This document shows positions 1 through 64,000 of a DNA stretch of 64,000 nucleotides, one piece after another. This stretch comes from Bdellovibrio sp. (lineage in GTDB: Bacteria; Bdellovibrionota; Bdellovibrionia; Bdellovibrionales; Bdellovibrionaceae), in contig JANYDD010000053.1 in the NCBI GenBank assembly GCA_025359945.1, forward strand, positions 1 through 64,000, written 5' to 3'. The translations under genes and the position numbers were made by a program. Under the pieces are notes generated by a model that was not told the DNA's origin, did no database searches, and saw only the letters and a program-made list of their open reading frames with translations. Position 1 is the stretch's first letter. Each line of letters begins with the position of its first letter.

Positions 1-50
1 ATGATTTCCCATTCCTCTTCCTTAAGGTCAGTGGGATATCGTTTTCTCAT
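1..50 (-). CDS. IS5-family transposase, N-terminal fragment cut by window edge
   Basis: Reading the minus strand from an ATG at 50-48 gives MRKRYPTDLKEEEWEI before the window ends. This matches the well-known opening of IS5-type (DUF4096-containing) transposases, whose consensus is close to MRKRYPTDLTDEEW. Only about 16 codons are visible, so neither the DDE catalytic residues nor the far inverted repeat can be assessed. The IS end should lie somewhere in 51-130, but with one end only I cannot define the inverted repeat. The identification rests on the short motif alone. Confidence 0.65.
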   Translation of the reverse strand, partial: MRKRYPTDLKEEEWEI

Positions 51-239
51 TCTTAAATTTTGATTTTTATTGCGACGTTAGGCTAGATCTGCAGGACCTA
101 AGTCTGTAGCGCGATACTTCTTAAACACGCTCTAAATGAAATTTTTATTGTTGTTTTTTTTGTACAAGTTCGCCTGCATGCACGAAGAAAACTTTTATCA
201 GCCCGTTGGAGAAAAATGTGAACGTGATTTTAGCTCTAG

Positions 240-537
240 CAAACCCACTTTTCATACATCCTTCCAGTTAAGAGGATTCAAGAAATCCCACTTTTTCTGC
301 AAACGGCTGAAGAGACTTTGATCTGCTAGTGTTTGCAAATTGAAGTTCGCGACATCTGGATTATTGACAATATTGAAGTTGCTGGATCTTTTGCCAGCCG
401 TAGCCCGATCGCGATGGGGCAAAATAGCGTGTCAAACTTTTAGGCGACTTCATCCATCTCCGGGAATATTTACCGAAACGTACGGGTTGAGGTCATGCCA
501 ACCGATCCCGAATCAAACCCTTACAGAAGTCTAACGT
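240..537 (+). pseudogene. Decayed coding remnant beside the IS
   Basis: The 548 bp between the transposase start and the next gene hold no intact gene I can support. One forward frame (codons in phase with 333) looks protein-like from about 240 to the TAA at 535-537, with stretches such as IEVRDIWIIDNIEVAGSF and NIYRNVRVEVMPTDPESN, but it is broken by TAG codons at 327-329 and near 441. It resembles the decayed C-terminal part of a gene, possibly interrupted by the adjacent IS. The family is unrecognised. Short ORFs in the other frames have unlikely compositions. Confidence 0.28.
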
Positions 538-598
538 AACGAAAAAAGAAAAGTCTTTAAAATAAAAACAGAACCAGGTAACTTACAGGGGGGTTTAT

Positions 599-1468
599 AT
601 GTTTAATTTTTATCGACTCAGACAAAATAAAATTCACAAGTTCAAACCTAAGGTAGAAATCCATTCGGAAAAAGGACCTTTCGTTCTGAAGACTGTTTCT
701 GATTCGGAAGAATTAATAGAAGCTCTGAAATTGCGCTACCAGGTTTTTCATCGTGAAATGATTGGCAAGCAAAAACCCCAAGGCATCGACGTCGATGAGT
801 TTGATTTTGTGTGCGACCACTTGGTAATTATTGACAAAAAAATCAATAAAATTGTTGGTACCTACCGGCTGAATTGCAGTTTGTTTTCTCAAGCCTACTA
901 TTCAGCGCAAGAATTTAACTTGCGAAAGATCTTGGAACTGCCCGGCACTAAATTAGAACTGGGTCGCGCTTGTATCCAGACTGAATATCGTCGCGGGATT
1001 GTCATCAGTCTGTTGTGGCGTGGAATTGCTGAATACATGATGAAAACCCAGTCGCAATATTTGTTCGGCTGCGCTTCAATCAAAACCGAAAGTCCCCGCC
1101 AGGCCGCTTTGCTTTATCAGTATTTTCGCCAGCAGGGTCGCTACGACGAAAACACGCTTTGTCCTCCGACCTTGAAATATTCTATGCCCAACTTAAGTCT
1201 ATGGATTCAAAATTTGTCTCGGCCGTTGACTCTTGAAGAAAATGTCGAGGCCGAAGCCCTGATTCCCTCTCTGTGCACGGCTTACCTAAAAGCAGGTGCT
1301 AATTTGGGTGGCGAACCTGCCTACGATCAGGAATTTAAATGTATTGATTTCTTGACGATCCTTTCGATGGAGCACTTAAATAAGGCTCTGTGGAGGAAAT
1401 ACTCTCAATGGAATCAAACTCCGGGCGAAACGGCGCCAATCAGCCTGAATATGGAAATGAGAGCGTAA
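599..1468 (+). CDS. GNAT-type N-acyltransferase (OlsB-like)
   Basis: This 289-residue protein has the layout of OlsB/hemolysin-type GNAT acyltransferases that transfer an acyl chain to an amino group. Residues 39-60 carry LIEALKLRYQVFHREM, the characteristic 'lR..Vf..E' start of the fold. D70-H74 resembles the conserved DxxxDH region. Residues 119-133 (LELGRACIQTEYRRG) match the 'ElgR..v...yRrg' cofactor-binding segment. The C-terminal third (SLWIQNLSRP, IPSLCTAYLKAGANLGGEPAYD) matches the end of this family. The ATG at 599 follows an AGGGGGG Shine-Dalgarno sequence. The 3' end overlaps the next gene by about 60 bp, so the two are probably co-transcribed. The acyl acceptor (ornithine, another amino acid or a lipid) cannot be read from sequence. 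Confidence 0.75.
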   Translation: MFNFYRLRQNKIHKFKPKVEIHSEKGPFVLKTVSDSEELIEALKLRYQVFHREMIGKQKPQGIDVDEFDFVCDHLVIIDKKINKIVGTYRLNCSLFSQAYYSAQEFNLRKILELPGTKLELGRACIQTEYRRGIVISLLWRGIAEYMMKTQSQYLFGCASIKTESPRQAALLYQYFRQQGRYDENTLCPPTLKYSMPNLSLWIQNLSRPLTLEENVEAEALIPSLCTAYLKAGANLGGEPAYDQEFKCIDFLTILSMEHLNKALWRKYSQWNQTPGETAPISLNMEMRA

Positions 1469-2568
1469 AGACCGGTGCCCCAGCAAGCACTCCAATTCCT
1501 TCTCGGGCGCCTGGTCGCAAACCTGATTTCAATACTCTGACAAAGAAACTTCCCGAATGGATTTTACTCGAGAAATTGTGTGATGATTTGGCCTCGTTTG
1601 GCACCATTCACCATTTGGGGACAAGCTTTGATTCTGAATATGAATTTCCGCTGATGGGACTGTCGTTTGGAAGCAAAGATCCACAAGCCCCCACACTGGG
1701 ATTGTTCGGCGGAGTGCACGGGTTAGAACGCATCGGAGCACAAGTAGTTCTGGCGCTTCTAAAATCTTTTTCTGAACTGATTCTTTGGGATAAAATGATT
1801 CAGCATGCTTTATCGCAAGTTCGAATTTGTTTTTTCCCGATGGTGAATCCCATCGGGGTGCTTCGTCAATCGCGAGCCAACCCACAAGGCGTGGATCTAA
1901 TGAGAAACGCCCCCAACCATTCTTCAGAAAAACCCACTTTTTTGGTGGGTGGGCAAAAAATCTCGAACCGTCTGCCTTGGTTTCGCGGTAACATTCACAA
2001 TTCTTTAGAATCCGAGTCTCAGGCGCTGCTGGATTTCTGCGAACAAATGTTTTTTCAAAGCCGTGCAGCCGTGACTATGGATTTTCATTCAGGCTTTGGA
2101 ATTATGGACCGAATTTGGCTGCCTTACGCTAAATCAACAGCGCCCTTTCCACATTTGGCCGAAGCCTACGCCTTTAAAGAATCCTTCGATCGCACTTACC
2201 CCAACCACATCTATAAGATTGAACCTCAGGCTAAAAACTATACAACCGACGGCGATCTTTGGGATTACGCGTACGATCAGTTTTATGCGCGGCCCAAAAA
2301 CAAGGACAGCGTTTACCTTCCCTTATGTCTAGAGATGGGCTCGTGGATGTGGGTGAAAAAAAACCCATTGCAGCTATTTTCGACGCTAGGGCCATTTAAT
2401 CCTCTGAAACCGCATCGCCAAAAAAGAATTTTGCGCAGACATATCCCACTTTTTGATTTTTTAATTCGTTCGGTGGTTTCTCCGGAAGCTTGGATTTTAA
2501 AAAACCCCGAACAACGGGCGAAGTTTCAAATGCGCGCGCTGGAACACTGGTACGGAAAATCCTCATGA
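1408..2568 (+). CDS. M14-like zinc carboxypeptidase / deacylase
   Basis: A 386-residue protein with the zinc ligands of the M14/AspA-AstE fold: H104-x-x-E107 in GGVHGLERIGAQ, H227 in MDFHSGFG and a candidate catalytic glutamate E308 in CLEMGSW. The segment NPIGVLRQSRANPQGVDLMR (about 147-166) matches the 'NP.G....R.N..GvDLNR' substrate-binding loop. No signal peptide is visible, so a cytoplasmic role is likely, on a peptide or amide substrate I cannot name. I chose ATG 1408 because a GGAGG lies 11 bases upstream; a GTG at 1390 in frame would add six residues. The gene overlaps the upstream acyltransferase by 61 bp and the downstream hydrolase by ATGA, indicating translational coupling in a three-gene operon. 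Confidence 0.72.
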   Translation: MESNSGRNGANQPEYGNESVKTGAPASTPIPSRAPGRKPDFNTLTKKLPEWILLEKLCDDLASFGTIHHLGTSFDSEYEFPLMGLSFGSKDPQAPTLGLFGGVHGLERIGAQVVLALLKSFSELILWDKMIQHALSQVRICFFPMVNPIGVLRQSRANPQGVDLMRNAPNHSSEKPTFLVGGQKISNRLPWFRGNIHNSLESESQALLDFCEQMFFQSRAAVTMDFHSGFGIMDRIWLPYAKSTAPFPHLAEAYAFKESFDRTYPNHIYKIEPQAKNYTTDGDLWDYAYDQFYARPKNKDSVYLPLCLEMGSWMWVKKNPLQLFSTLGPFNPLKPHRQKRILRRHIPLFDFLIRSVVSPEAWILKNPEQRAKFQMRALEHWYGKSS

Positions 2569-3311
2569 ATAGAAAATGGATTTTTTTACGAGGCTTGGCG
2601 CGATCAAGTGTTCATTGGGGACCTTTTCTTGAAGTCTTTAAGAATGAATTTCCCGACGACCAGGTCGAACTATTGGACCTGGCCGGCAACGGAACTGAAA
2701 GCATGCGCAAAAGTTTTTTGCAGATCGAGGACTCGGTGGAAGACTTGCGCATCCGTTCGCAGATTTTAAGGAAGGGTCAAAAAGTTTCTCTTTTAACAAT
2801 CTCTATGGGATCGATGGTCGGAGTGGCCTGGGCCGAAAAATATCCAAAAGATATTGAAAATCTGTTTTTAATAAATACCTCTGACCGCAAACGCGGGCAT
2901 TTTTACGAGCGATTGCAACTTTCTTCGATGCCCCAATTTTTAAAGATTTTATTTTACCCTTTATCGCCCGTGGAAAAAGAACGCTTGATTTTGGAAATCG
3001 TGGCGCCCGATGGTCCCGATTTGGGCCGCTGGGCAAGGGATTTTGCCAAGGCGCCTTTCACTTCCAAGGAAAATATTTTTAGGCAGCTCGTGTCTGCGGC
3101 CCGTTTTGCCTTTCCTACAAACAAGCCGCTGGTGCCGGTCACTTTGCTTTCAAGCCACAAGGATAAAATGGTCGACCCCAGTTGCACGGCCCGCCTAGCG
3201 ATGGGCTGGAAGGTTCCTCACATTGAACATCCAACGGGTGGCCACGACTTGCCGTTTTCAAACCCAGAATGGTTGTGTCAGCAAATCAAGCTCATTTTTT
3301 TAAGGAACTAA
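2565..3311 (+). CDS. Alpha/beta-fold hydrolase
   Basis: A 248-residue alpha/beta hydrolase. The oxyanion region is FLRGLARSSVHW (7-18). The nucleophile elbow is TISMGS with Ser80. An acid lies in SSHKDKMVDP and the catalytic His in TGGHDLPF near the C-terminus, in the family order Ser-Asp-His. No signal peptide is visible. The start is the ATG at 2565, overlapping the TGA of the M14-like gene; longer in-frame starts would run deep into that gene. The substrate is unknown. A decayed second copy of its first part is present at 4676-4945. A 13-bp tandem repeat spans its stop codon. Confidence 0.75.
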   Translation: MNRKWIFLRGLARSSVHWGPFLEVFKNEFPDDQVELLDLAGNGTESMRKSFLQIEDSVEDLRIRSQILRKGQKVSLLTISMGSMVGVAWAEKYPKDIENLFLINTSDRKRGHFYERLQLSSMPQFLKILFYPLSPVEKERLILEIVAPDGPDLGRWARDFAKAPFTSKENIFRQLVSAARFAFPTNKPLVPVTLLSSHKDKMVDPSCTARLAMGWKVPHIEHPTGGHDLPFSNPEWLCQQIKLIFLRN

Positions 3312-3327
3312 TTCAAGGGACTAATTC
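3302..3327 (+). repeat. 13-bp tandem direct repeat spanning the hydrolase stop
   Basis: AAGGAACTAATTC (3302-3314) is followed directly by AAGGGACTAATTC (3315-3327), with one mismatch. The first unit contains the hydrolase stop codon. It sits at the edge of the rearranged segment that carries the ATPase pseudogene, so it may be a slippage or repair scar. Confidence 0.6.
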
Positions 3328-3356
3328 AAGTGCTCTAAGTCCTTCTGAAAAACGTT

Positions 3357-4657
3357 TTATGCGATGGCTTCCCATGGAAAAATCAGGATTGTTTTGTCTT
3401 TGTAGGGTTGAAGAGTTCCGGTCAGTGCGACCATTTTAAAATCTGGGTAAAGATATTTCGTTCGCGCTTTTTGAAAGACTCTTAAAAGTTCAAATTGTTT
3501 CGAGCTTGTTTTTTCTTCCGGAAAAACTTTAATACACATCTCAACAATTTCATTTTTACAGATGCCGAAATCAATAACTTGGCCTTTTGCAGATCGAAAA
3601 TAGTAGATTTTTCTGGTGTGGTTACCACTATAAGAAGTGAGGGCCGGAAGCTCCTGAAAGATCCAAGTTTTTAGCTTTTTGCCAAACGAGCCTCCGAAGA
3701 GTTCTATAAATCCGACATCACAGAAAAAAAATTGATCTTTTCTTGTCCCAGATTGATAGGGACTGATCTGATTGACAACGAAAAGAGTCTTCAGCACGCC
3801 AAGATGTGAATTAATCTTTCGCAAGTCAATGCGAAGATACTTTGCTATGCCTCCGGCTGACGAATCCTCTAAAGTTGCTATCGCACTGAGAATTCTTAAC
3901 AACAATTCAGAATCGACTTTGATCCCCTTAAAGAGGGTAGCGTCTCTTTGAGCCGTCAGTTCAATCCAATCCTGAAGTGCCTGCCTTTTTTCAGATTCGT
4001 CCTTAATTCCGAAAATGCCGGGCATGCCGCCATTTTTTAAATACTTCATAAAATCCCCTCGCGAGACTGGAGGTTTAGAATGCAGAATATTTTTTTGACT
4101 GTTGAGAGGCAAATTTCTAACTTCTGAAAGCATTAAGGGAAAAATACCTACCTATGCACATGACGCCAGCAAATTGGCCTTGTCGAATATTGTCGACTTG
4201 AATGCGCTCCAGTCGAACAAGACAGGTAGGTGGCGTCATGTGCATACGTAAGGAAAAATACGCAAGCGAGAAGCTTTGCCCGTCAACGATTCTCGGATAT
4301 TGGTCAATTTCGAAAACTCGGTGGATCCCAACAAAATAAATTGACCCGGCCTTCTTTGCTCATCCACGACAGCTTTGACGCTATCGAAAAGTGCCGGAAC
4401 CTTCTGGGCCTCATCAATAATTAGCAGTTGACCATTTTCAACATCGCGAACAAAAGTATCCGGATTTTCAGCCGCGAAATTCTTCACCGAAGCCAAATCC
4501 AATGTTTTGTAAAGTCTGTTGATTTTTTCAGGAATTAAATTCTTCACTAAAAATGATTTGCGCCTGTTTGTCGGGGCCCCTGAATCAGCACGACAGGAGA
4601 GAATTTAAGCTTTTTAAGTAGGTTATTCATTACATATCCCGCACGCACGTGGTTCAT
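3357..4657 (-). pseudogene. DUF4143 AAA ATPase, broken by frameshift and element insertion
   Basis: The minus strand encodes a once-complete AAA ATPase of the DUF4143 family. Reading from ATG 4657 gives MNHVRAGYVMNNLLKKLKF and then QGPRQTG of Walker A. Here two extra bases (GC, near 4572) shift the frame; removing them restores GPRQTGKSFLVKNLIP. The second segment (4547-4253) carries Walker B (LLIIDEAQKVPAL) and the sensor-like LLGSTEF. A 106-bp element then interrupts the gene after RIFP. The third segment (4133-3357) carries the DUF4143 C-terminal domain, including a PD-(D/E)XK-like FGICKNEIVEM region. Excising the element with one 8-bp duplication reconnects RIFP to LMLSEVRNLPL. The gene is a pseudogene twice over. 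An intact relative lies at 32628-33773. Confidence 0.85.
4147..4252. mobile_element. 106-bp MITE-like element, copy 1
   Basis: This 106-bp element matches the copy at 21550-21655 at 104 positions (differences at 4176 and 4220). Its 22-bp terminal inverted repeats (4147-4168 and 4231-4252) differ at two positions and share the inner core ATGCACATGACGCCA. It is flanked by a perfect 8-bp direct repeat, GAAAAATA at 4139-4146 and 4253-4260, a typical transposition target duplication. It has no transposase, so it must have been moved in trans. Inserted in the ATPase pseudogene, it introduces a TGA a few codons in. The parental IS family is not recognised. Confidence 0.88.
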
Positions 4658-4675
4658 GGTTTAATTTGCATCCTA

Positions 4676-4945
4676 AATCCTCATGAATAGAAAATCGATT
4701 TTTTTTAAAAGGCTTGGCGCGATCAAGCGATCATTGGGGACCTTTTCTTGAAGTCTTCAAGAATGAATTTCCCCAAGGACGAAGTTGAACTTCTAGACAT
4801 TGGCGGCAAATATGTCGCTGATGTCCCAAAGTTCTCTATGTTACAGACCCTGAAAGAGATGACCAAGTTCGCATCCCCAGCGAAGTTCGAGTCCGAGATC
4901 TCGTCCGCGATATGTTAGCCGATGGGCCAAAAACTTCTGATTGAA
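4676..4945 (+). pseudogene. Decayed partial copy of the alpha/beta hydrolase gene
   Basis: From 4676 the sequence closely repeats the hydrolase start at 2558, including ATCCTCATGAATAGAAAAT, TTGGCGCGATCAAG and TTGGGGACCTTTTCTTGAAG. Similarity fades after about 130 bp but can be followed to a stop at 4938-4940, where an RxRDLVRDMLADGPK-like frame corresponds to the hydrolase segment EDLRIRSQILRKGQK. One extra base near 4706 puts the reading frame out. It is therefore a truncated, frameshifted relic of a duplicate or related gene, not an expressed protein. Confidence 0.75.
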
Positions 4946-5031
4946 ATTTTAGTTTAGGTATATTTACTTTTCGGTAGGTAAATACTTGTTTGTGGATACC
5001 AAATTTTGGTCGGAACAGTTACCTTCGGTTA

Positions 5032-5490
5032 ATGAAAATCTATATCGATGGAGATGGCTGCCCTGTTAAAGATGAGACTTACAAGGTGGCCGCTCGTTAC
5101 AAAATTCAAGTTTTAGTCGTTGCTAATAAATGGTTGAAACTTCCTCCTAGTTCTTTGATTGAAATGATTGTGGTTGGTGGCGACTTCAATGCTGCCGATG
5201 ATTGGATTGTTAATGCCTCGCAACCCTTCGACATTGTGATCACAGCCGATCTTCTTTTGGCCGATCGCTGTTTGAAAAAACACGTCGGCGCCCTGGGTCC
5301 CAAGGGCTTTCAGTTTACCGAAGATAATATTGGGCAAGCTTTGGCTTCCCGAGAACTGATGACGAACCTTCGCCATATGGGAGAAAATCATGGCGGACCT
5401 GCGCCAATGGATAAAAAATCCAAGTCGCAATTTTTATCGCAGCTGGATCGCATGATTCAGCAGTTTAAAAGAGGGGAAGCGTCTAAATAA
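5032..5490 (+). CDS. YaiI/YqxD family protein (DUF188, UPF0178)
   Basis: A 152-residue protein with the family signature at the start, [15 protein letters not shown], followed by VVVANKW-like and [13 protein letters not shown] segments and the conserved block [16 protein letters not shown]. Its length is normal for the family. The fold is PIN/NYN-like, with conserved acidic residues suggesting metal-dependent nucleic-acid processing, but the function is not established. ATG 5032 was chosen because the family begins at MxIyiDaDgCPVk. There is no strong Shine-Dalgarno sequence. The gene stands alone, downstream of the hydrolase relic. Confidence 0.9.
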
Positions 5491-5649
5491 AATTTTTTTC
5501 TCAACGGACACGATCTATTTCTGACCGGCAACGGTTAAAATTTCCCTTGGGTTCCTGCGAACACCATCAGTTTAGCATTCAAAACGCCTATTCGCTGGTG
5601 GTTTCAGACTTGCACTCTTCAAAGTAAACAATAAAAAATAGGAGAAATT

Positions 5650-5970
5650 ATGTCTGCATATAAAAAAGTACCTGAAGACGCCATTGACGAAGATCGTTTC
5701 ACAAAGAAAATGGGCGCGGCGAATTTTTTGTCGCTACCAGAAAACGACAGCCCCGGGGATTCCGAATCCGATGCAGGCGCCGAGTTCGATTTGGGATTAG
5801 GTTTTTATCCTGAAACTAAAAAAGCAAGGTCACCTTCCGAAAACGAAAATCAATCAGAAAAAGAGTATCTTGAAGAAAACGAAATGGGATTAAACGAAAG
5901 CTCAACTGTTGTGGACTCGTGCCAACCAGCCCCGTGGATGGACCGCGATTCGCTCACATCGACCCACTAG
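5650..5970 (+). CDS. Small acidic hypothetical protein
   Basis: A 106-residue, strongly acidic, low-complexity protein rich in Asp, Glu, Ser and Asn with no hydrophobic segment and no domain I recognise. The ATG at 5650 has a good Shine-Dalgarno sequence (AGGAG at 5641-5645, 5 bases away), which is the main argument for reality. Its 3' end overlaps the convergent gene ending at 5967 by four bases. It is predicted cytosolic and largely disordered. Confidence 0.55.
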   Translation: MSAYKKVPEDAIDEDRFTKKMGAANFLSLPENDSPGDSESDAGAEFDLGLGFYPETKKARSPSENENQSEKEYLEENEMGLNESSTVVDSCQPAPWMDRDSLTSTH

Positions 5971-7094
5971 TTGCTTTGGGGAAACAGCACCCACTGATGG
6001 GTTTGAAAATGGTTTTGAGTTTTCTCAAGCCAATTTTCCACTTGTATGGCGTGGGTTCTAATTTCTCTGGACTTGGAATTTTTTCGGGACTGCAGGTCTA
6101 GCATTAAATTTTGCGTGGGCAAAAGTTTTGGGTACTGCAGTTGTCCTGCACGCACTGTACAGACCAATTCAACTTGATTTGAGTCTGCCAGATCGTCGGG
6201 GGTTTGAATCCATTCTGGGGGATAAATTTTTTCTAACAGACGGCGCACGCCCGGCATCACATTCCACCAAGACATTATTTCTCCTCCGTAAAGCCAGTTG
6301 ATAAAATCAGCGCACGTTCCAATCCCGGAAAATGTGGCAGGGTCCTTGGCTTTTAAAATTGCAAGCTCGCGCGCCGCTCTACTTTTGGGCCGGAAGATCG
6401 AGAATCGGTTGCGGTACTCGGTGTAATCCAAAGAAGAATTGTCGATTTTTAAAAATTTAGGTTTTTGTTCTTCTACGGGGTGACCCCGCTGAAAGAGCGG
6501 CGGATAAAAACTTAAACCCTGTAGATCCCACGGAGTATCAAACGCGGTGATCAGTTCTGCGTGGCGAAAGTCTAAATCGATATCTGAAAATTTGCTGATC
6601 TCTAGAATTTTCATTCCCAAGCGTAAAGTGGACCCAAAATCCGATTCGACATCGGGATCATTGTAAGCGTTTCTTAAAATAAAATCTCCCGGCCCCGCTA
6701 ACATCCAACAGCTGGGCAGGGCCGACGGCAACGAATCCAAATTTAAATTTTGAATTTGCTCACGAGGTATAAGACTAAAACTTGGATCTTGAAATTCTTC
6801 CGAGATCAACCAAGTGATTTTTTGCAAAGCTAAAAAATATGAAACATTCCAGTCGGCCGGATGAATTTGATGAATCAGGATTCTTAATTTTTCTCGGTCG
6901 GATGATTTTTCGGATTTTAGTAGGCCAATCCACTTTTGGAGAAAATAATTCTGCTCCTGATTCGGATCCCTGGCCATCGAGTTTTTCCAAAACATCATAC
7001 GCAGCTGATCAATAGGGCTAACGTCATGTGATTCGCGGGCTGCTGCTGTCGTCAGAAAAATAAAACAGAAAACAAACCCGCAAAAAAAACGCAT
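5967..7094 (-). CDS. Secreted protein, possible YiiX-like permuted papain-fold hydrolase
   Basis: A 375-residue protein with a signal peptide (MRFFCGFVFCFIFLTTAAARE). The middle contains AGPGDFIL (about 131-138), a His in DFRHAELITAF, and later GIGTCADFINWLYGG with a single Cys. The order GDfI, then His, then Cys is that of YiiX-type permuted NlpC/P60 (papain-like) enzymes, which act on peptide or lipid amide bonds. I infer this from motif order only; the flanking sequence is unfamiliar. It starts five bases after the stop of the 785-residue secreted protein, so the pair is probably one minus-strand operon working in the periplasm or outside the cell. Confidence 0.6.
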   Translation of the reverse strand: MRFFCGFVFCFIFLTTAAARESHDVSPIDQLRMMFWKNSMARDPNQEQNYFLQKWIGLLKSEKSSDREKLRILIHQIHPADWNVSYFLALQKITWLISEEFQDPSFSLIPREQIQNLNLDSLPSALPSCWMLAGPGDFILRNAYNDPDVESDFGSTLRLGMKILEISKFSDIDLDFRHAELITAFDTPWDLQGLSFYPPLFQRGHPVEEQKPKFLKIDNSSLDYTEYRNRFSIFRPKSRAARELAILKAKDPATFSGIGTCADFINWLYGGEIMSWWNVMPGVRRLLEKIYPPEWIQTPDDLADSNQVELVCTVRAGQLQYPKLLPTQNLMLDLQSRKNSKSREIRTHAIQVENWLEKTQNHFQTHQWVLFPQSN

Positions 7095-7099
7095 TGCCT

Positions 7100-9457
7100 T
7101 TATTTCTTTTTCTTCACTTTAACTTCGCCGCTCATTCGATTCAATACTCGGCGATATTCTTTCTTTCGGCCCTGTACAGAATCCCAAGTGCCGAATTGGC
7201 TGGAAAGAGTTTCAAGTTCTCGGCACAAAGAATCGATCTTAGCTTGCACTGGCCCAGAAATTTTGCCAGCCACCTTAGCCGCTGCAAAAGATTCAGCTAC
7301 AGATCCCAATAAAGTTTCATGGGTCACACCCGAGTCAGCCCAGTTGATCCCACGCTTGATGTTATCATTTGTTTCGCTTAAAATCATTTGCGAAATTTGT
7401 GAAACCCGGTTGTTCACACTACTAGTTCCCACCGCTGCATGATCCGGATCAGTTAATAGATCTAAAAAATAATCCGCCAGCATTTGGCGACGAACCCCGA
7501 AACTTCGCTGCCAAGAAGCTTGGTGTAAAGTTCTTCCACCCATGATCGTGCGGATTGTTCCTGAAAGACCTTTTTCGATGATCACCATAGGATCAAACCC
7601 TGTCAGCGGCACTGACACATCCTTCGGAGTTCCAGGTTGCAATTTCCCGGTCACTTCTTGCCCCACGACAACCCCATCAACGGTCGCCACCATGTCTACT
7701 GAAGCCGAAGTTTCTTGAGTCGACGGATTGATCAATTCAAAAAGTAAAAAGCCCGTCCCCTTCAATGGATTCAGTTGCACGATAATTGTATCTTTTTTTA
7801 TTTCAGCGACTTCATTAATTAAAAGATCTTGCGTCGCTGAACCCACCAAGGCCGAGCTATAAGTCCCCGTAGATGCGTCAATACGAATGCCCACTCGCGC
7901 ATAACTTTGCGCAGGCACCGCGCTGATTTTTCCCAAGACCGGAGTTTGACTTTGCAATAAAGAAGACGCAGCGATCCCGATTGCAAACGGAATGCTTGAG
8001 GTCTGCTCGACGTTTCCACGCAACCAAACTTGAGTTGTATCAGGCTTTAACCCTAAATTTCTCATTTTCACTAGCGCCGACAGACCCTCGCCCGCTTGAA
8101 AAATTCCATTTGGAAAATCACCGACAAATTTTACTGATAAAAGTTCGACCTGAGGTTTAGTGGCATATTCACTCCAATACGAAGACCACTGGTTGTCGTA
8201 ATTTTTTTTCCATTCGTCACTAAATGTAAGCCTTGAATCCAAATCGTACTTGGCATTGTACGCCATTGCATCGGCGCGCTGAACGGCCACGGTTTGCCCA
8301 ATCTGACGACCTAAGTTTTCGCCCCATCGTACCCCCTCTAAAAAACTTAAGCGAAAAGAATTTCGAAAATAAACGGCCATGTAATATTCTTTGTAGGCTT
8401 TTAGAAATCCGCTTTGATAAATATTTTTATAATATTCGGCACCACGGCCTGTAACCGGACGATCGACAAAAGTCTCATCATATTCAGGCTGTTGCAGCCA
8501 GACGGTTTCGCCGCGTTCGTTTTTGCGGATAGAACCATCGGGGTTTTTATCGGGGACACCGGGACGACGTTCTTTTTTGACAATCGCTTTTTCAGTTTTG
8601 CCCTGAATATTTCCGTAATCCAATTTCAGGGGTTCGTCGTTCATGCGATTTTGAAAGTAGGACCACGACCTATTTTCATCGTTCCATCCATAGCGTTTGA
8701 AATCATACTGACCGTGGGCACGGAAGTACTGCCACAAATTCACTTGAGTGAGTTGATCATCAAACATCACATTGTCTGATCGTTTACAAATATTCTGCGG
8801 GCTATATTTGGTGCGATGCAATTCATAGATGGCCATCGTTTCATATTTTTCTGCCGGTGTTCCTGATTGGCTCCACCAATCAGAAGGCAATCCCGCGGGA
8901 TCCCCTAATTTTTGATCGAATTCAAAACCGTCTTTAAATCCTTGAAAATCATTTCTAGGATAATTGTAAGAACCATCAGGAGCTTGACCCGTGCCAACCA
9001 CGTCTCGAAATCTTTTAATGATCGTACTTTCCGCCAAGTTTGAACTTTGCGACAAGGCCAGTTTTTGGGCTCGCTCAACCGCAGATTTCATCAGGACATT
9101 TTGGTATTTGGCGTTGGCGGCGCTTAAATCTTGCGCACGAGGTTCGGAAGTTTCGGAATACCCAGCACTAAGACCTTGTTGGACGCCGTCCATGCAACCC
9201 AGCAATCGGCCTTCTTCTTGAGCGAAACGCTCGGCCACATACCGAGCGGCGCCGACACCGGTCAAGCAGGCATAAACGGCATTGCCATCATTGCTATTCT
9301 TGTAGTTTTCGCAAATTTTTGGACCGATATCGGTAGGAGGTAAATTCTGAACCGAGAGATCAATATTTCCCGGGATCGTCGGCCGATAATCTAATCCCGC
9401 CACTGCAAAAATAGAAAAAAAATTTAAAAAAATCGCGAGAAACACCTTGAAATGCAT
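7100..9457 (-). CDS. Large secreted protein of unknown function
   Basis: A 785-residue protein with a signal peptide (hydrophobic residues about 4-20, cleavage near AVAG). The first half is rich in Tyr, Trp, Arg and Asn. The region around residues 430-640 has beta-sandwich character with repeated 'QLNPLKGTG..LFELINPS'-like strands, possibly Ig-like domains. The C-terminus ends in a basic tail (VKVKKKK). No catalytic motif or known family is recognised. The ATG at 9457 follows GGAGGTC. It is the first gene of a two-gene minus-strand unit with the YiiX-like protein. Confidence 0.7.
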   Translation of the reverse strand: MHFKVFLAIFLNFFSIFAVAGLDYRPTIPGNIDLSVQNLPPTDIGPKICENYKNSNDGNAVYACLTGVGAARYVAERFAQEEGRLLGCMDGVQQGLSAGYSETSEPRAQDLSAANAKYQNVLMKSAVERAQKLALSQSSNLAESTIIKRFRDVVGTGQAPDGSYNYPRNDFQGFKDGFEFDQKLGDPAGLPSDWWSQSGTPAEKYETMAIYELHRTKYSPQNICKRSDNVMFDDQLTQVNLWQYFRAHGQYDFKRYGWNDENRSWSYFQNRMNDEPLKLDYGNIQGKTEKAIVKKERRPGVPDKNPDGSIRKNERGETVWLQQPEYDETFVDRPVTGRGAEYYKNIYQSGFLKAYKEYYMAVYFRNSFRLSFLEGVRWGENLGRQIGQTVAVQRADAMAYNAKYDLDSRLTFSDEWKKNYDNQWSSYWSEYATKPQVELLSVKFVGDFPNGIFQAGEGLSALVKMRNLGLKPDTTQVWLRGNVEQTSSIPFAIGIAASSLLQSQTPVLGKISAVPAQSYARVGIRIDASTGTYSSALVGSATQDLLINEVAEIKKDTIIVQLNPLKGTGFLLFELINPSTQETSASVDMVATVDGVVVGQEVTGKLQPGTPKDVSVPLTGFDPMVIIEKGLSGTIRTIMGGRTLHQASWQRSFGVRRQMLADYFLDLLTDPDHAAVGTSSVNNRVSQISQMILSETNDNIKRGINWADSGVTHETLLGSVAESFAAAKVAGKISGPVQAKIDSLCRELETLSSQFGTWDSVQGRKKEYRRVLNRMSGEVKVKKKK

Positions 9458-9524
9458 CGAAGACCTCCATTATTTTTCAAGGACTCGTATCCGAATGTCC
9501 TAGCAATGCCAACCCAATACTTTG

Positions 9525-10310
9525 TTAGTTCACAATTAGATCAAGGGCGTTTTTTAATTTTTCTTGAAGTGCAGTAAGCTTTTCGGGAAGAATTTTTTTA
9601 GAAAACTCGTCCATGTAGAGGCTGCGGCTCAGCTCTACTTGAACGACATGTTGACCCAACTGGGGTTGCCCATAAGATTCGGTCAGTCGGCCTCCAACGT
9701 AGGGCCAATTGTATCTGACATCAAAACCAGCGCGTAAAAAAGCGGCCATAACTAAATCCACAAATTCAGACTTGGAACTTTTCCCCAACGAATCGCTGAT
9801 CACAACCTGGGACCGGTGCTGACCAGGGTCACGGTGCTGAGAAGTCCCCAAAGATGGCATACTGTGAAGATCCAGATGAAAAAATTCCTTGGCGCCCTGG
9901 GATTTGAATGCCTTGTACTGAGTGCGAATTTTTTGATGAAAGGGTTCGTAAATCAGTTCTACTAATTGTTGATGATCTTTCAGTGACATCGGTTTTGACA
10001 TCAGCCGATCGCCCTTGGTGGTGATCACCCAATGAAAACCCCGAGAAAACTGCCCCGATTCTTGCCAGTGATTTTCAACGCTATCGCGATCGACATCTTC
10101 GGCCAGCCGATTTAAATCTCCGGCGTACCGGTGCCATTCCGTTTTTAAAAATGGAATTTGCAGTGCAGTTAAAGCGGGCTCGTAAAGTCGGTCCACGAAT
10201 CGATCCACGTCACACATTAAAATGGGTTCGGGCAAATTTTTTAGCCACGGACAAAGATCAGGTACGCGTTCTCCAGAGTGCGGAATTGTAACAAAAAGAG
10301 GTCGTGCCAT
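9525..10310 (-). CDS. N-formylglutamate amidohydrolase family protein
   Basis: A 261-residue cytosolic enzyme of the N-formylglutamate deformylase family, which releases glutamate and formate in the last step of one histidine-degradation route. Diagnostic segments are FVTIPHSGERVP (6-17), DVDRFVDRLYEP, AGDLNRLAEDVDR, the metal-binding DLHSMPSLG and VQVELSRSLYMDE near the C-terminus. The length matches the family. No other hut genes are next to it, so the substrate may be a different N-formyl or N-acyl amino acid. Confidence 0.85.
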   Translation of the reverse strand: MARPLFVTIPHSGERVPDLCPWLKNLPEPILMCDVDRFVDRLYEPALTALQIPFLKTEWHRYAGDLNRLAEDVDRDSVENHWQESGQFSRGFHWVITTKGDRLMSKPMSLKDHQQLVELIYEPFHQKIRTQYKAFKSQGAKEFFHLDLHSMPSLGTSQHRDPGQHRSQVVISDSLGKSSKSEFVDLVMAAFLRAGFDVRYNWPYVGGRLTESYGQPQLGQHVVQVELSRSLYMDEFSKKILPEKLTALQEKLKNALDLIVN

Positions 10311-10494
10311 AATTGCTCCCGAAATTTTTTATATTTTGCAAACTTGAACTGATAACTGGCACGAATATTCTGCACCAAATAGTGACCCGACATAATCAGC
10401 AACTTTTAATATTCCAGAAAAAATTAGTTCAGACTAAAAATGATGGCTTCGTCAACAGTTTTGCCTTAGCCTAAGGTTTCAATTCGGGGGCCGT

Positions 10495-10893
10495 ATGTTC
10501 ATTTTAGGTTTTCTACTGATTTTTATTCCGCTGGTCGACTATGTCTGGTTAGCAAAAATTGCCAGCGGGTTTTATCTTTCGGAATTGGGGCCGTTGGCAC
10601 GCACGCAACAAGGAGTTTTTTCTCCGATCATCTGGCCCGCGCTGGTGGTTTATGTATGCCTAGCTCTGGGGACCTATTTTTTTGTTTTGCCCAAATCTGA
10701 AGACTGGCTTCAGGCGCTGGGGTGGGGTGCCCTATTTGGATTTTGTGTTTACGGAGTTTACGAGATGACCAATTATTCGTTGGTAGCAAATTGGCCTATA
10801 AAAATAGTTTGGGCAGATTTAGCGTGGGGCACTTTTTTGTGCGGCCTAGCTTCGGTAGCTGCAAAATTATTGATGACCTGGAAAAATTGGTGA
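10495..10893 (+). CDS. DUF2177 family membrane protein
   Basis: A 132-residue integral membrane protein with four predicted membrane helices (about 2-18, 43-64, 73-92 and 106-125). The opening FIPLVDYVWLA, the central GALFGFCVYGVYEMTNYS and the final WGTFLCGL segment are typical of DUF2177, whose function is unknown. Its TGA overlaps the GTG start of the adenosyltransferase gene, suggesting translational coupling, but a functional link to cobalamin is only a guess. Confidence 0.85.
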   Translation: MFILGFLLIFIPLVDYVWLAKIASGFYLSELGPLARTQQGVFSPIIWPALVVYVCLALGTYFFVLPKSEDWLQALGWGALFGFCVYGVYEMTNYSLVANWPIKIVWADLAWGTFLCGLASVAAKLLMTWKNW

Positions 10894-11450
10894 AAATTTA
10901 CACCAAAAATGGCGACCAGGGGAAAACTCAACTGGTCGACGGCAAATCGATCTCAAAATCCCATCCGCGGCTAGAAAGTTACGGCACCGTCGATGAACTT
11001 AACTCGTCGTTGGGGATATGCCTTGAACTTTTGCCAGCAAAAAAAAAATGGATCTTGCCCGTGCAGAAATCTTTACTTCGAATTCAGCACGAGCTTTTCA
11101 ATCTAGGCAGTTTACTAGCCTGCGAAGACCAAAAATTTTGGGAGCATTTGCCCCGGCTGGAAGAAAAAAATATTCAGCAACTGGAAATTGAAATCGACCA
11201 AATGTTGGAAAAACTTCCGCCGTTAAAAAACTTTATTTTGCCGGGCGGAAGCCTGCTGGCGTCCCATCTGCACTTGGCGCGCACGATCTGTCGCAGGGCC
11301 GAGCGCAAAGTGGCCCCACTGATGGAAACTCAAAATCAGTACGCGACGGCTTTAAAATATTTAAATCGCTTAAGTGATTTCTTGTTTGTGCTTTCAAGAT
11401 ATTCAAACCTAATGCAGAAAAAAAACGATCAAATCTGGTTGAAGTCATGA
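10890..11450 (+). CDS. Cob(I)alamin adenosyltransferase, PduO type
   Basis: A 186-residue ATP:cob(I)alamin adenosyltransferase, which attaches the 5'-deoxyadenosyl group to cobalamin in the cytosol. It starts with KIYTKNGDQGKTQLVDG, the PduO ATP-binding signature, followed by ESYGTVDELNSSLG and ARTICRRAERKV, the conserved helix with RRAER that contacts ATP. The GTG at 10890 was chosen because the family begins two residues before 'IYTK' and GTGA overlaps the upstream stop; longer in-frame starts would lie inside the upstream gene. It overlaps the next gene by ATGA. Confidence 0.92.
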   Translation: MKIYTKNGDQGKTQLVDGKSISKSHPRLESYGTVDELNSSLGICLELLPAKKKWILPVQKSLLRIQHELFNLGSLLACEDQKFWEHLPRLEEKNIQQLEIEIDQMLEKLPPLKNFILPGGSLLASHLHLARTICRRAERKVAPLMETQNQYATALKYLNRLSDFLFVLSRYSNLMQKKNDQIWLKS

Positions 11451-12604
11451 AATTAGAAGTCGCTAGATACGCTGACAGCCCAGAGCTTGTACAATTTTTT
11501 AAAGAATTTCCGGTCGAAGGAAAGTTGCAAATTTTGTGTGACCGAAAAGAAGATTTTTATGGCCCCTACAAAATTCAATCTGAAGATTTTCAAACTTATG
11601 TCCTAAAAAATCCAGATGATAAAAAAATTCACGGGGTAGCAAGTTTTGTATTTCAAACTGCTCAGTTGGATGGAATTCCAAAAAAGATCGCCTACGCTAA
11701 AGATTTGCGAGTCTCGCATCACCGCCGAGCCATCCTGAACTGGTCGCATCACTTTTTGCCCGTGTTGGAACAAATAAAAAAGAATCACCAAGTCGATTAT
11801 TTATTTTCGACGATCAATCTGGATGATCAAAATACATTGAATGCTTTTATCCGCCCCCGCCCGATGAAGCGACCCTTTCCGCGCTATCACCTGTATCGCA
11901 AATTTCGAATGGTCAGTTTGCACGGGCAATTTCCATGGGCGCATCGGCCACTGGAATCAATAAAGGTCAGACCCTGTTCTGAAAGTTTAAAAGATGAACT
12001 TCTTTTTTATTTAATCCGAAGATTAAAGCACAGGCATTTTTCTCTGGTCTTTGATGAAGCCAGTTTTGTAGCTAAAATAAAAAGGCTTGTTGGTATGACT
12101 TTAAATGATTTGTTAGTCGCGACCGATTCCCAAAATAAAGTGGTGGGATGTTTAGCCCCTTGGTCCTCAAAACATATTCAAGATTTTTATCCGCTACACT
12201 ACAATCTTTTGGGACATAATTTTCGCCAATTTTTAAAGTTCGCTTGGATTTTAGGGATGACCCGCCGATTGGCGAAACCCGTTCGATTTGATCAAGAAAA
12301 AAATATTTCTCAGTTTTCTCGAAGCGACGAGCCATTGAGTTTTCACTATTTAACTTTTTGTATGGTAGACAACGAAGATATTTTTGAAAGTCTGCTTTAT
12401 GCGGCTTATGAAAAAGTGGGCCCAAAGGATTTTCTTTTGTATGCCCACAACGAAGCCGATTTTAGATTAAAACCACCAAAGAGTTGGATTGCAGCCGAAA
12501 TGCCCTACGCCATCTATTCAATCGTCCACCCCACTGATCCCATCCCCGATATCCTCAATATGCACGACCCAAGAAACCCCGACATCGAAGCCGCCTTCAT
12601 CTAG
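11447..12604 (+). CDS. GNAT-like protein of unknown function
   Basis: A 385-residue protein with no signal peptide. The N-terminal half has the shape of a GNAT domain (KIHGVASFVFQTAQLDG, then a basic 'AYAKDLRVSHHRR' cofactor-loop candidate at about 84-96). The second half repeats a similar pattern (LVATDSQNKVVGCLAPW). A tandem GNAT fold is my inference; no substrate can be named. The ATG overlaps the stop of the cobalamin adenosyltransferase, so it is the last gene of a coupled three-gene unit. It converges on the minus-strand lipoprotein gene with a 23-bp gap. Confidence 0.65.
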   Translation: MKLEVARYADSPELVQFFKEFPVEGKLQILCDRKEDFYGPYKIQSEDFQTYVLKNPDDKKIHGVASFVFQTAQLDGIPKKIAYAKDLRVSHHRRAILNWSHHFLPVLEQIKKNHQVDYLFSTINLDDQNTLNAFIRPRPMKRPFPRYHLYRKFRMVSLHGQFPWAHRPLESIKVRPCSESLKDELLFYLIRRLKHRHFSLVFDEASFVAKIKRLVGMTLNDLLVATDSQNKVVGCLAPWSSKHIQDFYPLHYNLLGHNFRQFLKFAWILGMTRRLAKPVRFDQEKNISQFSRSDEPLSFHYLTFCMVDNEDIFESLLYAAYEKVGPKDFLLYAHNEADFRLKPPKSWIAAEMPYAIYSIVHPTDPIPDILNMHDPRNPDIEAAFI

Positions 12605-12627
12605 CGGCAGCTAGCCAAATCTTTGGT

Positions 12628-15465
12628 TTAGTAGAATTGGATTCGGAATTGGTCGGTGGGTTGGACCGCTAGGTCTTCTCGGAAGAAGAGTGTGTCACCC
12701 GAACTTGAGTAATATTCTGGTGCAATTTTTTCGCGGTATAAACCCGTGGTATCTTTTCTCCACACTTGGCGAACTTGCATCGATGTGTCCATTCCTGGGA
12801 TGATGATCGCGCGATCTAAGCGGGCCCGGATGACTTTTCCTAAATTTGCCAGTGCTGTCGAGTAATCGGGATTAGTGATACTTTCTTTTTTCCCTTTCAT
12901 CGCATCGGCTAAACGAAGGTAGTCAGATCCGACAGACTGAGCAGGACCCAATGATTCTCCTGGTAATTTAACGAATACTGATAATAGTGGTGGCAGATTT
13001 CCAAAGAAAGCTTTTGATCGGCTTTGAATGTAGCTGACTAGATCCATTTGCGGAGTTTCATTCATGCCACCCGTAACAAAATAATTTTCGTTGACCGGAT
13101 TCTTCAATCGGTAAGGGGCTGACTGGGCTACGTTTTCGCCAAAACTTTTTCCCGCAACTGGGGGATTCAATGCACAAGCTTGACCAATTTGCGACAAAGA
13201 TAAAGTCACTTTTTGATCGACAGTTAACATAACTGGCGTCGACGATTTACAGCTGCCTTCTTGAACATCCACTAAATATTTTTTCTCAACCGAAGCGAAG
13301 TAATCGGCGATAGTTTTTTGAGATGACTTCCCGCAGGTCGCAGTTCCCACGCAGCTGCTTTGGCAAGTCAAACCTGTTTTTTCTGAAGGGGAAATTCGGA
13401 CACGGGATTCCGCCTTCTCTGGAACAAAAACGCTTGAAGAAACTTGGCACGTATCAGGAATGACTTGTGAAATGCCATTGATCACACCCGCAATCGAAAG
13501 GCCGTTTTTGCATCCCCAGAAGTTGCTGACCGAACATGCCGAAGTACATTTTAAACTTTCGGTACTTTGAACGTCCGAAACCACTGTCTCGATAAACGGT
13601 TTTTGAGTCACAACGCCCTGACAGTTGGAAAAAAGCCCATTGCTATCAGTGCAAACTTTAGGCGTTTTCAATTCACAAGATTCAGATTCTAAATAACTGA
13701 CATTCTGCGAGCCCTTATTCCACGACACCTGACAGCTAAATAAATTCACGCTGGTGGACAAAGAATCGACAACGCTTTCAGGACAGTTCGAAGTATCCGC
13801 TTGAGTGCCTGGCACACCCAAAGCCTGAGCTTCAGCTAAACTAAAATCTTTTGTAAAATTAGCGGACAGCAAATAGTTTTTGCTGACCGTAGCGTCGCAC
13901 GAAAAGGGTTTAGTTTGGTCATTAAAAATTCCTTGAGGAAAAAGTTTGGTCAACTCAGTCGCCACACATTTTCCACTAGCGACCGAGAAATCTCCTTGAA
14001 CAATTTGCTTGGCGCTAGATGCAGAAATTTTAACTTCGCAATCTGTCGTATTTCCTGAAACAGCAACCCTTCTGGATTGATCTTCACATGTGAATGGCAG
14101 GCTTGCAGAATCCAACACAGCGTTTTTCGGTAAAGCATCGGCTAAGTGAGCGGCATCGCAATTTCCACTGGCGACAGAATAGTCTCCGACCACTTCAAGG
14201 CTGACGGGAATATCGGAATAAATTTTTTCACAAGTCATGATTCCGTCGCGACTAACGCAGTTGTCGGCAACGGTATAGTAATTGATCGCGGTACGTTGAT
14301 TAAAGCACTGATTAGAGCGCGTAAAAAACTGCAGTCCTGTCGAGTAAACTGGAGATCGATAGGAGTAAGTAGCACGAAGGCCAGAACGATAGTCGACTTT
14401 ACAAATACCATTCCGCTTAGCTTTAAAACTCACTTTAGAATCGAAATGATCTTTAGTGATCACGTTGTAATTAAAAACATTCGAAAATAGCCCCGTTGGG
14501 TTACGGCAGGTCACGTCGACAACGTCAGTTTGCGCATCGACTTGAAAATTTCTTTTTTCATCAATACATTGCTCGCCCTTAGAGAACGCTTCGTTCTCGT
14601 CGCTAACAATAACGAAACTGACTAAATCACCGGCAGAAAACAGGTTTTGATTTCTTTTTAGAATTCGGGCCATGGCACACATTCCGCTTTCGCGATCGAT
14701 GACCTGATCGAATTCACCGTAGGTGACGTTATCTTTTTTGGTAGGATTTAAACCCAGATTTCGAGAAGGATCCAAGATTTTTAATCTTTCAGAGATTTCC
14801 ATGGCAATGCTAGCGCCGGATTGACCTTTGATTTTATGGACAGAAATTTCAGGAATGACCTGACCATTTAGTCCGGAAGAAATTTTTTGCACAGGGGCCG
14901 GAACAAAGACTTCGTTTTGAACAACGCCCACCTGAGACCTGACCGATTGAAAACCTAAAATATCTCCGGAAAGAGCCCCGGATAGGTCTCGTTTCACTGG
15001 ACCAGCAAACCGATTGCGATCCAAATAGTTTTGAAAAGTAATATTTCCGGGCAATAGAAAAGGACTTAAGCCCTGGACCGGAGATTTTTTTAAGACGTCA
15101 CCGGAAACTTGGCTTCCATTAGTTTGTGCCGTACTGATAAAAAAGATTTGGGCATCAAAGGGATTTAAATTTTTAGATTCAGCGCCTGAAAACATCGCTT
15201 GAAAAGAATCCTTTAAATTCACTTGATTGGCTTTCATGGTATTCGAGTTATCGACAATAAAGAAAAGCTTTAAATCTGGATATTCCGTGCGATCTTTCAA
15301 ATTGATCTCGTAGTACTTAGGATTTACTCCCGATACCAACAAAGGATCATCGAAGTTTTTTGTGGTCATTGAATAGTCTTGGGCGCAGTTTTGAAAACCC
15401 AAGAGAACTACTAAGCCTGCAAACGCGCTCACGATCATCATCGAAAATGGTTGTTTCAAAATCAT
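12628..15465 (-). CDS. Large Cys-rich lipoprotein with von Willebrand A-like domain
   Basis: A 945-residue exported protein. The N-terminus has a hydrophobic signal followed by LLGFQNCAQ, with Cys27 as likely lipidation site; the box is not canonical, but this 'FQNC' form is familiar to me from Bdellovibrio-type lipoproteins. A VWA-like start follows at about residues 65-80 (LKLFFIVDNSNTMKANQ), with D-N-S-N-T standing in for the DxSxS metal site, and later FVIVSDENEAFS. The centre is Cys-rich and contains an internal duplication (GDYSVASGNC and GDFSVASGKC modules). A surface or periplasmic binding role is plausible. Function is unknown. Confidence 0.75.
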   Translation of the reverse strand: MILKQPFSMMIVSAFAGLVVLLGFQNCAQDYSMTTKNFDDPLLVSGVNPKYYEINLKDRTEYPDLKLFFIVDNSNTMKANQVNLKDSFQAMFSGAESKNLNPFDAQIFFISTAQTNGSQVSGDVLKKSPVQGLSPFLLPGNITFQNYLDRNRFAGPVKRDLSGALSGDILGFQSVRSQVGVVQNEVFVPAPVQKISSGLNGQVIPEISVHKIKGQSGASIAMEISERLKILDPSRNLGLNPTKKDNVTYGEFDQVIDRESGMCAMARILKRNQNLFSAGDLVSFVIVSDENEAFSKGEQCIDEKRNFQVDAQTDVVDVTCRNPTGLFSNVFNYNVITKDHFDSKVSFKAKRNGICKVDYRSGLRATYSYRSPVYSTGLQFFTRSNQCFNQRTAINYYTVADNCVSRDGIMTCEKIYSDIPVSLEVVGDYSVASGNCDAAHLADALPKNAVLDSASLPFTCEDQSRRVAVSGNTTDCEVKISASSAKQIVQGDFSVASGKCVATELTKLFPQGIFNDQTKPFSCDATVSKNYLLSANFTKDFSLAEAQALGVPGTQADTSNCPESVVDSLSTSVNLFSCQVSWNKGSQNVSYLESESCELKTPKVCTDSNGLFSNCQGVVTQKPFIETVVSDVQSTESLKCTSACSVSNFWGCKNGLSIAGVINGISQVIPDTCQVSSSVFVPEKAESRVRISPSEKTGLTCQSSCVGTATCGKSSQKTIADYFASVEKKYLVDVQEGSCKSSTPVMLTVDQKVTLSLSQIGQACALNPPVAGKSFGENVAQSAPYRLKNPVNENYFVTGGMNETPQMDLVSYIQSRSKAFFGNLPPLLSVFVKLPGESLGPAQSVGSDYLRLADAMKGKKESITNPDYSTALANLGKVIRARLDRAIIIPGMDTSMQVRQVWRKDTTGLYREKIAPEYYSSSGDTLFFREDLAVQPTDQFRIQFY

Positions 15466-15586
15466 GGTTCCCCTAGGCCTCCAGTGTAGTTAACGCTTCA
15501 CTAAATTGCGTGCAGAAATTTTCTATTTTCTCAATTTGATATCCCAGATTTTGTATATCCGATCTTCCCTTGAAGTTCTGCCAAAT

Positions 15587-15608
15587 TTCAGTCCAAGTTC
15601 AGTCCAAG
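15587..15608 (+). repeat. Two tandem 11-bp repeats upstream of the T2SS operon
   Basis: TTCAGTCCAAG occurs twice head to tail (15587-15597 and 15598-15608), about 100 bp before the gspC start. The 11-bp period would place both copies on the same face of the helix, which fits a regulator binding site. This is only a suggestion from spacing. Confidence 0.4.
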
Positions 15609-15710
15609 GCTTAGGTCGAGATCCCACTATTTTAGTGATGAAAGATGAGACACCGTTATAAAATCGAAGCATGTGAATGACCTAATAACGCCCAAGGATT
15701 TTACCGCATC

Positions 15711-16640
15711 ATGAACTCAGGCAGCACGAAAACCATTGCATTGCGATCCAAGAAAAAAGCTTCCTATGAAAAATTTTTGCCTTTTGCTGTCAGTGCCGTC
15801 GTGGCTTTGGGATTGGCTGATCTAGCGGTGATTTTTTCGCGAGAATTTATGCTACCAATTCAGGTTCCACAATCAGGATTGCCTCCTGCCGCCAATCTGC
15901 CGATGGCTTCTAGAAGCCAGTACACTTCTGTGGTCGCAAGAAATATTTTTAATGAAAATGGCATTATGCCTGATCCCGTCGGCAAGGGTTACGATCGATT
16001 CAAAGGGCAAGATCAAACCCCCGTGCCATCGCAGCTACCCTTAGGATTAATGGGGACGGTGGTTCATTCCAATCCGTCAAAGTCGATTGCCAATATTGAA
16101 ATTCGCGGAAAAAACCAGGTGATCTCGTATACGCCCAATCGAGATATCGATCGAATTGCGACTTTGATTACAGTCGAACGTAATAAGGCGATCATTCGAA
16201 ATAGCAACAACGGACGCCTCGAGTTTTTGGAAAATAAAGAAACCTCGAAGCTGACTTTTCAAGCGGCAACCCCGACACGTTTGCAGGGCCCGGCCGATGT
16301 TCGACAAACGGGCGACAATCAATTTGAAATTCCACGGTCTGAAATTTTGCGCCACACGCAAGATATGTCAGCGTTGGTGATGCAGGCGTCGTCGGTGCCC
16401 CATCGAAAAGCCAATGGGGAAATCGACGGTTACACGATCACTTCGATTGCGCCAGGAAGTGTTTTGACCCAGCTTGGAATCTTACCCCAAGACACGATCA
16501 AATCAGTGAACGGCGAAAACATCGACAGCCCAGCCAAGGCGATTGAACTTTATAACACGCTTAAAAACTCGTCGCAGGTTCGAATAACGGTCGAACGCGA
16601 CGGTCGCGATATGCAAAACGAATATAAATTTACAGAATAG
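15711..16640 (+). CDS. gspC: Type II secretion system protein GspC
   Basis: A 309-residue inner-membrane protein that links the T2SS platform to the outer-membrane secretin. After a basic N-terminus, one membrane helix spans about residues 25-45. The homology-region (HR) domain follows (YTSVVARNIFNENG at about 70-83, then LPLGLMGTVVHS), and a C-terminal PDZ domain (GYTITSIAPGSVLTQLGILP, then GENIDSPAKAIELY). The domain order and length are normal for GspC. gspD follows after 21 bp. It is the first gene of the plus-strand gspCD unit. Confidence 0.9.
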   Translation: MNSGSTKTIALRSKKKASYEKFLPFAVSAVVALGLADLAVIFSREFMLPIQVPQSGLPPAANLPMASRSQYTSVVARNIFNENGIMPDPVGKGYDRFKGQDQTPVPSQLPLGLMGTVVHSNPSKSIANIEIRGKNQVISYTPNRDIDRIATLITVERNKAIIRNSNNGRLEFLENKETSKLTFQAATPTRLQGPADVRQTGDNQFEIPRSEILRHTQDMSALVMQASSVPHRKANGEIDGYTITSIAPGSVLTQLGILPQDTIKSVNGENIDSPAKAIELYNTLKNSSQVRITVERDGRDMQNEYKFTE

Positions 16641-16661
16641 AAAAACACACCAGAGGTCAAC

Positions 16662-18911
16662 ATGCCATCAATCTGCAAACGAAAAATAATCCTCTCCACA
16701 GTATTAACATTCAGTCTTTTGGGCTGGAATGCAAAAGCTCAGTTTGAAGAGGACGAAGATTTCGGGGCTCCGTCGACAGGTGCTTCCGCGGGCGCTCCAG
16801 GCCTTCGTCAAAAATCAAAGACAGGATCTGACGATAAAGTCATGTCCACCACCAAAAAAGAGAAACTGGCCCACAGCGGAGTCGAAGACATCACCAACGA
16901 AAATTTTCCCGAGATTATTGAATCCTTTGATTTTCCTAACGCCAATATTTCAGATATCGTTAAAGCAATTAGCGAATTGACTGGCAAAAATTTTATAATC
17001 GAACCGGGCATTAGCCAAAAGATCACAATTATCGCGCCTTCAAAAATTACTGTGGCAGAAGCCTACAAGGCATTCTTGTCCGCGCTGGCGATCAATAATT
17101 TGGCGGTGGTTCCCGGCGACGGATTTTATAAAATTCGTTCGAACCGGAACGCCAAGAAAGAAGGGATCGAAACCTACTCCAACACTTATTTTCCAAACTC
17201 GGATCAGCTGATCACCAAAGTGATTCACTTGAAGCACGTGTCTTCGGATAACGTCAGCAAGATGCTGGGCAATTTAGTCAGCGGCGGACAAAGCGATATC
17301 CAAACCTATCAAGACACCAACAGTATTATTATTTCTGACTACGGTTCAAATATCGAACGGATTATGAAAATTATTAATTCGATTGATACTCCTGGGTTTG
17401 AAGAACAACTAGAAGTGGTTCCGGTGAAATTTGCCAAATCAAAAGACATCGCCGACTTGGTCGGAAAAATCACCAACAAGGGAAATAACCAAAATAATAA
17501 CGGCATGCCGTTCTCATCAGGAATTCCTCGTGGGGGCCGAGTGGGCGGAAGCCAAGGTGCAGCGAATTTTACAGTGATCCCTGATGATCGCACTAATTCA
17601 ATAATTATCGTGGGCAATAAGGCCGGCATCGCCAGAGTGAAAAAATTATTGGCGCAGCTGGATTTTAAATTAAATCCCGAAGACCAATCCGGAGTAAATG
17701 TTTACTACGTCAAATACGGCGACGCTGAAAAAATCGCGACTACCCTGTCTGGTGTGACTAAAGATGCCGGACCCAAACCTCAAAGTCAGTCCAATCCCTT
17801 TGGTGGAATCCCCAATATCAATCCGATTTCTGGAATCCAAACCGTGAACCAGGAAGTCTTTGGTGCCGACGTAAAAATCACCGCGGACAAAGGCACAAAT
17901 TCTTTGGTGATCGTAGCCAGCCGCCAAGACTACGAGACGATTTCAAATATTTTGTCGAAGATCGATATCCCACGCGACCAGGTCTACATCGAGACCGTGA
18001 TTATGGAGATGCGCAACCAGGACAATTTTGATTGGAAAACGGGGTTCTTGCAATTTAGTGAAACCGGCGCCAAAGCGGGGTTTAATTTTTTCAAACAAGA
18101 CGAGCTGACAGGATTTCTTACTCCTGGAGCAGCCCCCCAGGGAGTTCTGATTCCAGCGGCGTCGGCGTCGACTGTAACCGTTAAGGATTCAAAAGGAAAC
18201 CCAACCACCCTACCTGGGTATCTTGGTTTTATTAATTTTCTTAAAACCAATGGAAACTTAAATATTTTGTCTACGCCTCAAATTATGGCGCTAGACAATA
18301 CCGAAGCTACGATTGAAGTCGGAGATAAAATCGCCACTTCGAAAAGTTCGAACGTCACCGCAAATGGCGTGACCTCGAATAGTTACACTTTTGAGGAAGC
18401 CACGATTAAATTTGTAATAAAGCCAATTATCAACCCCACCTCTAAGGCCATTCGCCTAGAAATCAATGGATCCATCAAACAACCATCCTCAAAACAGGCT
18501 CCGGGTGCGCTTGCAAATGAAGTTCAGCAACTGGCTACTAGGTCTATAAAAACATCGATCGTGGTCCCTACGGGGGACACTGCTGTGATCGGTGGGCTTA
18601 TGAAAGAGGATGAAGAAGAAGTGATCAGCAAAGTTCCACTTTTAGGCGACATTCCTATTTTGGGTTGGCTCTTCAAATCAAGAAGGACCGCTAAGGACAA
18701 AACCAATCTTATGGTTTTCCTGACTCCAAAAATTATTCGAACACCGGAAGACAACGAAAGCTTGCTGGCCAGAAAGGTCGAACAAAGAAAAGAATACGTG
18801 AAAAAAACTGGGGGAGAAGATCCCTTTGGCTCGACGATGGACGATCTGACTAAAAAGACTCCAGCCAAAACCGAGTCTCCGGACTGGGATTTGGAAAAAC
18901 AAACCGAATAA
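16662..18911 (+). CDS. gspD: Type II secretion system secretin GspD
   Basis: The 749-residue outer-membrane secretin that forms the exit channel of the T2SS. It has a signal peptide ending AKAQ, an acidic linker, then N0 (NFPEIIESFDFPNANISDIV) and N1-N3 domains with the recurring 'v..LK...a..v...L' pattern (VIHLKHVSSDNVSKMLGNL and VVPVKFAKSKDIADLV). The secretin domain lies in the C-terminal 300 residues, including LSTPQIMALDNTEATIEVG and VPLLGDIPILGWLFKSR, the signature just before the last strands. N3 has a Gly/Asn-rich insert (about 272-305). The gene begins 21 bp after gspC. Confidence 0.96.
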   Translation: MPSICKRKIILSTVLTFSLLGWNAKAQFEEDEDFGAPSTGASAGAPGLRQKSKTGSDDKVMSTTKKEKLAHSGVEDITNENFPEIIESFDFPNANISDIVKAISELTGKNFIIEPGISQKITIIAPSKITVAEAYKAFLSALAINNLAVVPGDGFYKIRSNRNAKKEGIETYSNTYFPNSDQLITKVIHLKHVSSDNVSKMLGNLVSGGQSDIQTYQDTNSIIISDYGSNIERIMKIINSIDTPGFEEQLEVVPVKFAKSKDIADLVGKITNKGNNQNNNGMPFSSGIPRGGRVGGSQGAANFTVIPDDRTNSIIIVGNKAGIARVKKLLAQLDFKLNPEDQSGVNVYYVKYGDAEKIATTLSGVTKDAGPKPQSQSNPFGGIPNINPISGIQTVNQEVFGADVKITADKGTNSLVIVASRQDYETISNILSKIDIPRDQVYIETVIMEMRNQDNFDWKTGFLQFSETGAKAGFNFFKQDELTGFLTPGAAPQGVLIPAASASTVTVKDSKGNPTTLPGYLGFINFLKTNGNLNILSTPQIMALDNTEATIEVGDKIATSKSSNVTANGVTSNSYTFEEATIKFVIKPIINPTSKAIRLEINGSIKQPSSKQAPGALANEVQQLATRSIKTSIVVPTGDTAVIGGLMKEDEEEVISKVPLLGDIPILGWLFKSRRTAKDKTNLMVFLTPKIIRTPEDNESLLARKVEQRKEYVKKTGGEDPFGSTMDDLTKKTPAKTESPDWDLEKQTE

Positions 18912-18994
18912 CTCTTAAGGAAAAGATCCGAAAAGGGTTCTTCAACTAGACAATAAAAAGTCGCCATTTTTAATCCAGAAAATGTGCCTTCTGA

Positions 18995-19026
18995 AATCAA
19001 AACCCGCAAAAGAAAAAAGCTGCGGG
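18995..19026 (-). terminator. Intrinsic terminator of the secreted-protein gene at 19054-20163
   Basis: On the minus strand CCCGCA (19026-19021) and TGCGGG (19008-19003) form a 6-bp stem with a 12-base loop, followed by TTTTGATTT. It lies just beyond the stop of the minus-strand gene ending at 19054. Confidence 0.6.
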
Positions 19027-19053
19027 CCGCTCTTGATCGAACCAAATTCGAAT

Positions 19054-20163
19054 TTATTTTTTGGTAGGATTGAAAATTTTGTTAATGAGGTAAACAATTC
19101 CGGACACTCTCCTTAAAACCGAAAGCCTTTTCGCGGCTAAAGTGCCAGGAATTAATAAGCAGCAGTCACTTTTATCTTTACCAAACTTAATTCCGTTGCC
19201 AGCCGCATCTTTCATTATCTGATCATCCGGTGGATTCACCGTGGGATATTTGGTCAGGAAAAGAATCGCAACGGCTTCCAGTTTCTTCAAAGGCGCAACT
19301 AAAGCTGCTTTTTGCTCATCGGACTTGGAATTCGGCCCAATGACTTTACCGGCTCCATCTAAAAAGGTTAATTTAGGACTTGTACCTTTTTCTAAGTCCC
19401 CAGGCCTTACATCAAAATAAAAGTCTTTATCATTCACTATTTTTTCTGCAGCTAAGACAAAGGCATAATCTGTATCAAAACTGGGATCAGTAAAAGTGGT
19501 CGTACTTGGCGGGCCAGTAATGGTTGGATTTAGATCAGGTTCTTGCGGTTGAATTCCGCCGGATGGAGGCAAGCTTCCAATGGAATTCCCTTGGTTGGCT
19601 GATTTTACAAAGGCTTGAGTCGACAACAGACCGCTGACCAATGCCAATTTAGTTTGGATTGCAGCCAACTCATCGCTTCTCTGCATAACCAACGAAACAT
19701 CTTTAAAGTTGTATGATTCTGGATCTGCACCGGCAGGTAGGGGAAGAAGTTCTTCTGCAGGTGGCTTATCACCAAGAGGGTACTTTTGTAGAAACTGAAT
19801 TGCGACTTTAACAAACTTCTCAAACGCAGGCTTGTAAGCAGCCGCATCACCTGGGCCAATATTAAGTTTTTTGCCTTCTTTGTTGGCTAAGCGAATCTCA
19901 GTGCCAACGACTTCACCTTTCTCATCTTTAGCCTCATTCTCAAGAAATCGCACATCCAAATCATTTAACGTTTTGATGGCTAAACCTACTTTTGCTAGGT
20001 CCGCCTGATATTGGGGATCTCTAAAGAGATTGGCACTGACTGGGCCAGAAATCTCATCTGAGCCGGCTGCGCTAAGGGTCAAAGAAATAAAATTCGAACC
20101 CATCGTAAACGCCAAAGCAAGCCCCATGGCCCAGGCTCTTGATCTAGAAAACAAAGTCTTCAT
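19054..20163 (-). CDS. Secreted hypothetical protein with duplicated domain
   Basis: A 369-residue protein with a signal peptide (MKTLFSRSRAWAMGLALAF, cleavage near LSAAGS). Two similar halves can be seen: residues about 40-150 (KTLNDLDVRFLENEAKDEKG, then KFVKVAIQFLQKYP) and about 210-320 (KIVNDKDFYFDVRPGDLEKG, then KKLEAVAILFLTKYP), pointing to an internal duplication. No known family is recognised. ATG 20163 was chosen over a longer form because AAGGAG lies 7 bases upstream and a signal peptide starts there. It is transcribed against the surrounding T2SS genes and ends at a predicted terminator. Confidence 0.7.
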   Translation of the reverse strand: MKTLFSRSRAWAMGLALAFTMGSNFISLTLSAAGSDEISGPVSANLFRDPQYQADLAKVGLAIKTLNDLDVRFLENEAKDEKGEVVGTEIRLANKEGKKLNIGPGDAAAYKPAFEKFVKVAIQFLQKYPLGDKPPAEELLPLPAGADPESYNFKDVSLVMQRSDELAAIQTKLALVSGLLSTQAFVKSANQGNSIGSLPPSGGIQPQEPDLNPTITGPPSTTTFTDPSFDTDYAFVLAAEKIVNDKDFYFDVRPGDLEKGTSPKLTFLDGAGKVIGPNSKSDEQKAALVAPLKKLEAVAILFLTKYPTVNPPDDQIMKDAAGNGIKFGKDKSDCCLLIPGTLAAKRLSVLRRVSGIVYLINKIFNPTKK

Positions 20164-20238
20164 AAATGCACTCCTTATTTGGTTCGGTAGGTAGCACGTG
20201 GGATCCGCGAATGCCAAACAGAAATTGGATCTACGCAA

Positions 20239-20620
20239 ATGGAAGGTGCAAAATTATTTTGATCAAAGCGAAAAATCCACGCGATGTTGCTATCGCGGGC
20301 TGCAGGGCCAGCATCTCATAGGAAAAACTTCGAACTGGCTGTGCACGCAAGGGACTTAGGGCAAGGACCAAGCAAAAATAAAACAATAAATAAGGCATCT
20401 AAAAACCAGGTCGTAAATACTTCTTGTTTCAACAAAGACTCCATCGAAATTTATTATAATCATTAGAAAAATTAGAAACCGCTCGGTCCATGCCAAATCT
20501 GAATCTATGTTTGTAAAATGCTTGACGGGCTGGATGGTTAAAATGGAAAAGTGGCCGGCGAATTTATTTTTCGAAAACAGGACCAGTTATCATTGTTGCT
20601 TCTCAATGGAGGACTTAAAA
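20239..20620. other. Intergenic region before the HTH gene
   Basis: About 380 bp between divergently transcribed genes. No coding region with a usual start and Shine-Dalgarno sequence is visible, and no toxin gene that would pair with the downstream antitoxin-like gene. A TTGACG at about 20521 lacks a good -10 partner. AT-rich sequence near 20440-20480 may hold promoters, but none is convincing. Confidence 0.5.
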
Positions 20621-20953
20621 ATGCCAAGAAAAAAGATATCCAAAAAGCACGCCTTCTCCTTGAACGATATACCGACAGTTCAGTTAAAAAGTCGTAAAGG
20701 CATTTCTGAATTCGACCCAGATCTCCGCCTTCAAAAACCTGAATTCATGGCCAATGCTTTGTGGCAGTGCCTTATTGAAAATGACATTTTGGCTTTTAAA
20801 GAAATTCTACGCAGTCATTTAGAGGTCATGAATAAACATCAACTGGCCAAAAAAGCCGGCATTCCACAACGCGCGCTATTTCGAATGCTGTCGCCCGAAG
20901 GCAATCCAACGCTTGAAAACCTTGGCAAAATTATTCATCAGCTCTGCGCTTGA
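20621..20953 (+). CDS. HTH protein, HigA2/addiction-module-antidote-like
   Basis: A 110-residue DNA-binding protein. The C-terminal half (MNKHQLAKKAGIPQRALFRM, then PTLENLGKIIHQL) is the helix-turn-helix of 'probable addiction module antidote' proteins (COG3636 type), with the typical 'S..GNPtl..l.ki...l' ending. The preceding ALWQCLIENDILAFKEILRSHL segment also fits that family. The basic N-terminus (MPRKKISKKHAF) may bind DNA too. ATG 20621 has GGAGG 8 bases upstream; longer in-frame starts add an unlikely Cys-rich stretch. No toxin gene is adjacent, so it is either an orphan antitoxin or a stand-alone regulator. Its 3' end overlaps the convergent HNH gene by 16 bp. Confidence 0.7.
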   Translation: MPRKKISKKHAFSLNDIPTVQLKSRKGISEFDPDLRLQKPEFMANALWQCLIENDILAFKEILRSHLEVMNKHQLAKKAGIPQRALFRMLSPEGNPTLENLGKIIHQLCA

Positions 20954-21828
20954 GAAACTTCTGGCTTGAACTTTGCTTTGACCGAATCCCCCTCTGAATA
21001 GCGAAAGCGATTGTGAGCAGCGCATAGAATTCTAAGGTTTTCGGCCTGGTTTGACCCGCCCGCGAACAATGGGTGTAGATGATCGACTTGAAGATGGAAT
21101 TTCGAGCCGCAAATTTTTCCTGTCTTCTGCTCTTTGTGCTGGCAATGTTGGTCCCGATGTAGAATTTCTTTTTTTAATTTTGGAGTCACTGACTTTAGGG
21201 GTGAGCGATCTGCCTTTTGGGTTTTGTTGAAACGATCGGCAAACGAGATCTGTGAATTGGTATTGAACTGAGTCTTTTGCCCATTGTCCGGAAAAGGCAT
21301 CGAACCTGATTTTTCAATAGGCGCTGAATTCCCGATGATATTTGATACATTTTCTGTTTGGGCCGGTGCCGCAAATTTTGCTTCTTGAGTAATGTTGACT
21401 GCCGCGGTGGCAGTGGAAAAAGACTTGTTAACAGATTTATTAGCTCCTGATTTTGCCACGCATTCAACTGCTGATTCCGCAACTGGTTCAAATCCACATT
21501 CAACCGCGGATTCAGCCACGGATTGGGCCGGCGATTTTACTTCCGTTTTCCTACCTATGCACATGACGCCAGCAAATTCGCCTTGTCGAATATTGTCGAC
21601 TTGAATGCGCTCCAGTCGAACACGACAGGTAGGTGGCGTCATGTGCATACGTAAGTCCGTTTTTGTTGCAGTCTTTTCCTTTGGAATAAATTCTTCATGC
21701 TTATCTGAAAAGCGTACCAAATCCATTAGTTCTAAAATTTCAAATTCAGAAATTAGCGCTCGAAACACCGTCATTTTCAGAAGCGCTGACGACGGAAAAC
21801 ACGCAAACCCCATAAAGACATTATTCAC
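20938..21828 (-). CDS. HNH endonuclease, 5'-truncated, carrying an in-frame 106-bp element
   Basis: The C-terminal 90 residues form an HNH nuclease domain: KKEILHRDQHCQHK, then C-x-x-x-F, QVDHLHPLFAGGSNQAENLR and ILCAAHNRFR, with the catalytic His in VDHLHP and the zinc-type Cys pair. The N-terminal part is short. Relatives I know from Bdellovibrio-type genomes have about 200 more residues ahead, so this is probably a truncated copy. Residues about 58-95 are encoded by the 106-bp element plus its 8-bp duplication (114 bp, 38 codons), which keeps the frame open. A low-complexity VAESAVEC-type repeat follows. The GTG at 21828 lacks a clear Shine-Dalgarno sequence. Expression is uncertain. Confidence 0.6.
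   Translation of the reverse strand: MNNVFMGFACFPSSALLKMTVFRALISEFEILELMDLVRFSDKHEEFIPKEKTATKTDLRMHMTPPTCRVRLERIQVDNIRQGEFAGVMCIGRKTEVKSPAQSVAESAVECGFEPVAESAVECVAKSGANKSVNKSFSTATAAVNITQEAKFAAPAQTENVSNIIGNSAPIEKSGSMPFPDNGQKTQFNTNSQISFADRFNKTQKADRSPLKSVTPKLKKEILHRDQHCQHKEQKTGKICGSKFHLQVDHLHPLFAGGSNQAENLRILCAAHNRFRYSEGDSVKAKFKPEVSQAQS
21550..21655. mobile_element. 106-bp MITE-like element, copy 2
   Basis: The same element as at 4147-4252, with 104 of 106 identical positions. Terminal inverted repeats are at 21550-21571 and 21634-21655. It is flanked by a perfect 8-bp target duplication, TCCGTTTT at 21542-21549 and 21656-21663, different from that of copy 1, which shows two independent insertions. 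On the minus strand it is open in the HNH frame and adds 38 codons including the duplication. Confidence 0.9.
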
Positions 21829-22169
21829 TAGGAATGGTCGGCTTGGTCAGACACTTATTTTTGAGAGCGCAGAAGCTCGTCGTATCGCTAAAAAGCTGTT
21901 GGCCGATGGAAATTTAAGGATTGATCGAATTAACGCAGCTGCGATTCCATCGCCCAATGGAAAGTGGGAATGTCATTTAGCTAGCGCAAATCAAATTCTA
22001 GATTTGTTGGGATCACTAAAGGATTCTGGAAAGCAGGAAATTAATGCGCAACCGCCTCCTGTCGAACTCAGCAGGACTGCTTCAACACTTCATTAGTCGA
22101 AGTGATCTCTTTTTTGAACAGTGCCCTCGCTTTGACATATGCGTGCACCCATCAGAAGATAAAATCTCC
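21829..22169. other. Gap with a coding-like but start-less forward frame
   Basis: Between the HNH gene and the NUDIX gene one forward frame ending at TAG 22094-22096 reads protein-like (GQTLIFESAEARRIAKKLL, then RIDRINAAAIPSPNGKWECH). It has no ATG or GTG nearby in frame; the first ATG lies inside the mobile element. I regard it as a possible gene fragment of unknown family. Nothing else is recognised here. Confidence 0.3.
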
Positions 22170-22730
22170 ATGACAAGAGTGAACCACCAATCCCTCGCCG
22201 CACAAATCATCTCGCACACGACTGCGGACTTGAAAGCCCAGTTCACCGACTGGGCGGGGCTTAGTCTGATCTTGCTTCACCAAAATAACGAACTGGCTCT
22301 GGGATTTATTCGGCGAGCGCAGCAACAGCAGGATCGGTGGTCGGGGCATGTGGCATTTCCCGGCGGGCGGCCCGAGCCCACCGATGCTGATGATTTGCAA
22401 ACCGCGCTTCGCGAAACCCAAGAGGAAACTGGAATTATTCTTCACCCTTCAGATTGGATTGGAAGATTAAATGACGTGCAAGCCCGCGCTTTTGGCGGCA
22501 TGCTTCCTTTTTTTCTGCGGCCGCATGTTTTTTATCTCTCAGAGCAACCTTCGTTGATTTTGAATCCCACCGAGGTCTCGCACTTTTACTGGCGCACTTT
22601 GCGCGATTTACAGGATCAAAAACAGGCGACCACTTACCAAGCATTTCCCGCGATTGCCTTCCCGGATGGCGTACCTCTCTGGGGATTGACGTATCTAATT
22701 TTGAACGATCTTTTGAGTCGACTGAAGTAA
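22170..22730 (+). CDS. NUDIX hydrolase, CoA pyrophosphatase subfamily
   Basis: A 186-residue NUDIX enzyme of the CoA/acyl-CoA diphosphatase type, which splits CoA into 4'-phosphopantetheine and 3',5'-ADP. The box is GHVAFPGGRPEPTDADD followed by ALRETQEETGI, with the PTD insertion typical of this subfamily and the REtqEEtG metal site. Upstream, GLSLILLHQ and LGFIRRAQQQQDRWSGH fit the conserved 'R...l..H.GqvsFPGG' region. ATG 22170 was chosen because the family begins here; in-frame codons upstream look non-coding. It precedes gspE by 81 bp on the same strand but has no obvious T2SS link. Confidence 0.85.
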   Translation: MTRVNHQSLAAQIISHTTADLKAQFTDWAGLSLILLHQNNELALGFIRRAQQQQDRWSGHVAFPGGRPEPTDADDLQTALRETQEETGIILHPSDWIGRLNDVQARAFGGMLPFFLRPHVFYLSEQPSLILNPTEVSHFYWRTLRDLQDQKQATTYQAFPAIAFPDGVPLWGLTYLILNDLLSRLK

Positions 22731-22811
22731 GATTCGTTCCCCCTGGATTTGGGCCAAGGATTTACCCTTAAAGCTTGATCATTCACCACTCTGTTCCCTA
22801 CAATAAAGGGA

Positions 22812-24506
22812 ATGGCTCAACAACTTGATCTGACTCAGATTCTTACCAAAGCCACTTCGCTTAGCTCTCAGCAGGTGCAATTGGTTCTAAAAACCCAAAG
22901 TGTCAGTCAAATGTATTCCATCGGGGATCTGTTGGGGAATAAAGAATTCGCAAATGCCGATGAATTGGTCCAGGACCTTTGTCGAGAAATGGGAATGGAA
23001 TTTATGCGCGATATTCCCGTTAATGACATCCCAATGAATTTAGTTCGCCCGCTGAATATCACTTACGCAAAAAATTATTCAGTGCTGCCCTTCCGCGAGG
23101 AATCCGACCAAGTCATTGTTTTGACCGCCAACCCAGTGCAAACAAAAGCCCTGGATGACCTTCGCGTTTTGTACGGAAAAAAAATCAAAACCGTTGTAAC
23201 GACCGCGCCCAAATTAAACGATGCCATCAATAAAGTTTTCGAAAAAAGCACCGCAGATCTTGAGGGCATGGACGACATCGAAATGGAAGAATATGATTTG
23301 GACAATCCCATTGTCGATCTTCTTGAAGGCGGCGAAGACGACGCGCCGGTGATCAAATTAGTTAACTCGCTGCTGTTTCGCGCAGTCAAAGAAAAAGCTT
23401 CGGACATTCACGTTGAACCTTACGAAAAAGACATGTCGGTGCGATTTCGCATCGATGGCGTGCTGTTTGATATTTTTAAACCGCCCAAAAAATTGCAAAA
23501 TGCCATTACCTCGCGCCTAAAAGTAATGGCCAATTTAAATATTGCCGAGAAACGATTGCCTCAAGACGGTCGAATACCATTGAAGCTGGGCGGGAAAGAT
23601 ATTGATATTCGGGTCTCGACAGTGCCGACTTCTTTCGGAGAGCGTATCGTGATGAGGATTCAAGATCGATCCAATGTGATTTTCGAGCTTGAACAATTAG
23701 GATTTTCTGATGACTCATTGGTAAATATCGACGAACTGATCAAACGCAGTTACGGAATTTTACTAGTCACCGGGCCCACCGGATCTGGAAAGTCGACCAC
23801 TTTGTATGCGTTTTTATCGCGCTTGAATTCTCCGGACGTGAACATCCTGACCATCGAAGATCCCGTCGAGCAACGCGTGCACGGCGTGGGACAAGTTCAA
23901 GTCAACGCTAAAATAGGGCTGACGTTTGCCTCGGGCTTGCGGTCCTTTTTGCGGCAGGATCCCGATATAATTATGGTCGGAGAAATTCGAGACTTGGAAA
24001 CTTCCGAGCTTTCGATCACGGCATCGATGACGGGGCACTTGGTTCTATCCACCTTGCATACGAACGACGCCGCCGGAGCTTTCCCCAGGCTTTTAGATAT
24101 CGGGGCCGAACCTTTTCTGGTGGCCACTTCAATTTTGGGTGTGGTGGCTCAGCGCCTAGTGCGTGTGCTTTGTCCCCATTGCAAAATCAGACACGAGCCC
24201 AATGACTTTGAAATGAACTCACTTGGAATTTCGCCCGAAGAAGTTTCCACCAACAATATTTGCAAAGCCGTTGGTTGTTCTCAGTGTAATCAAAAAGGAT
24301 ATATCGGTCGAACTTTGATTCAAGAATTACTTTTAGTCGATGACGATATTCGTTCGCTGATTATGCAACGAAAAGATGGTAACAGCATCCGCAAATTGGC
24401 CGTGGCCAAAGGGATGAAAACATTCCGAGATCACGGCATTCAAAAAGTTCTAACGGGCATCACTACGATGGAAGAACTTTTAGCTAATACTCAGTTAGAT
24501 CTGTAA
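22812..24506 (+). CDS. gspE: Type II secretion system ATPase GspE
   Basis: The 564-residue cytoplasmic hexameric ATPase that powers pseudopilus assembly. It has an N-terminal MshEN/T2SSE-N domain (about 1-150), then the N2 domain (KEKASDIHVEPYEKDMSVRF) and the core ATPase: Walker A GPTGSGKSTT from residue 321, the Asp box with TIEDPVEQ, Walker B DPDIIMVGEIRD and the His box LVLSTLHTNDA. The zinc-binding loop has two CxxC pairs (CPHC near 454 and CSQC near 487). All catalytic elements are intact. It starts the second T2SS block, separated from gspD by about 3.9 kb. Confidence 0.97.
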   Translation: MAQQLDLTQILTKATSLSSQQVQLVLKTQSVSQMYSIGDLLGNKEFANADELVQDLCREMGMEFMRDIPVNDIPMNLVRPLNITYAKNYSVLPFREESDQVIVLTANPVQTKALDDLRVLYGKKIKTVVTTAPKLNDAINKVFEKSTADLEGMDDIEMEEYDLDNPIVDLLEGGEDDAPVIKLVNSLLFRAVKEKASDIHVEPYEKDMSVRFRIDGVLFDIFKPPKKLQNAITSRLKVMANLNIAEKRLPQDGRIPLKLGGKDIDIRVSTVPTSFGERIVMRIQDRSNVIFELEQLGFSDDSLVNIDELIKRSYGILLVTGPTGSGKSTTLYAFLSRLNSPDVNILTIEDPVEQRVHGVGQVQVNAKIGLTFASGLRSFLRQDPDIIMVGEIRDLETSELSITASMTGHLVLSTLHTNDAAGAFPRLLDIGAEPFLVATSILGVVAQRLVRVLCPHCKIRHEPNDFEMNSLGISPEEVSTNNICKAVGCSQCNQKGYIGRTLIQELLLVDDDIRSLIMQRKDGNSIRKLAVAKGMKTFRDHGIQKVLTGITTMEELLANTQLDL

Positions 24507-24686
24507 GTGAGCATATGAAAAGCCTCTGGGGGACTAAAAACTTTGTCAAACAATCCTGGACCTACTGGCTACGGAGTCTCTTTTCGCCGGGGTTTTCGCG
24601 TGGGTTTTTGCCTGGGCCAGAAGTTTTTCACAAAGTTTCGCATCTACTAGTGCTTTTCAAACACCCTCGAGGAAAAAATTTTTTAT
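24507..24686 (+). other. 180-bp spacer between gspE and gspF
   Basis: A 61-codon frame starting at 24515 (MKSLWGTKNFVKQSW) runs through this spacer and into gspF. Its composition, lack of a Shine-Dalgarno sequence and overlap argue against a real gene. The spacer is unusually long for this operon. No promoter or terminator was recognised. Confidence 0.35.
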
Positions 24687-25907
24687 ATGCCCATCTTTGA
24701 ATATCGCGGCCTTAACAAGCAGGGAAAAAACACCAAAGGCATGGTCGACGCCGATAATCTGCGCAGCGCCCGAGTTAAACTAAAAAAAGATGGAATTTTT
24801 GTAGTCGATTTAAAGGACAAAAAAAAGGCTTCCAACTCGGCCGCTAAAAGAAAAAGTTTTCAATCACAGTCGGTTTCAGTTAAGGATTTGTCTTTGATGA
24901 CTCGCCAGCTGGCGACTTTGGTGAAAGCCAATATTCCATTGGTGGATGCGCTAGCAGCGATCAGCGAACAAGTTGAAAACGCGGTGCTAAAAGAAGCCGT
25001 CACCGAAATTAAAAATATGGTCAACGAGGGCAGCACCTTCAATAAATCCCTTGGCAAATTTCCTTCCATTTTTGATCATATTTTTGTCTCGATGTGCGAG
25101 GCCGGCGAAATGACTGGAACCTTAGATACGATTCTTTTGCGCTTGGCCGAGTTCAAAGAAGCTCAGGCCGATTTGCAATCGCGAGTTCGATCGGCCCTAA
25201 CCTATCCAGTGATTATGTTGGTGGTGTCGCTGGGCCTTTTATTATTTTTATTTACCTACTTGATCCCGCAGATGACGATTATTTTCGAGTCTTTGCCCAA
25301 TTTGACTTTGCCTTGGTACTCGCAAGTAGTGATCGACATCAGCATTTGGACGTTAGCGTACTGGTACATTATGGTTGGCGGCGCGGTGATCAGCGTTTTA
25401 CTATTTCTGAACTGGAAAAAAACAAAGGGTGGACGGGTTAAGTGGGACGAATGGTCGCTGAAAATCCCTTTGTTTGGAGAAATGGCCCGGATGGTGGCGG
25501 TTTCCAGATTCACCAGAACTTTAGCGACCCTGTTGACTGGCGGCGTGCCGATGCTTCAGGCCCTAAGCATCACCAGAAATGTAGTGGCCAATGAAATGAT
25601 CGCACGCGCGATTGACGATGCCCGCGGAAATATTTCCGAGGGAGAATCAATCTCGGGCCCGTTGAAAAAATCAAATCAGTTTCCTCCCCTTGTGATTCAT
25701 ATGGTCAGTATTGGTGAAAAAACCGGCGATCTTGAAAATATGCTGGTCCAGGTTTCCAACGCGTATGACTTTCAGGTTAAAAATAAAATTGATTCGATCA
25801 CGGCAGCCATTGGTCCGTTCATGTTGGTTTTTATGGGATTAATTATTCTGTTGATCGTGATTTCTATCATAGTTCCGATGTTCGATATCTCCAGCGCACT
25901 GGGATAG
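24687..25907 (+). CDS. gspF: Type II secretion system inner-membrane protein GspF
   Basis: The 406-residue polytopic platform protein that couples GspE to the pseudopilus. It starts with MPIFEYRGLNKQGKNTKG, standard for GspF. Two T2SSF domains follow (about 75-195, with LMTRQLATLVKANIPLVDAL, and about 275-400, with RFTRTLATLLTGGVPMLQAL), each ending in membrane helices near 170-195, 225-245 and 375-400. The recurrent IGEKTGDLENML and CEAGEMTGTLDTIL loops are conserved family features. Confidence 0.96.
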   Translation: MPIFEYRGLNKQGKNTKGMVDADNLRSARVKLKKDGIFVVDLKDKKKASNSAAKRKSFQSQSVSVKDLSLMTRQLATLVKANIPLVDALAAISEQVENAVLKEAVTEIKNMVNEGSTFNKSLGKFPSIFDHIFVSMCEAGEMTGTLDTILLRLAEFKEAQADLQSRVRSALTYPVIMLVVSLGLLLFLFTYLIPQMTIIFESLPNLTLPWYSQVVIDISIWTLAYWYIMVGGAVISVLLFLNWKKTKGGRVKWDEWSLKIPLFGEMARMVAVSRFTRTLATLLTGGVPMLQALSITRNVVANEMIARAIDDARGNISEGESISGPLKKSNQFPPLVIHMVSIGEKTGDLENMLVQVSNAYDFQVKNKIDSITAAIGPFMLVFMGLIILLIVISIIVPMFDISSALG

Positions 25908-25918
25908 AGCCTGGATCT

Positions 25919-25947
25919 TTGACAAGCCTTCGAAGATTTTCTACAGT
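25919..25947 (+). promoter_or_regulatory. Candidate sigma-70 promoter ahead of the pseudopilin genes
   Basis: A perfect TTGACA (25919-25924) is separated by 17 bp from TACAGT (25942-25947), 4 of 6 matches to the -10 consensus. It lies just after the gspF stop and about 110 bp before gspG, so it could raise expression of the major pseudopilin gene and those after it. Confidence 0.45.
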
Positions 25948-26057
25948 TGAAATTGCCCCCCCCCGAGACAATTCACTTTTTACTTCGAAATTTTTTTAAA
26001 CTTTCGTTGGCAGGAGTGGCTGTATACGTGTGATTGTAAAAGCTTAAAGGAGATTTT

Positions 26058-26516
26058 GTGAAATTGACCCAAGTCTTTCAGAAGAATTTGAAGAATATTA
26101 AAAATTTCAAGAACAGCAATTCTAAAGGTTTTACCTTGTTAGAGATTCTCATCGTGATCGGAATTTTGGGTGGAATTATGACCCTTATTTTGCCGAATAT
26201 CCTAAGCCGATTCGAGGCCTCGAAGGGAAAATCCACAAAACTAGCTTTGGGTCAGATTGTCAGCGCAATCGCACTTTACAACAGCGACTGTGGAAAAAAT
26301 CCATCGGCCTTGAAATTTCTAAAAGAAAATGATCCCGATTGTCCCAACTGGAGCCAACCTTATTTAAAAACAATTCCCAAAGACGGATGGAATCGCGAAT
26401 TCGTTTACGAGAACAACGCTGAAACCGGAAATTATTCTTTGAAAAGTTTAGGCAAAGACGGCAAAGAAGGCGGCACTGAATCCAACAAAGACATTGATGC
26501 TGAAGACCAGCAATAA
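26058..26516 (+). CDS. gspG: Major pseudopilin GspG
   Basis: The 152-residue major pseudopilin, the main subunit of the T2SS pseudopilus. After a 29-residue basic leader comes the prepilin peptidase site KG|FTLLEILIVIGILGGIM, with Glu at mature position 5. The C-terminal globular part has the GspG pattern (LGQIVSAIALYNSDCGKNPS, then WSQPYLKTIPKDGWNREFVY and LKSLGKDGKEGG), including the calcium-loop region. A second Cys (DCPNW) may pair with Cys in SDCG. The leader is longer than the usual 6-10 residues. GTG 26058 has AAAGGAG 6 bases upstream. Confidence 0.93.
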   Translation: MKLTQVFQKNLKNIKNFKNSNSKGFTLLEILIVIGILGGIMTLILPNILSRFEASKGKSTKLALGQIVSAIALYNSDCGKNPSALKFLKENDPDCPNWSQPYLKTIPKDGWNREFVYENNAETGNYSLKSLGKDGKEGGTESNKDIDAEDQQ

Positions 26517-27102
26517 GGCAAACTTACCAAGCTCGGGCTTTACGCTTTTAGAAATTCTGATTGTCCTGACTTTAGTGGTTTTGCTCTTCACATTTGGGCT
26601 CAACCGAATTTACAAACCAAAGCCTAATTTTAAAAAAGTCGCCCGCGAAATTACGCTCTTGGCAAAAGAAACACGACAACTGGCCAGACTAAAAAATTCA
26701 ACTTACAGAATTGCTTTTAATATCGGAGAAAAAAATCCCCAGTATTGGGTCGAATACTTCCCCGGAGCGGTTCTGATTAAATCTAAAATCACTTTAGATA
26801 AAGAAAAAGATCTTTCGGATGAAGAAAAAAAAGCCAAAGGTTTCAAGCCCTCGGACCGCCCGTTCAAGGGAAAAAAAGATTTAACGGCGCCCTTCTACTT
26901 CAAACGCCTAGACACTTTAATGTTCCCCGACGGCATCAGCGAAGGCGAGGGTTTTATTCACTTTTCACCCGAGGGCTTGGTCGAAAAATCTTTGATCCAA
27001 GTGACGGACGGCAAACAAAATACATGGTCCTTGGTGTTCAATCCGATCACAGGTTATGTCGATGTCGTCGAACAAGCGCTGACCTTTGCAGATCTTAAAT
27101 AG
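26497..27102 (+). CDS. gspH: Minor pseudopilin GspH
   Basis: A 201-residue minor pseudopilin. The leader is 13-14 residues, then SG|FTLLEILIVLTLVVLLF, the class III cleavage/methylation site with Glu5, followed by a hydrophobic helix. The remainder is a beta-rich domain (VAREITLLAKETRQLARLKN, then YRIAFNIG) with the fold expected for GspH, which sits in the pseudopilus beneath the tip complex. The gene order G-H-I-J-K supports the call. It overlaps gspG by 20 bp; an alternative TTG start lies one codon upstream. Confidence 0.85.
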   Translation: MLKTSNKANLPSSGFTLLEILIVLTLVVLLFTFGLNRIYKPKPNFKKVAREITLLAKETRQLARLKNSTYRIAFNIGEKNPQYWVEYFPGAVLIKSKITLDKEKDLSDEEKKAKGFKPSDRPFKGKKDLTAPFYFKRLDTLMFPDGISEGEGFIHFSPEGLVEKSLIQVTDGKQNTWSLVFNPITGYVDVVEQALTFADLK

Positions 27103-27165
27103 GCAACGTGAACCGCAGCAATTGGTTTGCCCATTGAATCTTTATCGATTTTAATAAGCAGTAGG

Positions 27166-27660
27166 ATGAAAAAAGGTTTTACCTTAGTCGAAACACTTTT
27201 CGCTTTAGCGATTCTATCGACGGCTTTATTGCTGATCGTCAACGCTTGGTCAGGCGCTTTTATCCGCATCGAAAAAGCACAAGTTTCGTTCGAGGTCGCA
27301 AGTCTGTTAGAGCGAAAAATGAGTGAGCTTGAGCAAAAATACGCAGGCAAACCTCTTTCAGATATTCCCGAAGAACCCGAAGAAGGCGACTTTGGCGAGC
27401 AATCGCCCCAATACAAGTGGAAAGTGTCTTCACAAGATTTAGAGTTTCCAAATTTGACCGCGTTATTGACCGCCAAAGACGGCGGCGCCGATCCATTTTT
27501 GATCACAATGATTTCCAAATTGACCGACGCTTTTTCAAAATCAATCAAAGAGGTCACCCTGACAATTATTTACAAGAAAGGAAAAATTCCGGTATCCTAC
27601 TCGATCACGCGGTACTTTATCGACTATGACAAACCCATCGATGCGCTTAGTCCCCAGTAA
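27166..27660 (+). CDS. gspI: Minor pseudopilin GspI
   Basis: A 164-residue minor pseudopilin with a very short leader: MKKG|FTLVETLFALAILSTAL, Glu5 present. The following KAQVSFEVASLLERKMSELE helix is typical for GspI, which forms the tip complex with GspJ and GspK. ATG 27166 was chosen because it gives the normal short leader; an in-frame start 39 bp earlier adds hydrophobic residues ahead of the cleavage site. It overlaps gspJ by 35 bp. Confidence 0.88.
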   Translation: MKKGFTLVETLFALAILSTALLLIVNAWSGAFIRIEKAQVSFEVASLLERKMSELEQKYAGKPLSDIPEEPEEGDFGEQSPQYKWKVSSQDLEFPNLTALLTAKDGGADPFLITMISKLTDAFSKSIKEVTLTIIYKKGKIPVSYSITRYFIDYDKPIDALSPQ

Positions 27661-28483
27661 AAATTTTCCGCTGAAGTCTGCGGCAGGATTTACACTTTTA
27701 GAATTAGTAATTTCAATTACTATTCTGGCCACGTTGATGGTGGGCATCGCCGTGACCACGCAGCAAGCTTTGCGCGCCAAAAAAAGAATTCAGGAGCAAG
27801 TCGATGATATGTCGCAAGTCCGCGACAGTTTGCGCGTGATCGAAAAAGATCTGCAAATGGCTTTTCACGCGGTGGATATTGAAAAAGAATTTAAAGACGC
27901 GGTCAAAGCCAAAGCTAAAAAAACAACGCCAGTTGCAAATCCCAACCCACAAGGAACTGGAAGTCCTGCACCAATATCGCCGCCGACAATCCCAGAACCT
28001 GAAGCACCCAATCCGGAAGAACTGAACCGCAAGGATCCAACAACTCATTTTGACGGCAAAGAAGGCGAAGTTTACTTTCCCACTTTAAACACCAGCCGCA
28101 TGACCGAAAATTTGGCGCAAGGGGATTTTGCGATGGTGGGATATTTAGTATCCACCTGCAACGAGCCCGGAAAAAAAGAAACCTTGAATTGTTTAATCAG
28201 AAAATATTCTGCCAATATCGACGAGCCTACTTATGAAAAAATGGAGCCCACGGTTTTACTTTCTGGCGTGACCGAATTTAAATTTCGCTATTTGGGAACT
28301 GGGCGTAGCGAATGGGCGACAACTTGGAATACGAAAAGTTCAGATTCAACCCAGAAAAATAAATTTCCTCAGATTGTTGAAATCTCACTGACGATTGAAA
28401 AACCGATGGCCAACAACGACAAAAAAAAGAAGATATCGATGCAGATTGTGGCGCCGATTCGATTTCCCAACAACCCTAGTTAG
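27626..28483 (+). CDS. gspJ: Minor pseudopilin GspJ
   Basis: A 285-residue minor pseudopilin, longer than typical GspJ (about 200). The cleavage site is AAG|FTLLELVISITILATL with Glu5. It is followed by the conserved MSQVRDSLRVIEKDLQMAF helix, where 'iekDl.' is the GspJ signature. A Pro/Ala/Lys-rich insert (about 90-140) separates the two halves and accounts for the extra length; the C-terminal region (GVTEFKFRYLGTG, then FPQIVEISLTIE) is normal. An ATG at 27641 would also serve as start. Confidence 0.88.
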   Translation: MTNPSMRLVPSKNFPLKSAAGFTLLELVISITILATLMVGIAVTTQQALRAKKRIQEQVDDMSQVRDSLRVIEKDLQMAFHAVDIEKEFKDAVKAKAKKTTPVANPNPQGTGSPAPISPPTIPEPEAPNPEELNRKDPTTHFDGKEGEVYFPTLNTSRMTENLAQGDFAMVGYLVSTCNEPGKKETLNCLIRKYSANIDEPTYEKMEPTVLLSGVTEFKFRYLGTGRSEWATTWNTKSSDSTQKNKFPQIVEISLTIEKPMANNDKKKKISMQIVAPIRFPNNPS

Positions 28484-28514
28484 TGAAAGGTTTGATAAGA
28501 TTAAAAAGCATTCA

Positions 28515-29747
28515 TTGATTGAAAAATTTTTTCCAACCGCCGCAAAACTGTATCAAAATCAGCGGGGGATGGCCTTGATCATTGCGATTTCTGCAATGGT
28601 GTTGTTGTCGTACATCGCGCAAGAAGTATCGAAAGACTCAACGATTGAGTTTGTCGTGAATTCCCAAAACGTCAATCGCGTTAAAGCGTACGCGGCAGCT
28701 CGGTCGGGACTAGATTTAAGTCTGCTTAGGGTAAAAATTTATCAAATGGTTCAAAGTCAGGTCGGAGAAGCTTTGGGCGAACAGGCAAAATCCCTAGAAA
28801 TGATTTGGAGTTTTCCGTTTATGTGGCCGCCGCCGCTTCCGCACGATCTGACTTTGGTGGATCAAAATATGATTCAAGACAAAGTTAAAAAAGCCAAAAT
28901 GGATGGGTCGTATTCTGCGGCGATTGTGGATGAGGGTTCAAAAATTGATTTGAATGATTTGGGTTCTCCGTCCAAGGCAATTCAGGAGGCCACTCTGCTA
29001 AGTTTAAAACAGGCCTTCGAAAATAAGATGTTGGCAGACTCAAAATTTGATCAGCAAATGAAAGAAGACAAATACCTTGAAGTGATCAACAACATTGCCG
29101 ACTGGGTGGATCTCAACACCGAAAGTTTAAATGGCGGCGCCGAGGCCAATCGTTATGACAATCCCCAGTGGCCACCTAACCGTTGGTTTCGCACCATCGA
29201 TGAAGTGCGGCTGGTCGCAGGTATGACCGACAGAATCTACGAATACTTGCGACCTTTGATCACCATTTATGGATCCAAGGGGATTAATCCCAATCGCGCC
29301 AGCGCAGAAATTTTACTTTCACTACATCCCAGTATCACCCCGGTGGTAGTTGCCGAAATCGTCAAGCGCCGAACCTCTGAATCTTTAGGGGGAGAGTTTA
29401 AAAAAGCCGAAGATTTTTGGCAGTTCGTCAATCAGGTCGGCGCCAATGTTTCCAACGATGATCAAAAAAAAATTCTGATCAGCTTTAATCCGGTGACCAG
29501 TTTTAGAATCAAATCCGTCGGCAGCTTCGCCAACGCGACTCGGGAAATTGAAGTCGTGGTTATGGACTTTAACAAAATGATCGATACCGTTTCAGAGAGC
29601 GTGAAAAAAGAAAAAGACGCCGACAAAAAAGACAACGCTGAACAAAAACCAAATAACCCAATCGCGGGCGATAAAAAAGAACCTGCCAAAGCATCAGCCC
29701 CCATTACCCCCGGCCGCCCCCGAATCTTCTACTGGAGCGAACGCTAA
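28515..29747 (+). CDS. gspK: Minor pseudopilin GspK
   Basis: The large tip pseudopilin, about 410 residues. The leader ends QRG|MALIIAISAMVLLSYIA; GspK proteins lack Glu5, as here. Then come VKAYAAARSGLDLSLL, DEGSKIDLNDLG and WVDLNTESLNGG with the GspK calcium-binding and helical insert regions, and helix-hairpin-helix-like GINPNRASAEILLSL. The start is uncertain. A TTG at 28515 gives a normal leader; a TTG at 28395 would overlap gspJ by 89 bp, and neither has a clear Shine-Dalgarno sequence. The C-terminal tail is Lys/Glu/Pro-rich. Confidence 0.88.
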   Translation: MIEKFFPTAAKLYQNQRGMALIIAISAMVLLSYIAQEVSKDSTIEFVVNSQNVNRVKAYAAARSGLDLSLLRVKIYQMVQSQVGEALGEQAKSLEMIWSFPFMWPPPLPHDLTLVDQNMIQDKVKKAKMDGSYSAAIVDEGSKIDLNDLGSPSKAIQEATLLSLKQAFENKMLADSKFDQQMKEDKYLEVINNIADWVDLNTESLNGGAEANRYDNPQWPPNRWFRTIDEVRLVAGMTDRIYEYLRPLITIYGSKGINPNRASAEILLSLHPSITPVVVAEIVKRRTSESLGGEFKKAEDFWQFVNQVGANVSNDDQKKILISFNPVTSFRIKSVGSFANATREIEVVVMDFNKMIDTVSESVKKEKDADKKDNAEQKPNNPIAGDKKEPAKASAPITPGRPRIFYWSER

Positions 29748-29817
29748 TCACAAAAACGCGTCAACATGATGGATTTTTCCAAATTGTTCTCTGTAGGAAG
29801 GTACACTTGTGACACTT

Positions 29818-29845
29818 TTGACATCGAATCTACAGTGGATAGAAA
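29818..29845 (+). promoter_or_regulatory. Candidate promoter for the FGE-like secreted protein
   Basis: TTGACA at 29818-29823, a 16-bp spacer, then TAGAAA at 29840-29845. A second TTGACA lies at 29873-29878 without a good -10. Both are in the 275-bp gap between gspK and the next gene, which suggests this gene has its own promoter. Confidence 0.3.
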
Positions 29846-30022
29846 TGGTATCGAACTGGGCCGTAAAGGATGTTGACAACTGTGCACACTGTCTGTGACA
29901 TCGTATCGAATTGAAAATTTCGACAATGCTAATTTCACTGGGTTTAACCCTCTGGCGTTCGCTCTCGGGACGTTTTCAAGACTTGGCACAATTTGCATTC
30001 AATCAAACTACGGAGGCCTTAA

Positions 30023-32290
30023 ATGAGTCAAAAAGTGAGTCAAAAACAATTTCTTTTAATTTTGGGAAAAACTATCGCATTGGGTAGTTTGCTTTTTTCG
30101 TTTGCTTCGCAAGCTCAGTTTTGTCCTCCGAACTATCAAATCGGCGGGGCCGGAATTAATCCCCTTCCCAACCCAACTACAGGTTTCACCGACACTTCTG
30201 GCAAAATCGTTTCAATTGCGACCTATCCCGACGCCAACGATACCGTAGGTTCCAGTCAACTGATTGTGACTTCGCAGAGCCTTGCTGGCCCCACCATCGG
30301 ATACATTTATTTGGCCGGTATCAAGGTTGTCGGTGGATTTAATCCAGGAAGTCTTTCAAGTACGGTAGGTCCAGATTATTTAGTTTCAACGAACTTAGAG
30401 TCCAGCACCACAACTGGGGTGCAAGCTTTGGTTCTAAAATCCAGAGGCGGAAAAGTGGGTCGACTGACCTTTCAGACGCCGGTCACCCTAAGCCCGGGCG
30501 GAAACACCACCGAGTTCACTAGCGATGGTCATATTTACGCATTCACAACTTACGCATCGCCAGACGGATCATCGGGTTTTTTGTACAAGGGTGCAAATAA
30601 TTTTACAAACACTGCCTCGACCGAGACAAGTAGTAATGGTTTTAAATGTTATGGTTTGGCACAGGATAAGGGATTTACCCGCGCTACAGCCATTACCGGT
30701 GGATTTAGGCCGGATGGATCTGGTGGCCCCGAATTGAACCCTTTGACTGCCAAAGGTACAATCGATTGGGAGCCTTTTGTTTTTACAACGGCACCAGGAC
30801 AACTTAGCCCGATTATTTACGAGTACCGAATTTTCAGAGGGCTAAAGTACGCAACCGCCACCGCTTTAGTGGGGAGTGTTCCGGTTTTGCGACCCGATGG
30901 TTCCAATAACCGCCTGACATTCACCGATACGAATTTGACACCTGGAACTGCCTATTTTTATAAGATTGTGCCCTATGATAACAATGGTGTCCCTTACACG
31001 GTTTCCAACGGGACTGTTTACCGCCTAATTGCGCCGCCTCAGCATATGGTTTTTGTCGCTCGCGGGACATTGAACGGAGATATGTGTCGATCACTGGGCC
31101 TTAGCATTCTTAAAGATCGCTATAACTCATGCGTTTTTCCTGGTTGGGGGAACGATGGTCTTGGTTACCTTGACTATGGCTCGGATTTTTTAGTCGATAT
31201 TTATGAACTTGGGTGCGCCGTCGAACCTACAGCCCAGAACATAGCCAACGGCCGCGGTAACGAATGCTGGCCGGTGGGATTTTCACCTGACATGCGCTTT
31301 ATGACTGCAGCACAAATGGCAGCGGCTGTAAGCAATCGCCCTTTACTTCAACCTTTGTGGAAAGAAGCTGCGGTGATGGCTTCTGCATGCAAAGCGCAAA
31401 CAGTTTCTATCATGGGAATTTCAAGCCTTGCCGGAACTGCTACGAACATCCAGAAAAAAATGCCTTCAATGAAAGTGATGCGGGCCATGATGGGCTTTGA
31501 TCCCGCTTTGACGCCATCCCAGTACAGCCTTGTTGAACAAGCCCGCGCAGGTGAAGGTAAATGTAATTCGGCGGCTCCGGATATTCCAAATTATGTGCCA
31601 TCTGCTGAATCGCTTCCTTACAATTACAACATTAAATCTGTTTTCTTTAGAACCGGCGCTGCTGAAACAAGGGCTTGCGTTTCTCGGTATGGGTTGCGGG
31701 ATGTCATTGGAAATATGGACGAAGTTGTTACCGACATGGTGCAAATGGAATCCAAATATCTGCCTGGAACTCAACAGTTTGATTACAACTGGGCCACTGG
31801 TATTCGCTCAACACTGGACACAACAAATGCTGATATAGCTTCGATGATTATCCATCGATATGGTCACAACCCAAGATTCCCTCCAACAGTCGAGACAAAC
31901 GTTGATTACATGTTATCGGCGACAAACCCCTCTTATTACCTTGGCACTCCTCCTCCAATAGACTCTGGTTTACTTCCATTGGCGTTCTCTCGTGTTTTGG
32001 GAATCCCGTTATCTAGACTGGCCACATTTAGAGATCATGCACCTTACGATTTTCCAGTTACGGATGCTATTTCGTTCTTTTCAAAAGATATTAATTTTAT
32101 GGTTCCTAGAATGGCCGTCCCACCTATGTTGACTGATCTAAATGCCATACCCAAGAATATTGTTAACTTGACCGTTGGCGGATCTATCACTGGGGGCTGG
32201 GGCAATGGTAGATGGACCACCCGAGTTCTAGGGTTGGGTTCCTACGGCCCGCAGTACGGAACGCGTTGCTTGGCACCTGTTCCCAATTAA
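30023..32290 (+). CDS. Secreted protein with fibronectin-III-like and FGE-like regions
   Basis: A 755-residue protein with a signal peptide (hydrophobic about 11-32, cleavage near SQAQ). Residues about 265-335 look like a fibronectin type III domain (IIYEYRIFRGLKYATAT, then TDTNLTPGTAYFYKIVPYD). The C-terminal part has the landmarks of a formylglycine-generating-enzyme/sulfatase-modifying-factor fold: LRDVIGNMDEVVTDM, corresponding to 'DmlGNVwEWv', and a final YGTRCLAP like the family's 'GFRC'. The catalytic Cys pair of true FGE is not evident, so a binding or structural role is more likely than oxidation. It is a plausible T2SS substrate by position only. Shine-Dalgarno GGAGG precedes the ATG. 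Confidence 0.65.
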   Translation: MSQKVSQKQFLLILGKTIALGSLLFSFASQAQFCPPNYQIGGAGINPLPNPTTGFTDTSGKIVSIATYPDANDTVGSSQLIVTSQSLAGPTIGYIYLAGIKVVGGFNPGSLSSTVGPDYLVSTNLESSTTTGVQALVLKSRGGKVGRLTFQTPVTLSPGGNTTEFTSDGHIYAFTTYASPDGSSGFLYKGANNFTNTASTETSSNGFKCYGLAQDKGFTRATAITGGFRPDGSGGPELNPLTAKGTIDWEPFVFTTAPGQLSPIIYEYRIFRGLKYATATALVGSVPVLRPDGSNNRLTFTDTNLTPGTAYFYKIVPYDNNGVPYTVSNGTVYRLIAPPQHMVFVARGTLNGDMCRSLGLSILKDRYNSCVFPGWGNDGLGYLDYGSDFLVDIYELGCAVEPTAQNIANGRGNECWPVGFSPDMRFMTAAQMAAAVSNRPLLQPLWKEAAVMASACKAQTVSIMGISSLAGTATNIQKKMPSMKVMRAMMGFDPALTPSQYSLVEQARAGEGKCNSAAPDIPNYVPSAESLPYNYNIKSVFFRTGAAETRACVSRYGLRDVIGNMDEVVTDMVQMESKYLPGTQQFDYNWATGIRSTLDTTNADIASMIIHRYGHNPRFPPTVETNVDYMLSATNPSYYLGTPPPIDSGLLPLAFSRVLGIPLSRLATFRDHAPYDFPVTDAISFFSKDINFMVPRMAVPPMLTDLNAIPKNIVNLTVGGSITGGWGNGRWTTRVLGLGSYGPQYGTRCLAPVPN

Positions 32291-32319
32291 AGCTAAAAAA
32301 AAGCGAAGAAAACCTTTCG

Positions 32320-32338
32320 GCCCGCGGACTTCGCGGGC
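32320..32338 (+). terminator. Hairpin after the FGE-like gene
   Basis: GCCCGCG (32320-32326) pairs perfectly with CGCGGGC (32332-32338) around a 5-base loop, 30 bp past the stop codon. Only TTAGT follows, so it is a weak or factor-assisted terminator. Confidence 0.5.
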
Positions 32339-32627
32339 TTAGTCAAATGTCGCGAGGAATTTGTTAACGTCCAAGCTGAATGGAAAAATTTTGGCTTTTT
32401 TCGATAAATTCAATCTCCAACTTTTGCACACTTTTGGCTCAAGCAGCCTTAGAAGAAATCTCGGTGGCAAATGTAAATTCAAAATGTTTTTTAAGGTGAT
32501 TTACAAGTTTCGGAGAAATCTTCTGCTCGCAAAGTATAGAAGAATCGCCTTGGGATGCTTTTAGATCGCGAAGAGCAAAAGCATTAGGGTCAATTGCAAA
32601 AAGCCAAAATCAGCATTTGCAACCCGA
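32339..32627. other. Intergenic region, no gene seen
   Basis: Between the hairpin and the convergent ATPase gene there is about 290 bp of AT-rich sequence. A 67-codon forward frame exists but has no Shine-Dalgarno sequence and an unlikely composition. I see nothing functional in it. Confidence 0.5.
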
Positions 32628-33773
32628 TTAAAATCCTACTAAAAATTTTGTGATCCAATGGGGCGATACCAAATCCCAATGCGAATTCAGCGCGACAGGG
32701 TTTTTCTCAGCTACTAAAGAAATGACTTGGCCTTTTTGCACATTGGGAAAATTGAGTTTTTCAAAATTCAAAAGACGGCTCACGCGCGGTTGTCCCATTT
32801 TGATTTCCAGCGGAAAAATTTTTCCTTCCAACTCGACTAGAAGGTCGACTTCGTGCTGGTCTTTGTCTCGCCAAAAGAAGATTTCGAACGTTTTTAAATT
32901 GTGTTTGAGGCTTCGATAGATGTTCGACACAATCGCAGTCTCAAACAAGGCTCCGCCGGCAGGGCTTAGGCGCGCTTGTTCTTCGTTTGCAAAGCCCATC
33001 AGGTAACAAGCAATGCCGACATCCAAAAAATAAAGCTTTGGTGTTTTTATCAACCGCTTGGACCGATTCGAAAACCAAGGCAGGACAATCTTGATTAAAA
33101 AACTGTCTTCCAAAACAGTTAGCCACTCTTTGGCTGTGGAAGCTGAAACTCCCGCGTCGCGCCCCAAATCCTCGTAGTTGACTAGCTGTCCGGTACGGTG
33201 GGCGCACAATTTCAAAAAAACTTCAAACTGGCGCCGCTTTTGAATCCCCAAAAGTTCGCGGACGTCGCGCTCGACATAAGTTTGAATATAATTTGAAATG
33301 TACAGGTCACGACCTGGTTGATTTTCAACGGGTGCCAGTTTTGGAAAATTGCTATTGAGTGCCTGCTGAAAAAAAAATTCTGGGGTGGAAATCTCGCTAT
33401 TTTTTTCTGAATCCGTAAGGCCAAACAAATTCATAATAGCGACCCGTCCTGCCAAAGACTCTTGTACACCTTTCATCACTTCAAAATTTTGCGAGCCTGT
33501 CATCCAAACTTGCCCCGCCGTTGCCGGATCACGGTCTACCCAAAGTTTGATTTGGCTCAAGATCTGCGGAGCATATTGAATTTCATCAAAACAGATCGGG
33601 GGTTTTAGTCCCTTCATAAAAAGCACAGGGTCCTGGGTTGCTCGGGATCGCGTGGCTATGTCGTCAAAAGTGATAAACTGCCGGCTTGGATCGTGCTGGG
33701 CTTGGTGCTGAAAAAGTGAACTTTTTCCGACCTGCCTGGGGCCCAAAAGCAACCAAACCGGAAACACCGACAA
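32628..33773 (-). CDS. AAA ATPase with DUF4143 C-terminal domain
   Basis: An intact member of the AAA/DUF4143 family. Walker A is LLLGPRQVGKSS, Walker B is PPICFDEIQYAP, sensor I is WMTGSQNF. A winged-helix segment follows (RTGQLVNYEDLGRDAGVSAS) and the C-terminal nuclease-like domain has HEVDLLVELEGKIFPLEIKM, a PD-(D/E)XK-like D...E-x-K arrangement. Some relatives are described as solitary ATPases or toxin/antitoxin-linked; the function is unknown. The start is odd: the open frame continues upstream to about 33829 with family-like IKRTLQDYFDPKGLLSV but offers no ATG or GTG before Walker A except TTG 33773 and a GTG 6 bases later. An ATT or upstream start is possible. Confidence 0.8.
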   Translation of the reverse strand: MSVFPVWLLLGPRQVGKSSLFQHQAQHDPSRQFITFDDIATRSRATQDPVLFMKGLKPPICFDEIQYAPQILSQIKLWVDRDPATAGQVWMTGSQNFEVMKGVQESLAGRVAIMNLFGLTDSEKNSEISTPEFFFQQALNSNFPKLAPVENQPGRDLYISNYIQTYVERDVRELLGIQKRRQFEVFLKLCAHRTGQLVNYEDLGRDAGVSASTAKEWLTVLEDSFLIKIVLPWFSNRSKRLIKTPKLYFLDVGIACYLMGFANEEQARLSPAGGALFETAIVSNIYRSLKHNLKTFEIFFWRDKDQHEVDLLVELEGKIFPLEIKMGQPRVSRLLNFEKLNFPNVQKGQVISLVAEKNPVALNSHWDLVSPHWITKFLVGF

Positions 33774-33825
33774 CAGGCCTTTTGGGTCAAAATAATCTTG
33801 TAAAGTCCTTTTAATCCAAATATTT

Positions 33826-33855
33826 GGCTAATCCATAGTATGGTATGGATTAGCC
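33826..33855. promoter_or_regulatory. Perfect 12-bp inverted repeat upstream of the DUF4143 ATPase
   Basis: GGCTAATCCATA (33826-33837) and TATGGATTAGCC (33844-33855) are exact reverse complements around a 6-bp spacer. A nested CCATA-g-TATGG palindrome occupies 33833-33843. The site lies directly at the 5' end of the minus-strand ATPase open frame, where an operator for autoregulation would sit. It could alternatively be the scar or boundary of an acquired cassette. Confidence 0.6.
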
Positions 33856-34497
33856 ACAGTCAAATAAATCGAGGCTTCAGTTGTTCAGAATCTGGCAAAA
33901 GGTCCGGCTCATACAAGTTCTTTGCCCCGGAGTTATTCGCAACCGAATATTTTTTAGGTCGCTGTGTCCTGGTACCAGAATAAATTCAGAACGGTTCCGG
34001 ACGAAAATCAAAGCTGCGCCTAAGTGTTTTCTCGACAGGTTGAAACTTGCAGAAACAAAATCAAGCATTTCATCAGTGGTGGCAAAACCAAACTGGGTAG
34101 AACAAAATTAAAACTTCAAAACTGAAAAGCATTTTATAAAAAAAGAAAAAATTTTTTCCAAGCACCTCAGATGCTCTGGAAGTAATTTTCTTTCGAATTT
34201 ATTCGGATTATTTTTTCCCAGCGCATTTTCTTCAAACCTTTTTTTTACATGAAAATTCATTTTTAAATTCAATGTCAATAGGACCTTCGTTTCAACTGGC
34301 TTACCAAGTCCTGCAGACACTTGAAAGTAACAAAAAACGCAAAGAGCCCCCCCCGCCTAACCCTGTGGTCTGAACCTAATACTCCCCAGCCCAAAATTTT
34401 CGCTAACTAATCCACTACTAGACTACCCAATAGTCTGTTTTGGGGTTTAAAATTGAGGTGGCATCTTTGTAGAAATCAGCTCAAATAAGGATTGATT
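33856..34497. other. 640-bp region between the ATPase and gspL
   Basis: No convincing gene. A minus-strand frame of 63 codons (34068-33877, MLDFVSASFNLSRKHLGAAL) has a protein-like first half but no Shine-Dalgarno sequence and no recognised family; it may be a gene remnant. The rest is AT-rich with a C-run near 34350 and a short inverted repeat just before gspL. Confidence 0.45.
34420..34436. promoter_or_regulatory. Short inverted repeat upstream of gspL
   Basis: AGACTA (34420-34425) and TAGTCT (34431-34436) flank CCCAA, about 60 bp before the gspL start. It may be an operator or a weak hairpin separating gspL from upstream transcription. Confidence 0.3.
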
Positions 34498-36174
34498 GTG
34501 GTAAAAACCATTGGAATCGATATCGGGACCTCCAGCATAAAAGTGGTGGAAGTTCAGATGACCAAAAAAGGTCTTTTGGTCACGCAAGCCTTCGAACGCA
34601 CTTTAGGCGTCAATCCCGCCTACGACAAAGACCTTGAGACCATTGAATTTTTTCGCGAATTTGCCAATCTTTGGAGTGCGTCACAAGCGCGTGTGGTCAC
34701 GGGTCTAAATCAAAACCAAGTTTCTTTGCGCCGAAAGTTTTTCCCCTTCCAGGATCGAATTAAAATTTTAAAAAGTCTTTCATTCGAACTTGAAGACGAA
34801 ATCCCGCTGGAAAATGAAAACGCGCTTTTCGATGCAAAAATTATTCAATTCAAAGGGACCGGTACCGACGTTTTGGCCCAAGCTGTCCCCAAAGCCAGCC
34901 TGCGCGAACTTATGCAAATCGCCGCTGATTCCGGTTTAGATATTTCCGTAGTTTCTAGCGAGGCTTTTGCATACGCAAATCTAGTCGAAAATCCGTTAGC
35001 GCCACCGCCGCAAGTAGCGACCTCGATGATCGAGGAAGAGGGCCTGCGGATTCAGGCTCAGCTAGAAGTGCACTTGCAAATTGGACAGTCCCACACGATT
35101 TTGTCGGCGTTTGAAAACAATCGATTGGTCGCCGTGCGATCAATTCCTTGGGGTGTGCGATTTGTCGCCGAGAATATTTCTAAGCGTTATGAAATTCCAT
35201 TTATCGAGGCCCTCAATGAAATGAATCAAAAGGCGTTCATCTTGCTCAACAAAGAAACTGCCAGCTACGATCAAATCGCGTTTTCGGAAACCATCGCATC
35301 GGCTTTCAAGGATTTAGTTCGAGAATTGAAACTGACTTTGATTGACCTGAATTCAGATTTGAACGGCCAAATCCAACAGATTTATCTTTCAGGCGGCGGT
35401 AGTCGGATTATCAATTTAGCCGCTCACTTAACCCAAAATTTAGAGATCGCTTGTAATGTTTTTAAAGCACAACAAAGTATCGCGACCTCAGAAAAAGTGG
35501 GCGTATTAGATTCCAGATATTCCTTAGCTCTGGGTTATGCGCTTGAGGGCCACAAAAAACCGAAGAATCCACCCGTCAATTTTCTTAAAAATGAATTCGC
35601 CAAGAAAAATAAACGCTTGCAAACCTTTGTTGAAACATGGGGAAGTTTAATTCAAGCCGGGGTTTTGGTGTTTGTTTTCTTTATCGTCGATTCGCAACTA
35701 AGAACTTCTTTAACCACGGACTTAAGTTCAAAAACTGACGACGTTCTAAAAGCTCAAGCGCGAAACATCGCAAAACTATCGGGCAAACAAGCCAACGTCG
35801 TGGGTGTCAAAAAATATCTTAAAGAACAAAAAAAGAAAATGGATGATTATCAACTTATCCAACAAGCATTGCAGATGAATTCAAGTTTGGATGTTCTAAA
35901 AAAGATCAGCGATTCGATCCCGCAAAAAAACCAAATTCGAATTCAGATTTCACGCCTAGCGATTGAAGGAAAAGAAGTTCAGCTTGAAGGCCGTGTCGGC
36001 AGCCTTCAAGAAATGACCAGCCTGCAAAAATCGTTAAGCACTTTGGCTTTAGGACCTGTGCAACAGATGTTGGGATCGGGTGCGCCGCCCAATGGCACTT
36101 CCGTAAAAGGAGTTGCCTTTCACTATCAGTTTTCGGTGGATCGGGGCTTTAACAACACGACGACTAAGAAATAA
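34498..36174 (+). CDS. gspL: Type II secretion system protein GspL (actin-like, PilM-type)
   Basis: A 558-residue inner-membrane assembly protein. The cytoplasmic part is an actin-like ATPase-fold domain starting KTIGIDIGTSSIKVVEVQ, with FPFQDRIKILKSLSFELEDE (the PilM/GspL 'lPf.....i...l..elEd.iP' region) and the phosphate-2-like IYLSGGGSRI. A membrane helix lies at about 383-400 and a periplasmic ferredoxin-like domain follows. GspL recruits GspE to the membrane and pairs with GspM. GTG 34498 was chosen because AAGG lies 7 bases upstream; the TTG at 34492 is too close to it. It starts the third T2SS block. Confidence 0.88.
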   Translation: MVKTIGIDIGTSSIKVVEVQMTKKGLLVTQAFERTLGVNPAYDKDLETIEFFREFANLWSASQARVVTGLNQNQVSLRRKFFPFQDRIKILKSLSFELEDEIPLENENALFDAKIIQFKGTGTDVLAQAVPKASLRELMQIAADSGLDISVVSSEAFAYANLVENPLAPPPQVATSMIEEEGLRIQAQLEVHLQIGQSHTILSAFENNRLVAVRSIPWGVRFVAENISKRYEIPFIEALNEMNQKAFILLNKETASYDQIAFSETIASAFKDLVRELKLTLIDLNSDLNGQIQQIYLSGGGSRIINLAAHLTQNLEIACNVFKAQQSIATSEKVGVLDSRYSLALGYALEGHKKPKNPPVNFLKNEFAKKNKRLQTFVETWGSLIQAGVLVFVFFIVDSQLRTSLTTDLSSKTDDVLKAQARNIAKLSGKQANVVGVKKYLKEQKKKMDDYQLIQQALQMNSSLDVLKKISDSIPQKNQIRIQISRLAIEGKEVQLEGRVGSLQEMTSLQKSLSTLALGPVQQMLGSGAPPNGTSVKGVAFHYQFSVDRGFNNTTTKK

Positions 36175-36189
36175 CGAAGGAGAATCGTT

Positions 36190-36888
36190 TTGCCTTTCGA
36201 TGAATTAAAAGAACGTCTTAAGCACGAGTTTTCTCAAACTTGGCAGAGAATCCAAGAAAGCTCTGCTTATATTCAATTGAAAGACCGCTACGATTCACTG
36301 ACCCCACAAATGCAAAAAGCATCCTTGATGGCCGCGTCTTTGTTAGTTTTTTTAGCTTTGTTTAGCTTGCCATTGGCGACTTTTAATCAGTCCAGTACTG
36401 ATATAGAATCCTTTGAATCCAAGCGAAGTCTGGTCGTGCAACTAATTCAACTGAATCAAGATTTAAAAAATAAACCGCAGCTTCCGGTCCCACCTCCCGC
36501 AAGCCGACTGATGGAACAGATCCGCGATCAGCTGACAAAATCAGATCTGATCCCCGAGCAAATTCAGCCTATAACCCAAGGCGGAAGCTCGATCCTGCCT
36601 CAAAATCTGGTGCAGGAAGTTCTGAACGTGTCGTTAAAACAACTGAACTTGAAACAAGTTATCGACCTTGGCTATTCGATTTCAAGTTTACATCCGGCTT
36701 TAAAGTTGCAAGATTTAATTTTGAACCCCAACCAAAAAAACAAAAGTTACTACGACGTTCTTTACAAATTCGTGATTCTAAATATCCCTAATTTTGAAGA
36801 AAACGGGGGCGACGCAGAGCCGCCCGGTGAAGATTCCGCGCAAACCGAAAAAAAGACGGGAAAAATCCGTTCCAAAAAAGGACAATAA
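36190..36888 (+). CDS. gspM: Type II secretion system protein GspM
   Basis: A 232-residue bitopic protein. It has a cytoplasmic N-terminus, a membrane helix at about 45-65 (ASLMAASLLVFLALFSLPLA) and a periplasmic domain with the GspM-like IRDQLTKSDLIPEQIQPI and LKQLNLKQVIDLGYSI segments. The tail is charged. The call is supported more by position between gspL and gspN than by strong motifs, as GspM is poorly conserved. The TTG start at 36190 has AAGGAG 7 bases upstream. Confidence 0.78.
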   Translation: MPFDELKERLKHEFSQTWQRIQESSAYIQLKDRYDSLTPQMQKASLMAASLLVFLALFSLPLATFNQSSTDIESFESKRSLVVQLIQLNQDLKNKPQLPVPPPASRLMEQIRDQLTKSDLIPEQIQPITQGGSSILPQNLVQEVLNVSLKQLNLKQVIDLGYSISSLHPALKLQDLILNPNQKNKSYYDVLYKFVILNIPNFEENGGDAEPPGEDSAQTEKKTGKIRSKKGQ

Positions 36889-36891
36889 ATT

Positions 36892-37908
36892 TTGGAAAAC
36901 TTAAAACCCATCCTCAGTTGGGTGCTGCAAAATTTAAAAAAAATTAGAAAATATATTTTTCTAGTTCTTTGTTTAACTGTGGTTTTCTACGTCTTTATTT
37001 TTCCGTTCGACGATTTGTCCGAATGGATCTCGCGAAAAGTGCAAGAGGTTTCGCAGAATCAGTTGATGGTCAGCTTTTCAAAAGTTCATCTGCAGTGGGT
37101 TCCCTTGGGTCTGAACCTAGAGCAAATGCGATTGCAGATGCAAGGTCTACCCCCGTTGAACATTGCGGATTTAGCGATTTCGCCGGGGATTAAAATGCTA
37201 TTGACTCAAAATCCTTCGGGCAGTTTAAAGGCCGCAGGAATTTTCCACGGACAAATTCAAATCCAACTGAGCAACCAGGGGCCTTCAGCAGAGCCCACTT
37301 ACGATTTAAAACTTCAGATGGATCAAATTTCTTTAGAGGAAGTTCGAAATTTTCTTCAAGGGCTGGCGAATCACCCAAAGCTAGGAATGTCGCTAGCGCC
37401 AATTTTGCGGGCCACGCAAAACTTAAAAGGTGGCTGGAGCGGGTTTTTTAATGGCACTTTAGACACCTCTGGAAAAAAACAACCTTTGCTGAACACTGAA
37501 ATAAAACTGTCGAAGTTTGAACTACCATCAAACGAAATCAGCACCGCCTTGGGTCCGATCAATTTGCCCGAGCTTCAATTTTCACAAGTGGTTTTGAAAG
37601 CCAAAATGTCCGAGGGGCGGCTGGAACTTCAAGAAGTGACCTTGGGAAATGAAAGCGATGATATTTCGGGCACGATTCGCGGATTTTTCATGATGACCGC
37701 GCAAAAGTCGACCGCACTTCAGGTCGTGCCGGGCGCGTACCAACTAGAGTTTAATTTAAGCGTCAAGAAAACCTTTGCCGAACGCGCGACTTTGATAATG
37801 ACTTTCTTGGATCAATATAAAAAACCTGCTGGGGATATTTTTCAAGTGGGCTTCAAGTTGACGGGTGCCAACTTTCAGTCCAACCCGCAATTTAGTGCCT
37901 TGCAGTAA
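36892..37908 (+). CDS. gspN: Type II secretion system protein GspN
   Basis: A 338-residue protein with one N-terminal membrane helix (YIFLVLCLTVVFYVFIF, about 23-40) and a large beta-rich periplasmic domain with repeated 'i.i...l......' strands, matching the deltaproteobacterial GspN form rather than the short enterobacterial one. Its role in the platform is not well defined and it is dispensable in some systems. It starts with TTG three bases after the gspM stop, with AAAGGA upstream. It is the last gene of the gsp block. Confidence 0.82.
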   Translation: MENLKPILSWVLQNLKKIRKYIFLVLCLTVVFYVFIFPFDDLSEWISRKVQEVSQNQLMVSFSKVHLQWVPLGLNLEQMRLQMQGLPPLNIADLAISPGIKMLLTQNPSGSLKAAGIFHGQIQIQLSNQGPSAEPTYDLKLQMDQISLEEVRNFLQGLANHPKLGMSLAPILRATQNLKGGWSGFFNGTLDTSGKKQPLLNTEIKLSKFELPSNEISTALGPINLPELQFSQVVLKAKMSEGRLELQEVTLGNESDDISGTIRGFFMMTAQKSTALQVVPGAYQLEFNLSVKKTFAERATLIMTFLDQYKKPAGDIFQVGFKLTGANFQSNPQFSALQ

Positions 37909-37993
37909 ATCCGAAGTTCGACCAAATCCTTTTGTTAAAATTGCTTTGACCATTGGTCGATCTGTTGCAAGTCTTTCTGCTTATGGAGGTTTT

Positions 37994-38422
37994 ATGGCAG
38001 GAGTGAACAAAGTTATTATCGTTGGTCGTCTGGGTAACGAGCCCGAAGTCAAAAACTTAGGCTCGGGGCAAACAGTGACTAAATTTAGCGTCGCCACCAG
38101 CGAATCTTATCCTGGCAAAGACGGCAATACTGTCGAGAAAACCGAATGGCATCGGATCGTGGTCTGGGGAAAATTGGCCGAAATCTGCGGCAAATACCTG
38201 CACAAAGGTAAACAGGTTTACGTTGAGGGAAAACTTCAATCTAGATCATGGGAAGACCCTCAGGGCGTGAAAAAATACGCTACAGATATTGTTGCAAACA
38301 CTGTTCAATTTTTAGAAAAGAAAGAAGGCGGAGTCTCCGCCTCAAGTGGATCAGGTTCTTCTTCTTCATCAGATTTTGGGCCTGAACCTCAGTTTGATAC
38401 GTCGGAAGAAATTCCCTTTTAA
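37994..38422 (+). CDS. ssb: Single-stranded DNA-binding protein
   Basis: A 142-residue SSB that coats single-stranded DNA during replication and repair. The OB-fold starts VNKVIIVGRLGNEPEVKN and continues with the conserved EWHRIVVWGKLAEICGKYL, KGKQVYVEGKLQSRSW and a Ser/Gly-rich linker. The acidic tip SEEIPF is the protein-interaction motif. ATG 37994 has GGAGG 7 bases upstream and gives the family's standard N-terminus. It follows gspN by 85 bp. Confidence 0.96.
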   Translation: MAGVNKVIIVGRLGNEPEVKNLGSGQTVTKFSVATSESYPGKDGNTVEKTEWHRIVVWGKLAEICGKYLHKGKQVYVEGKLQSRSWEDPQGVKKYATDIVANTVQFLEKKEGGVSASSGSGSSSSSDFGPEPQFDTSEEIPF

Positions 38423-38442
38423 TTTTTAACCAGGAATAAAAT

Positions 38443-38784
38443 CTGGCAGCTAAAATTTGGGTTCGTCAATTTTGGATTTTGATTTTGCCAACGGCTTTGG
38501 TGCTTCAAGGCTGTTTGGTGTATCGGTCGGCAGGTCGGCGAAGCTTCGAACAACAAGGCCAAACTCGCGTGGTCGCCAATACAACCACCGCTTCGTCCGC
38601 AACGAATGTGAATTCTGGATTCGACCCGCCTGGAAATAGCGCGGATTCGACCGAAACAGCGGAAAATTGCTCAGTTCTTTCTAGCTCACAATTATTTGTT
38701 AAACTCAGTCAGGCCACTCAACGCCCTGCGGATTATTCTATACAGAAAATAAATTCTCTTAGTTTTTTTGTTTGTGAAAAATAA
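38443..38784 (+). CDS. Small lipoprotein, probable CTG or TTG start
   Basis: A short exported protein whose signal peptide ends LPTALVLQGC, a good lipobox with Cys as the lipidation site, followed by a Ser/Thr/Asn-rich domain. The frame has no ATG or GTG at its start. TTG 38479 would remove the basic residues a signal peptide needs. CTG 38443 keeps KIWVRQ ahead of the hydrophobic core and has AGGA 7 bases upstream, so I prefer it. The family is not recognised. It lies 20 bp after ssb. Confidence 0.5.
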   Translation: MAAKIWVRQFWILILPTALVLQGCLVYRSAGRRSFEQQGQTRVVANTTTASSATNVNSGFDPPGNSADSTETAENCSVLSSSQLFVKLSQATQRPADYSIQKINSLSFFVCEK

Positions 38785-38854
38785 AAGTTCGCCCATAATA
38801 AAGTTATCCGAAATGATAGATGATCATCATTCGTAAATCCCGGGGGAGCTCCAA

Positions 38855-39793
38855 ATGTATTTGAGAACTACGCGCCAACAAAATGGACAGGTTTTAATTC
38901 TCCTCTCTTTTTTGGTTTACCTTGTAGCAAGTGTCAGCTCTTGGGCGCAAACCCCTGCAACCATAAGCAAAGTCCAAGGGACGAAAGCGCTGATTCAATC
39001 TGATGCCAATATTGATCTGCAAGAGGGGCAGGAAGTTTTTTTAATCAATGCTGAAAATAAAAAAATCGGTTTAGGAAAAGTCACCATTGTTAAAGGTAAC
39101 AAAGCCCAACTTGAAGTCCTTAAAGGAAAAGTTGAAGTTGGTAACACCTTCGCGCCCAGAAATAAGCCAGCCGCTGCAGAGGATTCATCTGCAGCGGATT
39201 CATCCGCAGGCGCTTCGAAAGTGCCAAAGAAAAAATCGCGATGGGCTGCTAGTCTTGTTGCGGGCCTTTCATTGGATACAATTAACCTGACGGCCCAAGA
39301 TACTTTTGGACTTCAGAAGAAAATATCTTTAACTGGTACCAGCTTTGCTTCTTTGTTGGGGTTGGATATGGCACTGACAGATGAACTTTCTTTACGTGGG
39401 CAGTTCGGGACCGTCGGATTTAATACCACTTCATCGGTAGCCAGCACCGATGCCAGCTATTGCGGTGGCACCGCGAATTGTTCCATTCAGTTTCAATACT
39501 TGGCATTTATCGGATACGGAATTTGGTACCCCCTAACGACAAATTCTTTTCGTTGGGGAATTGGCGGTGGCTACGCTTATTATTTAAGATCAACAGGAAC
39601 GACCACCGTGACTAATTTTGATGCGACCGTCAGCAGTAATTCCGCATTCGTAGGGATGACTGAATTGGATTATATTTTAAAGAAAAATAAATACGCCATT
39701 CCCCTGATTTTAGAATACAGATCCTATGCAGGGGGCTCATCCATCGCCGCGTCTAGCATCGGAATTACCGCGGGATTTATTTATTCATTTTAG
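38855..39793 (+). CDS. Outer-membrane beta-barrel protein
   Basis: A 312-residue protein with a signal peptide ending SSWAQ. Residues about 35-110 form a small beta domain (TISKVQGTKALIQSDANIDL, then KVTIVKGNKAQLEVLKGKVE) resembling FlgA/SAF-like or C-terminal FlgT-type folds. An Ala/Ser linker follows, then a barrel of about eight amphipathic strands ending in Phe (AGFIYSF), the usual outer-membrane insertion signal. Function is unknown. The ATG follows GGGGGAGC. It converges with rel, overlapping it by four bases. Confidence 0.75.
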   Translation: MYLRTTRQQNGQVLILLSFLVYLVASVSSWAQTPATISKVQGTKALIQSDANIDLQEGQEVFLINAENKKIGLGKVTIVKGNKAQLEVLKGKVEVGNTFAPRNKPAAAEDSSAADSSAGASKVPKKKSRWAASLVAGLSLDTINLTAQDTFGLQKKISLTGTSFASLLGLDMALTDELSLRGQFGTVGFNTTSSVASTDASYCGGTANCSIQFQYLAFIGYGIWYPLTTNSFRWGIGGGYAYYLRSTGTTTVTNFDATVSSNSAFVGMTELDYILKKNKYAIPLILEYRSYAGGSSIAASSIGITAGFIYSF

Positions 39794-42027
39794 GAATTTA
39801 CCACTCTGGACACTCCCAGTACGCCTTTAATTTTCTGCAAGTCCTGCAGCACTTGATTGAGTTGCAAAGTATTTATTACCGACACTTCGAAAGTGGCGAT
39901 GGCTTTTTTATCTCGCGTGGTGCGGACTTGGGCGTTTTGAATATTCATCCCCTGCACCGAAAATGTTTCGCTCATCAACTTTAAAAGTCCGGGCATGTCT
40001 TGTGAAATCACTTGGATTTTTACCGTGCGTTCCTGGCCCGTTTGGACAGAATCTTGCGTCCACGAAATATCCACTTTACGAAGCTGATCGAACTCAAACG
40101 CCCGCCGACAATCACTTCGATGCACGGTCACACCCCGACCGCGAGTGATAAATCCCACAATATTATCGCCCGGAATGGGGTTGCAGCATTTGGCGTAATA
40201 AACCAAAACATCATCCATTCCACCCACTTTAACAAGTGAACCTTGGCGCTTTAGTTTTTGAGCCGCGTTCTTAAATACCTTTTGAATAAACGATGCATCT
40301 TCTGACCCTTTGGATACGATCGGCGTTTTGGTCACTTGGGCGACAACATCCGGGGCCAAACGCTCGACCACAATTCTAGGCTCTAGTTTACCATACCCCA
40401 CACGAACAAAAACTTCGTCGGTTTCATGAATTCCAAAGTCGTTAAGAAATTTACTTAAAATCTCGCCCTTAAAAAATTTGGCAGAACTAACGCCAAACTT
40501 TCGAAATTCTTTCTCGACTAAATCCTTACCCAACAACAGGGAACTTAATCGCTGTTCCTCTTTGACGAACAAGCGAATCTTGGATTTGGCGCGGTTGGTG
40601 ACACACATTTTTAGCCAATCTTTAGAAGGCTTTTGTGTGTTGGAGGTGACAATCTCGACGGTGTCGCCGTTTTGCAGCCGGTATTTCAGCGGCACCATTT
40701 TACCGTTTATTCGGGCGCCCATACATTTGTTGCCCACGTCCGTATGTACAGAAAATGCGAAATCCAAAGGGGTTGCGCCCTCGGGAAATTCCTTCACGTC
40801 ACCCTTGGGCGTAAAAACATAAATTTCGTTTTCGAAAAGATCGGTCTTAACCGTATCCAAAAACTCGTCCGGGTTTCTGACTTGCTGATGAAGAGTGACT
40901 AAATCTTTCAGCCATTCGATCTTACCGATGGACTCTACGTTCATCTTGCCACGCTCTTTATATTTCCAGTGAGCCGCGATCCCGCGCTCGGCGATCAAAT
41001 GCATTTCCCGCGTGCGGATTTGAATTTCGATCCGCTCGCCCTCTGGACCAATCACCGTGGTATGCAGAGATTTATAATCGTTCACCTTTGGCATCGCGAT
41101 AAAGTCTTTGAACCGGCCGGGGATGGGCTTCCATAGCGAATGTATGTGCCCCAAAACCGCGTAACACTCGGAGATGTTTTCAACGATCACTCGAAACGCC
41201 AAGACGTCATAGACCTGATCGTATTCAATACTTCGACTTTGCATTTTTCGATAAATCGACCACAAATGCTTCGATCGCCCCTGAACTTCAAAACTTTTAA
41301 AATCAGATTTTTTTAATTCGTTGCTAATCAAAGATTTGACGCCGTTGATGTAGGCGGCCTGATCTTTTTCTTGTTTCTGCACGGCCTGGGTCAATTGATA
41401 GTGCATCTCGGGCAAATAATACTTAAATCCCAAATCCTCGAGCTCGATCTTTAAAGAACTAATCCCCATTCGACTGGCCAAGGGGCAGTAGATTTCAAGA
41501 GTTTCTTGAGCAATGCGTGCTTGTTTCTCGTAAGGCATATGGCGAAGCGTCCGCATATTGTGCAGACGATCGGCTAGTTTCACCAAAATCACGCGGACGT
41601 CTTTTCCCATAGCGACGATCATTTTTCGAATATTTTCGCCCTGCTTTTCCGTCGAAGTTTTGAAATTCATCTTGGAAATTTTGGTCACACCATCAACCAG
41701 CATCGCAATGGTATCACCAAATTCTTTTTTGATTTCTGGAAGGCTTGCGTGAGTGTCCTCGACCGTATCGTGAAGCAATCCGGTCGTGATCGAATCCAAA
41801 TCCAAACGAAGATCTGCCAATATTCCCGCAACATTCAAAGGATGAGAAATATAAGCTTCGCCACTGCGGCGAATTTGTCCCACGTGTGCTTTTTCCGAAA
41901 AGTAGTAGGCCTTTTCGACAACTTTAACGTCCGCCAACGGGTGATATTCTAGAATTTTTTTGCAGAGATCTTGGATCGTTTTAAGAGGTTTTTGCGAAAG
42001 GTGATCTTCATCAACATACGTGGGCAT
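39790..42027 (-). CDS. rel: Bifunctional (p)ppGpp synthetase/hydrolase (Rel/SpoT)
   Basis: A 745-residue stringent-response enzyme. The HD hydrolase domain is intact (H in ISHPLNVAGILADLRLD; HD in TGLLHDTVEDTHASLP). The synthetase domain has GRFKDFIAMPKVNDYKSLHT and IEIQIRTREMHLIAERG; the RFKD form is the one usual in bifunctional enzymes. TGS (EIYVFTPKGDVKEFPEGATP), zinc-finger/helical and C-terminal ACT domains follow. It controls (p)ppGpp levels on amino-acid starvation. It lies downstream of rpoZ on the minus strand, a common arrangement. Confidence 0.96.
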   Translation of the reverse strand: MPTYVDEDHLSQKPLKTIQDLCKKILEYHPLADVKVVEKAYYFSEKAHVGQIRRSGEAYISHPLNVAGILADLRLDLDSITTGLLHDTVEDTHASLPEIKKEFGDTIAMLVDGVTKISKMNFKTSTEKQGENIRKMIVAMGKDVRVILVKLADRLHNMRTLRHMPYEKQARIAQETLEIYCPLASRMGISSLKIELEDLGFKYYLPEMHYQLTQAVQKQEKDQAAYINGVKSLISNELKKSDFKSFEVQGRSKHLWSIYRKMQSRSIEYDQVYDVLAFRVIVENISECYAVLGHIHSLWKPIPGRFKDFIAMPKVNDYKSLHTTVIGPEGERIEIQIRTREMHLIAERGIAAHWKYKERGKMNVESIGKIEWLKDLVTLHQQVRNPDEFLDTVKTDLFENEIYVFTPKGDVKEFPEGATPLDFAFSVHTDVGNKCMGARINGKMVPLKYRLQNGDTVEIVTSNTQKPSKDWLKMCVTNRAKSKIRLFVKEEQRLSSLLLGKDLVEKEFRKFGVSSAKFFKGEILSKFLNDFGIHETDEVFVRVGYGKLEPRIVVERLAPDVVAQVTKTPIVSKGSEDASFIQKVFKNAAQKLKRQGSLVKVGGMDDVLVYYAKCCNPIPGDNIVGFITRGRGVTVHRSDCRRAFEFDQLRKVDISWTQDSVQTGQERTVKIQVISQDMPGLLKLMSETFSVQGMNIQNAQVRTTRDKKAIATFEVSVINTLQLNQVLQDLQKIKGVLGVSRVVNS

Positions 42028-42077
42028 GCTTTATCTTAATAAAATTTTAAGCTACCGTCCAAAACTATGTGTCAAAA

Positions 42078-42332
42078 CTAGGTGTTAGTAGCACCTTTGT
42101 TGAGATCTTTTTCGATCTGATCGTAAGGGTTTCCGTGAGCTGGGTTATGTTCAAAAATCACGTTTCCAACAGCCACTTCTCGTAAGGCCCCAACCACATA
42201 CTTGTTACCTTTAGTGGGAACAGTCATTTCTGAACCTTTAAGCAATTGCTTGGTGCGTTTGGCGACCAACAAGACCAAAGAAAATCGATTAGGAACTTTA
42301 TCTAGACAGTCTTCAACGGTGACTCGCGCCAT
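42078..42332 (-). CDS. rpoZ: RNA polymerase omega subunit
   Basis: An 84-residue omega subunit that helps assemble RNA polymerase and forms part of a ppGpp site in proteobacteria. It has [20 protein letters not shown] at the start, [11 protein letters not shown] and [15 protein letters not shown], all conserved. It is located between gmk and rel, as in many proteobacteria, linking transcription and the stringent response. Confidence 0.95.
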
Positions 42333-42366
42333 TCTTTGGAACCTCCATTACATTGAGATCCCAAAA

Positions 42367-42930
42367 CTACTTCTTCGCCAGCAGTTCTACAATGATTTTT
42401 TTGAACACTTGATACGATCTTTCGAAGTCATCGTTCACGACTTGAAAATCAAATTCAGGTGCAAATGAGATTTCTTTTTCGGCGTTCTTCATTCGAACTT
42501 CTAAATCCTCGGGCACCCGACCATCGCGTTTAATAATTCGCTGGCGCAATTCATCGATCCCAGGAGGCAATATAAATATCGAGATTGTCTCGGGAAATAG
42601 CTTTTTAAAGGAGTGCACTCCCTGCACGTCGACGTCCATAATTCCGCATTTTCCGGCTGCAAAAGTGGATTCAATTTCTTTTTTAGAGGTTCCGTACATT
42701 TTCGTGTGAACGTGCGCCCATTCGGCAAAAAAGTTGCCTTCGACCAAACGTTTAAATTCGGATTCTGAAACAAAATAATAGGGAAAGCCTTGGGATTCGC
42801 CCTTTCGCATTGGTCTAGTGGTGTAGGTGACAATATCCCTGACCCGCTGATCTTCGCGCGCAATTCGCTCGACGAAACTGCTCTTTCCGGCCCCTGAAGG
42901 GGCCGCCACCACGAACAAGCGAGGGATCAT
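42367..42930 (-). CDS. gmk: Guanylate kinase
   Basis: A 187-residue enzyme that phosphorylates GMP to GDP. It has the P-loop VVAAPSGAGKSSF, TYTTRPMRKGESQGFPYYFV (GMP-binding segment), GIMDVDVQG and ILPPGIDELRQRI with the lid region. Full length and intact. Only 34 bp separate it from rpoZ, and it follows yicC by 6 bp, so yicC-gmk-rpoZ is probably one operon. Confidence 0.97.
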   Translation of the reverse strand: MIPRLFVVAAPSGAGKSSFVERIAREDQRVRDIVTYTTRPMRKGESQGFPYYFVSESEFKRLVEGNFFAEWAHVHTKMYGTSKKEIESTFAAGKCGIMDVDVQGVHSFKKLFPETISIFILPPGIDELRQRIIKRDGRVPEDLEVRMKNAEKEISFAPEFDFQVVNDDFERSYQVFKKIIVELLAKK

Positions 42931-42936
42931 TTTTTT

Positions 42937-43815
42937 TCACTCCACATTTTGAATTTGCTCCCGAATTTTTTCTAGTATTGTCTTCGACTCCACCACCATC
43001 TGTGTCAACTTGAAAGCATTGGATTTAGACCCTATGGTGTTGATCTCGCGCAATAATTCTTGGGTATAAAACTCTAGTTTTTTTCCTTCGGATTCGGGTC
43101 CTGTCAAAATTTGACGACAATTTCTTAAGTGCTCTTTCAGTCGCGTCAGTTCTTCTTCGATATCTGATTTTTCGATCATCATCGCGACTTCTTGCAAAAG
43201 CCTTTGGGGATCAAGTTCTAATGTTTTCCATTTTTTTTCTAGACGTTCTTGATACTTCACCAAAAGTTCTTCGTTCAGTTGCGATTTTATTTTCAGCATC
43301 GATTCGACTAAATGTTCAAAAGCACTTTGTAGTTTTAACAATTCACGCTGTAGCGCCATCCCCTCGCGATTCCTTTCTGAAACGCATTTCTCTAAACTTT
43401 GTTGAAACTGGGTTAATACCCATTTTTTTTCTGCGGGGTCGACGCCCGCAGAGTCTTCAGCCATAAACATTTCAGGAATTCTTAAAAAAATATCCACTGG
43501 AATTGCAGGGCTAAGTTTAAATCTCTTTGCCAATTTTTGAACACCTTGAAAATAGGCCTGGGCCAACGGTTCGTTAACTAATAGTTTTTTTTTCTTACTG
43601 ACCAAACCGCCTTTGCGAGACACGTAGACATCCACTGTTCCCCGACGAAAAAGCTTTTCAATTTTTTCTCGAAATAAAATTTCCAGCGAAATATATTCTT
43701 TGGGCAAATGAAAACGGATTTCCAAATGTCGGCCATTGACTGATTTTATATTCATTTCCAATTGAAGTCCGCGGTACGAGGCCTTCAATTGCCCATAACC
43801 TGTCATGCTGTGCAT
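42937..43815 (-). CDS. yicC: YicC/YloC family endoribonuclease
   Basis: A 292-residue YicC-family protein. It opens with MHSMTGYGQ, the family's hallmark, then MNIKSVNGRHLEIRFHLP. The C-terminal DUF1732 region has KKLEFYTQELLREINTIGSK and the final ESKTILEKIREQIQNVE. Family members are reported to be RNases acting on small RNAs. Its place upstream of gmk is conserved in many bacteria. Confidence 0.95.
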   Translation of the reverse strand: MHSMTGYGQLKASYRGLQLEMNIKSVNGRHLEIRFHLPKEYISLEILFREKIEKLFRRGTVDVYVSRKGGLVSKKKKLLVNEPLAQAYFQGVQKLAKRFKLSPAIPVDIFLRIPEMFMAEDSAGVDPAEKKWVLTQFQQSLEKCVSERNREGMALQRELLKLQSAFEHLVESMLKIKSQLNEELLVKYQERLEKKWKTLELDPQRLLQEVAMMIEKSDIEEELTRLKEHLRNCRQILTGPESEGKKLEFYTQELLREINTIGSKSNAFKLTQMVVESKTILEKIREQIQNVE

Positions 43816-43913
43816 TTTTAAAATCTCCGATTCTCTGTGCCTTTATTCTATTCGTCGCGGGTTCTTTTGGTCAAAACAACTTCAGAAGGTTTGTGGACGA
43901 ACCTCGACCAACA

Positions 43914-44840
43914 TCAAGACAAGGAAAAAATACGTATTTTGCTCTCTAATTTTTGTCGGCCATCAAAAGTTTCCCACTGCACGGGCTGCTGGCGATCGTT
44001 TGTTGAGGGCCTGCGAAACCAAGTTTTTTGTTTTTTGATCAGCCGCAAAGATGCGGTGTTAATTTCTTCAGGCAAATTAGTAAGTGGAGTTGTTTTTAAC
44101 AAATGCTCCAGCACCTGCTGATATCCAGTCGAACGCAGTGGCGCCCATTCCGCAAAACCACGGTCGATCAGTTTTTGAACTTCGTCGATCCATCCGTTAC
44201 TCAACATTTGGCGCGTGCGCTGGGCCACCCGTTCTCGCAGAACTTCCTTTGTATCTTCAAGACCCACCTTTAAAAGAGGAAAAGGAAATGAATTTTCTTT
44301 CTGCTGCATTTCTTGATTCCAGCTGCTTAAATTTTTCTGGGTGGTGTCAAAAATTTCTAAAGCACGAATCAATCGATGATGATCATGCGCCGATATTTTT
44401 TGGGCGTACAGCGGATCCTGCTTTTTTAGTAGCGAAAATAAATGCTCTTCGCCCTTTTCTGCCAGCAGTTGAAACCATTTTTCTTGAGTTTTTGCCGAGG
44501 CCGCAGGAACCGGCAGCAGCCCTTTCTCGAGCGCCTGAAAATAAAATCCTGTTCCACCGACAACAAAGAAATGGCTGTACTGCTTATTCTTCACCACGGC
44601 CCAAAAATCGCGGGCGTATTGCCCGGCTGCCAAGCGATTCGGAGTCTCGATATAAGAATACAAAAGATGGGGTGCGCTGGAAAGGTCTGTCGCCGTTGGT
44701 TTTGACGAGCCTACGTTTAAATCTTTGTAAACCTGAACGCTGTCGCAGTTGACAATCGCACCGCCGAATTTTTTTTGCATTTCAAGCGCCCAATGCGATT
44801 TCCCCGAAGCTGTAGCTCCTTGAATGAAAATAAATTTCAT
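43914..44840 (-). CDS. miaA: tRNA dimethylallyltransferase
   Basis: A 308-residue enzyme that adds dimethylallyl to A37 of tRNAs reading codons starting with U. The P-loop is IQGATASGKSHWA, followed by IVNCDSVQVYKDLNVGSSKP (the DSxQvYr motif), VGGTGFYFQALEKGL and LIKKQKTWFRRP near the C-terminus. Its start overlaps the mutL stop by ATGA, indicating a coupled mutL-miaA pair, the same order as in E. coli. Confidence 0.96.
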   Translation of the reverse strand: MKFIFIQGATASGKSHWALEMQKKFGGAIVNCDSVQVYKDLNVGSSKPTATDLSSAPHLLYSYIETPNRLAAGQYARDFWAVVKNKQYSHFFVVGGTGFYFQALEKGLLPVPAASAKTQEKWFQLLAEKGEEHLFSLLKKQDPLYAQKISAHDHHRLIRALEIFDTTQKNLSSWNQEMQQKENSFPFPLLKVGLEDTKEVLRERVAQRTRQMLSNGWIDEVQKLIDRGFAEWAPLRSTGYQQVLEHLLKTTPLTNLPEEINTASLRLIKKQKTWFRRPSTNDRQQPVQWETFDGRQKLESKIRIFSLS

Positions 44841-46726
44841 CCCAATCGCCCAAACTTTTTTTCAATTTCGTTCCAGGTTAAATGAAATGAAACTGGTCTT
44901 CCATGCGGACAAAACGAAGACAGCGGGTAGTCATCCATTTGCTGCAACAAGGCCCGAGATTCTTCAACACTCATCGCGTGACCCGCTCGCACCGCTGAAT
45001 GACAGGCCATCGTAGAAAAAAGATCACCGCGAAGTTTCTCAAAATGAAAAGATCCGCCCGAGCTTGCCCATTCGTGGGCGGTGGATAAAATTCCATCAAT
45101 GAGCGCTTTTTCTTTTAAAAAGTACGGAGCTGATTTCACCCCGAAGGTCGAGGGTCCAAAGCGTTCAAGTTCAATGCCAAATTCTTTCAGCTGCAGATAA
45201 TTTTTCTCAAGGCTCTCGACTAAATCTTCTGGCACATCAAATGTCAGAGGAAAAAGAAAATCTTGAATCTCGAAATGATTTTTCGAAAAACTCTCTTGTA
45301 ATTTTTCAAACAGAACTCTTTCGTGGGCGGCATGCTGATCAATCATCACCAAACTGTTTTTGGCCTGTGCAATAATATAAGTCGAATGCACTTGCCCGAT
45401 CACTTGAAGGTCTTGCCATTTTTTTTCGAAATGCGGGTCTTGAATCGTTCGGTCATTGGTCTGGTGAGCCTGCGGACTAGTTTTCGCCGGAAGCTGCCGA
45501 TAGCTTATCTGGTCAAATCCAATTCGCTGGGAAGTTGCCGGCATCGCTGGACCACTCTCTGAAACTTCGTTGGAAACCTGGCCGGAGACCAACGTATCGA
45601 AACCAAAGGCTGCCCGCATGACAGGCTGTGCGACCTCCGGCGAGCGTCCTGCTGCAGCTGTTAGTTCGGATTGCCAAAAATTCGGCTGCGCGGCTGCACC
45701 TATCTCAAAGGGCTTCGTCTTCTGAATATTTTCTTCTAAAGTTCTACGAATCTGTTGATGGACTGCTCGAAAAATCGACGACGGATTCAGAAACTTCACT
45801 TGGGATTTTGCCGGATGAACGTTCACATCAATTTCTTCGGGTGGAAGTTTTAGCTGAACCACCACATAGGGAAATTCCCCATGCATTAAAAAATTTCTAT
45901 AGCCTTCAAAAATCGCCGCTTGAATCGCTTTATCCTGAATCCAGCGGTTCTGAACAAAGATCCAAATATTTTTCGAGGTTTTTGCCACATCCTGGGGATC
46001 GCTGATAAAAACATCCACTTGCACGCCGCCCAAATCCTGAACGTCTGAGACCGCGGCATAACCTTTTTTTAAATTTAAAATTTGTTGAGCCCGTTCACTC
46101 CAATTCTTGACCGCAGGAAAAAAATCTAAAAGCTCGCCATTTTGAGTGACCTTAAACTGGGCCTGTGGGTGCGCTAAACTTAAGGCTTTAACTACGGTTC
46201 GAATTTGTAAAACTTCGGCGCCGGGCGATTTTAAAAATTTTAATCGAGCTGGAACATTTTCAAATAGATCGTCCACCTGAATTCGAGTTCCAGGTAAACA
46301 AGAAATGGGCGACCCTTGCGCCTGCACGCCAAAATCTAATTTTCTAAAATTTCCTAATTCCTGATCCTGACGTCGAGACGTGATTTTCAAGCGGCAAACC
46401 GAGGCAATACTTGAAAGGGCCTCGCCCCGAAATCCAAAGGACCGAATCTGCTGCAAGTCTTCGATCTGAGAAATCTTACTAGTGGTATGACGAAGAAATG
46501 CTAAATCCAAATCCTTGGAAACCATTCCGATTCCGTTATCTTGTAAAACTAAATTTCGCCCGCCGTTCGAAATTTCTAAATGGATTTCAGTACTGCCGGC
46601 GTCTAGACTATTTTCAATAAGCTCTTTAACCATATGCGCGGGGCGCTCGACAACTTCGCCAGCGGCAATTTGATTGACCACTTGATCATTTAGTTTTTGG
46701 ATCCTTCGATCCTTCAGAAGTTCCAT
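44837..46726 (-). CDS. mutL: DNA mismatch repair protein MutL with endonuclease motif
   Basis: A 629-residue MutL. The GHKL ATPase domain has NQIAAGEVVERP, LIENSLDAGS, DNGIGM and GFRGEALSSI. After a linker, the C-terminal domain contains IDQHAAHERVLFEKL, which fits DQHA-x2-E-x4-E, the metal-binding motif of nicking MutL proteins, together with ACHSAVRAGHAMS and CPHGRPVS. It is thus a latent endonuclease of the MutH-independent type. ATG 46726 was chosen because the family starts just before 'I..L...v.nqIAAGEVVERP'; it overlaps the end of the upstream gene by 13 bp. Confidence 0.96.
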   Translation of the reverse strand: MELLKDRRIQKLNDQVVNQIAAGEVVERPAHMVKELIENSLDAGSTEIHLEISNGGRNLVLQDNGIGMVSKDLDLAFLRHTTSKISQIEDLQQIRSFGFRGEALSSIASVCRLKITSRRQDQELGNFRKLDFGVQAQGSPISCLPGTRIQVDDLFENVPARLKFLKSPGAEVLQIRTVVKALSLAHPQAQFKVTQNGELLDFFPAVKNWSERAQQILNLKKGYAAVSDVQDLGGVQVDVFISDPQDVAKTSKNIWIFVQNRWIQDKAIQAAIFEGYRNFLMHGEFPYVVVQLKLPPEEIDVNVHPAKSQVKFLNPSSIFRAVHQQIRRTLEENIQKTKPFEIGAAAQPNFWQSELTAAAGRSPEVAQPVMRAAFGFDTLVSGQVSNEVSESGPAMPATSQRIGFDQISYRQLPAKTSPQAHQTNDRTIQDPHFEKKWQDLQVIGQVHSTYIIAQAKNSLVMIDQHAAHERVLFEKLQESFSKNHFEIQDFLFPLTFDVPEDLVESLEKNYLQLKEFGIELERFGPSTFGVKSAPYFLKEKALIDGILSTAHEWASSGGSFHFEKLRGDLFSTMACHSAVRAGHAMSVEESRALLQQMDDYPLSSFCPHGRPVSFHLTWNEIEKKFGRLG

Positions 46727-47550
46727 AGAAAAGAGACTCCGTAACCCATATACTGCTGCTTTTCCCAAAAATACTGAGCCTCAAAATGCACAGCCGCCGG
46801 TTGTATACGCAAGGTCAACCCAGCTTTCAACGAAACACCCAGCATAATATCTTCCAACGAGTACGAAGATCTTTGCCCCGAAGCATTTTGCAAGGCCACA
46901 TCAAATTTTGAATATTTCAGAAGCGGTCCAAATCCAAAGTTCGCGATAACCGCACTGCGCGACTGCCACGAAATATTCAAAAGCACATCAGCCACAACCA
47001 CAAATCCATTCGCCCCGTATCCCGTCATCGTTTGATAATAGCCGGGGGGCTTTGGTGAAATTCGAAAATGAATATCCAAGGGGTAATCGCCCTTTTCCAA
47101 CAGGTCGGGCCCGATAAACTCGGCGCCGTAAAAAGTTAGGGCCTCTGTTGATTTTTGTTCCAAAGTGTCTTCTCGAAAGGCGATGGACATTACTGACAAT
47201 CCCCGAAATCGTTGTTCTTTAATATTTTTCGGTGGCGCGATTCTATTTTTAGTTTTGATTTGTTCGGCAGCGGCTTTGGTTGTCAGTACTTTGATATCAA
47301 TATCGGGCACGTAACCGATTCTTTTATCCTTGATTCTTATTCGATAAAAAGCGCCGAAAAGATTTCTTGAAATATCAAAAACCTCGCCCCCTTTGAGTTG
47401 TGCAATAATTGCCGAATCAAAATCCGGCTTGGCGTAAATCAGAGCTTCCTGGACTTGAATCTGCCCCTTTTGCGGCGGTAGAGCTGCCGTTTGCCCCCAG
47501 GAAATAAATGCCACTAAAAACCTAAAAAATAATATCAAAACGTGTTCCAT
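46714..47550 (-). CDS. SH3-domain outer-membrane protein, unknown
   Basis: A 278-residue exported protein. It has a signal peptide (MEHVLILFFRFLVAFISWGQ) and then an SH3b-like domain (EALIYAKPDFDSAIIAQLKG, then FYRIRIKDKRIGYVPDIDI, about 30-90). The rest is beta-strand-rich and ends in FLWNF with terminal Phe, suggesting an outer-membrane barrel of about 8 strands. The function is unknown; the SH3b domain may contact peptidoglycan. ATG 47550 starts the signal peptide and lies inside the end of the upstream glycosyltransferase gene. Confidence 0.7.
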   Translation of the reverse strand: MEHVLILFFRFLVAFISWGQTAALPPQKGQIQVQEALIYAKPDFDSAIIAQLKGGEVFDISRNLFGAFYRIRIKDKRIGYVPDIDIKVLTTKAAAEQIKTKNRIAPPKNIKEQRFRGLSVMSIAFREDTLEQKSTEALTFYGAEFIGPDLLEKGDYPLDIHFRISPKPPGYYQTMTGYGANGFVVVADVLLNISWQSRSAVIANFGFGPLLKYSKFDVALQNASGQRSSYSLEDIMLGVSLKAGLTLRIQPAAVHFEAQYFWEKQQYMGYGVSFLWNF

Positions 47551-48236
47551 CGAATTAACCAAACTCGATAAAAGGCTTCGACAACTATTTTGAAAGACAT
47601 TTTACTTTTACCTACGCGCCGATCCTCGAAAACAATGGGAACTTCCTGAATCTGGAATCCCTTTTTTTGAGCTTTGTACTTAAGCTCGATTTGAAAACTG
47701 TATCCGTTCGAGTGGACGGTTGAAAGATCGATGGCTTTTAGCACCTCCACTTTCCAGGCGTTGAAACCACCCGTCCAATCGCGCGTTGGAAATCCCAAAA
47801 CCCAACGAGAATAAAGACTACCTCCGCGAGAAATTAATTTTCGAATAAATCCCCAGTTGACCGTTTTTCCACCAGGAACGTAGCGCGACCCAATCACCAC
47901 CGAATGATTGGGAAATCCGGCCAGGATCAATCCCAAATCCACAGGTCGATGCGAAAAATCAGCGTCCATTTCAATCAACACCTCAAAACCATTCGAAAGG
48001 CCCCACTGAAAACCCGCTAAATAGGCTTTGCCAAGCCCTTCTTTCTTCTCGCGAAGGAGCAAATTCAATTGCGGAAATTCAGCCCGCATTTCAAGCACGC
48101 GCTGGTAAGTTTTATCGGGGGAACGATCGTCAACAATCAGAATCGAGATCTGAGGGTAAAGCTTAAAAAGCTCTGGAACTAATTTCTCGATATTTTCTTT
48201 TTCGTTGTACGTGGGAACGATAACAAGAGTCTTCAT
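47535..48236 (-). CDS. Polyprenol-monophosphomannose synthase-like glycosyltransferase (GT2)
   Basis: A 233-residue cytosolic GT2 enzyme closely matching Dpm1/Ppm1-type synthases, which transfer a sugar from a nucleotide donor to a polyprenyl phosphate. Motifs are VIVPTYNEKENIEKLVPEL, VDDRSPDKT, EGLGKAYLAGFQWGL, EMDADFSHRP (the DxD-equivalent DAD) and SRYVPGG. It has no C-terminal membrane helices, as in single-domain Dpm1. The donor sugar is not certain. It overlaps the start of the SH3 protein gene by 16 bp. Confidence 0.88.
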   Translation of the reverse strand: MKTLVIVPTYNEKENIEKLVPELFKLYPQISILIVDDRSPDKTYQRVLEMRAEFPQLNLLLREKKEGLGKAYLAGFQWGLSNGFEVLIEMDADFSHRPVDLGLILAGFPNHSVVIGSRYVPGGKTVNWGFIRKLISRGGSLYSRWVLGFPTRDWTGGFNAWKVEVLKAIDLSTVHSNGYSFQIELKYKAQKKGFQIQEVPIVFEDRRVGKSKMSFKIVVEAFYRVWLIRWNTF

Positions 48237-48305
48237 AGCCTTTCGACACTAGTCAAAAGTCACCACTGGAGCAAGAAAAGAAAGACTTAGAAAAGCCGCA
48301 CCCGT

Positions 48306-48725
48306 TTAGATAGTTTTGGAAAGTCGCGAGGGCAACTGCGCCGTGACTTCTTCTAAACGCGCCGAAGTAATTGTTGGCAGATTTTCTGGACGCAGATTCA
48401 ACGCATACGGATTATTTTTTTTCTTTTCGAAAAATAATTTAACTTTCTCGGCAGCCCGAGTGGGACTATTCAAATAAACAACAGGATCAAATCCACACGA
48501 GCGACAAATAATTCCTAGGCGCCATCGCACTTGAATAAACATTTCCGTCACAAGCATAAAAATTAAAAAAACAATGATAAAGCGAAAATCAAATCGCATC
48601 CAAAATAGACCCATAAACATCAGCGATCCAACGAAGGACGCTAAAATATTAAAAGAATTGGTTCGTCGTTTGAGATAAACTTTTCTGGGCGTTTTGCAAA
48701 ACGCGCAAAAGCAATTTTTTTTCAA
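48306..48725 (-). CDS. Zinc-ribbon membrane protein
   Basis: A protein of about 139 residues. It begins KKNCFCAFCKTPRKVYLK with a CxxC pair. Two membrane helices follow (about 28-42 and 46-64), then a second CxxC (IICRSCGF), so two Cys pairs could form one zinc ribbon bridging the membrane hairpin. The C-terminus is soluble. No function is known. The TTG at 48725 was preferred because GGAGAG is 9 bases upstream; a TTG two codons earlier is too close. A decayed inverted copy of its 5' end lies at 50408-50510. Confidence 0.7.
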   Translation of the reverse strand: MKKNCFCAFCKTPRKVYLKRRTNSFNILASFVGSLMFMGLFWMRFDFRFIIVFLIFMLVTEMFIQVRWRLGIICRSCGFDPVVYLNSPTRAAEKVKLFFEKKKNNPYALNLRPENLPTITSARLEEVTAQLPSRLSKTI

Positions 48726-48894
48726 GATCAAGAGCTCTCCACAACTTTAATTTTAACTGCTTGTCCTTTGGCTGTGGTCCAAAAAAAGTCCTGAAATAGT
48801 CTGGAATTGGTCTGGAAATTTTTGGGTTAAAGGCCAACTCAATCCCGCAGTAGCCCTTCGCATCATTTGAGGCTTCCACTTTTTTTATTTCCAT
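48649..48894 (-). CDS. Doubtful small ORF overlapping the zinc-ribbon gene
   Basis: An 81-codon frame starting MEIKKVEASNDAKGY whose first 60 codons occupy the otherwise empty 48732-48894. The last 25 codons overlap the start of the zinc-ribbon gene in another frame. It has a plausible composition but no Shine-Dalgarno sequence and no recognised family. It could be a small gene or the leader region of the zinc-ribbon mRNA. The remainder up to 49042 holds nothing I recognise. Confidence 0.22.
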   Translation of the reverse strand: MEIKKVEASNDAKGYCGIELAFNPKISRPIPDYFRTFFGPQPKDKQLKLKLWRALDLEKKLLLRVLQNAQKSLSQTTNQFF

Positions 48895-49042
48895 CGCTTT
48901 TTTAAGATTCCAGCCTTGGGCCGAGCGGCTTTCCCTGCGGAACAGGCCTCGGATCAACCCCACTGATAACTAGTCCGGCCTTGAGTCTAGTTTGCCAAAA
49001 AGGGTTTTTTAAAATCCACGATCAAGATGGTAAAATAAAAGG

Positions 49043-49699
49043 ATGAAGAATTTTTTATCCTTCCCGATCATTTTGTCTGTAGCGTTGGGCATGAGTTTTA
49101 CTCTTCATTCCAAGATAGCTAAAAGTGCAGAGTATGAAGAGATGACTTACGACGAATTAGTCAATCGCTTGCAAAAGAAAAAAAATAAACCCCTAGAAAC
49201 AAATCGAGATTCTTTAGAGGATATTCAGTTACATGCCGGGTTTGGGCTGATCAATTCCGTCAACACAATTGAAATTAACGACATTAAAAAATCAAAGGAT
49301 CAGGCGGGCTTTCAAATCTCTTTTGGGATCGATCTTTTTTCGCCCTATTTTTTATGCGAAACTACTTTAAGAAATTATGAAAACGCAATGATCGGATCGC
49401 AGACACGCAATCTTCGCGAACTAGAACTTAAAGTTTTGCATCGCGATTTATTTTCACCACAATTGGGGTATCGATTAGGTCTAGGAATTTCAAATCGCTC
49501 GATTCGTATTTCAGATCCACAGCAAAATATCTATTTAACTGAAACCAGCCCAGCAGGCCTTCTAGTTTTTGGAATGGAAGCTTTGCTGACGAAAAACTTA
49601 AGTTTTGGTCTTGATCTGAATCAAAAATGGGCACTGGTCACCCGGACCGCCGACAAGCAAGCCCTAGACTTTACAATGAGAATGGACACTCACTTTTAA
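49043..49699 (+). CDS. Exported beta-rich protein, probable outer-membrane barrel
   Basis: A 218-residue protein with a signal peptide (MKNFLSFPIILSVALGMSF, cleavage near SAEY), a short Lys-rich helical segment (YDELVNRLQKKKNKPLE) and then eight or so alternating strands (LHAGFGLINSVN, GFQISFGIDLF, LGYRLGLGI, LSFGLDLNQKW) ending in Phe. This is the layout of small outer-membrane barrels. No family is recognised. The gene stands alone. Confidence 0.65.
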   Translation: MKNFLSFPIILSVALGMSFTLHSKIAKSAEYEEMTYDELVNRLQKKKNKPLETNRDSLEDIQLHAGFGLINSVNTIEINDIKKSKDQAGFQISFGIDLFSPYFLCETTLRNYENAMIGSQTRNLRELELKVLHRDLFSPQLGYRLGLGISNRSIRISDPQQNIYLTETSPAGLLVFGMEALLTKNLSFGLDLNQKWALVTRTADKQALDFTMRMDTHF

Positions 49700-49798
49700 G
49701 ATCTATGAAAAGCAAAAAATATTTGCTTCCAATGACCAATTTAAAAGTGTGAAATAAACCAGCTTGAATTCAAACCCCTTTCACTTCAACATAGATTT

Positions 49799-50407
49799 AT
49801 GAACGCCATGAAATTTCACCTTAAAGACTTGTTCAATTTGCTGATCAAGTTTTTAAAAAATCCTATTGATGAAATCAAATCTCCTCCGGACTGGGGCTGG
49901 AAAAAGCTTCTGGTCACCCATGTTTTGATTACCTTTGTGGTGGGATTTTTTTTGACCTTGCTTGAAATGGGATTTACCAGCCGCGAATTTTCGATGACTG
50001 GATTAGTTTTAGGAACTACATCTCGCGTGATCCTGACTTTTTTTACCGCAATGATAACAAGTTTATTTTTCTTTTATTCGCTTCAAGTTTTTATGGATCA
50101 AAAAGTTCTGTTTCGAAAAATATTTACAGTGGTCTTCTTTTCACTTTTGCCTTTTTTTATTTTTCAAATTGTCAGGCCGTTTTCATCGGTGGTCGACTTG
50201 ATTGGCTTTGGATTTACCGCTTTTTTATTGATTGTAGGATTGGTTGAAAATTTTAGTCTCGAGAAAAAAGTAGCTATAAAACTGATCGGGGCTCTTTACG
50301 CGCTATTTTTTGTTGTCTGGTTGATTGGACACTTGGATGAAGACCGAAGCAGCCGAAATATCGACAAAATTAAATGGCAAGCCCCAGAAGTTCAGCTGGG
50401 AAATTAA
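49799..50407 (+). CDS. Yip1-like integral membrane protein
   Basis: A 202-residue protein with five predicted membrane helices (about 38-58, 65-95, 105-122, 128-148 and 157-177). The N-terminal LKNPIDEIKSPPDWGWKKLL resembles the opening of Yip1-domain proteins (pfam 'YIP1' has 'NP..ff......'). The function is unknown. Immediately after its stop lies the relic of the zinc-ribbon gene on the same strand. Confidence 0.65.
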   Translation: MNAMKFHLKDLFNLLIKFLKNPIDEIKSPPDWGWKKLLVTHVLITFVVGFFLTLLEMGFTSREFSMTGLVLGTTSRVILTFFTAMITSLFFFYSLQVFMDQKVLFRKIFTVVFFSLLPFFIFQIVRPFSSVVDLIGFGFTAFLLIVGLVENFSLEKKVAIKLIGALYALFFVVWLIGHLDEDRSSRNIDKIKWQAPEVQLGN

Positions 50408-50510
50408 AAAAATTGCTTTTGCGTGTTTTGCAAAACGCAAAGAAACGTTTATCTTAAAACGCCTTACCACTTCGTTTAATACTTTACCTTTTTTTTCCAA
50501 TTTTTGATCG
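50408..50510 (+). pseudogene. Relic of a second zinc-ribbon gene
   Basis: The forward sequence from about 50408 closely matches the reverse complement of 48728-48655, the start of the zinc-ribbon gene: both have AAATTGCTTTTGCG, GTTTTGCAAAACGC and GTTTATCT at the same spacing. Adding one A to the 7-A run restores NCFCVFCKTQRNVYLK, equivalent to NCFCAFCKTPRKVYLK. The frame then stops after a few codons. So this is a frameshifted, truncated duplicate in inverted orientation, not a working gene. Confidence 0.65.
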
Positions 50511-50560
50511 GTACAACCCAGGTCAGTGCTTAGTCAGTCGAAAAAAGGTGTCCAATACTC

Positions 50561-51061
50561 TTAGTTGGAAACTCCTGTTGAACCAAAGCCACCAGCTCCG
50601 CGCCCAGTGTTTGATAAGTCTTCGACGAGCTCTAGATTTCCTTGAACCACTGGGGCTAAAATCAATTGAGCAATTCGATCCTGATCTTCAATCAGAATAT
50701 CTTCTTGGCCCAAATTGATCGCGATAATTTTTACTTCTCCCCGAAAATCCGCATCAATCGTTCCTGGGGTGTTCACCAATGACAATCCTTTTTTTAATGC
50801 TAAACCACTGCGCGGCCTAGCTTGAATCTCGTATCCATCGGGAATTTCAAAACTTAACCCCGTCGGAACTAAAATCCTTTGCATGGGCTTTAAATGGATT
50901 TTTTCACCGCTTAGCTGAGCCCGAACGTCAAACCCACTGGACTTGGCCGTTTCATATTTTGGAAGTTCACCAGAAAAATGGGCCCATTTTTTTATTTTAA
51001 GGGTTAGGGGTTTACGAATTGTCAGATCTTCCGCGCGAAACGTTTCACCTTTTTTGTCCAT
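50561..51061 (-). CDS. dut: Deoxyuridine 5'-triphosphate nucleotidohydrolase
   Basis: A 166-residue dUTPase that removes dUTP and makes dUMP for thymidylate synthesis. The five trimeric dUTPase motifs are present: SSGFDVRAQL, PRSGLALKKG, NTPGTIDADFRGEVKI, the QDRIAQLI segment and C-terminal GRGAGGFGSTG. The N-terminus is about 20 residues longer than typical. Its start lies inside the end of the M16 peptidase gene, indicating translational coupling. Confidence 0.96.
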   Translation of the reverse strand: MDKKGETFRAEDLTIRKPLTLKIKKWAHFSGELPKYETAKSSGFDVRAQLSGEKIHLKPMQRILVPTGLSFEIPDGYEIQARPRSGLALKKGLSLVNTPGTIDADFRGEVKIIAINLGQEDILIEDQDRIAQLILAPVVQGNLELVEDLSNTGRGAGGFGSTGVSN

Positions 51062-52310
51062 GAATTAGCTCCTTTAAATTAAATTCAGTCGCTTGTGCGC
51101 CCATCAAGAAAATTCCCATTTTTTTTAAATCAAAATACTTTTCAATAAAAAAACCAATCGATTGCCGGCTGACTTTTGAAATCTGATTGATAATTTCATC
51201 AGGGGATTTATATTTTCCAAAAACCATCTCGTTGATGGCAATCGAGCTCATTCGATTTTCAAGATCATCGGCGCCCAATAATAAATTTCCCGTGACTTGA
51301 GTTTTAAACATTTCAAGATCCGAAGTTTTTACTGAACTTTTCTTAAGACGATCAAATTCAGAACAAATTAGTTGGACTACTTTTTTCATATTTTTGGGTT
51401 CACAGCTTGCAGAAACATGAATCAATCCAAAATCAATATAGGTGTGCAATGAACTATAAATGGAATAAGTCAGTCCCCGCTTCTCACGAATCTTTTGATA
51501 AAGTTTGGAAGTCATTCCACCGCCCAAAAGCGCGTTCACGATAAAGGCCTCGAATCGAAAACTGTCTTTAAAACTCGAACACGGCAAACCCAACAACAAA
51601 TGAAGTTGTTCGATAGGCTTTTCTACGGCACAAAAAACCGGTTGATGTTTAGGCTTCGCCTTTCTGACTGGCGGTTTGCCTGCTTTCTTTGAACCTAAAA
51701 GTTTTTCCACCATCGCGACAAAGTCGCCGTGATCAATATTGCCCGCAGCACTAACAATAATCCGCCGGCCGCAATAAAGAGATTCATAAGCTTTTCGAAC
51801 GGAACCTAGTTTCATCTGACTAATGGATTCTTTGGTACCTAAGATCGGACGACCCAATGGATGCTTTAAAGCTTCTTCGTAATACCGATCGAAAATCAGA
51901 TCTTCGTGCTGATCATCGGACATTTGGATTTCTTGAAGGATAACTGATTTCTCTAGTTCAAACTCTTCTTGGCTGATTTTCATATGGCTGATTAAATCAG
52001 ACAAAACATCCAAACTTTGCGTCCAATGTTCTTTTAAAACATGAGCATGGTAGCAGGTATATTCTTTTGTCGTGTAAGCGTTCAGGTCCCCACCTAAAGA
52101 TTCAAGGCTCTTTGCAATCTGATAGGCGGATTTGGTTTTGGTGCCTTTAAAGACTAAATGTTCGATCATGTGCGAAAGTCCAGCTTCTTCTGAACTCTCG
52201 TCGCGGGTTCCTTGCTCGATCCAAATTCCCATTGATACAGCTCGATTCGTGGGGTGAAATTCGGTCACCACTCGAATGCCGTTGGGCAATTCGGATTTTT
52301 TAAAAATCAT
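51045..52310 (-). CDS. M16 family zinc peptidase
   Basis: A 421-residue insulinase/processing-peptidase-type protease. The inverted zinc motif HxxEH is intact in EAGLSHMIEHLVFKGT (about 41-56), with the third ligand Glu downstream in LEKSVILQEIQMS. A C-terminal M16 domain follows (LHLLLGLPCSSFKDSFR, then ALLGGGMTSKLYQKIREKRG). No signal peptide is visible. Overlapping pnp by ATGA, it is in the pnp-M16-dut order common in many bacteria, where it is annotated as a probable processing peptidase. Confidence 0.93.
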   Translation of the reverse strand: MIFKKSELPNGIRVVTEFHPTNRAVSMGIWIEQGTRDESSEEAGLSHMIEHLVFKGTKTKSAYQIAKSLESLGGDLNAYTTKEYTCYHAHVLKEHWTQSLDVLSDLISHMKISQEEFELEKSVILQEIQMSDDQHEDLIFDRYYEEALKHPLGRPILGTKESISQMKLGSVRKAYESLYCGRRIIVSAAGNIDHGDFVAMVEKLLGSKKAGKPPVRKAKPKHQPVFCAVEKPIEQLHLLLGLPCSSFKDSFRFEAFIVNALLGGGMTSKLYQKIREKRGLTYSIYSSLHTYIDFGLIHVSASCEPKNMKKVVQLICSEFDRLKKSSVKTSDLEMFKTQVTGNLLLGADDLENRMSSIAINEMVFGKYKSPDEIINQISKVSRQSIGFFIEKYFDLKKMGIFLMGAQATEFNLKELIHGQKR

Positions 52311-54412
52311 GCATTCTCTTTTTGAAGTAGAACTTTTCGAGAAAGTTTTATTCGTCCGGCACGGTCGATATCTAAAACCTTAACGTCGATGGTCTCGCCC
52401 TCTTTCAAAGCATCGGTCACAGAACGCAAACGTTCGTGCGAGATCTCTGAAATATGCAAAAGCCCCTGAGCATTTGGTAAGATTTCTACGAAAGCCCCAA
52501 AGTCCGTAATTTTAACGACTTTGCCTTTATAGTTTTTACCCACTTCGGCCTCGGCAACGATTTCATGAATTAAAGCAATCGCGCGTTTTGTGGCTTCGCT
52601 GTCTAACGATGCAATATGAATACGGCCATCGTCCTCGATATCGATTTTCACGCCTGTCTGTTCAATAATTCCGCGAATGACTTTTCCGCCAGATCCAATC
52701 ACTTCACGAATTTTATCGACGTGAATTTGAATGGTTTCGATACGCGGAGCAAATTCTGAAATTTGACCACGAGGCGCTTTCATCACTTTTTCCATCTCGT
52801 CCAGGATATGAACCCGACCCAATTTGGCCTGATTTAAAGCATTCTCCATAATCTGGAAGCTAACGCTGTCGATTTTGATATCCATTTGCAAGGCCGTGAT
52901 ACCATTTGCAGTCCCAGCCACTTTAAAATCCATATCGCCCAAGAAATCTTCATCACCTAGGATGTCCGTCAATATAGCGACTTTATCGCCCTCTTTGATC
53001 AGACCCATGGCAATTCCAGCTACGTTATTTTTTATGGGTACACCAGCATCCAATAAAGCTAAAGTTCCAGAGCAAACAGTTCCCATCGAGCTTGAACCAT
53101 TGCTTTCCAAAACTTCAGCGACCAATCGCAAAGTATACGGAAATTTATCAAAATCCGGAAGAATGGGTTTAATCGCTCGCTCGGCTAAATTTCCATGACC
53201 AATTTCTCGGCGCCCTTGTCCACCAAATCTTCCCACTTCACCCACTGAAAACGGGGGAAAATTATAATGAAGCATAAATTTTCGTTTAGACTGACCCATC
53301 AATGAATCAATCATCTGTTCATCATCGCCAGTACCTAATGTCACAGTACCCAAAACCTGCGTTTCACCGCGAGTGAACAAACCCGATCCGTGCGCTCGGG
53401 GAAGCATGCCCACTTCACAACTGATCGGACGAACTGTTTTTAAATCTCGTCCGTCAATGCGAGTCGCTGTTTCCAAAACCATTTGCCGAGAAACTTTATA
53501 TTTAAGATCTTCAAATAAAAAAGAAAGCTCTTGGTTTCGTTTATCAGCAGCGGATTTATCATCCACTGACTTCACCCATTTTTCTTCGGCCTCAGATAGC
53601 GCATGATCCATCGCCGAATATCGTTCTTTTTTCTCTTTAATCCGAAGTGCTTTTTCCAATTTTGGTTTCAAATCTTTCTCGACCAAAGTGCGAAAATCGC
53701 CATCGACTGTAAAAGCTTTGTAAGAACGCTTAGGAACAGATCCCATTTTTTCGCGAAGTTCATCTTGAGCATTGAACAAGGGAGTCAACGACTGATGACC
53801 AAACTTCAACGCGGCCATCACATCCGCTTCAGAAATAAATTTAGTTTCACCTTCCACCATCAACAAACCATTTCGTGTTCCGGCAACGATGATGTCCATG
53901 TCCGAATTCAGCATCTGAGCCGCTGTGGGGTTAATCACAAATTCGCCGTCGATTCGCCCTACTTGCGCAGCCGCCGTCGGCCCTTCGAATGGAATGTCAC
54001 TTAAGTGCAAGGCACACGAAGCCCCAAGACTTGCCAAAACATCAATAGGAAATGATCCATCCGCGCTAAGCACCGTGGCCACCACTTGAGTGTCGTGACG
54101 GTACCCTTCGGGGAATTTGGGGCGAATAGGTCGATCGATCAATCGCGAGGTCAACACCGCTACAGTCGTGGGCTTGCCTTCTCGCTTAAAATAGCCGCCG
54201 GGAATTTTTCCTGTCGCGTAGAATTTCTCGACGTACTCAACCATCAACGGAAAATAGTCGACTTTGGATTCTTCTTTTGAAGAAACCGCAGTCACCAAGA
54301 CCATATTACTGCCGCAAGTTACTAAGACGGCGCCGTCGGCCTGTTTAGCCAGTCGTCCTGTTTCGATGGTGATTTGCTTTCCGCCTACAGATGTCGTCAC
54401 TGTGGTTTTCAT
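52307..54412 (-). CDS. pnp: Polynucleotide phosphorylase
   Basis: The 701-residue 3'-5' phosphorolytic exoribonuclease of RNA decay. Two RNase PH domains are present (ETGRLAKQADGAVLVTCG near the start; RAHGSGLFTRGETQVLGTVT in the second, with active-site DILGDEDFLGDMDFKVAG). KH follows (IREVIGSGGKVIRGI) and S1 (VKITDFGAFVEILPNAQGLL) at the C-terminus. All domains are intact. It follows rpsO at 77 bp, the standard rpsO-pnp arrangement. AAGGAG precedes the start. Confidence 0.98.
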   Translation of the reverse strand: MKTTVTTSVGGKQITIETGRLAKQADGAVLVTCGSNMVLVTAVSSKEESKVDYFPLMVEYVEKFYATGKIPGGYFKREGKPTTVAVLTSRLIDRPIRPKFPEGYRHDTQVVATVLSADGSFPIDVLASLGASCALHLSDIPFEGPTAAAQVGRIDGEFVINPTAAQMLNSDMDIIVAGTRNGLLMVEGETKFISEADVMAALKFGHQSLTPLFNAQDELREKMGSVPKRSYKAFTVDGDFRTLVEKDLKPKLEKALRIKEKKERYSAMDHALSEAEEKWVKSVDDKSAADKRNQELSFLFEDLKYKVSRQMVLETATRIDGRDLKTVRPISCEVGMLPRAHGSGLFTRGETQVLGTVTLGTGDDEQMIDSLMGQSKRKFMLHYNFPPFSVGEVGRFGGQGRREIGHGNLAERAIKPILPDFDKFPYTLRLVAEVLESNGSSSMGTVCSGTLALLDAGVPIKNNVAGIAMGLIKEGDKVAILTDILGDEDFLGDMDFKVAGTANGITALQMDIKIDSVSFQIMENALNQAKLGRVHILDEMEKVMKAPRGQISEFAPRIETIQIHVDKIREVIGSGGKVIRGIIEQTGVKIDIEDDGRIHIASLDSEATKRAIALIHEIVAEAEVGKNYKGKVVKITDFGAFVEILPNAQGLLHISEISHERLRSVTDALKEGETIDVKVLDIDRAGRIKLSRKVLLQKENA

Positions 54413-54488
54413 AGTCTTTTTTTCTCCTTAAAAAAATGCGAAGAGACCATTCGTCGCTGAAATTAAACTTTTAACTAGTTTAGAACGC

Positions 54489-54758
54489 TTATTTTCGAAT
54501 TTCGAGTTCTTTGATCAAACCTTCATATTTTTTGGTGTCGACGCGCTTCAAGTAATCCAAAAGTTTACGGCGTTGATTAACGGCTTTCATCAAACCGCGA
54601 ACCCCGTGAAAGTCTTTTTTGTGAGTTGTAAAATGAGAACTCATCTCGTTAATTTTAGCGGTCAAAAGTGCGACCTGCACTTCCGAGCTCCCAGTATCAA
54701 GCTCGTTTCTACCAAATTTTTTGAGAATATTTTCTTTTTGCTGTTTTGCGACCGCCAT
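54489..54758 (-). CDS. rpsO: 30S ribosomal protein S15
   Basis: The 89-residue S15, which binds 16S rRNA early in small-subunit assembly. It carries the complete family pattern: [60 protein letters not shown]. It precedes pnp. AAAGGAGA lies upstream of the ATG. A 119-bp gap separates it from truB. Confidence 0.98.
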
Positions 54759-54877
54759 TAAGGTCTCCTTTTTTTTGTTACTGATTTTAATTTTTTTCCA
54801 TAGCCTAATTCATCGTCATGGCTGTCGATGATTACGCCAAACCTTCTCCAGGTATTACTCTGTGGATTCGTTTCAGG

Positions 54878-55792
54878 TCAATACTGAAATACCCGACGAA
54901 GGTGAAACCCAATTTCTTTTTCCAGCTCTACCAAGGCCAAAAGTCTTTCAGAATTTTTTGACATCAGCTGAACTGGCATCGGTCGATCCGCATCCACCCG
55001 ACTGATTAATTCTAACTTGACCCGGTGAGGGATCGAACCGTTGCGCACTAAAAATTCTTCCCGCCCATCGACATAAATCCTGATCAGATGGCCCAACGCC
55101 TGCGACAACGGAATAAAAAAAGGACTTGCCGTTTCTTGAGCTATCAAATCTCGGCGGTCAGCCAACTGCTCTAAGGTCACTGCGTTTTTTAGTTGGAAAT
55201 GACCGACTTCAGTTCTTTGCAATTCTAATAGATGCGCTCCCACATGAAGTTTTTTTCCCAGTTCGTGCACCCAGGATCGAATAAAACTTCCCGAAGTGCA
55301 CTGAAGCGCTAACTCAAAATCCGGCAACTTCATTTGCACTTCAGACAAATCCTGAAACGTCATTTTTTTTAACGGCAGTGGAAAGCTTTCTCCCGCCCGA
55401 GCTTTGTCATAAAGCTTTTGACCGTCGACTTTCTTGGCTGAAAAGGCTGGTATCGGAAGGTCAAGCTCGCCCTGAAACATCTGAATAGCCTGGCGAACTT
55501 CTTTTTCTTGAAGATGATCAGTTTCTTTCTTTTCGGTAATTTGGCCGCTGCGATCCAGGGTGTCCGTGGTTTCGCCCAACCTTGCTTTCAAAGCATATTT
55601 TTTATTTTTTTCGATCATCAAAGCCGAGATTTTGGTGGCCTCTCCGACCAGCAAAATCATTAATCCTGTGGCCAGCGGATCTAAGGTCCCCGAATGGCCC
55701 ACACTTTGAATTTGCAAGATCTTGCGCACTCGGGCCACCACATCGTGAGACGTAATGCCCTGGGGTTTATCAATTAAAAGCAGTCCATTCAT
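54878..55792 (-). CDS. truB: tRNA pseudouridine(55) synthase
   Basis: A 304-residue enzyme making pseudouridine 55 in the T-loop of tRNAs. It has GLLLIDKPQGITSHDVVARV at the start and VGHSGTLDPLATGLMILL with the catalytic Asp in GTLDPLA, then KKYALKARLGETTDTLDRSG, QIPAFSAKKVDGQKLY-like substrate loop and GSFIRSWVHELGKKL. Its ATG overlaps the infB stop (ATGA), placing it in the rimP-nusA-infB-truB unit. No rbfA gene is seen between infB and truB, where many bacteria have it. Confidence 0.96.
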   Translation of the reverse strand: MNGLLLIDKPQGITSHDVVARVRKILQIQSVGHSGTLDPLATGLMILLVGEATKISALMIEKNKKYALKARLGETTDTLDRSGQITEKKETDHLQEKEVRQAIQMFQGELDLPIPAFSAKKVDGQKLYDKARAGESFPLPLKKMTFQDLSEVQMKLPDFELALQCTSGSFIRSWVHELGKKLHVGAHLLELQRTEVGHFQLKNAVTLEQLADRRDLIAQETASPFFIPLSQALGHLIRIYVDGREEFLVRNGSIPHRVKLELISRVDADRPMPVQLMSKNSERLLALVELEKEIGFHLRRVFQY

Positions 55793-58692
55793 GCCGACTG
55801 GCTAGCCGACGATGAAATCGGCGCCGACAATTCTCGAGCCACTTCTTCTTTTACAAAAGCCTCGATCGCATCGCCCACTTTGATGTCGTTAAAGTTTTCA
55901 ATGCCGATACCACACTCGAAACCTTCGGCGACTTCTTTAGTGTCGTCTTTGAATCGTTTCAATGATCCGATCTTACCTTCAACAATAATAGTTCCATTGC
56001 GAATCAAACGAACAGAATTAGACCTAGCAATTTTTCCCTGTACGACAGCACATCCAGCAATCGTTCCTGCTTTTGGAACGGTGAACACGTTTCGAACCTC
56101 GGCGCGGCCCATGATTTTTTCAACAATGGTGGGTTTCAAAAGACCCGTCATTGCTTTTTTCATTTCGTCGATTAATTCGTAAACAATTGAATAGGTTCTG
56201 ATTTCCACGTGATTTTTCTTGGCGTGGTTCATCGCACCCAAATCCGGCCGCACGTTAAAACCGATAATCAACCCATTCGAAGTTGACGCCAATAAAACGT
56301 CGCTTTCATTAATACCGCCGACACCAGAATGAATAATTTTAACTTTCACTTCCGGCGTCGAAAGCTTTGCAAACATCCCTTGAAGAGCCTCTAGAGATCC
56401 TGCCACATCGGCTTTCAAAACTACGGAAAGCTCTTTCAAATCGCCTTGATTCATTTTCGAGAAAATTTCTTCTAAAGAAACTTTGGCTTGGGTGTCTTTG
56501 GTTTTTCGATTTTCATCAATTCGAACTTGGACCAAATCCTCGGCCGCTTTTTCGTCGATGACCACATCAAACCGGTCGCCGGCCTGTGGCACTCCATCTA
56601 AACCTTGAATTTCTACTGGCGAACTTGGCAGCGCGGTCTCGACACGCTCGCCTTTTTCATTCACTAAACTTCGAACTTTGCCCTTGGTCATTCCGGCAAC
56701 GATGTGCTGCCCCACTTGCAAAGTTCCGTTCTGCACTAATAAAGTCGCAACGCTGCCTTTGCCTTTGTCCAATCTGGATTCAATCACAATTCCAGTGGCT
56801 GATCGGTCGGAGTTAGCTTTTAAATCCATCACTTGAGACAACAAAACAATTTGGTCCAGCAATTCTTGAATTCCAGTTTTTTTCAAGGCTGATACTGGAA
56901 CAAAAATATTCTGACCGCCCCATTCTTCGGGAACAATCTCATACTCAGTTAATTGCTGTTTAATTTTTTCGATGTTGGCGCCGGGCTTATCCATCTTGTT
57001 AACCGCAATCATGATCGGAACTTTTGCGGTCTTAGCGTGATTAATAGCTTCGATGGTCTGTGGCATAACGCCATCATCAGCGGCAACGACGACGATGGCG
57101 ATATCGGTTACGTTTGCACCTCGAGCTCGCATCAAACTAAAGGCTTCGTGGCCAGGAGTATCTAAAAAAGTAATCACATCTTGAGAATCTAACTTCACTT
57201 GATACGCACCAATGTGCTGAGTGATCCCACCGGCTTCGCCATCCGCCACTCGCGCTTTTCGAATCACATCCAACAGCGAAGTTTTACCGTGATCGACGTG
57301 ACCCATGACCGCAACCACTGGCGGTCGTTTAATACTTGTGGCTTCTAGATTTCCAAAGGCCGCAACATCAACTAAATCTTTGGTGGTTCTTTGAACGTTT
57401 TGGGCTTCGAATTGAAAGTCCGGAACGATCAGCGAAATCGTTTCAAAATCTAAAACCGTATTTAACGAAGCCATCACACCGTTTTTAATCAGAACTTTTA
57501 TCAACTCCGGAGATTTCACTCCAAGCTCGTTGGCTAAATCAAAAACTTTCATCGATCCAAAAACTTTGACCACTCGCTTTTTAGCCGAGGGTTGGGTGAT
57601 CTGTGTTTGCAAGCTGGGACGATTCAATTGGCCCTTCTTTTTCTTGGGTTGGAAGACCATTTCGCGTTTTCTAAATTCGGCGGCATCAAACTGCGCCACT
57701 TCACCTTCGGCGGCTGGTTTTGCACCACTCCCCTCGCCAGGGCCACCCTTCATCCTGCGTTTTTCTTCTTTTTTACGTTCGTTCTCCTCCATCATTGCGA
57801 AATCTGGTGGCGGAGGAGTTTGCGGACTTTGAATAAAGCCGGCTCTTAAATTCCCTTTGGGACGAGCACCTGTTTGTTGTGCGCCAAACGAAGGCCGTTG
57901 ATCGGGGCGCGGTGAATATCCACCCTGCTGGCTAGAATTGGGATTGTTTTTCGCCACTCGGCTAAGATCCATGCGGCCGACAATATTTCTTTTCTGAGCG
58001 GGCATCTCGCTTGAAACACCACTTTGTCCGATGGCGACTTCTTTTTTTCTAGAAATAAATTTTTTCTCTGCAGCGGCCGCAGTGGCTTCCGGGGTTAAAG
58101 CACCGGTCATTCCTGCGGTGGCCGCAGCTGGTGTAGCGGAAATCCCAGGTGCTGCTGCGGCAGCAGAAGGAACTGCAGCTCCAGGGCTTGCGGTATTCGC
58201 CGCAGCGGGATGAGCCGCGGGCGCCACCACTACTAATTTTTGCTCAAGCTTTTGCGAAGCTTCAACTTGCGCAAATTCAGCCGAAGCTTCGGGCGAGTCC
58301 GTGTCTGTTTCGGTTTCAACTTCAACAGCTTTTGTCTTTCTTCGAACCACAGAACCTGTGCTGGCCTTGAAGACTGGCTTCTCTTCCTCGGTGGCTGCAC
58401 CAACGGGCGTGGCAGTAGTTTTCTTTGCCACTTTAACTGGCCCAGCGGGTTTAGTTGGTTTTTGGATTTGCTTTGGGGCTTTCGTCGCTTCAGTTTCGTT
58501 GGCGGCAGCTTTTTTCTTTACTACCGGTTTTTTTACCGAAGTAAGTCTAGAACGAATGACCGTTAAAACCTCGGGCTCAAGCTCTGACATATGAGACTTT
58601 ACAGGCAGCTGCCACTCTCTGATTTTGTCCATCAAAGCCAGGGGAGTCATGCCAATCTCTTTAGCAAACTCAAACACTTTTGGGTTATTCAC
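55789..58692 (-). CDS. infB: Translation initiation factor IF-2
   Basis: A 967-residue IF-2, which brings initiator tRNA to the ribosome. The N-terminal IF2_N segment ([20 protein letters not shown]) is followed by a long Ala/Pro/Lys-rich linker (about 60-340) and a second IF2_N-like block ([20 protein letters not shown]). The G domain has [22 protein letters not shown] and NKMDKPGAN, and the C-terminal domains II-IV are intact. GTG 58692 was chosen because AAGGAG lies 9 bases upstream and the IF2_N pattern starts there; the longer frame would overlap nusA. Confidence 0.97.
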
Positions 58693-58705
58693 GATCGGGT
58701 TCTCC

Positions 58706-60121
58706 TTACTCGGCCTTAGGCTCGATTTTGGTTTCTTCTTCGGTCTGATTTTCAAGCTTTTCAAGTTCCATTTTCAAACGCATATCAGCTTGAGTTTTTG
58801 CATCTCCCTGAACGACTTGAACTTGGCTCACTGGCGCCGTTGGTATGGGGATGCCCTCTTGCTTATATTTCTCCAAAACGTCTTTGGCGTCTTGAATCAG
58901 CTTGGCCGCTTTTTCTGGATCGTCATAACCTGGAATGGTCATGATGTCCTCGGGCTTGGCTTCAGCAACAATTTTGAAAGTTCCAAAACCTGATTGGAAA
59001 ATATTTTGAGCCATCGTCTGAGTCATTCCCGGAATCAACATCAAATTGAAGATGGCTTCAGCAGTTCTAGAGGCCGCCTTAGAATCCGATAAAATATCAA
59101 TTTTCCATCCGGTCAGCTTCGAAGCTAACCTAACGTTCTGGCCCTTTTTTCCGATCGCTAAACTTAAGTGATTATCTGGAACGACAACTTCAAGTTCTTT
59201 ATTTTCTTCGTCCATAAAGACCCTTGAAATTTCAGCTGGAGCCAAGGCATTACACGCAAACCGGGTCACGTCATCGTTCCATAAAATAATATCAATTTTT
59301 TCACCTTTAAGTTCCTGCACAATATTTTGAACGCGGGTGCCCTTCATCCCAACACACGCACCCACTGGATCAACAGTGGGATCTTTCGATCGCACAGCAA
59401 TTTTAGCGCGTTGTCCGGGCTCGCGAGCGGCGGCGATAATTTCCACCGTTCCGTCGTAAATTTCCGGAACTTCCATTTCAAAAAGTTTCATTAAATAACG
59501 CTCATCGGCCCTAGACATAATGATCTGGGGACCTTTGGTTGTTTGACGAACTTCCGACAAATAACCCTGCAGCCGATCTCCAGGGCGGTATTCTTCACCC
59601 GGAATTTGTTCGCGAGGTGGAATGTAGGCTTCAGTGCGACCTAGGTCGACGACGATAGCTCCCCGTTCAACCCGGCGGGCAATCCCCGAAGCAATCTCAC
59701 CTTTCCGAGATTCAAATTCGTTAAAAATAATATCTCTTTCGGCGTCTCTGACTTTTTGTAAAATAATTTGTTTGGCTGTTTGGGCTGCAATCCGTCCCAA
59801 ATCCGAAGAATCTAGTTTAATCCCGATCGAATCATCCAGTTGCGCTTCTGGGTCTAATTTCAAGGCTTCTTCCAAAATGATCTCAACTTCTTCGTCGATA
59901 AATTTTTCTTTGGTGACCACTTCTTTAAATTCATAAAGTTCAATTTCGCCGGACTGATCATTATACGAAGCTTCAATCTCACGATAGGTTCCAAACTTTT
60001 TTCTGGCTGCCACTAACATCCCTTGAGTGACGGCCTCGACGATCACGGCTCGGTCGATGCCTTTGTCTTTTCCTACTTGTTCGATCACTCGGCTTAAATC
60101 TGAAAACATATTATCGGCCAC
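58706..60121 (-). CDS. nusA: Transcription termination/antitermination factor NusA
   Basis: A 471-residue NusA that binds RNA polymerase and modulates pausing and termination. It has the NusA N-terminal domain (MFSDLSRVIEQVGKDKGI), S1 (GAIVVDLGRTEAYIPPREQI), two KH domains (DPVGACVGMKGTRVQNIVQE and LAIGKKGQNVRLASKLTGW) and one C-terminal helix-hairpin-helix region (IPGMTQTMAQNIFQSGFGTF). The acidic Glu-rich tail is short. The GTG at 60121 has GAGG about 8 bases upstream. It lies in the rimP-nusA-infB order. Confidence 0.97.
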   Translation of the reverse strand: MADNMFSDLSRVIEQVGKDKGIDRAVIVEAVTQGMLVAARKKFGTYREIEASYNDQSGEIELYEFKEVVTKEKFIDEEVEIILEEALKLDPEAQLDDSIGIKLDSSDLGRIAAQTAKQIILQKVRDAERDIIFNEFESRKGEIASGIARRVERGAIVVDLGRTEAYIPPREQIPGEEYRPGDRLQGYLSEVRQTTKGPQIIMSRADERYLMKLFEMEVPEIYDGTVEIIAAAREPGQRAKIAVRSKDPTVDPVGACVGMKGTRVQNIVQELKGEKIDIILWNDDVTRFACNALAPAEISRVFMDEENKELEVVVPDNHLSLAIGKKGQNVRLASKLTGWKIDILSDSKAASRTAEAIFNLMLIPGMTQTMAQNIFQSGFGTFKIVAEAKPEDIMTIPGYDDPEKAAKLIQDAKDVLEKYKQEGIPIPTAPVSQVQVVQGDAKTQADMRLKMELEKLENQTEEETKIEPKAE

Positions 60122-60164
60122 GATGACAACCTCACTTTTTTAGTTTCTAAAGTACAAAAAATAA

Positions 60165-61067
60165 CTAATGCTTCTTTTTCCACGAACTACCCGCTGCGAA
60201 ATTCTTTCCCGCCGTTTGGCCAAACTTGGTTTTTCCAAAGGGTGCCGCTTTTGCGGCCTTGCCAGACTTCTGACCTGGCTTGAGGGAAGGACGCTCTTTA
60301 TCGGGGATTCCATATTCAAAAACCAGATTCGCTTTCTCTACGTCTTCCCATGGAAGATGAAATTCCCCACTTCCATCATCCAGACTCATTCCCGTTTCGC
60401 TAGTTTTCGTCAATATAAAGTTCAACTGATACGATTTTTGAAACTGCGGATTGGTATATCCCTGCTCAGAAAATGGGCGTTTTGATTTTATCCAAATCTT
60501 TTTTCCAACCACGCCTTCAAAATGCCAAGGCTTTCGCAACTGGCGCTCAAGTCCTGGCGACGAAACTTCAAGACTGTAGGACCCGCCGGGAATCACGTCC
60601 TCAACATCCAAAACTAAATTTAAAGCCCGCGAATATTGCGCGCAATCATTCACGCTAATTGCCTCGCTGCTAATTTTAGATTCCGAAAGATAAGACGGAT
60701 TCTCAACAGACGGATTCTCAACAATCGGACCAAAGGCAGCCGAAACAACGGGCAAATTTTCGTAAGTTTCAACTGAGCCGAAAGTTTCACCGGCCGCTTT
60801 GTTTTCAGGCTCGATATAAATCTCCGCCATTCTCGTCGCCGACTCTTGACCCTGGTCACCGACCGTCTTGTCCAATGAACTGGCTTCTGCCAGTTGCAGC
60901 GAAGAATCGTCTTTTGATAACTTCTTTCGAACTTTATCGATATAGATTCGAAGCGTGCGATGGTGGCCTGCTCCGATCATCTCGATATCATATAGCTTTA
61001 GGCCCTCGCGTTGCGCGACTTCAGAGGCCAAACTTTCGACTTTTGATAAAATTTCTTTATTGTGCAT
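60165..61067 (-). CDS. rimP: Ribosome maturation factor RimP with a large insertion
   Basis: RimP assists 30S assembly. The N-terminal domain starts normally (EVAQREGLKLYDIEMIGAGH, then RTLRIYIDK to residue 45) and resumes at about 137 with ISVNDCAQYSRALNLVLD, VIPGGSYSLEVSSPGLERQL and the C-terminal SH3-like domain (VGKKIWIKSKRPF). Between them are about 90 extra residues, rich in Ser/Glu and including a VENPSVENPS repeat, absent from the usual protein of about 150 residues. A basic Lys/Gly tail of about 45 residues is also added. The frame is unbroken and position before nusA is standard, so I consider it functional. Confidence 0.9.
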   Translation of the reverse strand: MHNKEILSKVESLASEVAQREGLKLYDIEMIGAGHHRTLRIYIDKVRKKLSKDDSSLQLAEASSLDKTVGDQGQESATRMAEIYIEPENKAAGETFGSVETYENLPVVSAAFGPIVENPSVENPSYLSESKISSEAISVNDCAQYSRALNLVLDVEDVIPGGSYSLEVSSPGLERQLRKPWHFEGVVGKKIWIKSKRPFSEQGYTNPQFQKSYQLNFILTKTSETGMSLDDGSGEFHLPWEDVEKANLVFEYGIPDKERPSLKPGQKSGKAAKAAPFGKTKFGQTAGKNFAAGSSWKKKH

Positions 61068-61100
61068 GTTTATAAAATAAAAATGGGCTGTTACCAGCCC
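61068..61100 (-). terminator. Intrinsic terminator after the GNAT gene
   Basis: On the minus strand GGGCTG (61100-61095) and CAGCCC (61090-61085) form a perfect 6-bp stem with a 4-base loop, followed by ATTTTTATTTTA. It lies downstream of the gene ending at 61136 and just before rimP, so it should separate the two transcription units. Confidence 0.75.
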
Positions 61101-61135
61101 TTCGGGGAATTTTTTAACAAATATAAGTATTTAAA

Positions 61136-61591
61136 TCAACCTTTAAAATTTCCGAAGCTCATCACCCAGGCGTCGTGTCCGTCCGAGTAGTATGCTTTTC
61201 GAATGGAATCACAAACAAAACCAAATTTTTTATACAACTGCAATGCACGATGGTTTTGGCTATGGACCTCTAACCACAGGGGTTTATTCAGTTGCACTTG
61301 AATCTGGTTCAAAGCTTTCAAAGCCAAACCTTGCTGTCGAAATTTGGGGTGAACCCAAAAATAAAGAATCTCGGTGGCGTCAGCGTGGGCCAGGGGAACC
61401 CATAACCCCACAAGCCTAGCGCCCAGAAAAAAACCTTCTGCATTGTTTTTAATCACTTCTTTTTGGATCTCGGCAAAGGACCAATGCCAAAAGTATTTGG
61501 GGCTGGTTTCATTTTCCCAATCGGCAGAAACGCAGCTGACAAGATCTTGCGAAGTTAATTTGCGAAACGTGAGCAGTAGTTCGCTTTTCAA
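61136..61591 (-). CDS. RimI-like GNAT acetyltransferase
   Basis: A 151-residue single-domain GNAT enzyme. The acetyl-CoA loop is FWVHPKFRQQGLALKALNQI (a Q/RxxGxA/G variant of the P-loop), followed by WLEVHSQNHRALQLYKKFGF, the 'N..A...Y.k.GF' signature, and the terminal RKAYYSDGHDAWVMSF, very similar to RimI proteins ('r..YY.dg.dA..M'). It could acetylate a ribosomal protein or other N-termini. The TTG start overlaps the upstream stop (TTGA), so translation is coupled to the SurA-like gene. Confidence 0.85.
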   Translation of the reverse strand: MKSELLLTFRKLTSQDLVSCVSADWENETSPKYFWHWSFAEIQKEVIKNNAEGFFLGARLVGLWVPLAHADATEILYFWVHPKFRQQGLALKALNQIQVQLNKPLWLEVHSQNHRALQLYKKFGFVCDSIRKAYYSDGHDAWVMSFGNFKG

Positions 61592-62352
61592 ACCGAGGGC
61601 TCGGTTAAAACGCGCAGCCGATGCTTTTTCTTTAATGCTTCGAAATGGTTGCGCAACTTTTCTTCTTGCTTTCGCTGAGTCAAAAAATCGACGATATTTT
61701 CTCGAAATTCGGCGATAGGCCGATTGCCGAAGCGAATGCGATTTTTATCAAAATATTCTTTGATTTCGGATTCCGAAGGAGTGGTCAGTGCTTTTTCAGA
61801 CATCAACTGAAAATATTTTTGCGCCCGCATTTTTCGCCGCAACAGTTTCAAAATTTCTTTTTCCTGAGCCTGCGACGGCGACCACAACGGACTGCCACGT
61901 ATCGCTGGAAGAATCGCTGCCGTTCGCGTTTTTAAAAGATCCTCGTCGACTTTTGCCACATCAAATTGATCTGATTCAGCTTCAACAAGAGCCTCTAACA
62001 TATTAGAATTTAATTGCTTTTTAAAACCATCACTGGTGACATCAGGGGGTCCTTCCAACAGCGGATTTTTGGGCGGATTTTTGGGCTGCTTTTTGTTGGC
62101 AATATTTTCCACCAGAAACCAGCGCTCGATAAACGCAGATAACAAAACTTCACGAGTAGTAATCACCGACGTACCCTGCACGCCGACTTGAGCTAAAGCT
62201 TCGCTCTTTTTAAAAGCAGTATCCGGTTTGGGCGAACCCCGCGCAGCGGCGGTCGCGCCGAATAGAAAACAAAACACCAACGACATTGGTAGCGAATTAC
62301 CATGCTTGGGTGAACAGATCTGGTGTTTTGGGTAAAGAAAATAAAATCTCAT
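61588..62352 (-). CDS. SurA/PpiD-like periplasmic protein lacking a PPIase domain
   Basis: A 254-residue exported protein. After a signal region (LPMSLVFCFLFGATAAARG) comes a helical segment (VLLSAFIERWFLV, LNSNMLEALVEAESDQFDVA), then PSESEIKEYFDKNRIRFGNR and a long charged helix (FLTQRKQEEKLRNHFEALKK). This is the arrangement of the chaperone part of SurA/PpiD proteins, without the parvulin domain. The start is uncertain: ATG 62352 gives a long n-region, while longer (62388) and shorter (62286) forms are possible. The chaperone role is an inference. Confidence 0.65.
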   Translation of the reverse strand: MRFYFLYPKHQICSPKHGNSLPMSLVFCFLFGATAAARGSPKPDTAFKKSEALAQVGVQGTSVITTREVLLSAFIERWFLVENIANKKQPKNPPKNPLLEGPPDVTSDGFKKQLNSNMLEALVEAESDQFDVAKVDEDLLKTRTAAILPAIRGSPLWSPSQAQEKEILKLLRRKMRAQKYFQLMSEKALTTPSESEIKEYFDKNRIRFGNRPIAEFRENIVDFLTQRKQEEKLRNHFEALKKKHRLRVLTEPSV

Positions 62353-62626
62353 TGACCTAATGCTAACGGTTTTGTTCTTCAAAGTCATGCCCTTCAAGCC
62401 AGAGCTTCCGCTTGAAAAATGGGGATTTAGAAGGTCACCCTTCTCACGCCCTCGCTATAAAATACTTAGTGAGACGCAGCCAAGTTTTTCCCAAAAAATG
62501 AAACTACGGTTACATAGGGGTTATGATCGGGGTTAGGCCCATCGGTAAGTCGAAAAAAAGTCGAAGTCGGGTTAAAAAACTCTTTTTGGGTTAGCCGTCG
62601 CTCGATTTCAGGCCCCGTCATAGAAT

Positions 62627-63739
62627 TTAGAAATTGTACTTAGCTAAAAATAACAGCTGATAATAACTTAGGCGCTCGAGCGGGTTGTTATTTCCGTTGT
62701 TGGGGGTGGTGTAAATATTTTGATAATTGGCGGTACTGGTTTTGTAGGTCAGATTCCACATATATCTGAAATCTATCCCCAACGCGAATTTCTCGGTCAG
62801 ATCGAAATCAAAACCAGTTGTTAAACCCCAATCCAAAGATTGGGAATCCGCTTGGTTGTTCAAAAGGTTCCAACGTGTATCGCGATAAGTTCGGTATGAA
62901 AAAGCAACCACTCCGCCGGCATTGGGCTGGAATGAACCCTCCATAAACACACCTTTGATCGCGAAATCGAAAGAATAATGGTCTACGTTGGTGACGCGAT
63001 TGTAGTAATTGGTGCCGATCAGGGCTCCATCTCGCTGAGTCAGTTCGTAGTTAGATGCCAAGAAATCACCTTGGACGATCATGCTATCACTTAGCTTTGA
63101 ACCCACGGCGACTCCGGCTGAATAATTTCCGCGAACGTTATTGGCATCCATATATCCTGGGATGCCACCCAGGCCGCCGACGAAAATGCGGCGAGATGGC
63201 TTTTTCTCTTCTTTAATTTCTGCGATCGGTGCCACGATCGTTTGTGCCGGTACTACTTGAGTCACCGGAACTACCACTGGCTGTTGCTGTTGTTGGCCGT
63301 TTAGATTATTGATTCGATCGCCAAACAGGGCGTCCGAGCGACGACGTTCGTCTTCCATACGCGACTGTTCTAGTTTCTCGACGATTTTTTGTTCGGTTTG
63401 CAGTTCTGATTCCTGACGGGCTTTTCGCAAACGCTCGGTCGGAGACTCCATTAAAGGGGTAGCTTCGATAATTGTCGTTGGTTGCTTTTGGACTCGTTGC
63501 TGAACTTGCGGTGCCTGTTGCTGAGGCTGCTGCACATTCACTTGAACTGACGAAGACGCATTGCCGTTTTTAGCCTGTTGAGAAATGCGATCGATCTCCG
63601 AGTTTAAGTCTTCGTCTAAATCGGCCTGCGCCCAGGCGAAATTGGCCATAGTTAAAACCACAAGAATCTTCAAGGACGCGCTTGAGGCTTGCCCAACCCA
63701 ATTGAATTTGTTTTTGAAAGCCGTTTGTCGAGTAGTCAT
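62627..63739 (-). CDS. Outer-membrane beta-barrel protein with Gln-rich N-terminal region
   Basis: A 370-residue protein with a signal peptide (cleavage near FAWAQA). A Gln-rich, coiled-coil-prone region follows (about 60-160, with QQPQQQAPQVQQR, then TERLRKARQESELQTEQKIV) and includes a second Gln/Val run. The C-terminal 190 residues alternate as in a barrel (RIFVGGLGGIPGYMD, FALGIDFRYMWNL) and end in KYNF with terminal Phe. No family is recognised. The ATG follows AAGGAG. Confidence 0.75.
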   Translation of the reverse strand: MTTRQTAFKNKFNWVGQASSASLKILVVLTMANFAWAQADLDEDLNSEIDRISQQAKNGNASSSVQVNVQQPQQQAPQVQQRVQKQPTTIIEATPLMESPTERLRKARQESELQTEQKIVEKLEQSRMEDERRRSDALFGDRINNLNGQQQQQPVVVPVTQVVPAQTIVAPIAEIKEEKKPSRRIFVGGLGGIPGYMDANNVRGNYSAGVAVGSKLSDSMIVQGDFLASNYELTQRDGALIGTNYYNRVTNVDHYSFDFAIKGVFMEGSFQPNAGGVVAFSYRTYRDTRWNLLNNQADSQSLDWGLTTGFDFDLTEKFALGIDFRYMWNLTYKTSTANYQNIYTTPNNGNNNPLERLSYYQLLFLAKYNF

Positions 63740-63975
63740 AAACTCTCCTTACTTAATTAAAATAATCCAATTGATATTAGAGCAAACCTGGGACCATAGA
63801 CTGGGCTTTATGGTGTTTAGCTAAATACTTGAAATATTGGGAATTATTTCTGTTAGAAATTTTCGACCGCTGGGTACGGGTGATGAACTTTTAATCACTA
63901 AGCGCAAAAAAGCTGAGCATCACGTGAAAAAGGACCTTGAGTCGAAGCTCATAAAACTCTATGACTAGATTTCTT

Positions 63976-64000
63976 GGCCCTGTGGTGGAATTGGTAGACG
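63976..64000 (+). tRNA. tRNA-Leu, 5' part cut by window end
   Basis: The last 25 bases fit the 5' half of a bacterial tRNA-Leu: GGCCCTG as acceptor strand (63976-63982), T-G at positions 8-9, then GTGGAATTGGTAGAC, the typical class II Leu D-arm. The anticodon and variable arm lie outside the window. Confidence 0.85.

Follow-up and report, generated by a model that had tools for sequence, protein, structure and literature searches.

When a small mobile element lands in a gene and the reading frame runs straight through it, is the inserted sequence used as protein, or is it an insertion that the gene merely tolerates? This question is raised by a 64,000-nucleotide stretch of Bdellovibrio DNA (hereafter the window), in which a short palindromic segment is read in frame inside an ORF with a C-terminal HNH domain. 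Taking the evidence together, we are confident that the segment belongs to a MITE family that was probably moved by an IS1595 transposase and multiplied recently, that its disruptive copies have probably been purged more often, and that its in-frame copies look roughly neutral.

The element and its copies

The 106-bp segment is a non-autonomous transposon of the MITE type. The window contains two copies, and the features discussed below are:

3360..4604 (limits approximate), minus strand: gene broken by copy 1; the downstream piece matches DUF4143 (PF13635) and the upstream piece is ATPase-like by eye
4147..4252, plus strand: MITE copy 1, 98% identical to copy 2, with the 8-bp target-site duplication GAAAAATA on both sides
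20938..21828, minus strand: ORF that stays open across the element, with an HNH domain at its C-terminus; 302 codons from stop to stop, 296 aa when read from GTG, 258 aa without the 38 added codons
21019..21114, minus strand: HNH core, residues 239-270 (Pfam PF01844, E = 4.8e-5, above the cut-off)
21542..21549, no strand: target-site duplication TCCGTTTT, left copy
21550..21655, plus strand: MITE copy 2, 106 bp, with no difference from the consensus of its genome's 41 near-full copies
21550..21570, plus strand: left terminal inverted repeat CCTACCTATGCACATGACGCC, 21 bp
21635..21655, minus strand: right terminal inverted repeat, read on the minus strand as CTTACGTATGCACATGACGCC, matching the left repeat at 19/21 positions
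21656..21663, no strand: target-site duplication TCCGTTTT, right copy

The preliminary description had placed the insertion at 21542-21663 and its size, with the duplication, at 114 bp. Both are exact: the two 8-bp repeats at 21542-21549 and 21656-21663 enclose the element at 21550-21655, and 106 bp of element plus 8 bp of duplication make 114 bp, or 38 codons. The segment is typical of MITEs in being short, in lacking a transposase gene (it has one open stretch of 35 codons), in its 21-bp terminal inverted repeats and fixed-length duplication, and in its many dispersed, near-identical copies. A single strand folds as one long hairpin (-48.7 and -51.1 kcal/mol for the two strands). Folded as RNA, the strands reach z = -7.5 and -7.2, and none of 200 shuffles was equally stable, which puts the palindrome far beyond chance.

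The genome holds 41 near-full copies and five truncated ones (C13:2842, C20, C41, C57 and C63). A genome search alone returns 40 copies; reading of the loci brings the near-full count to 41, the added copy being a diverged neighbour on contig C13. Differences from the consensus are few, with none in 14 copies, one in 16, two in 8, four in 2 and seven in 1, hence 30 of the 41 differ at one position at most. A perfect 8-bp duplication flanks 35 copies, and the other six have an 8-bp repeat with one mismatch (one copy), a 7-bp repeat (one copy) or none (four copies, among them L015, whose last two bases are cut off by another insertion sequence). For two of the four copies without a repeat the flanks pair with the flanks of other copies, which could reflect recombination or misassembly of a 106-bp repeat.

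Some further repeats were seen in passing. Near contig edges, MITE copies are interrupted by other insertion sequences (L041-L043, L015 and L037, on C20, C41, C57, C96 and C13), one with the end TAGTAGGTAAC after TA and another starting with GTAACTACTCACC. IS66 and IS630, labels that we assigned by eye, were rejected as parents of the MITE: at contig ends, sequences of the two types sit inside MITE copies and interrupt them, as later insertions. A second palindromic element on C63 (L044, ~905-1015), with ends ACCAGCTTATGCACATGGCTACC, has the core TATGCACATG in common with the MITE and is a possible sister family. Elsewhere in the window, 53-nt inverted repeats at 48669-48721 and 50406-50458 (91% complementary, 1684 nt apart) may be where a further insertion sequence or transposon has its ends, and the segments 2557-2654 and 4675-4773, 2.1 kb apart, are duplicated (93% and 97% identical).

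A candidate helper transposase and the spread of the element

What moves an element that has no transposase of its own? In a relative, Bdellovibrionaceae bacterium UBA2316 (G060), an insertion sequence of ~950 bp encodes a 291-aa transposase of the IS1595 family (PF12762, E = 3.4e-19, with PF12760; NF033547, E = 3.1e-34), comprising a Zn ribbon and a DDE domain. It is bounded by MITE-like ends, matching those of the MITE at 20/21 positions on the left and 18/21 on the right. This is the one complete copy in a relative, and a flanking 8-bp duplication is absent from it. Pfam models found no intact IS1595 transposase in the assembly of the MITE's own genome, and on C40 a single distant remnant. 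With the G060 protein as query, 36 near-C-terminal codons, 94% identical, were recovered at the contig edges of C20, C47 and C69, and an N-terminal fragment (residues 2-29 at 68% identity) at a fourth edge, C34. The DNA past these fragments ends in CCAACCTATGCACTTGACGCA, which matches the left end of the MITE at 18/21 positions and the right end at 16/21.

The MITE therefore has its ends in common with an autonomous element, in the relative and in its own genome. It also resembles IS1595 insertion sequences in its 8-bp duplications, which passages of PMC8101967, and of PMC7835479 for ISEc69, give as usual for this family. Because the ends match, the duplications are of 8 bp and a transposase is bounded by near-identical ends, we infer that an IS1595-family transposase probably mobilises the MITE in trans, acting on its 21-bp ends and on 8-bp target sites. 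The MITE differs from these insertion sequences in being without a transposase and would be a 106-bp derivative or mimic, as compared by its ends. The IS1595 ends in its own genome fit the MITE more poorly than do the ends in G060, which leaves each of these transposases a candidate helper. The IS1595 copies of this genome are cut by contig ends. The right flank at C47, GTAAAAAT, is the left flank at contig C127 of another genome, G088, and this common 8-bp flank possibly marks one insertion event.

A family-wide search gave matches in 2 of 66 genomes, namely its own and, as the end of the insertion sequence, G060, and a class-wide search in 3 of 143; G031 also carries such ends. Among plasmid records a 126-base query had no element match. 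No viral contig carried the left-end pattern, and four stretches of genome contigs did. The genome G088 (a MAG, Pseudobdellovibrionaceae bacterium 336R, by coordinates the same genome as G123) is placed in another family of the same order and has two copies, one identical to that of the window and the other different at one base. When 19.9 kb of the window is compared with G088 outside the element, the longer matches span 253 and 155 bases at 73% and 67% identity, and two matches of ~31 bases are 97% and 94% identical. An identical element in diverged surroundings points to a recent transfer, as judged from these alignments, the alternative being misbinned contigs in the MAG. Among Bdellovibrionales the identical copy may serve to mark a recent exchange of DNA.

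The open frame and the genes it enters

One of the six frames of the element, on the minus strand, is stop-free. Among random sequences of the same length and composition, 37% have one and only one open frame, or 45% when the terminal repeats are fixed, so the open frame needs no special explanation. With a length of 114 bp and one such frame, about one genic insertion in six would be expected to stay open, adding 38 residues that include RLERIQVDNIRQGEFAGVMCIG. The divisible-by-three length and the single open frame are probably accidents that lessen the harm done by the element, and a selected coding role is unnecessary.

In the HNH ORF the minus-strand frame had been described as open across the insertion with 38 codons added, and indeed the ORF at 21828-20938 crosses the element without a stop. 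The early TGA that had been noted for copy 1 is there as well: the gene frame reads about five residues (PYVCT) and then TGA.

Is the HNH ORF a good host in which to ask what the insert does? The element lies ahead of the HNH core, in a part of the ORF that the family does not conserve. When 15 ORFs of the family (one a paralogue from the same genome, the other 14 from relatives; most with a common N-terminal part, L051 being short) are combined in a profile, only its last, C-terminal third (positions 226-320 of 322) finds a match in the ORF, and no other stretch of 20501-23500, in any frame, falls below E = 0.5. The conserved N-terminal domain of the family is missing and the NCBIfam IscB match is far under its cut-off (25.8 against 175 bits). 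The ORF may therefore be a decaying fragment without a working translated protein, in which an open frame would be meaningless, and in our judgement the chances for and against this are evenly balanced. Against it, the HNH core is intact and above the Pfam cut-off, and the codons used speak for the HNH frame, both in the linker (0.265 per codon) and upstream of the element (0.168), less so in the core (0.044) (element, -0.081; known coding sequence, 0.228, sd 0.119). The frame is probably coding now or was until recently. By the profile comparison the gene is 5'-truncated relative to its family, and for this reason the HNH site is one of the poorer in-frame examples.

Homologues that lack the insert support in-frame insertion at three other loci, cleanly at L038 and L100 and loosely at L005. 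L038 lies in an ORF of 582 residues, and a paralogue on C33 of the same genome, 30% identical to it along residues 38-425, has an alignment gap that coincides exactly with the insert. This copy has four differences from the consensus, all in the terminal repeats, and a weaker hairpin (-42.5 against -51.1 kcal/mol); among genic copies with clean duplications it has diverged furthest, and its frame is open. At L100, in G088, the insert divides PYLGAFAHL from the stretch leading to HVHP, and in the three plasmid homologues, all of which were read (25-30% identity), YLGALGHL continues without an insert; one of them, L123, has no annotated gene in that frame in its record. L005 lies in an ORF of 344 residues whose start is signal-peptide-like by eye. 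Two homologues from G042, a genome without a match to the element, span the site at 25-30% identity and are 25 and 43 residues shorter there; two further, shorter ones each cover one side. In the spanning homologues, part of the insert is faced by unrelated residues and the border is not clean, so L005 was set aside as a clean case.

The remaining open sites are L003, L034 and L026. L003 was rejected as a clean example, as the gene is apparently frameshifted upstream (by eye), though DUF4423 matches on both sides of the insert, in two stretches. At L034 the insertion lies at a likely start codon and may just extend the N-terminus or leave the native start usable. L026 is a small low-complexity ORF with the insertion 14 codons ahead of its stop.

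Open and broken insertion sites

For site statistics we used the 35 clean sites with a perfect 8-bp duplication, leaving out L009, L010, L015, L023, L035 and the diverged C13:743-844 copy on L037. At L023, which has the 7-bp repeat, an oxidoreductase gene is split. An ORF caller places 17 of the 35 sites in genes (27 expected) and 18 outside called genes. The genic sites are:

open (6): L011 (HNH ORF), L003, L005, L026, L034, L038
broken (11): L001, L002, L008, L016, L021, L028, L029 (at the very end of its gene), L031, L033, L036, L040

Random placement in the same loci makes 78% of insertions genic and leaves 16.5% of the genic ones open. For ORFs of at least 100 aa this predicts 22.8 broken and 4.5 open sites, and the depletion of broken sites has P = 5e-5. 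The result is similar with a limit of at least 150 aa (21.7 and 4.4 expected, P = 2.5e-4) or with target-sequence weighting (22.5 and 4.3, P = 8e-5). The depletion was computed with a crude ORF caller, from sequence no farther than ~1.3 kb from the sites, and could in part reflect that the element prefers AT-rich intergenic DNA over and above its 8-bp target. Open sites are not in excess, with six observed against ~4.5 expected from random insertion. As a share of genic sites they exceed the expected ~1/6 marginally (6/17; P = 0.049, 0.052 or 0.042, depending on the null). Without the HNH site that prompted this work the share is 5/16 (P = 0.11), also without the two gene-edge sites it is 4/14 (P = 0.19), and when L005 and L038 only are set against the 11 broken sites P = 0.66. 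The open cases are not convincingly enriched.

The MITE multiplied recently, landing both inside and outside genes. Gene-breaking insertions were probably purged more often, as their depletion suggests, and in-frame insertions, being about as frequent as random insertion predicts, look roughly neutral. The proposal of the preliminary description that a small mobile element can be tolerated as coding sequence in one frame is thus borne out in part: it holds for L038 and L100 and more loosely for L005, which also means that copies do lie in other genes in the same frame, whereas 11 of the 17 genic clean sites are broken and the in-frame share is marginal.

Could the element act mainly as an RNA hairpin (an RNase III site, attenuator or terminator) and not through a coding frame? 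The very stable fold on either strand and the 18 clean sites that are not in a called gene are in line with this, and such action is among the proposals for Neisseria elements in the relevant part of PMC2229807. That said, a palindromic transposon folds in this way whatever its role, and an Rfam scan of 20500-22800 gave no match of value, the only hit, to a microRNA family, scoring 25.9 bits where the cut-off is 99. We consider this explanation improbable. A little more doubtful still is a bolder idea, that a horizontally moving IS1595-type MITE had its 114-bp length and stop-free frame selected since in-frame copies escape purging, making it a mobile 38-residue insert that spreads between families and can land in conserved host motifs. 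The least likely account is that the frame is kept open for its usefulness, the element persisting as a translated, tolerated or beneficial insert with selection on the peptide: the 6/17 share, the open frame of L038 despite its divergence and weaker hairpin, and the use of the same frame by L100 in another genome speak for it, but the share loses significance as sites are removed, chance alone gives one open frame, and the copies are too similar to reveal selection on the peptide.

The idea of in-frame, protein-coding mobile palindromes is already in print: PMC10969869 and PMC2229807 show that palindromic MITEs insert in frame in Rickettsia, and the same is described there of the ERIC, Correia and Yersinia elements. 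The Rickettsia palindromic elements (RPE) are close in description, being ~105-150 bp long and palindromic, with an open frame, and lying in frame inside unrelated protein genes (both sources, in part), as is found here at L038 and L100 and, loosely, L005. A Rickettsia guanylate kinase carrying such an insert is reported, in excerpts of the same two papers, to be translated and enzymatically active. There are also differences. The present element has clear 8-bp duplications and an IS family that matches it, whereas PMC2229807 lists the RPE duplication as unknown. Most of the genic copies at clean sites break their gene here, whereas in R. conorii nearly half of 44 copies lie in ORFs able to form fusions, according to PMC10969869. 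The Correia/NEMIS element of 107 bp, ERIC (127 bp) and the Yersinia YPAL (168 bp) have other hosts. QMITE1 and QMITE2 of Coxiella burnetii are alike in having ~50 copies each and some in-frame insertions, and differ in their length of 150-400 bp and duplications of 2-3 or 7-11 nt (PMC5896051, in part).

In the open-licence literature and in plasmid and viral collections we found neither a published Bdellovibrio MITE nor an account of the present family. The element is a fresh, recently amplified case outside the reviewed groups, and it allows the in-frame insertions of a single element to be tallied against its disruptive ones. Are coding-compatible palindromes selected, or do they merely survive? 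This question becomes a count across more genomes.

Two further copies touch the starts of genes. At L014 (C9:11551) a copy lies directly 5' of a likely start codon, and its end TACGTAAG followed by GAAACCATG could, by eye, be a new ribosome-binding site. At L096 (2020-2523, contig C7 of G088) a plus-strand ATG of the element (MRSSRTRQVGGVMCIRK) is in frame with a downstream ORF that has a cysteine-rich motif and is, again by eye, perhaps a transposase remnant.
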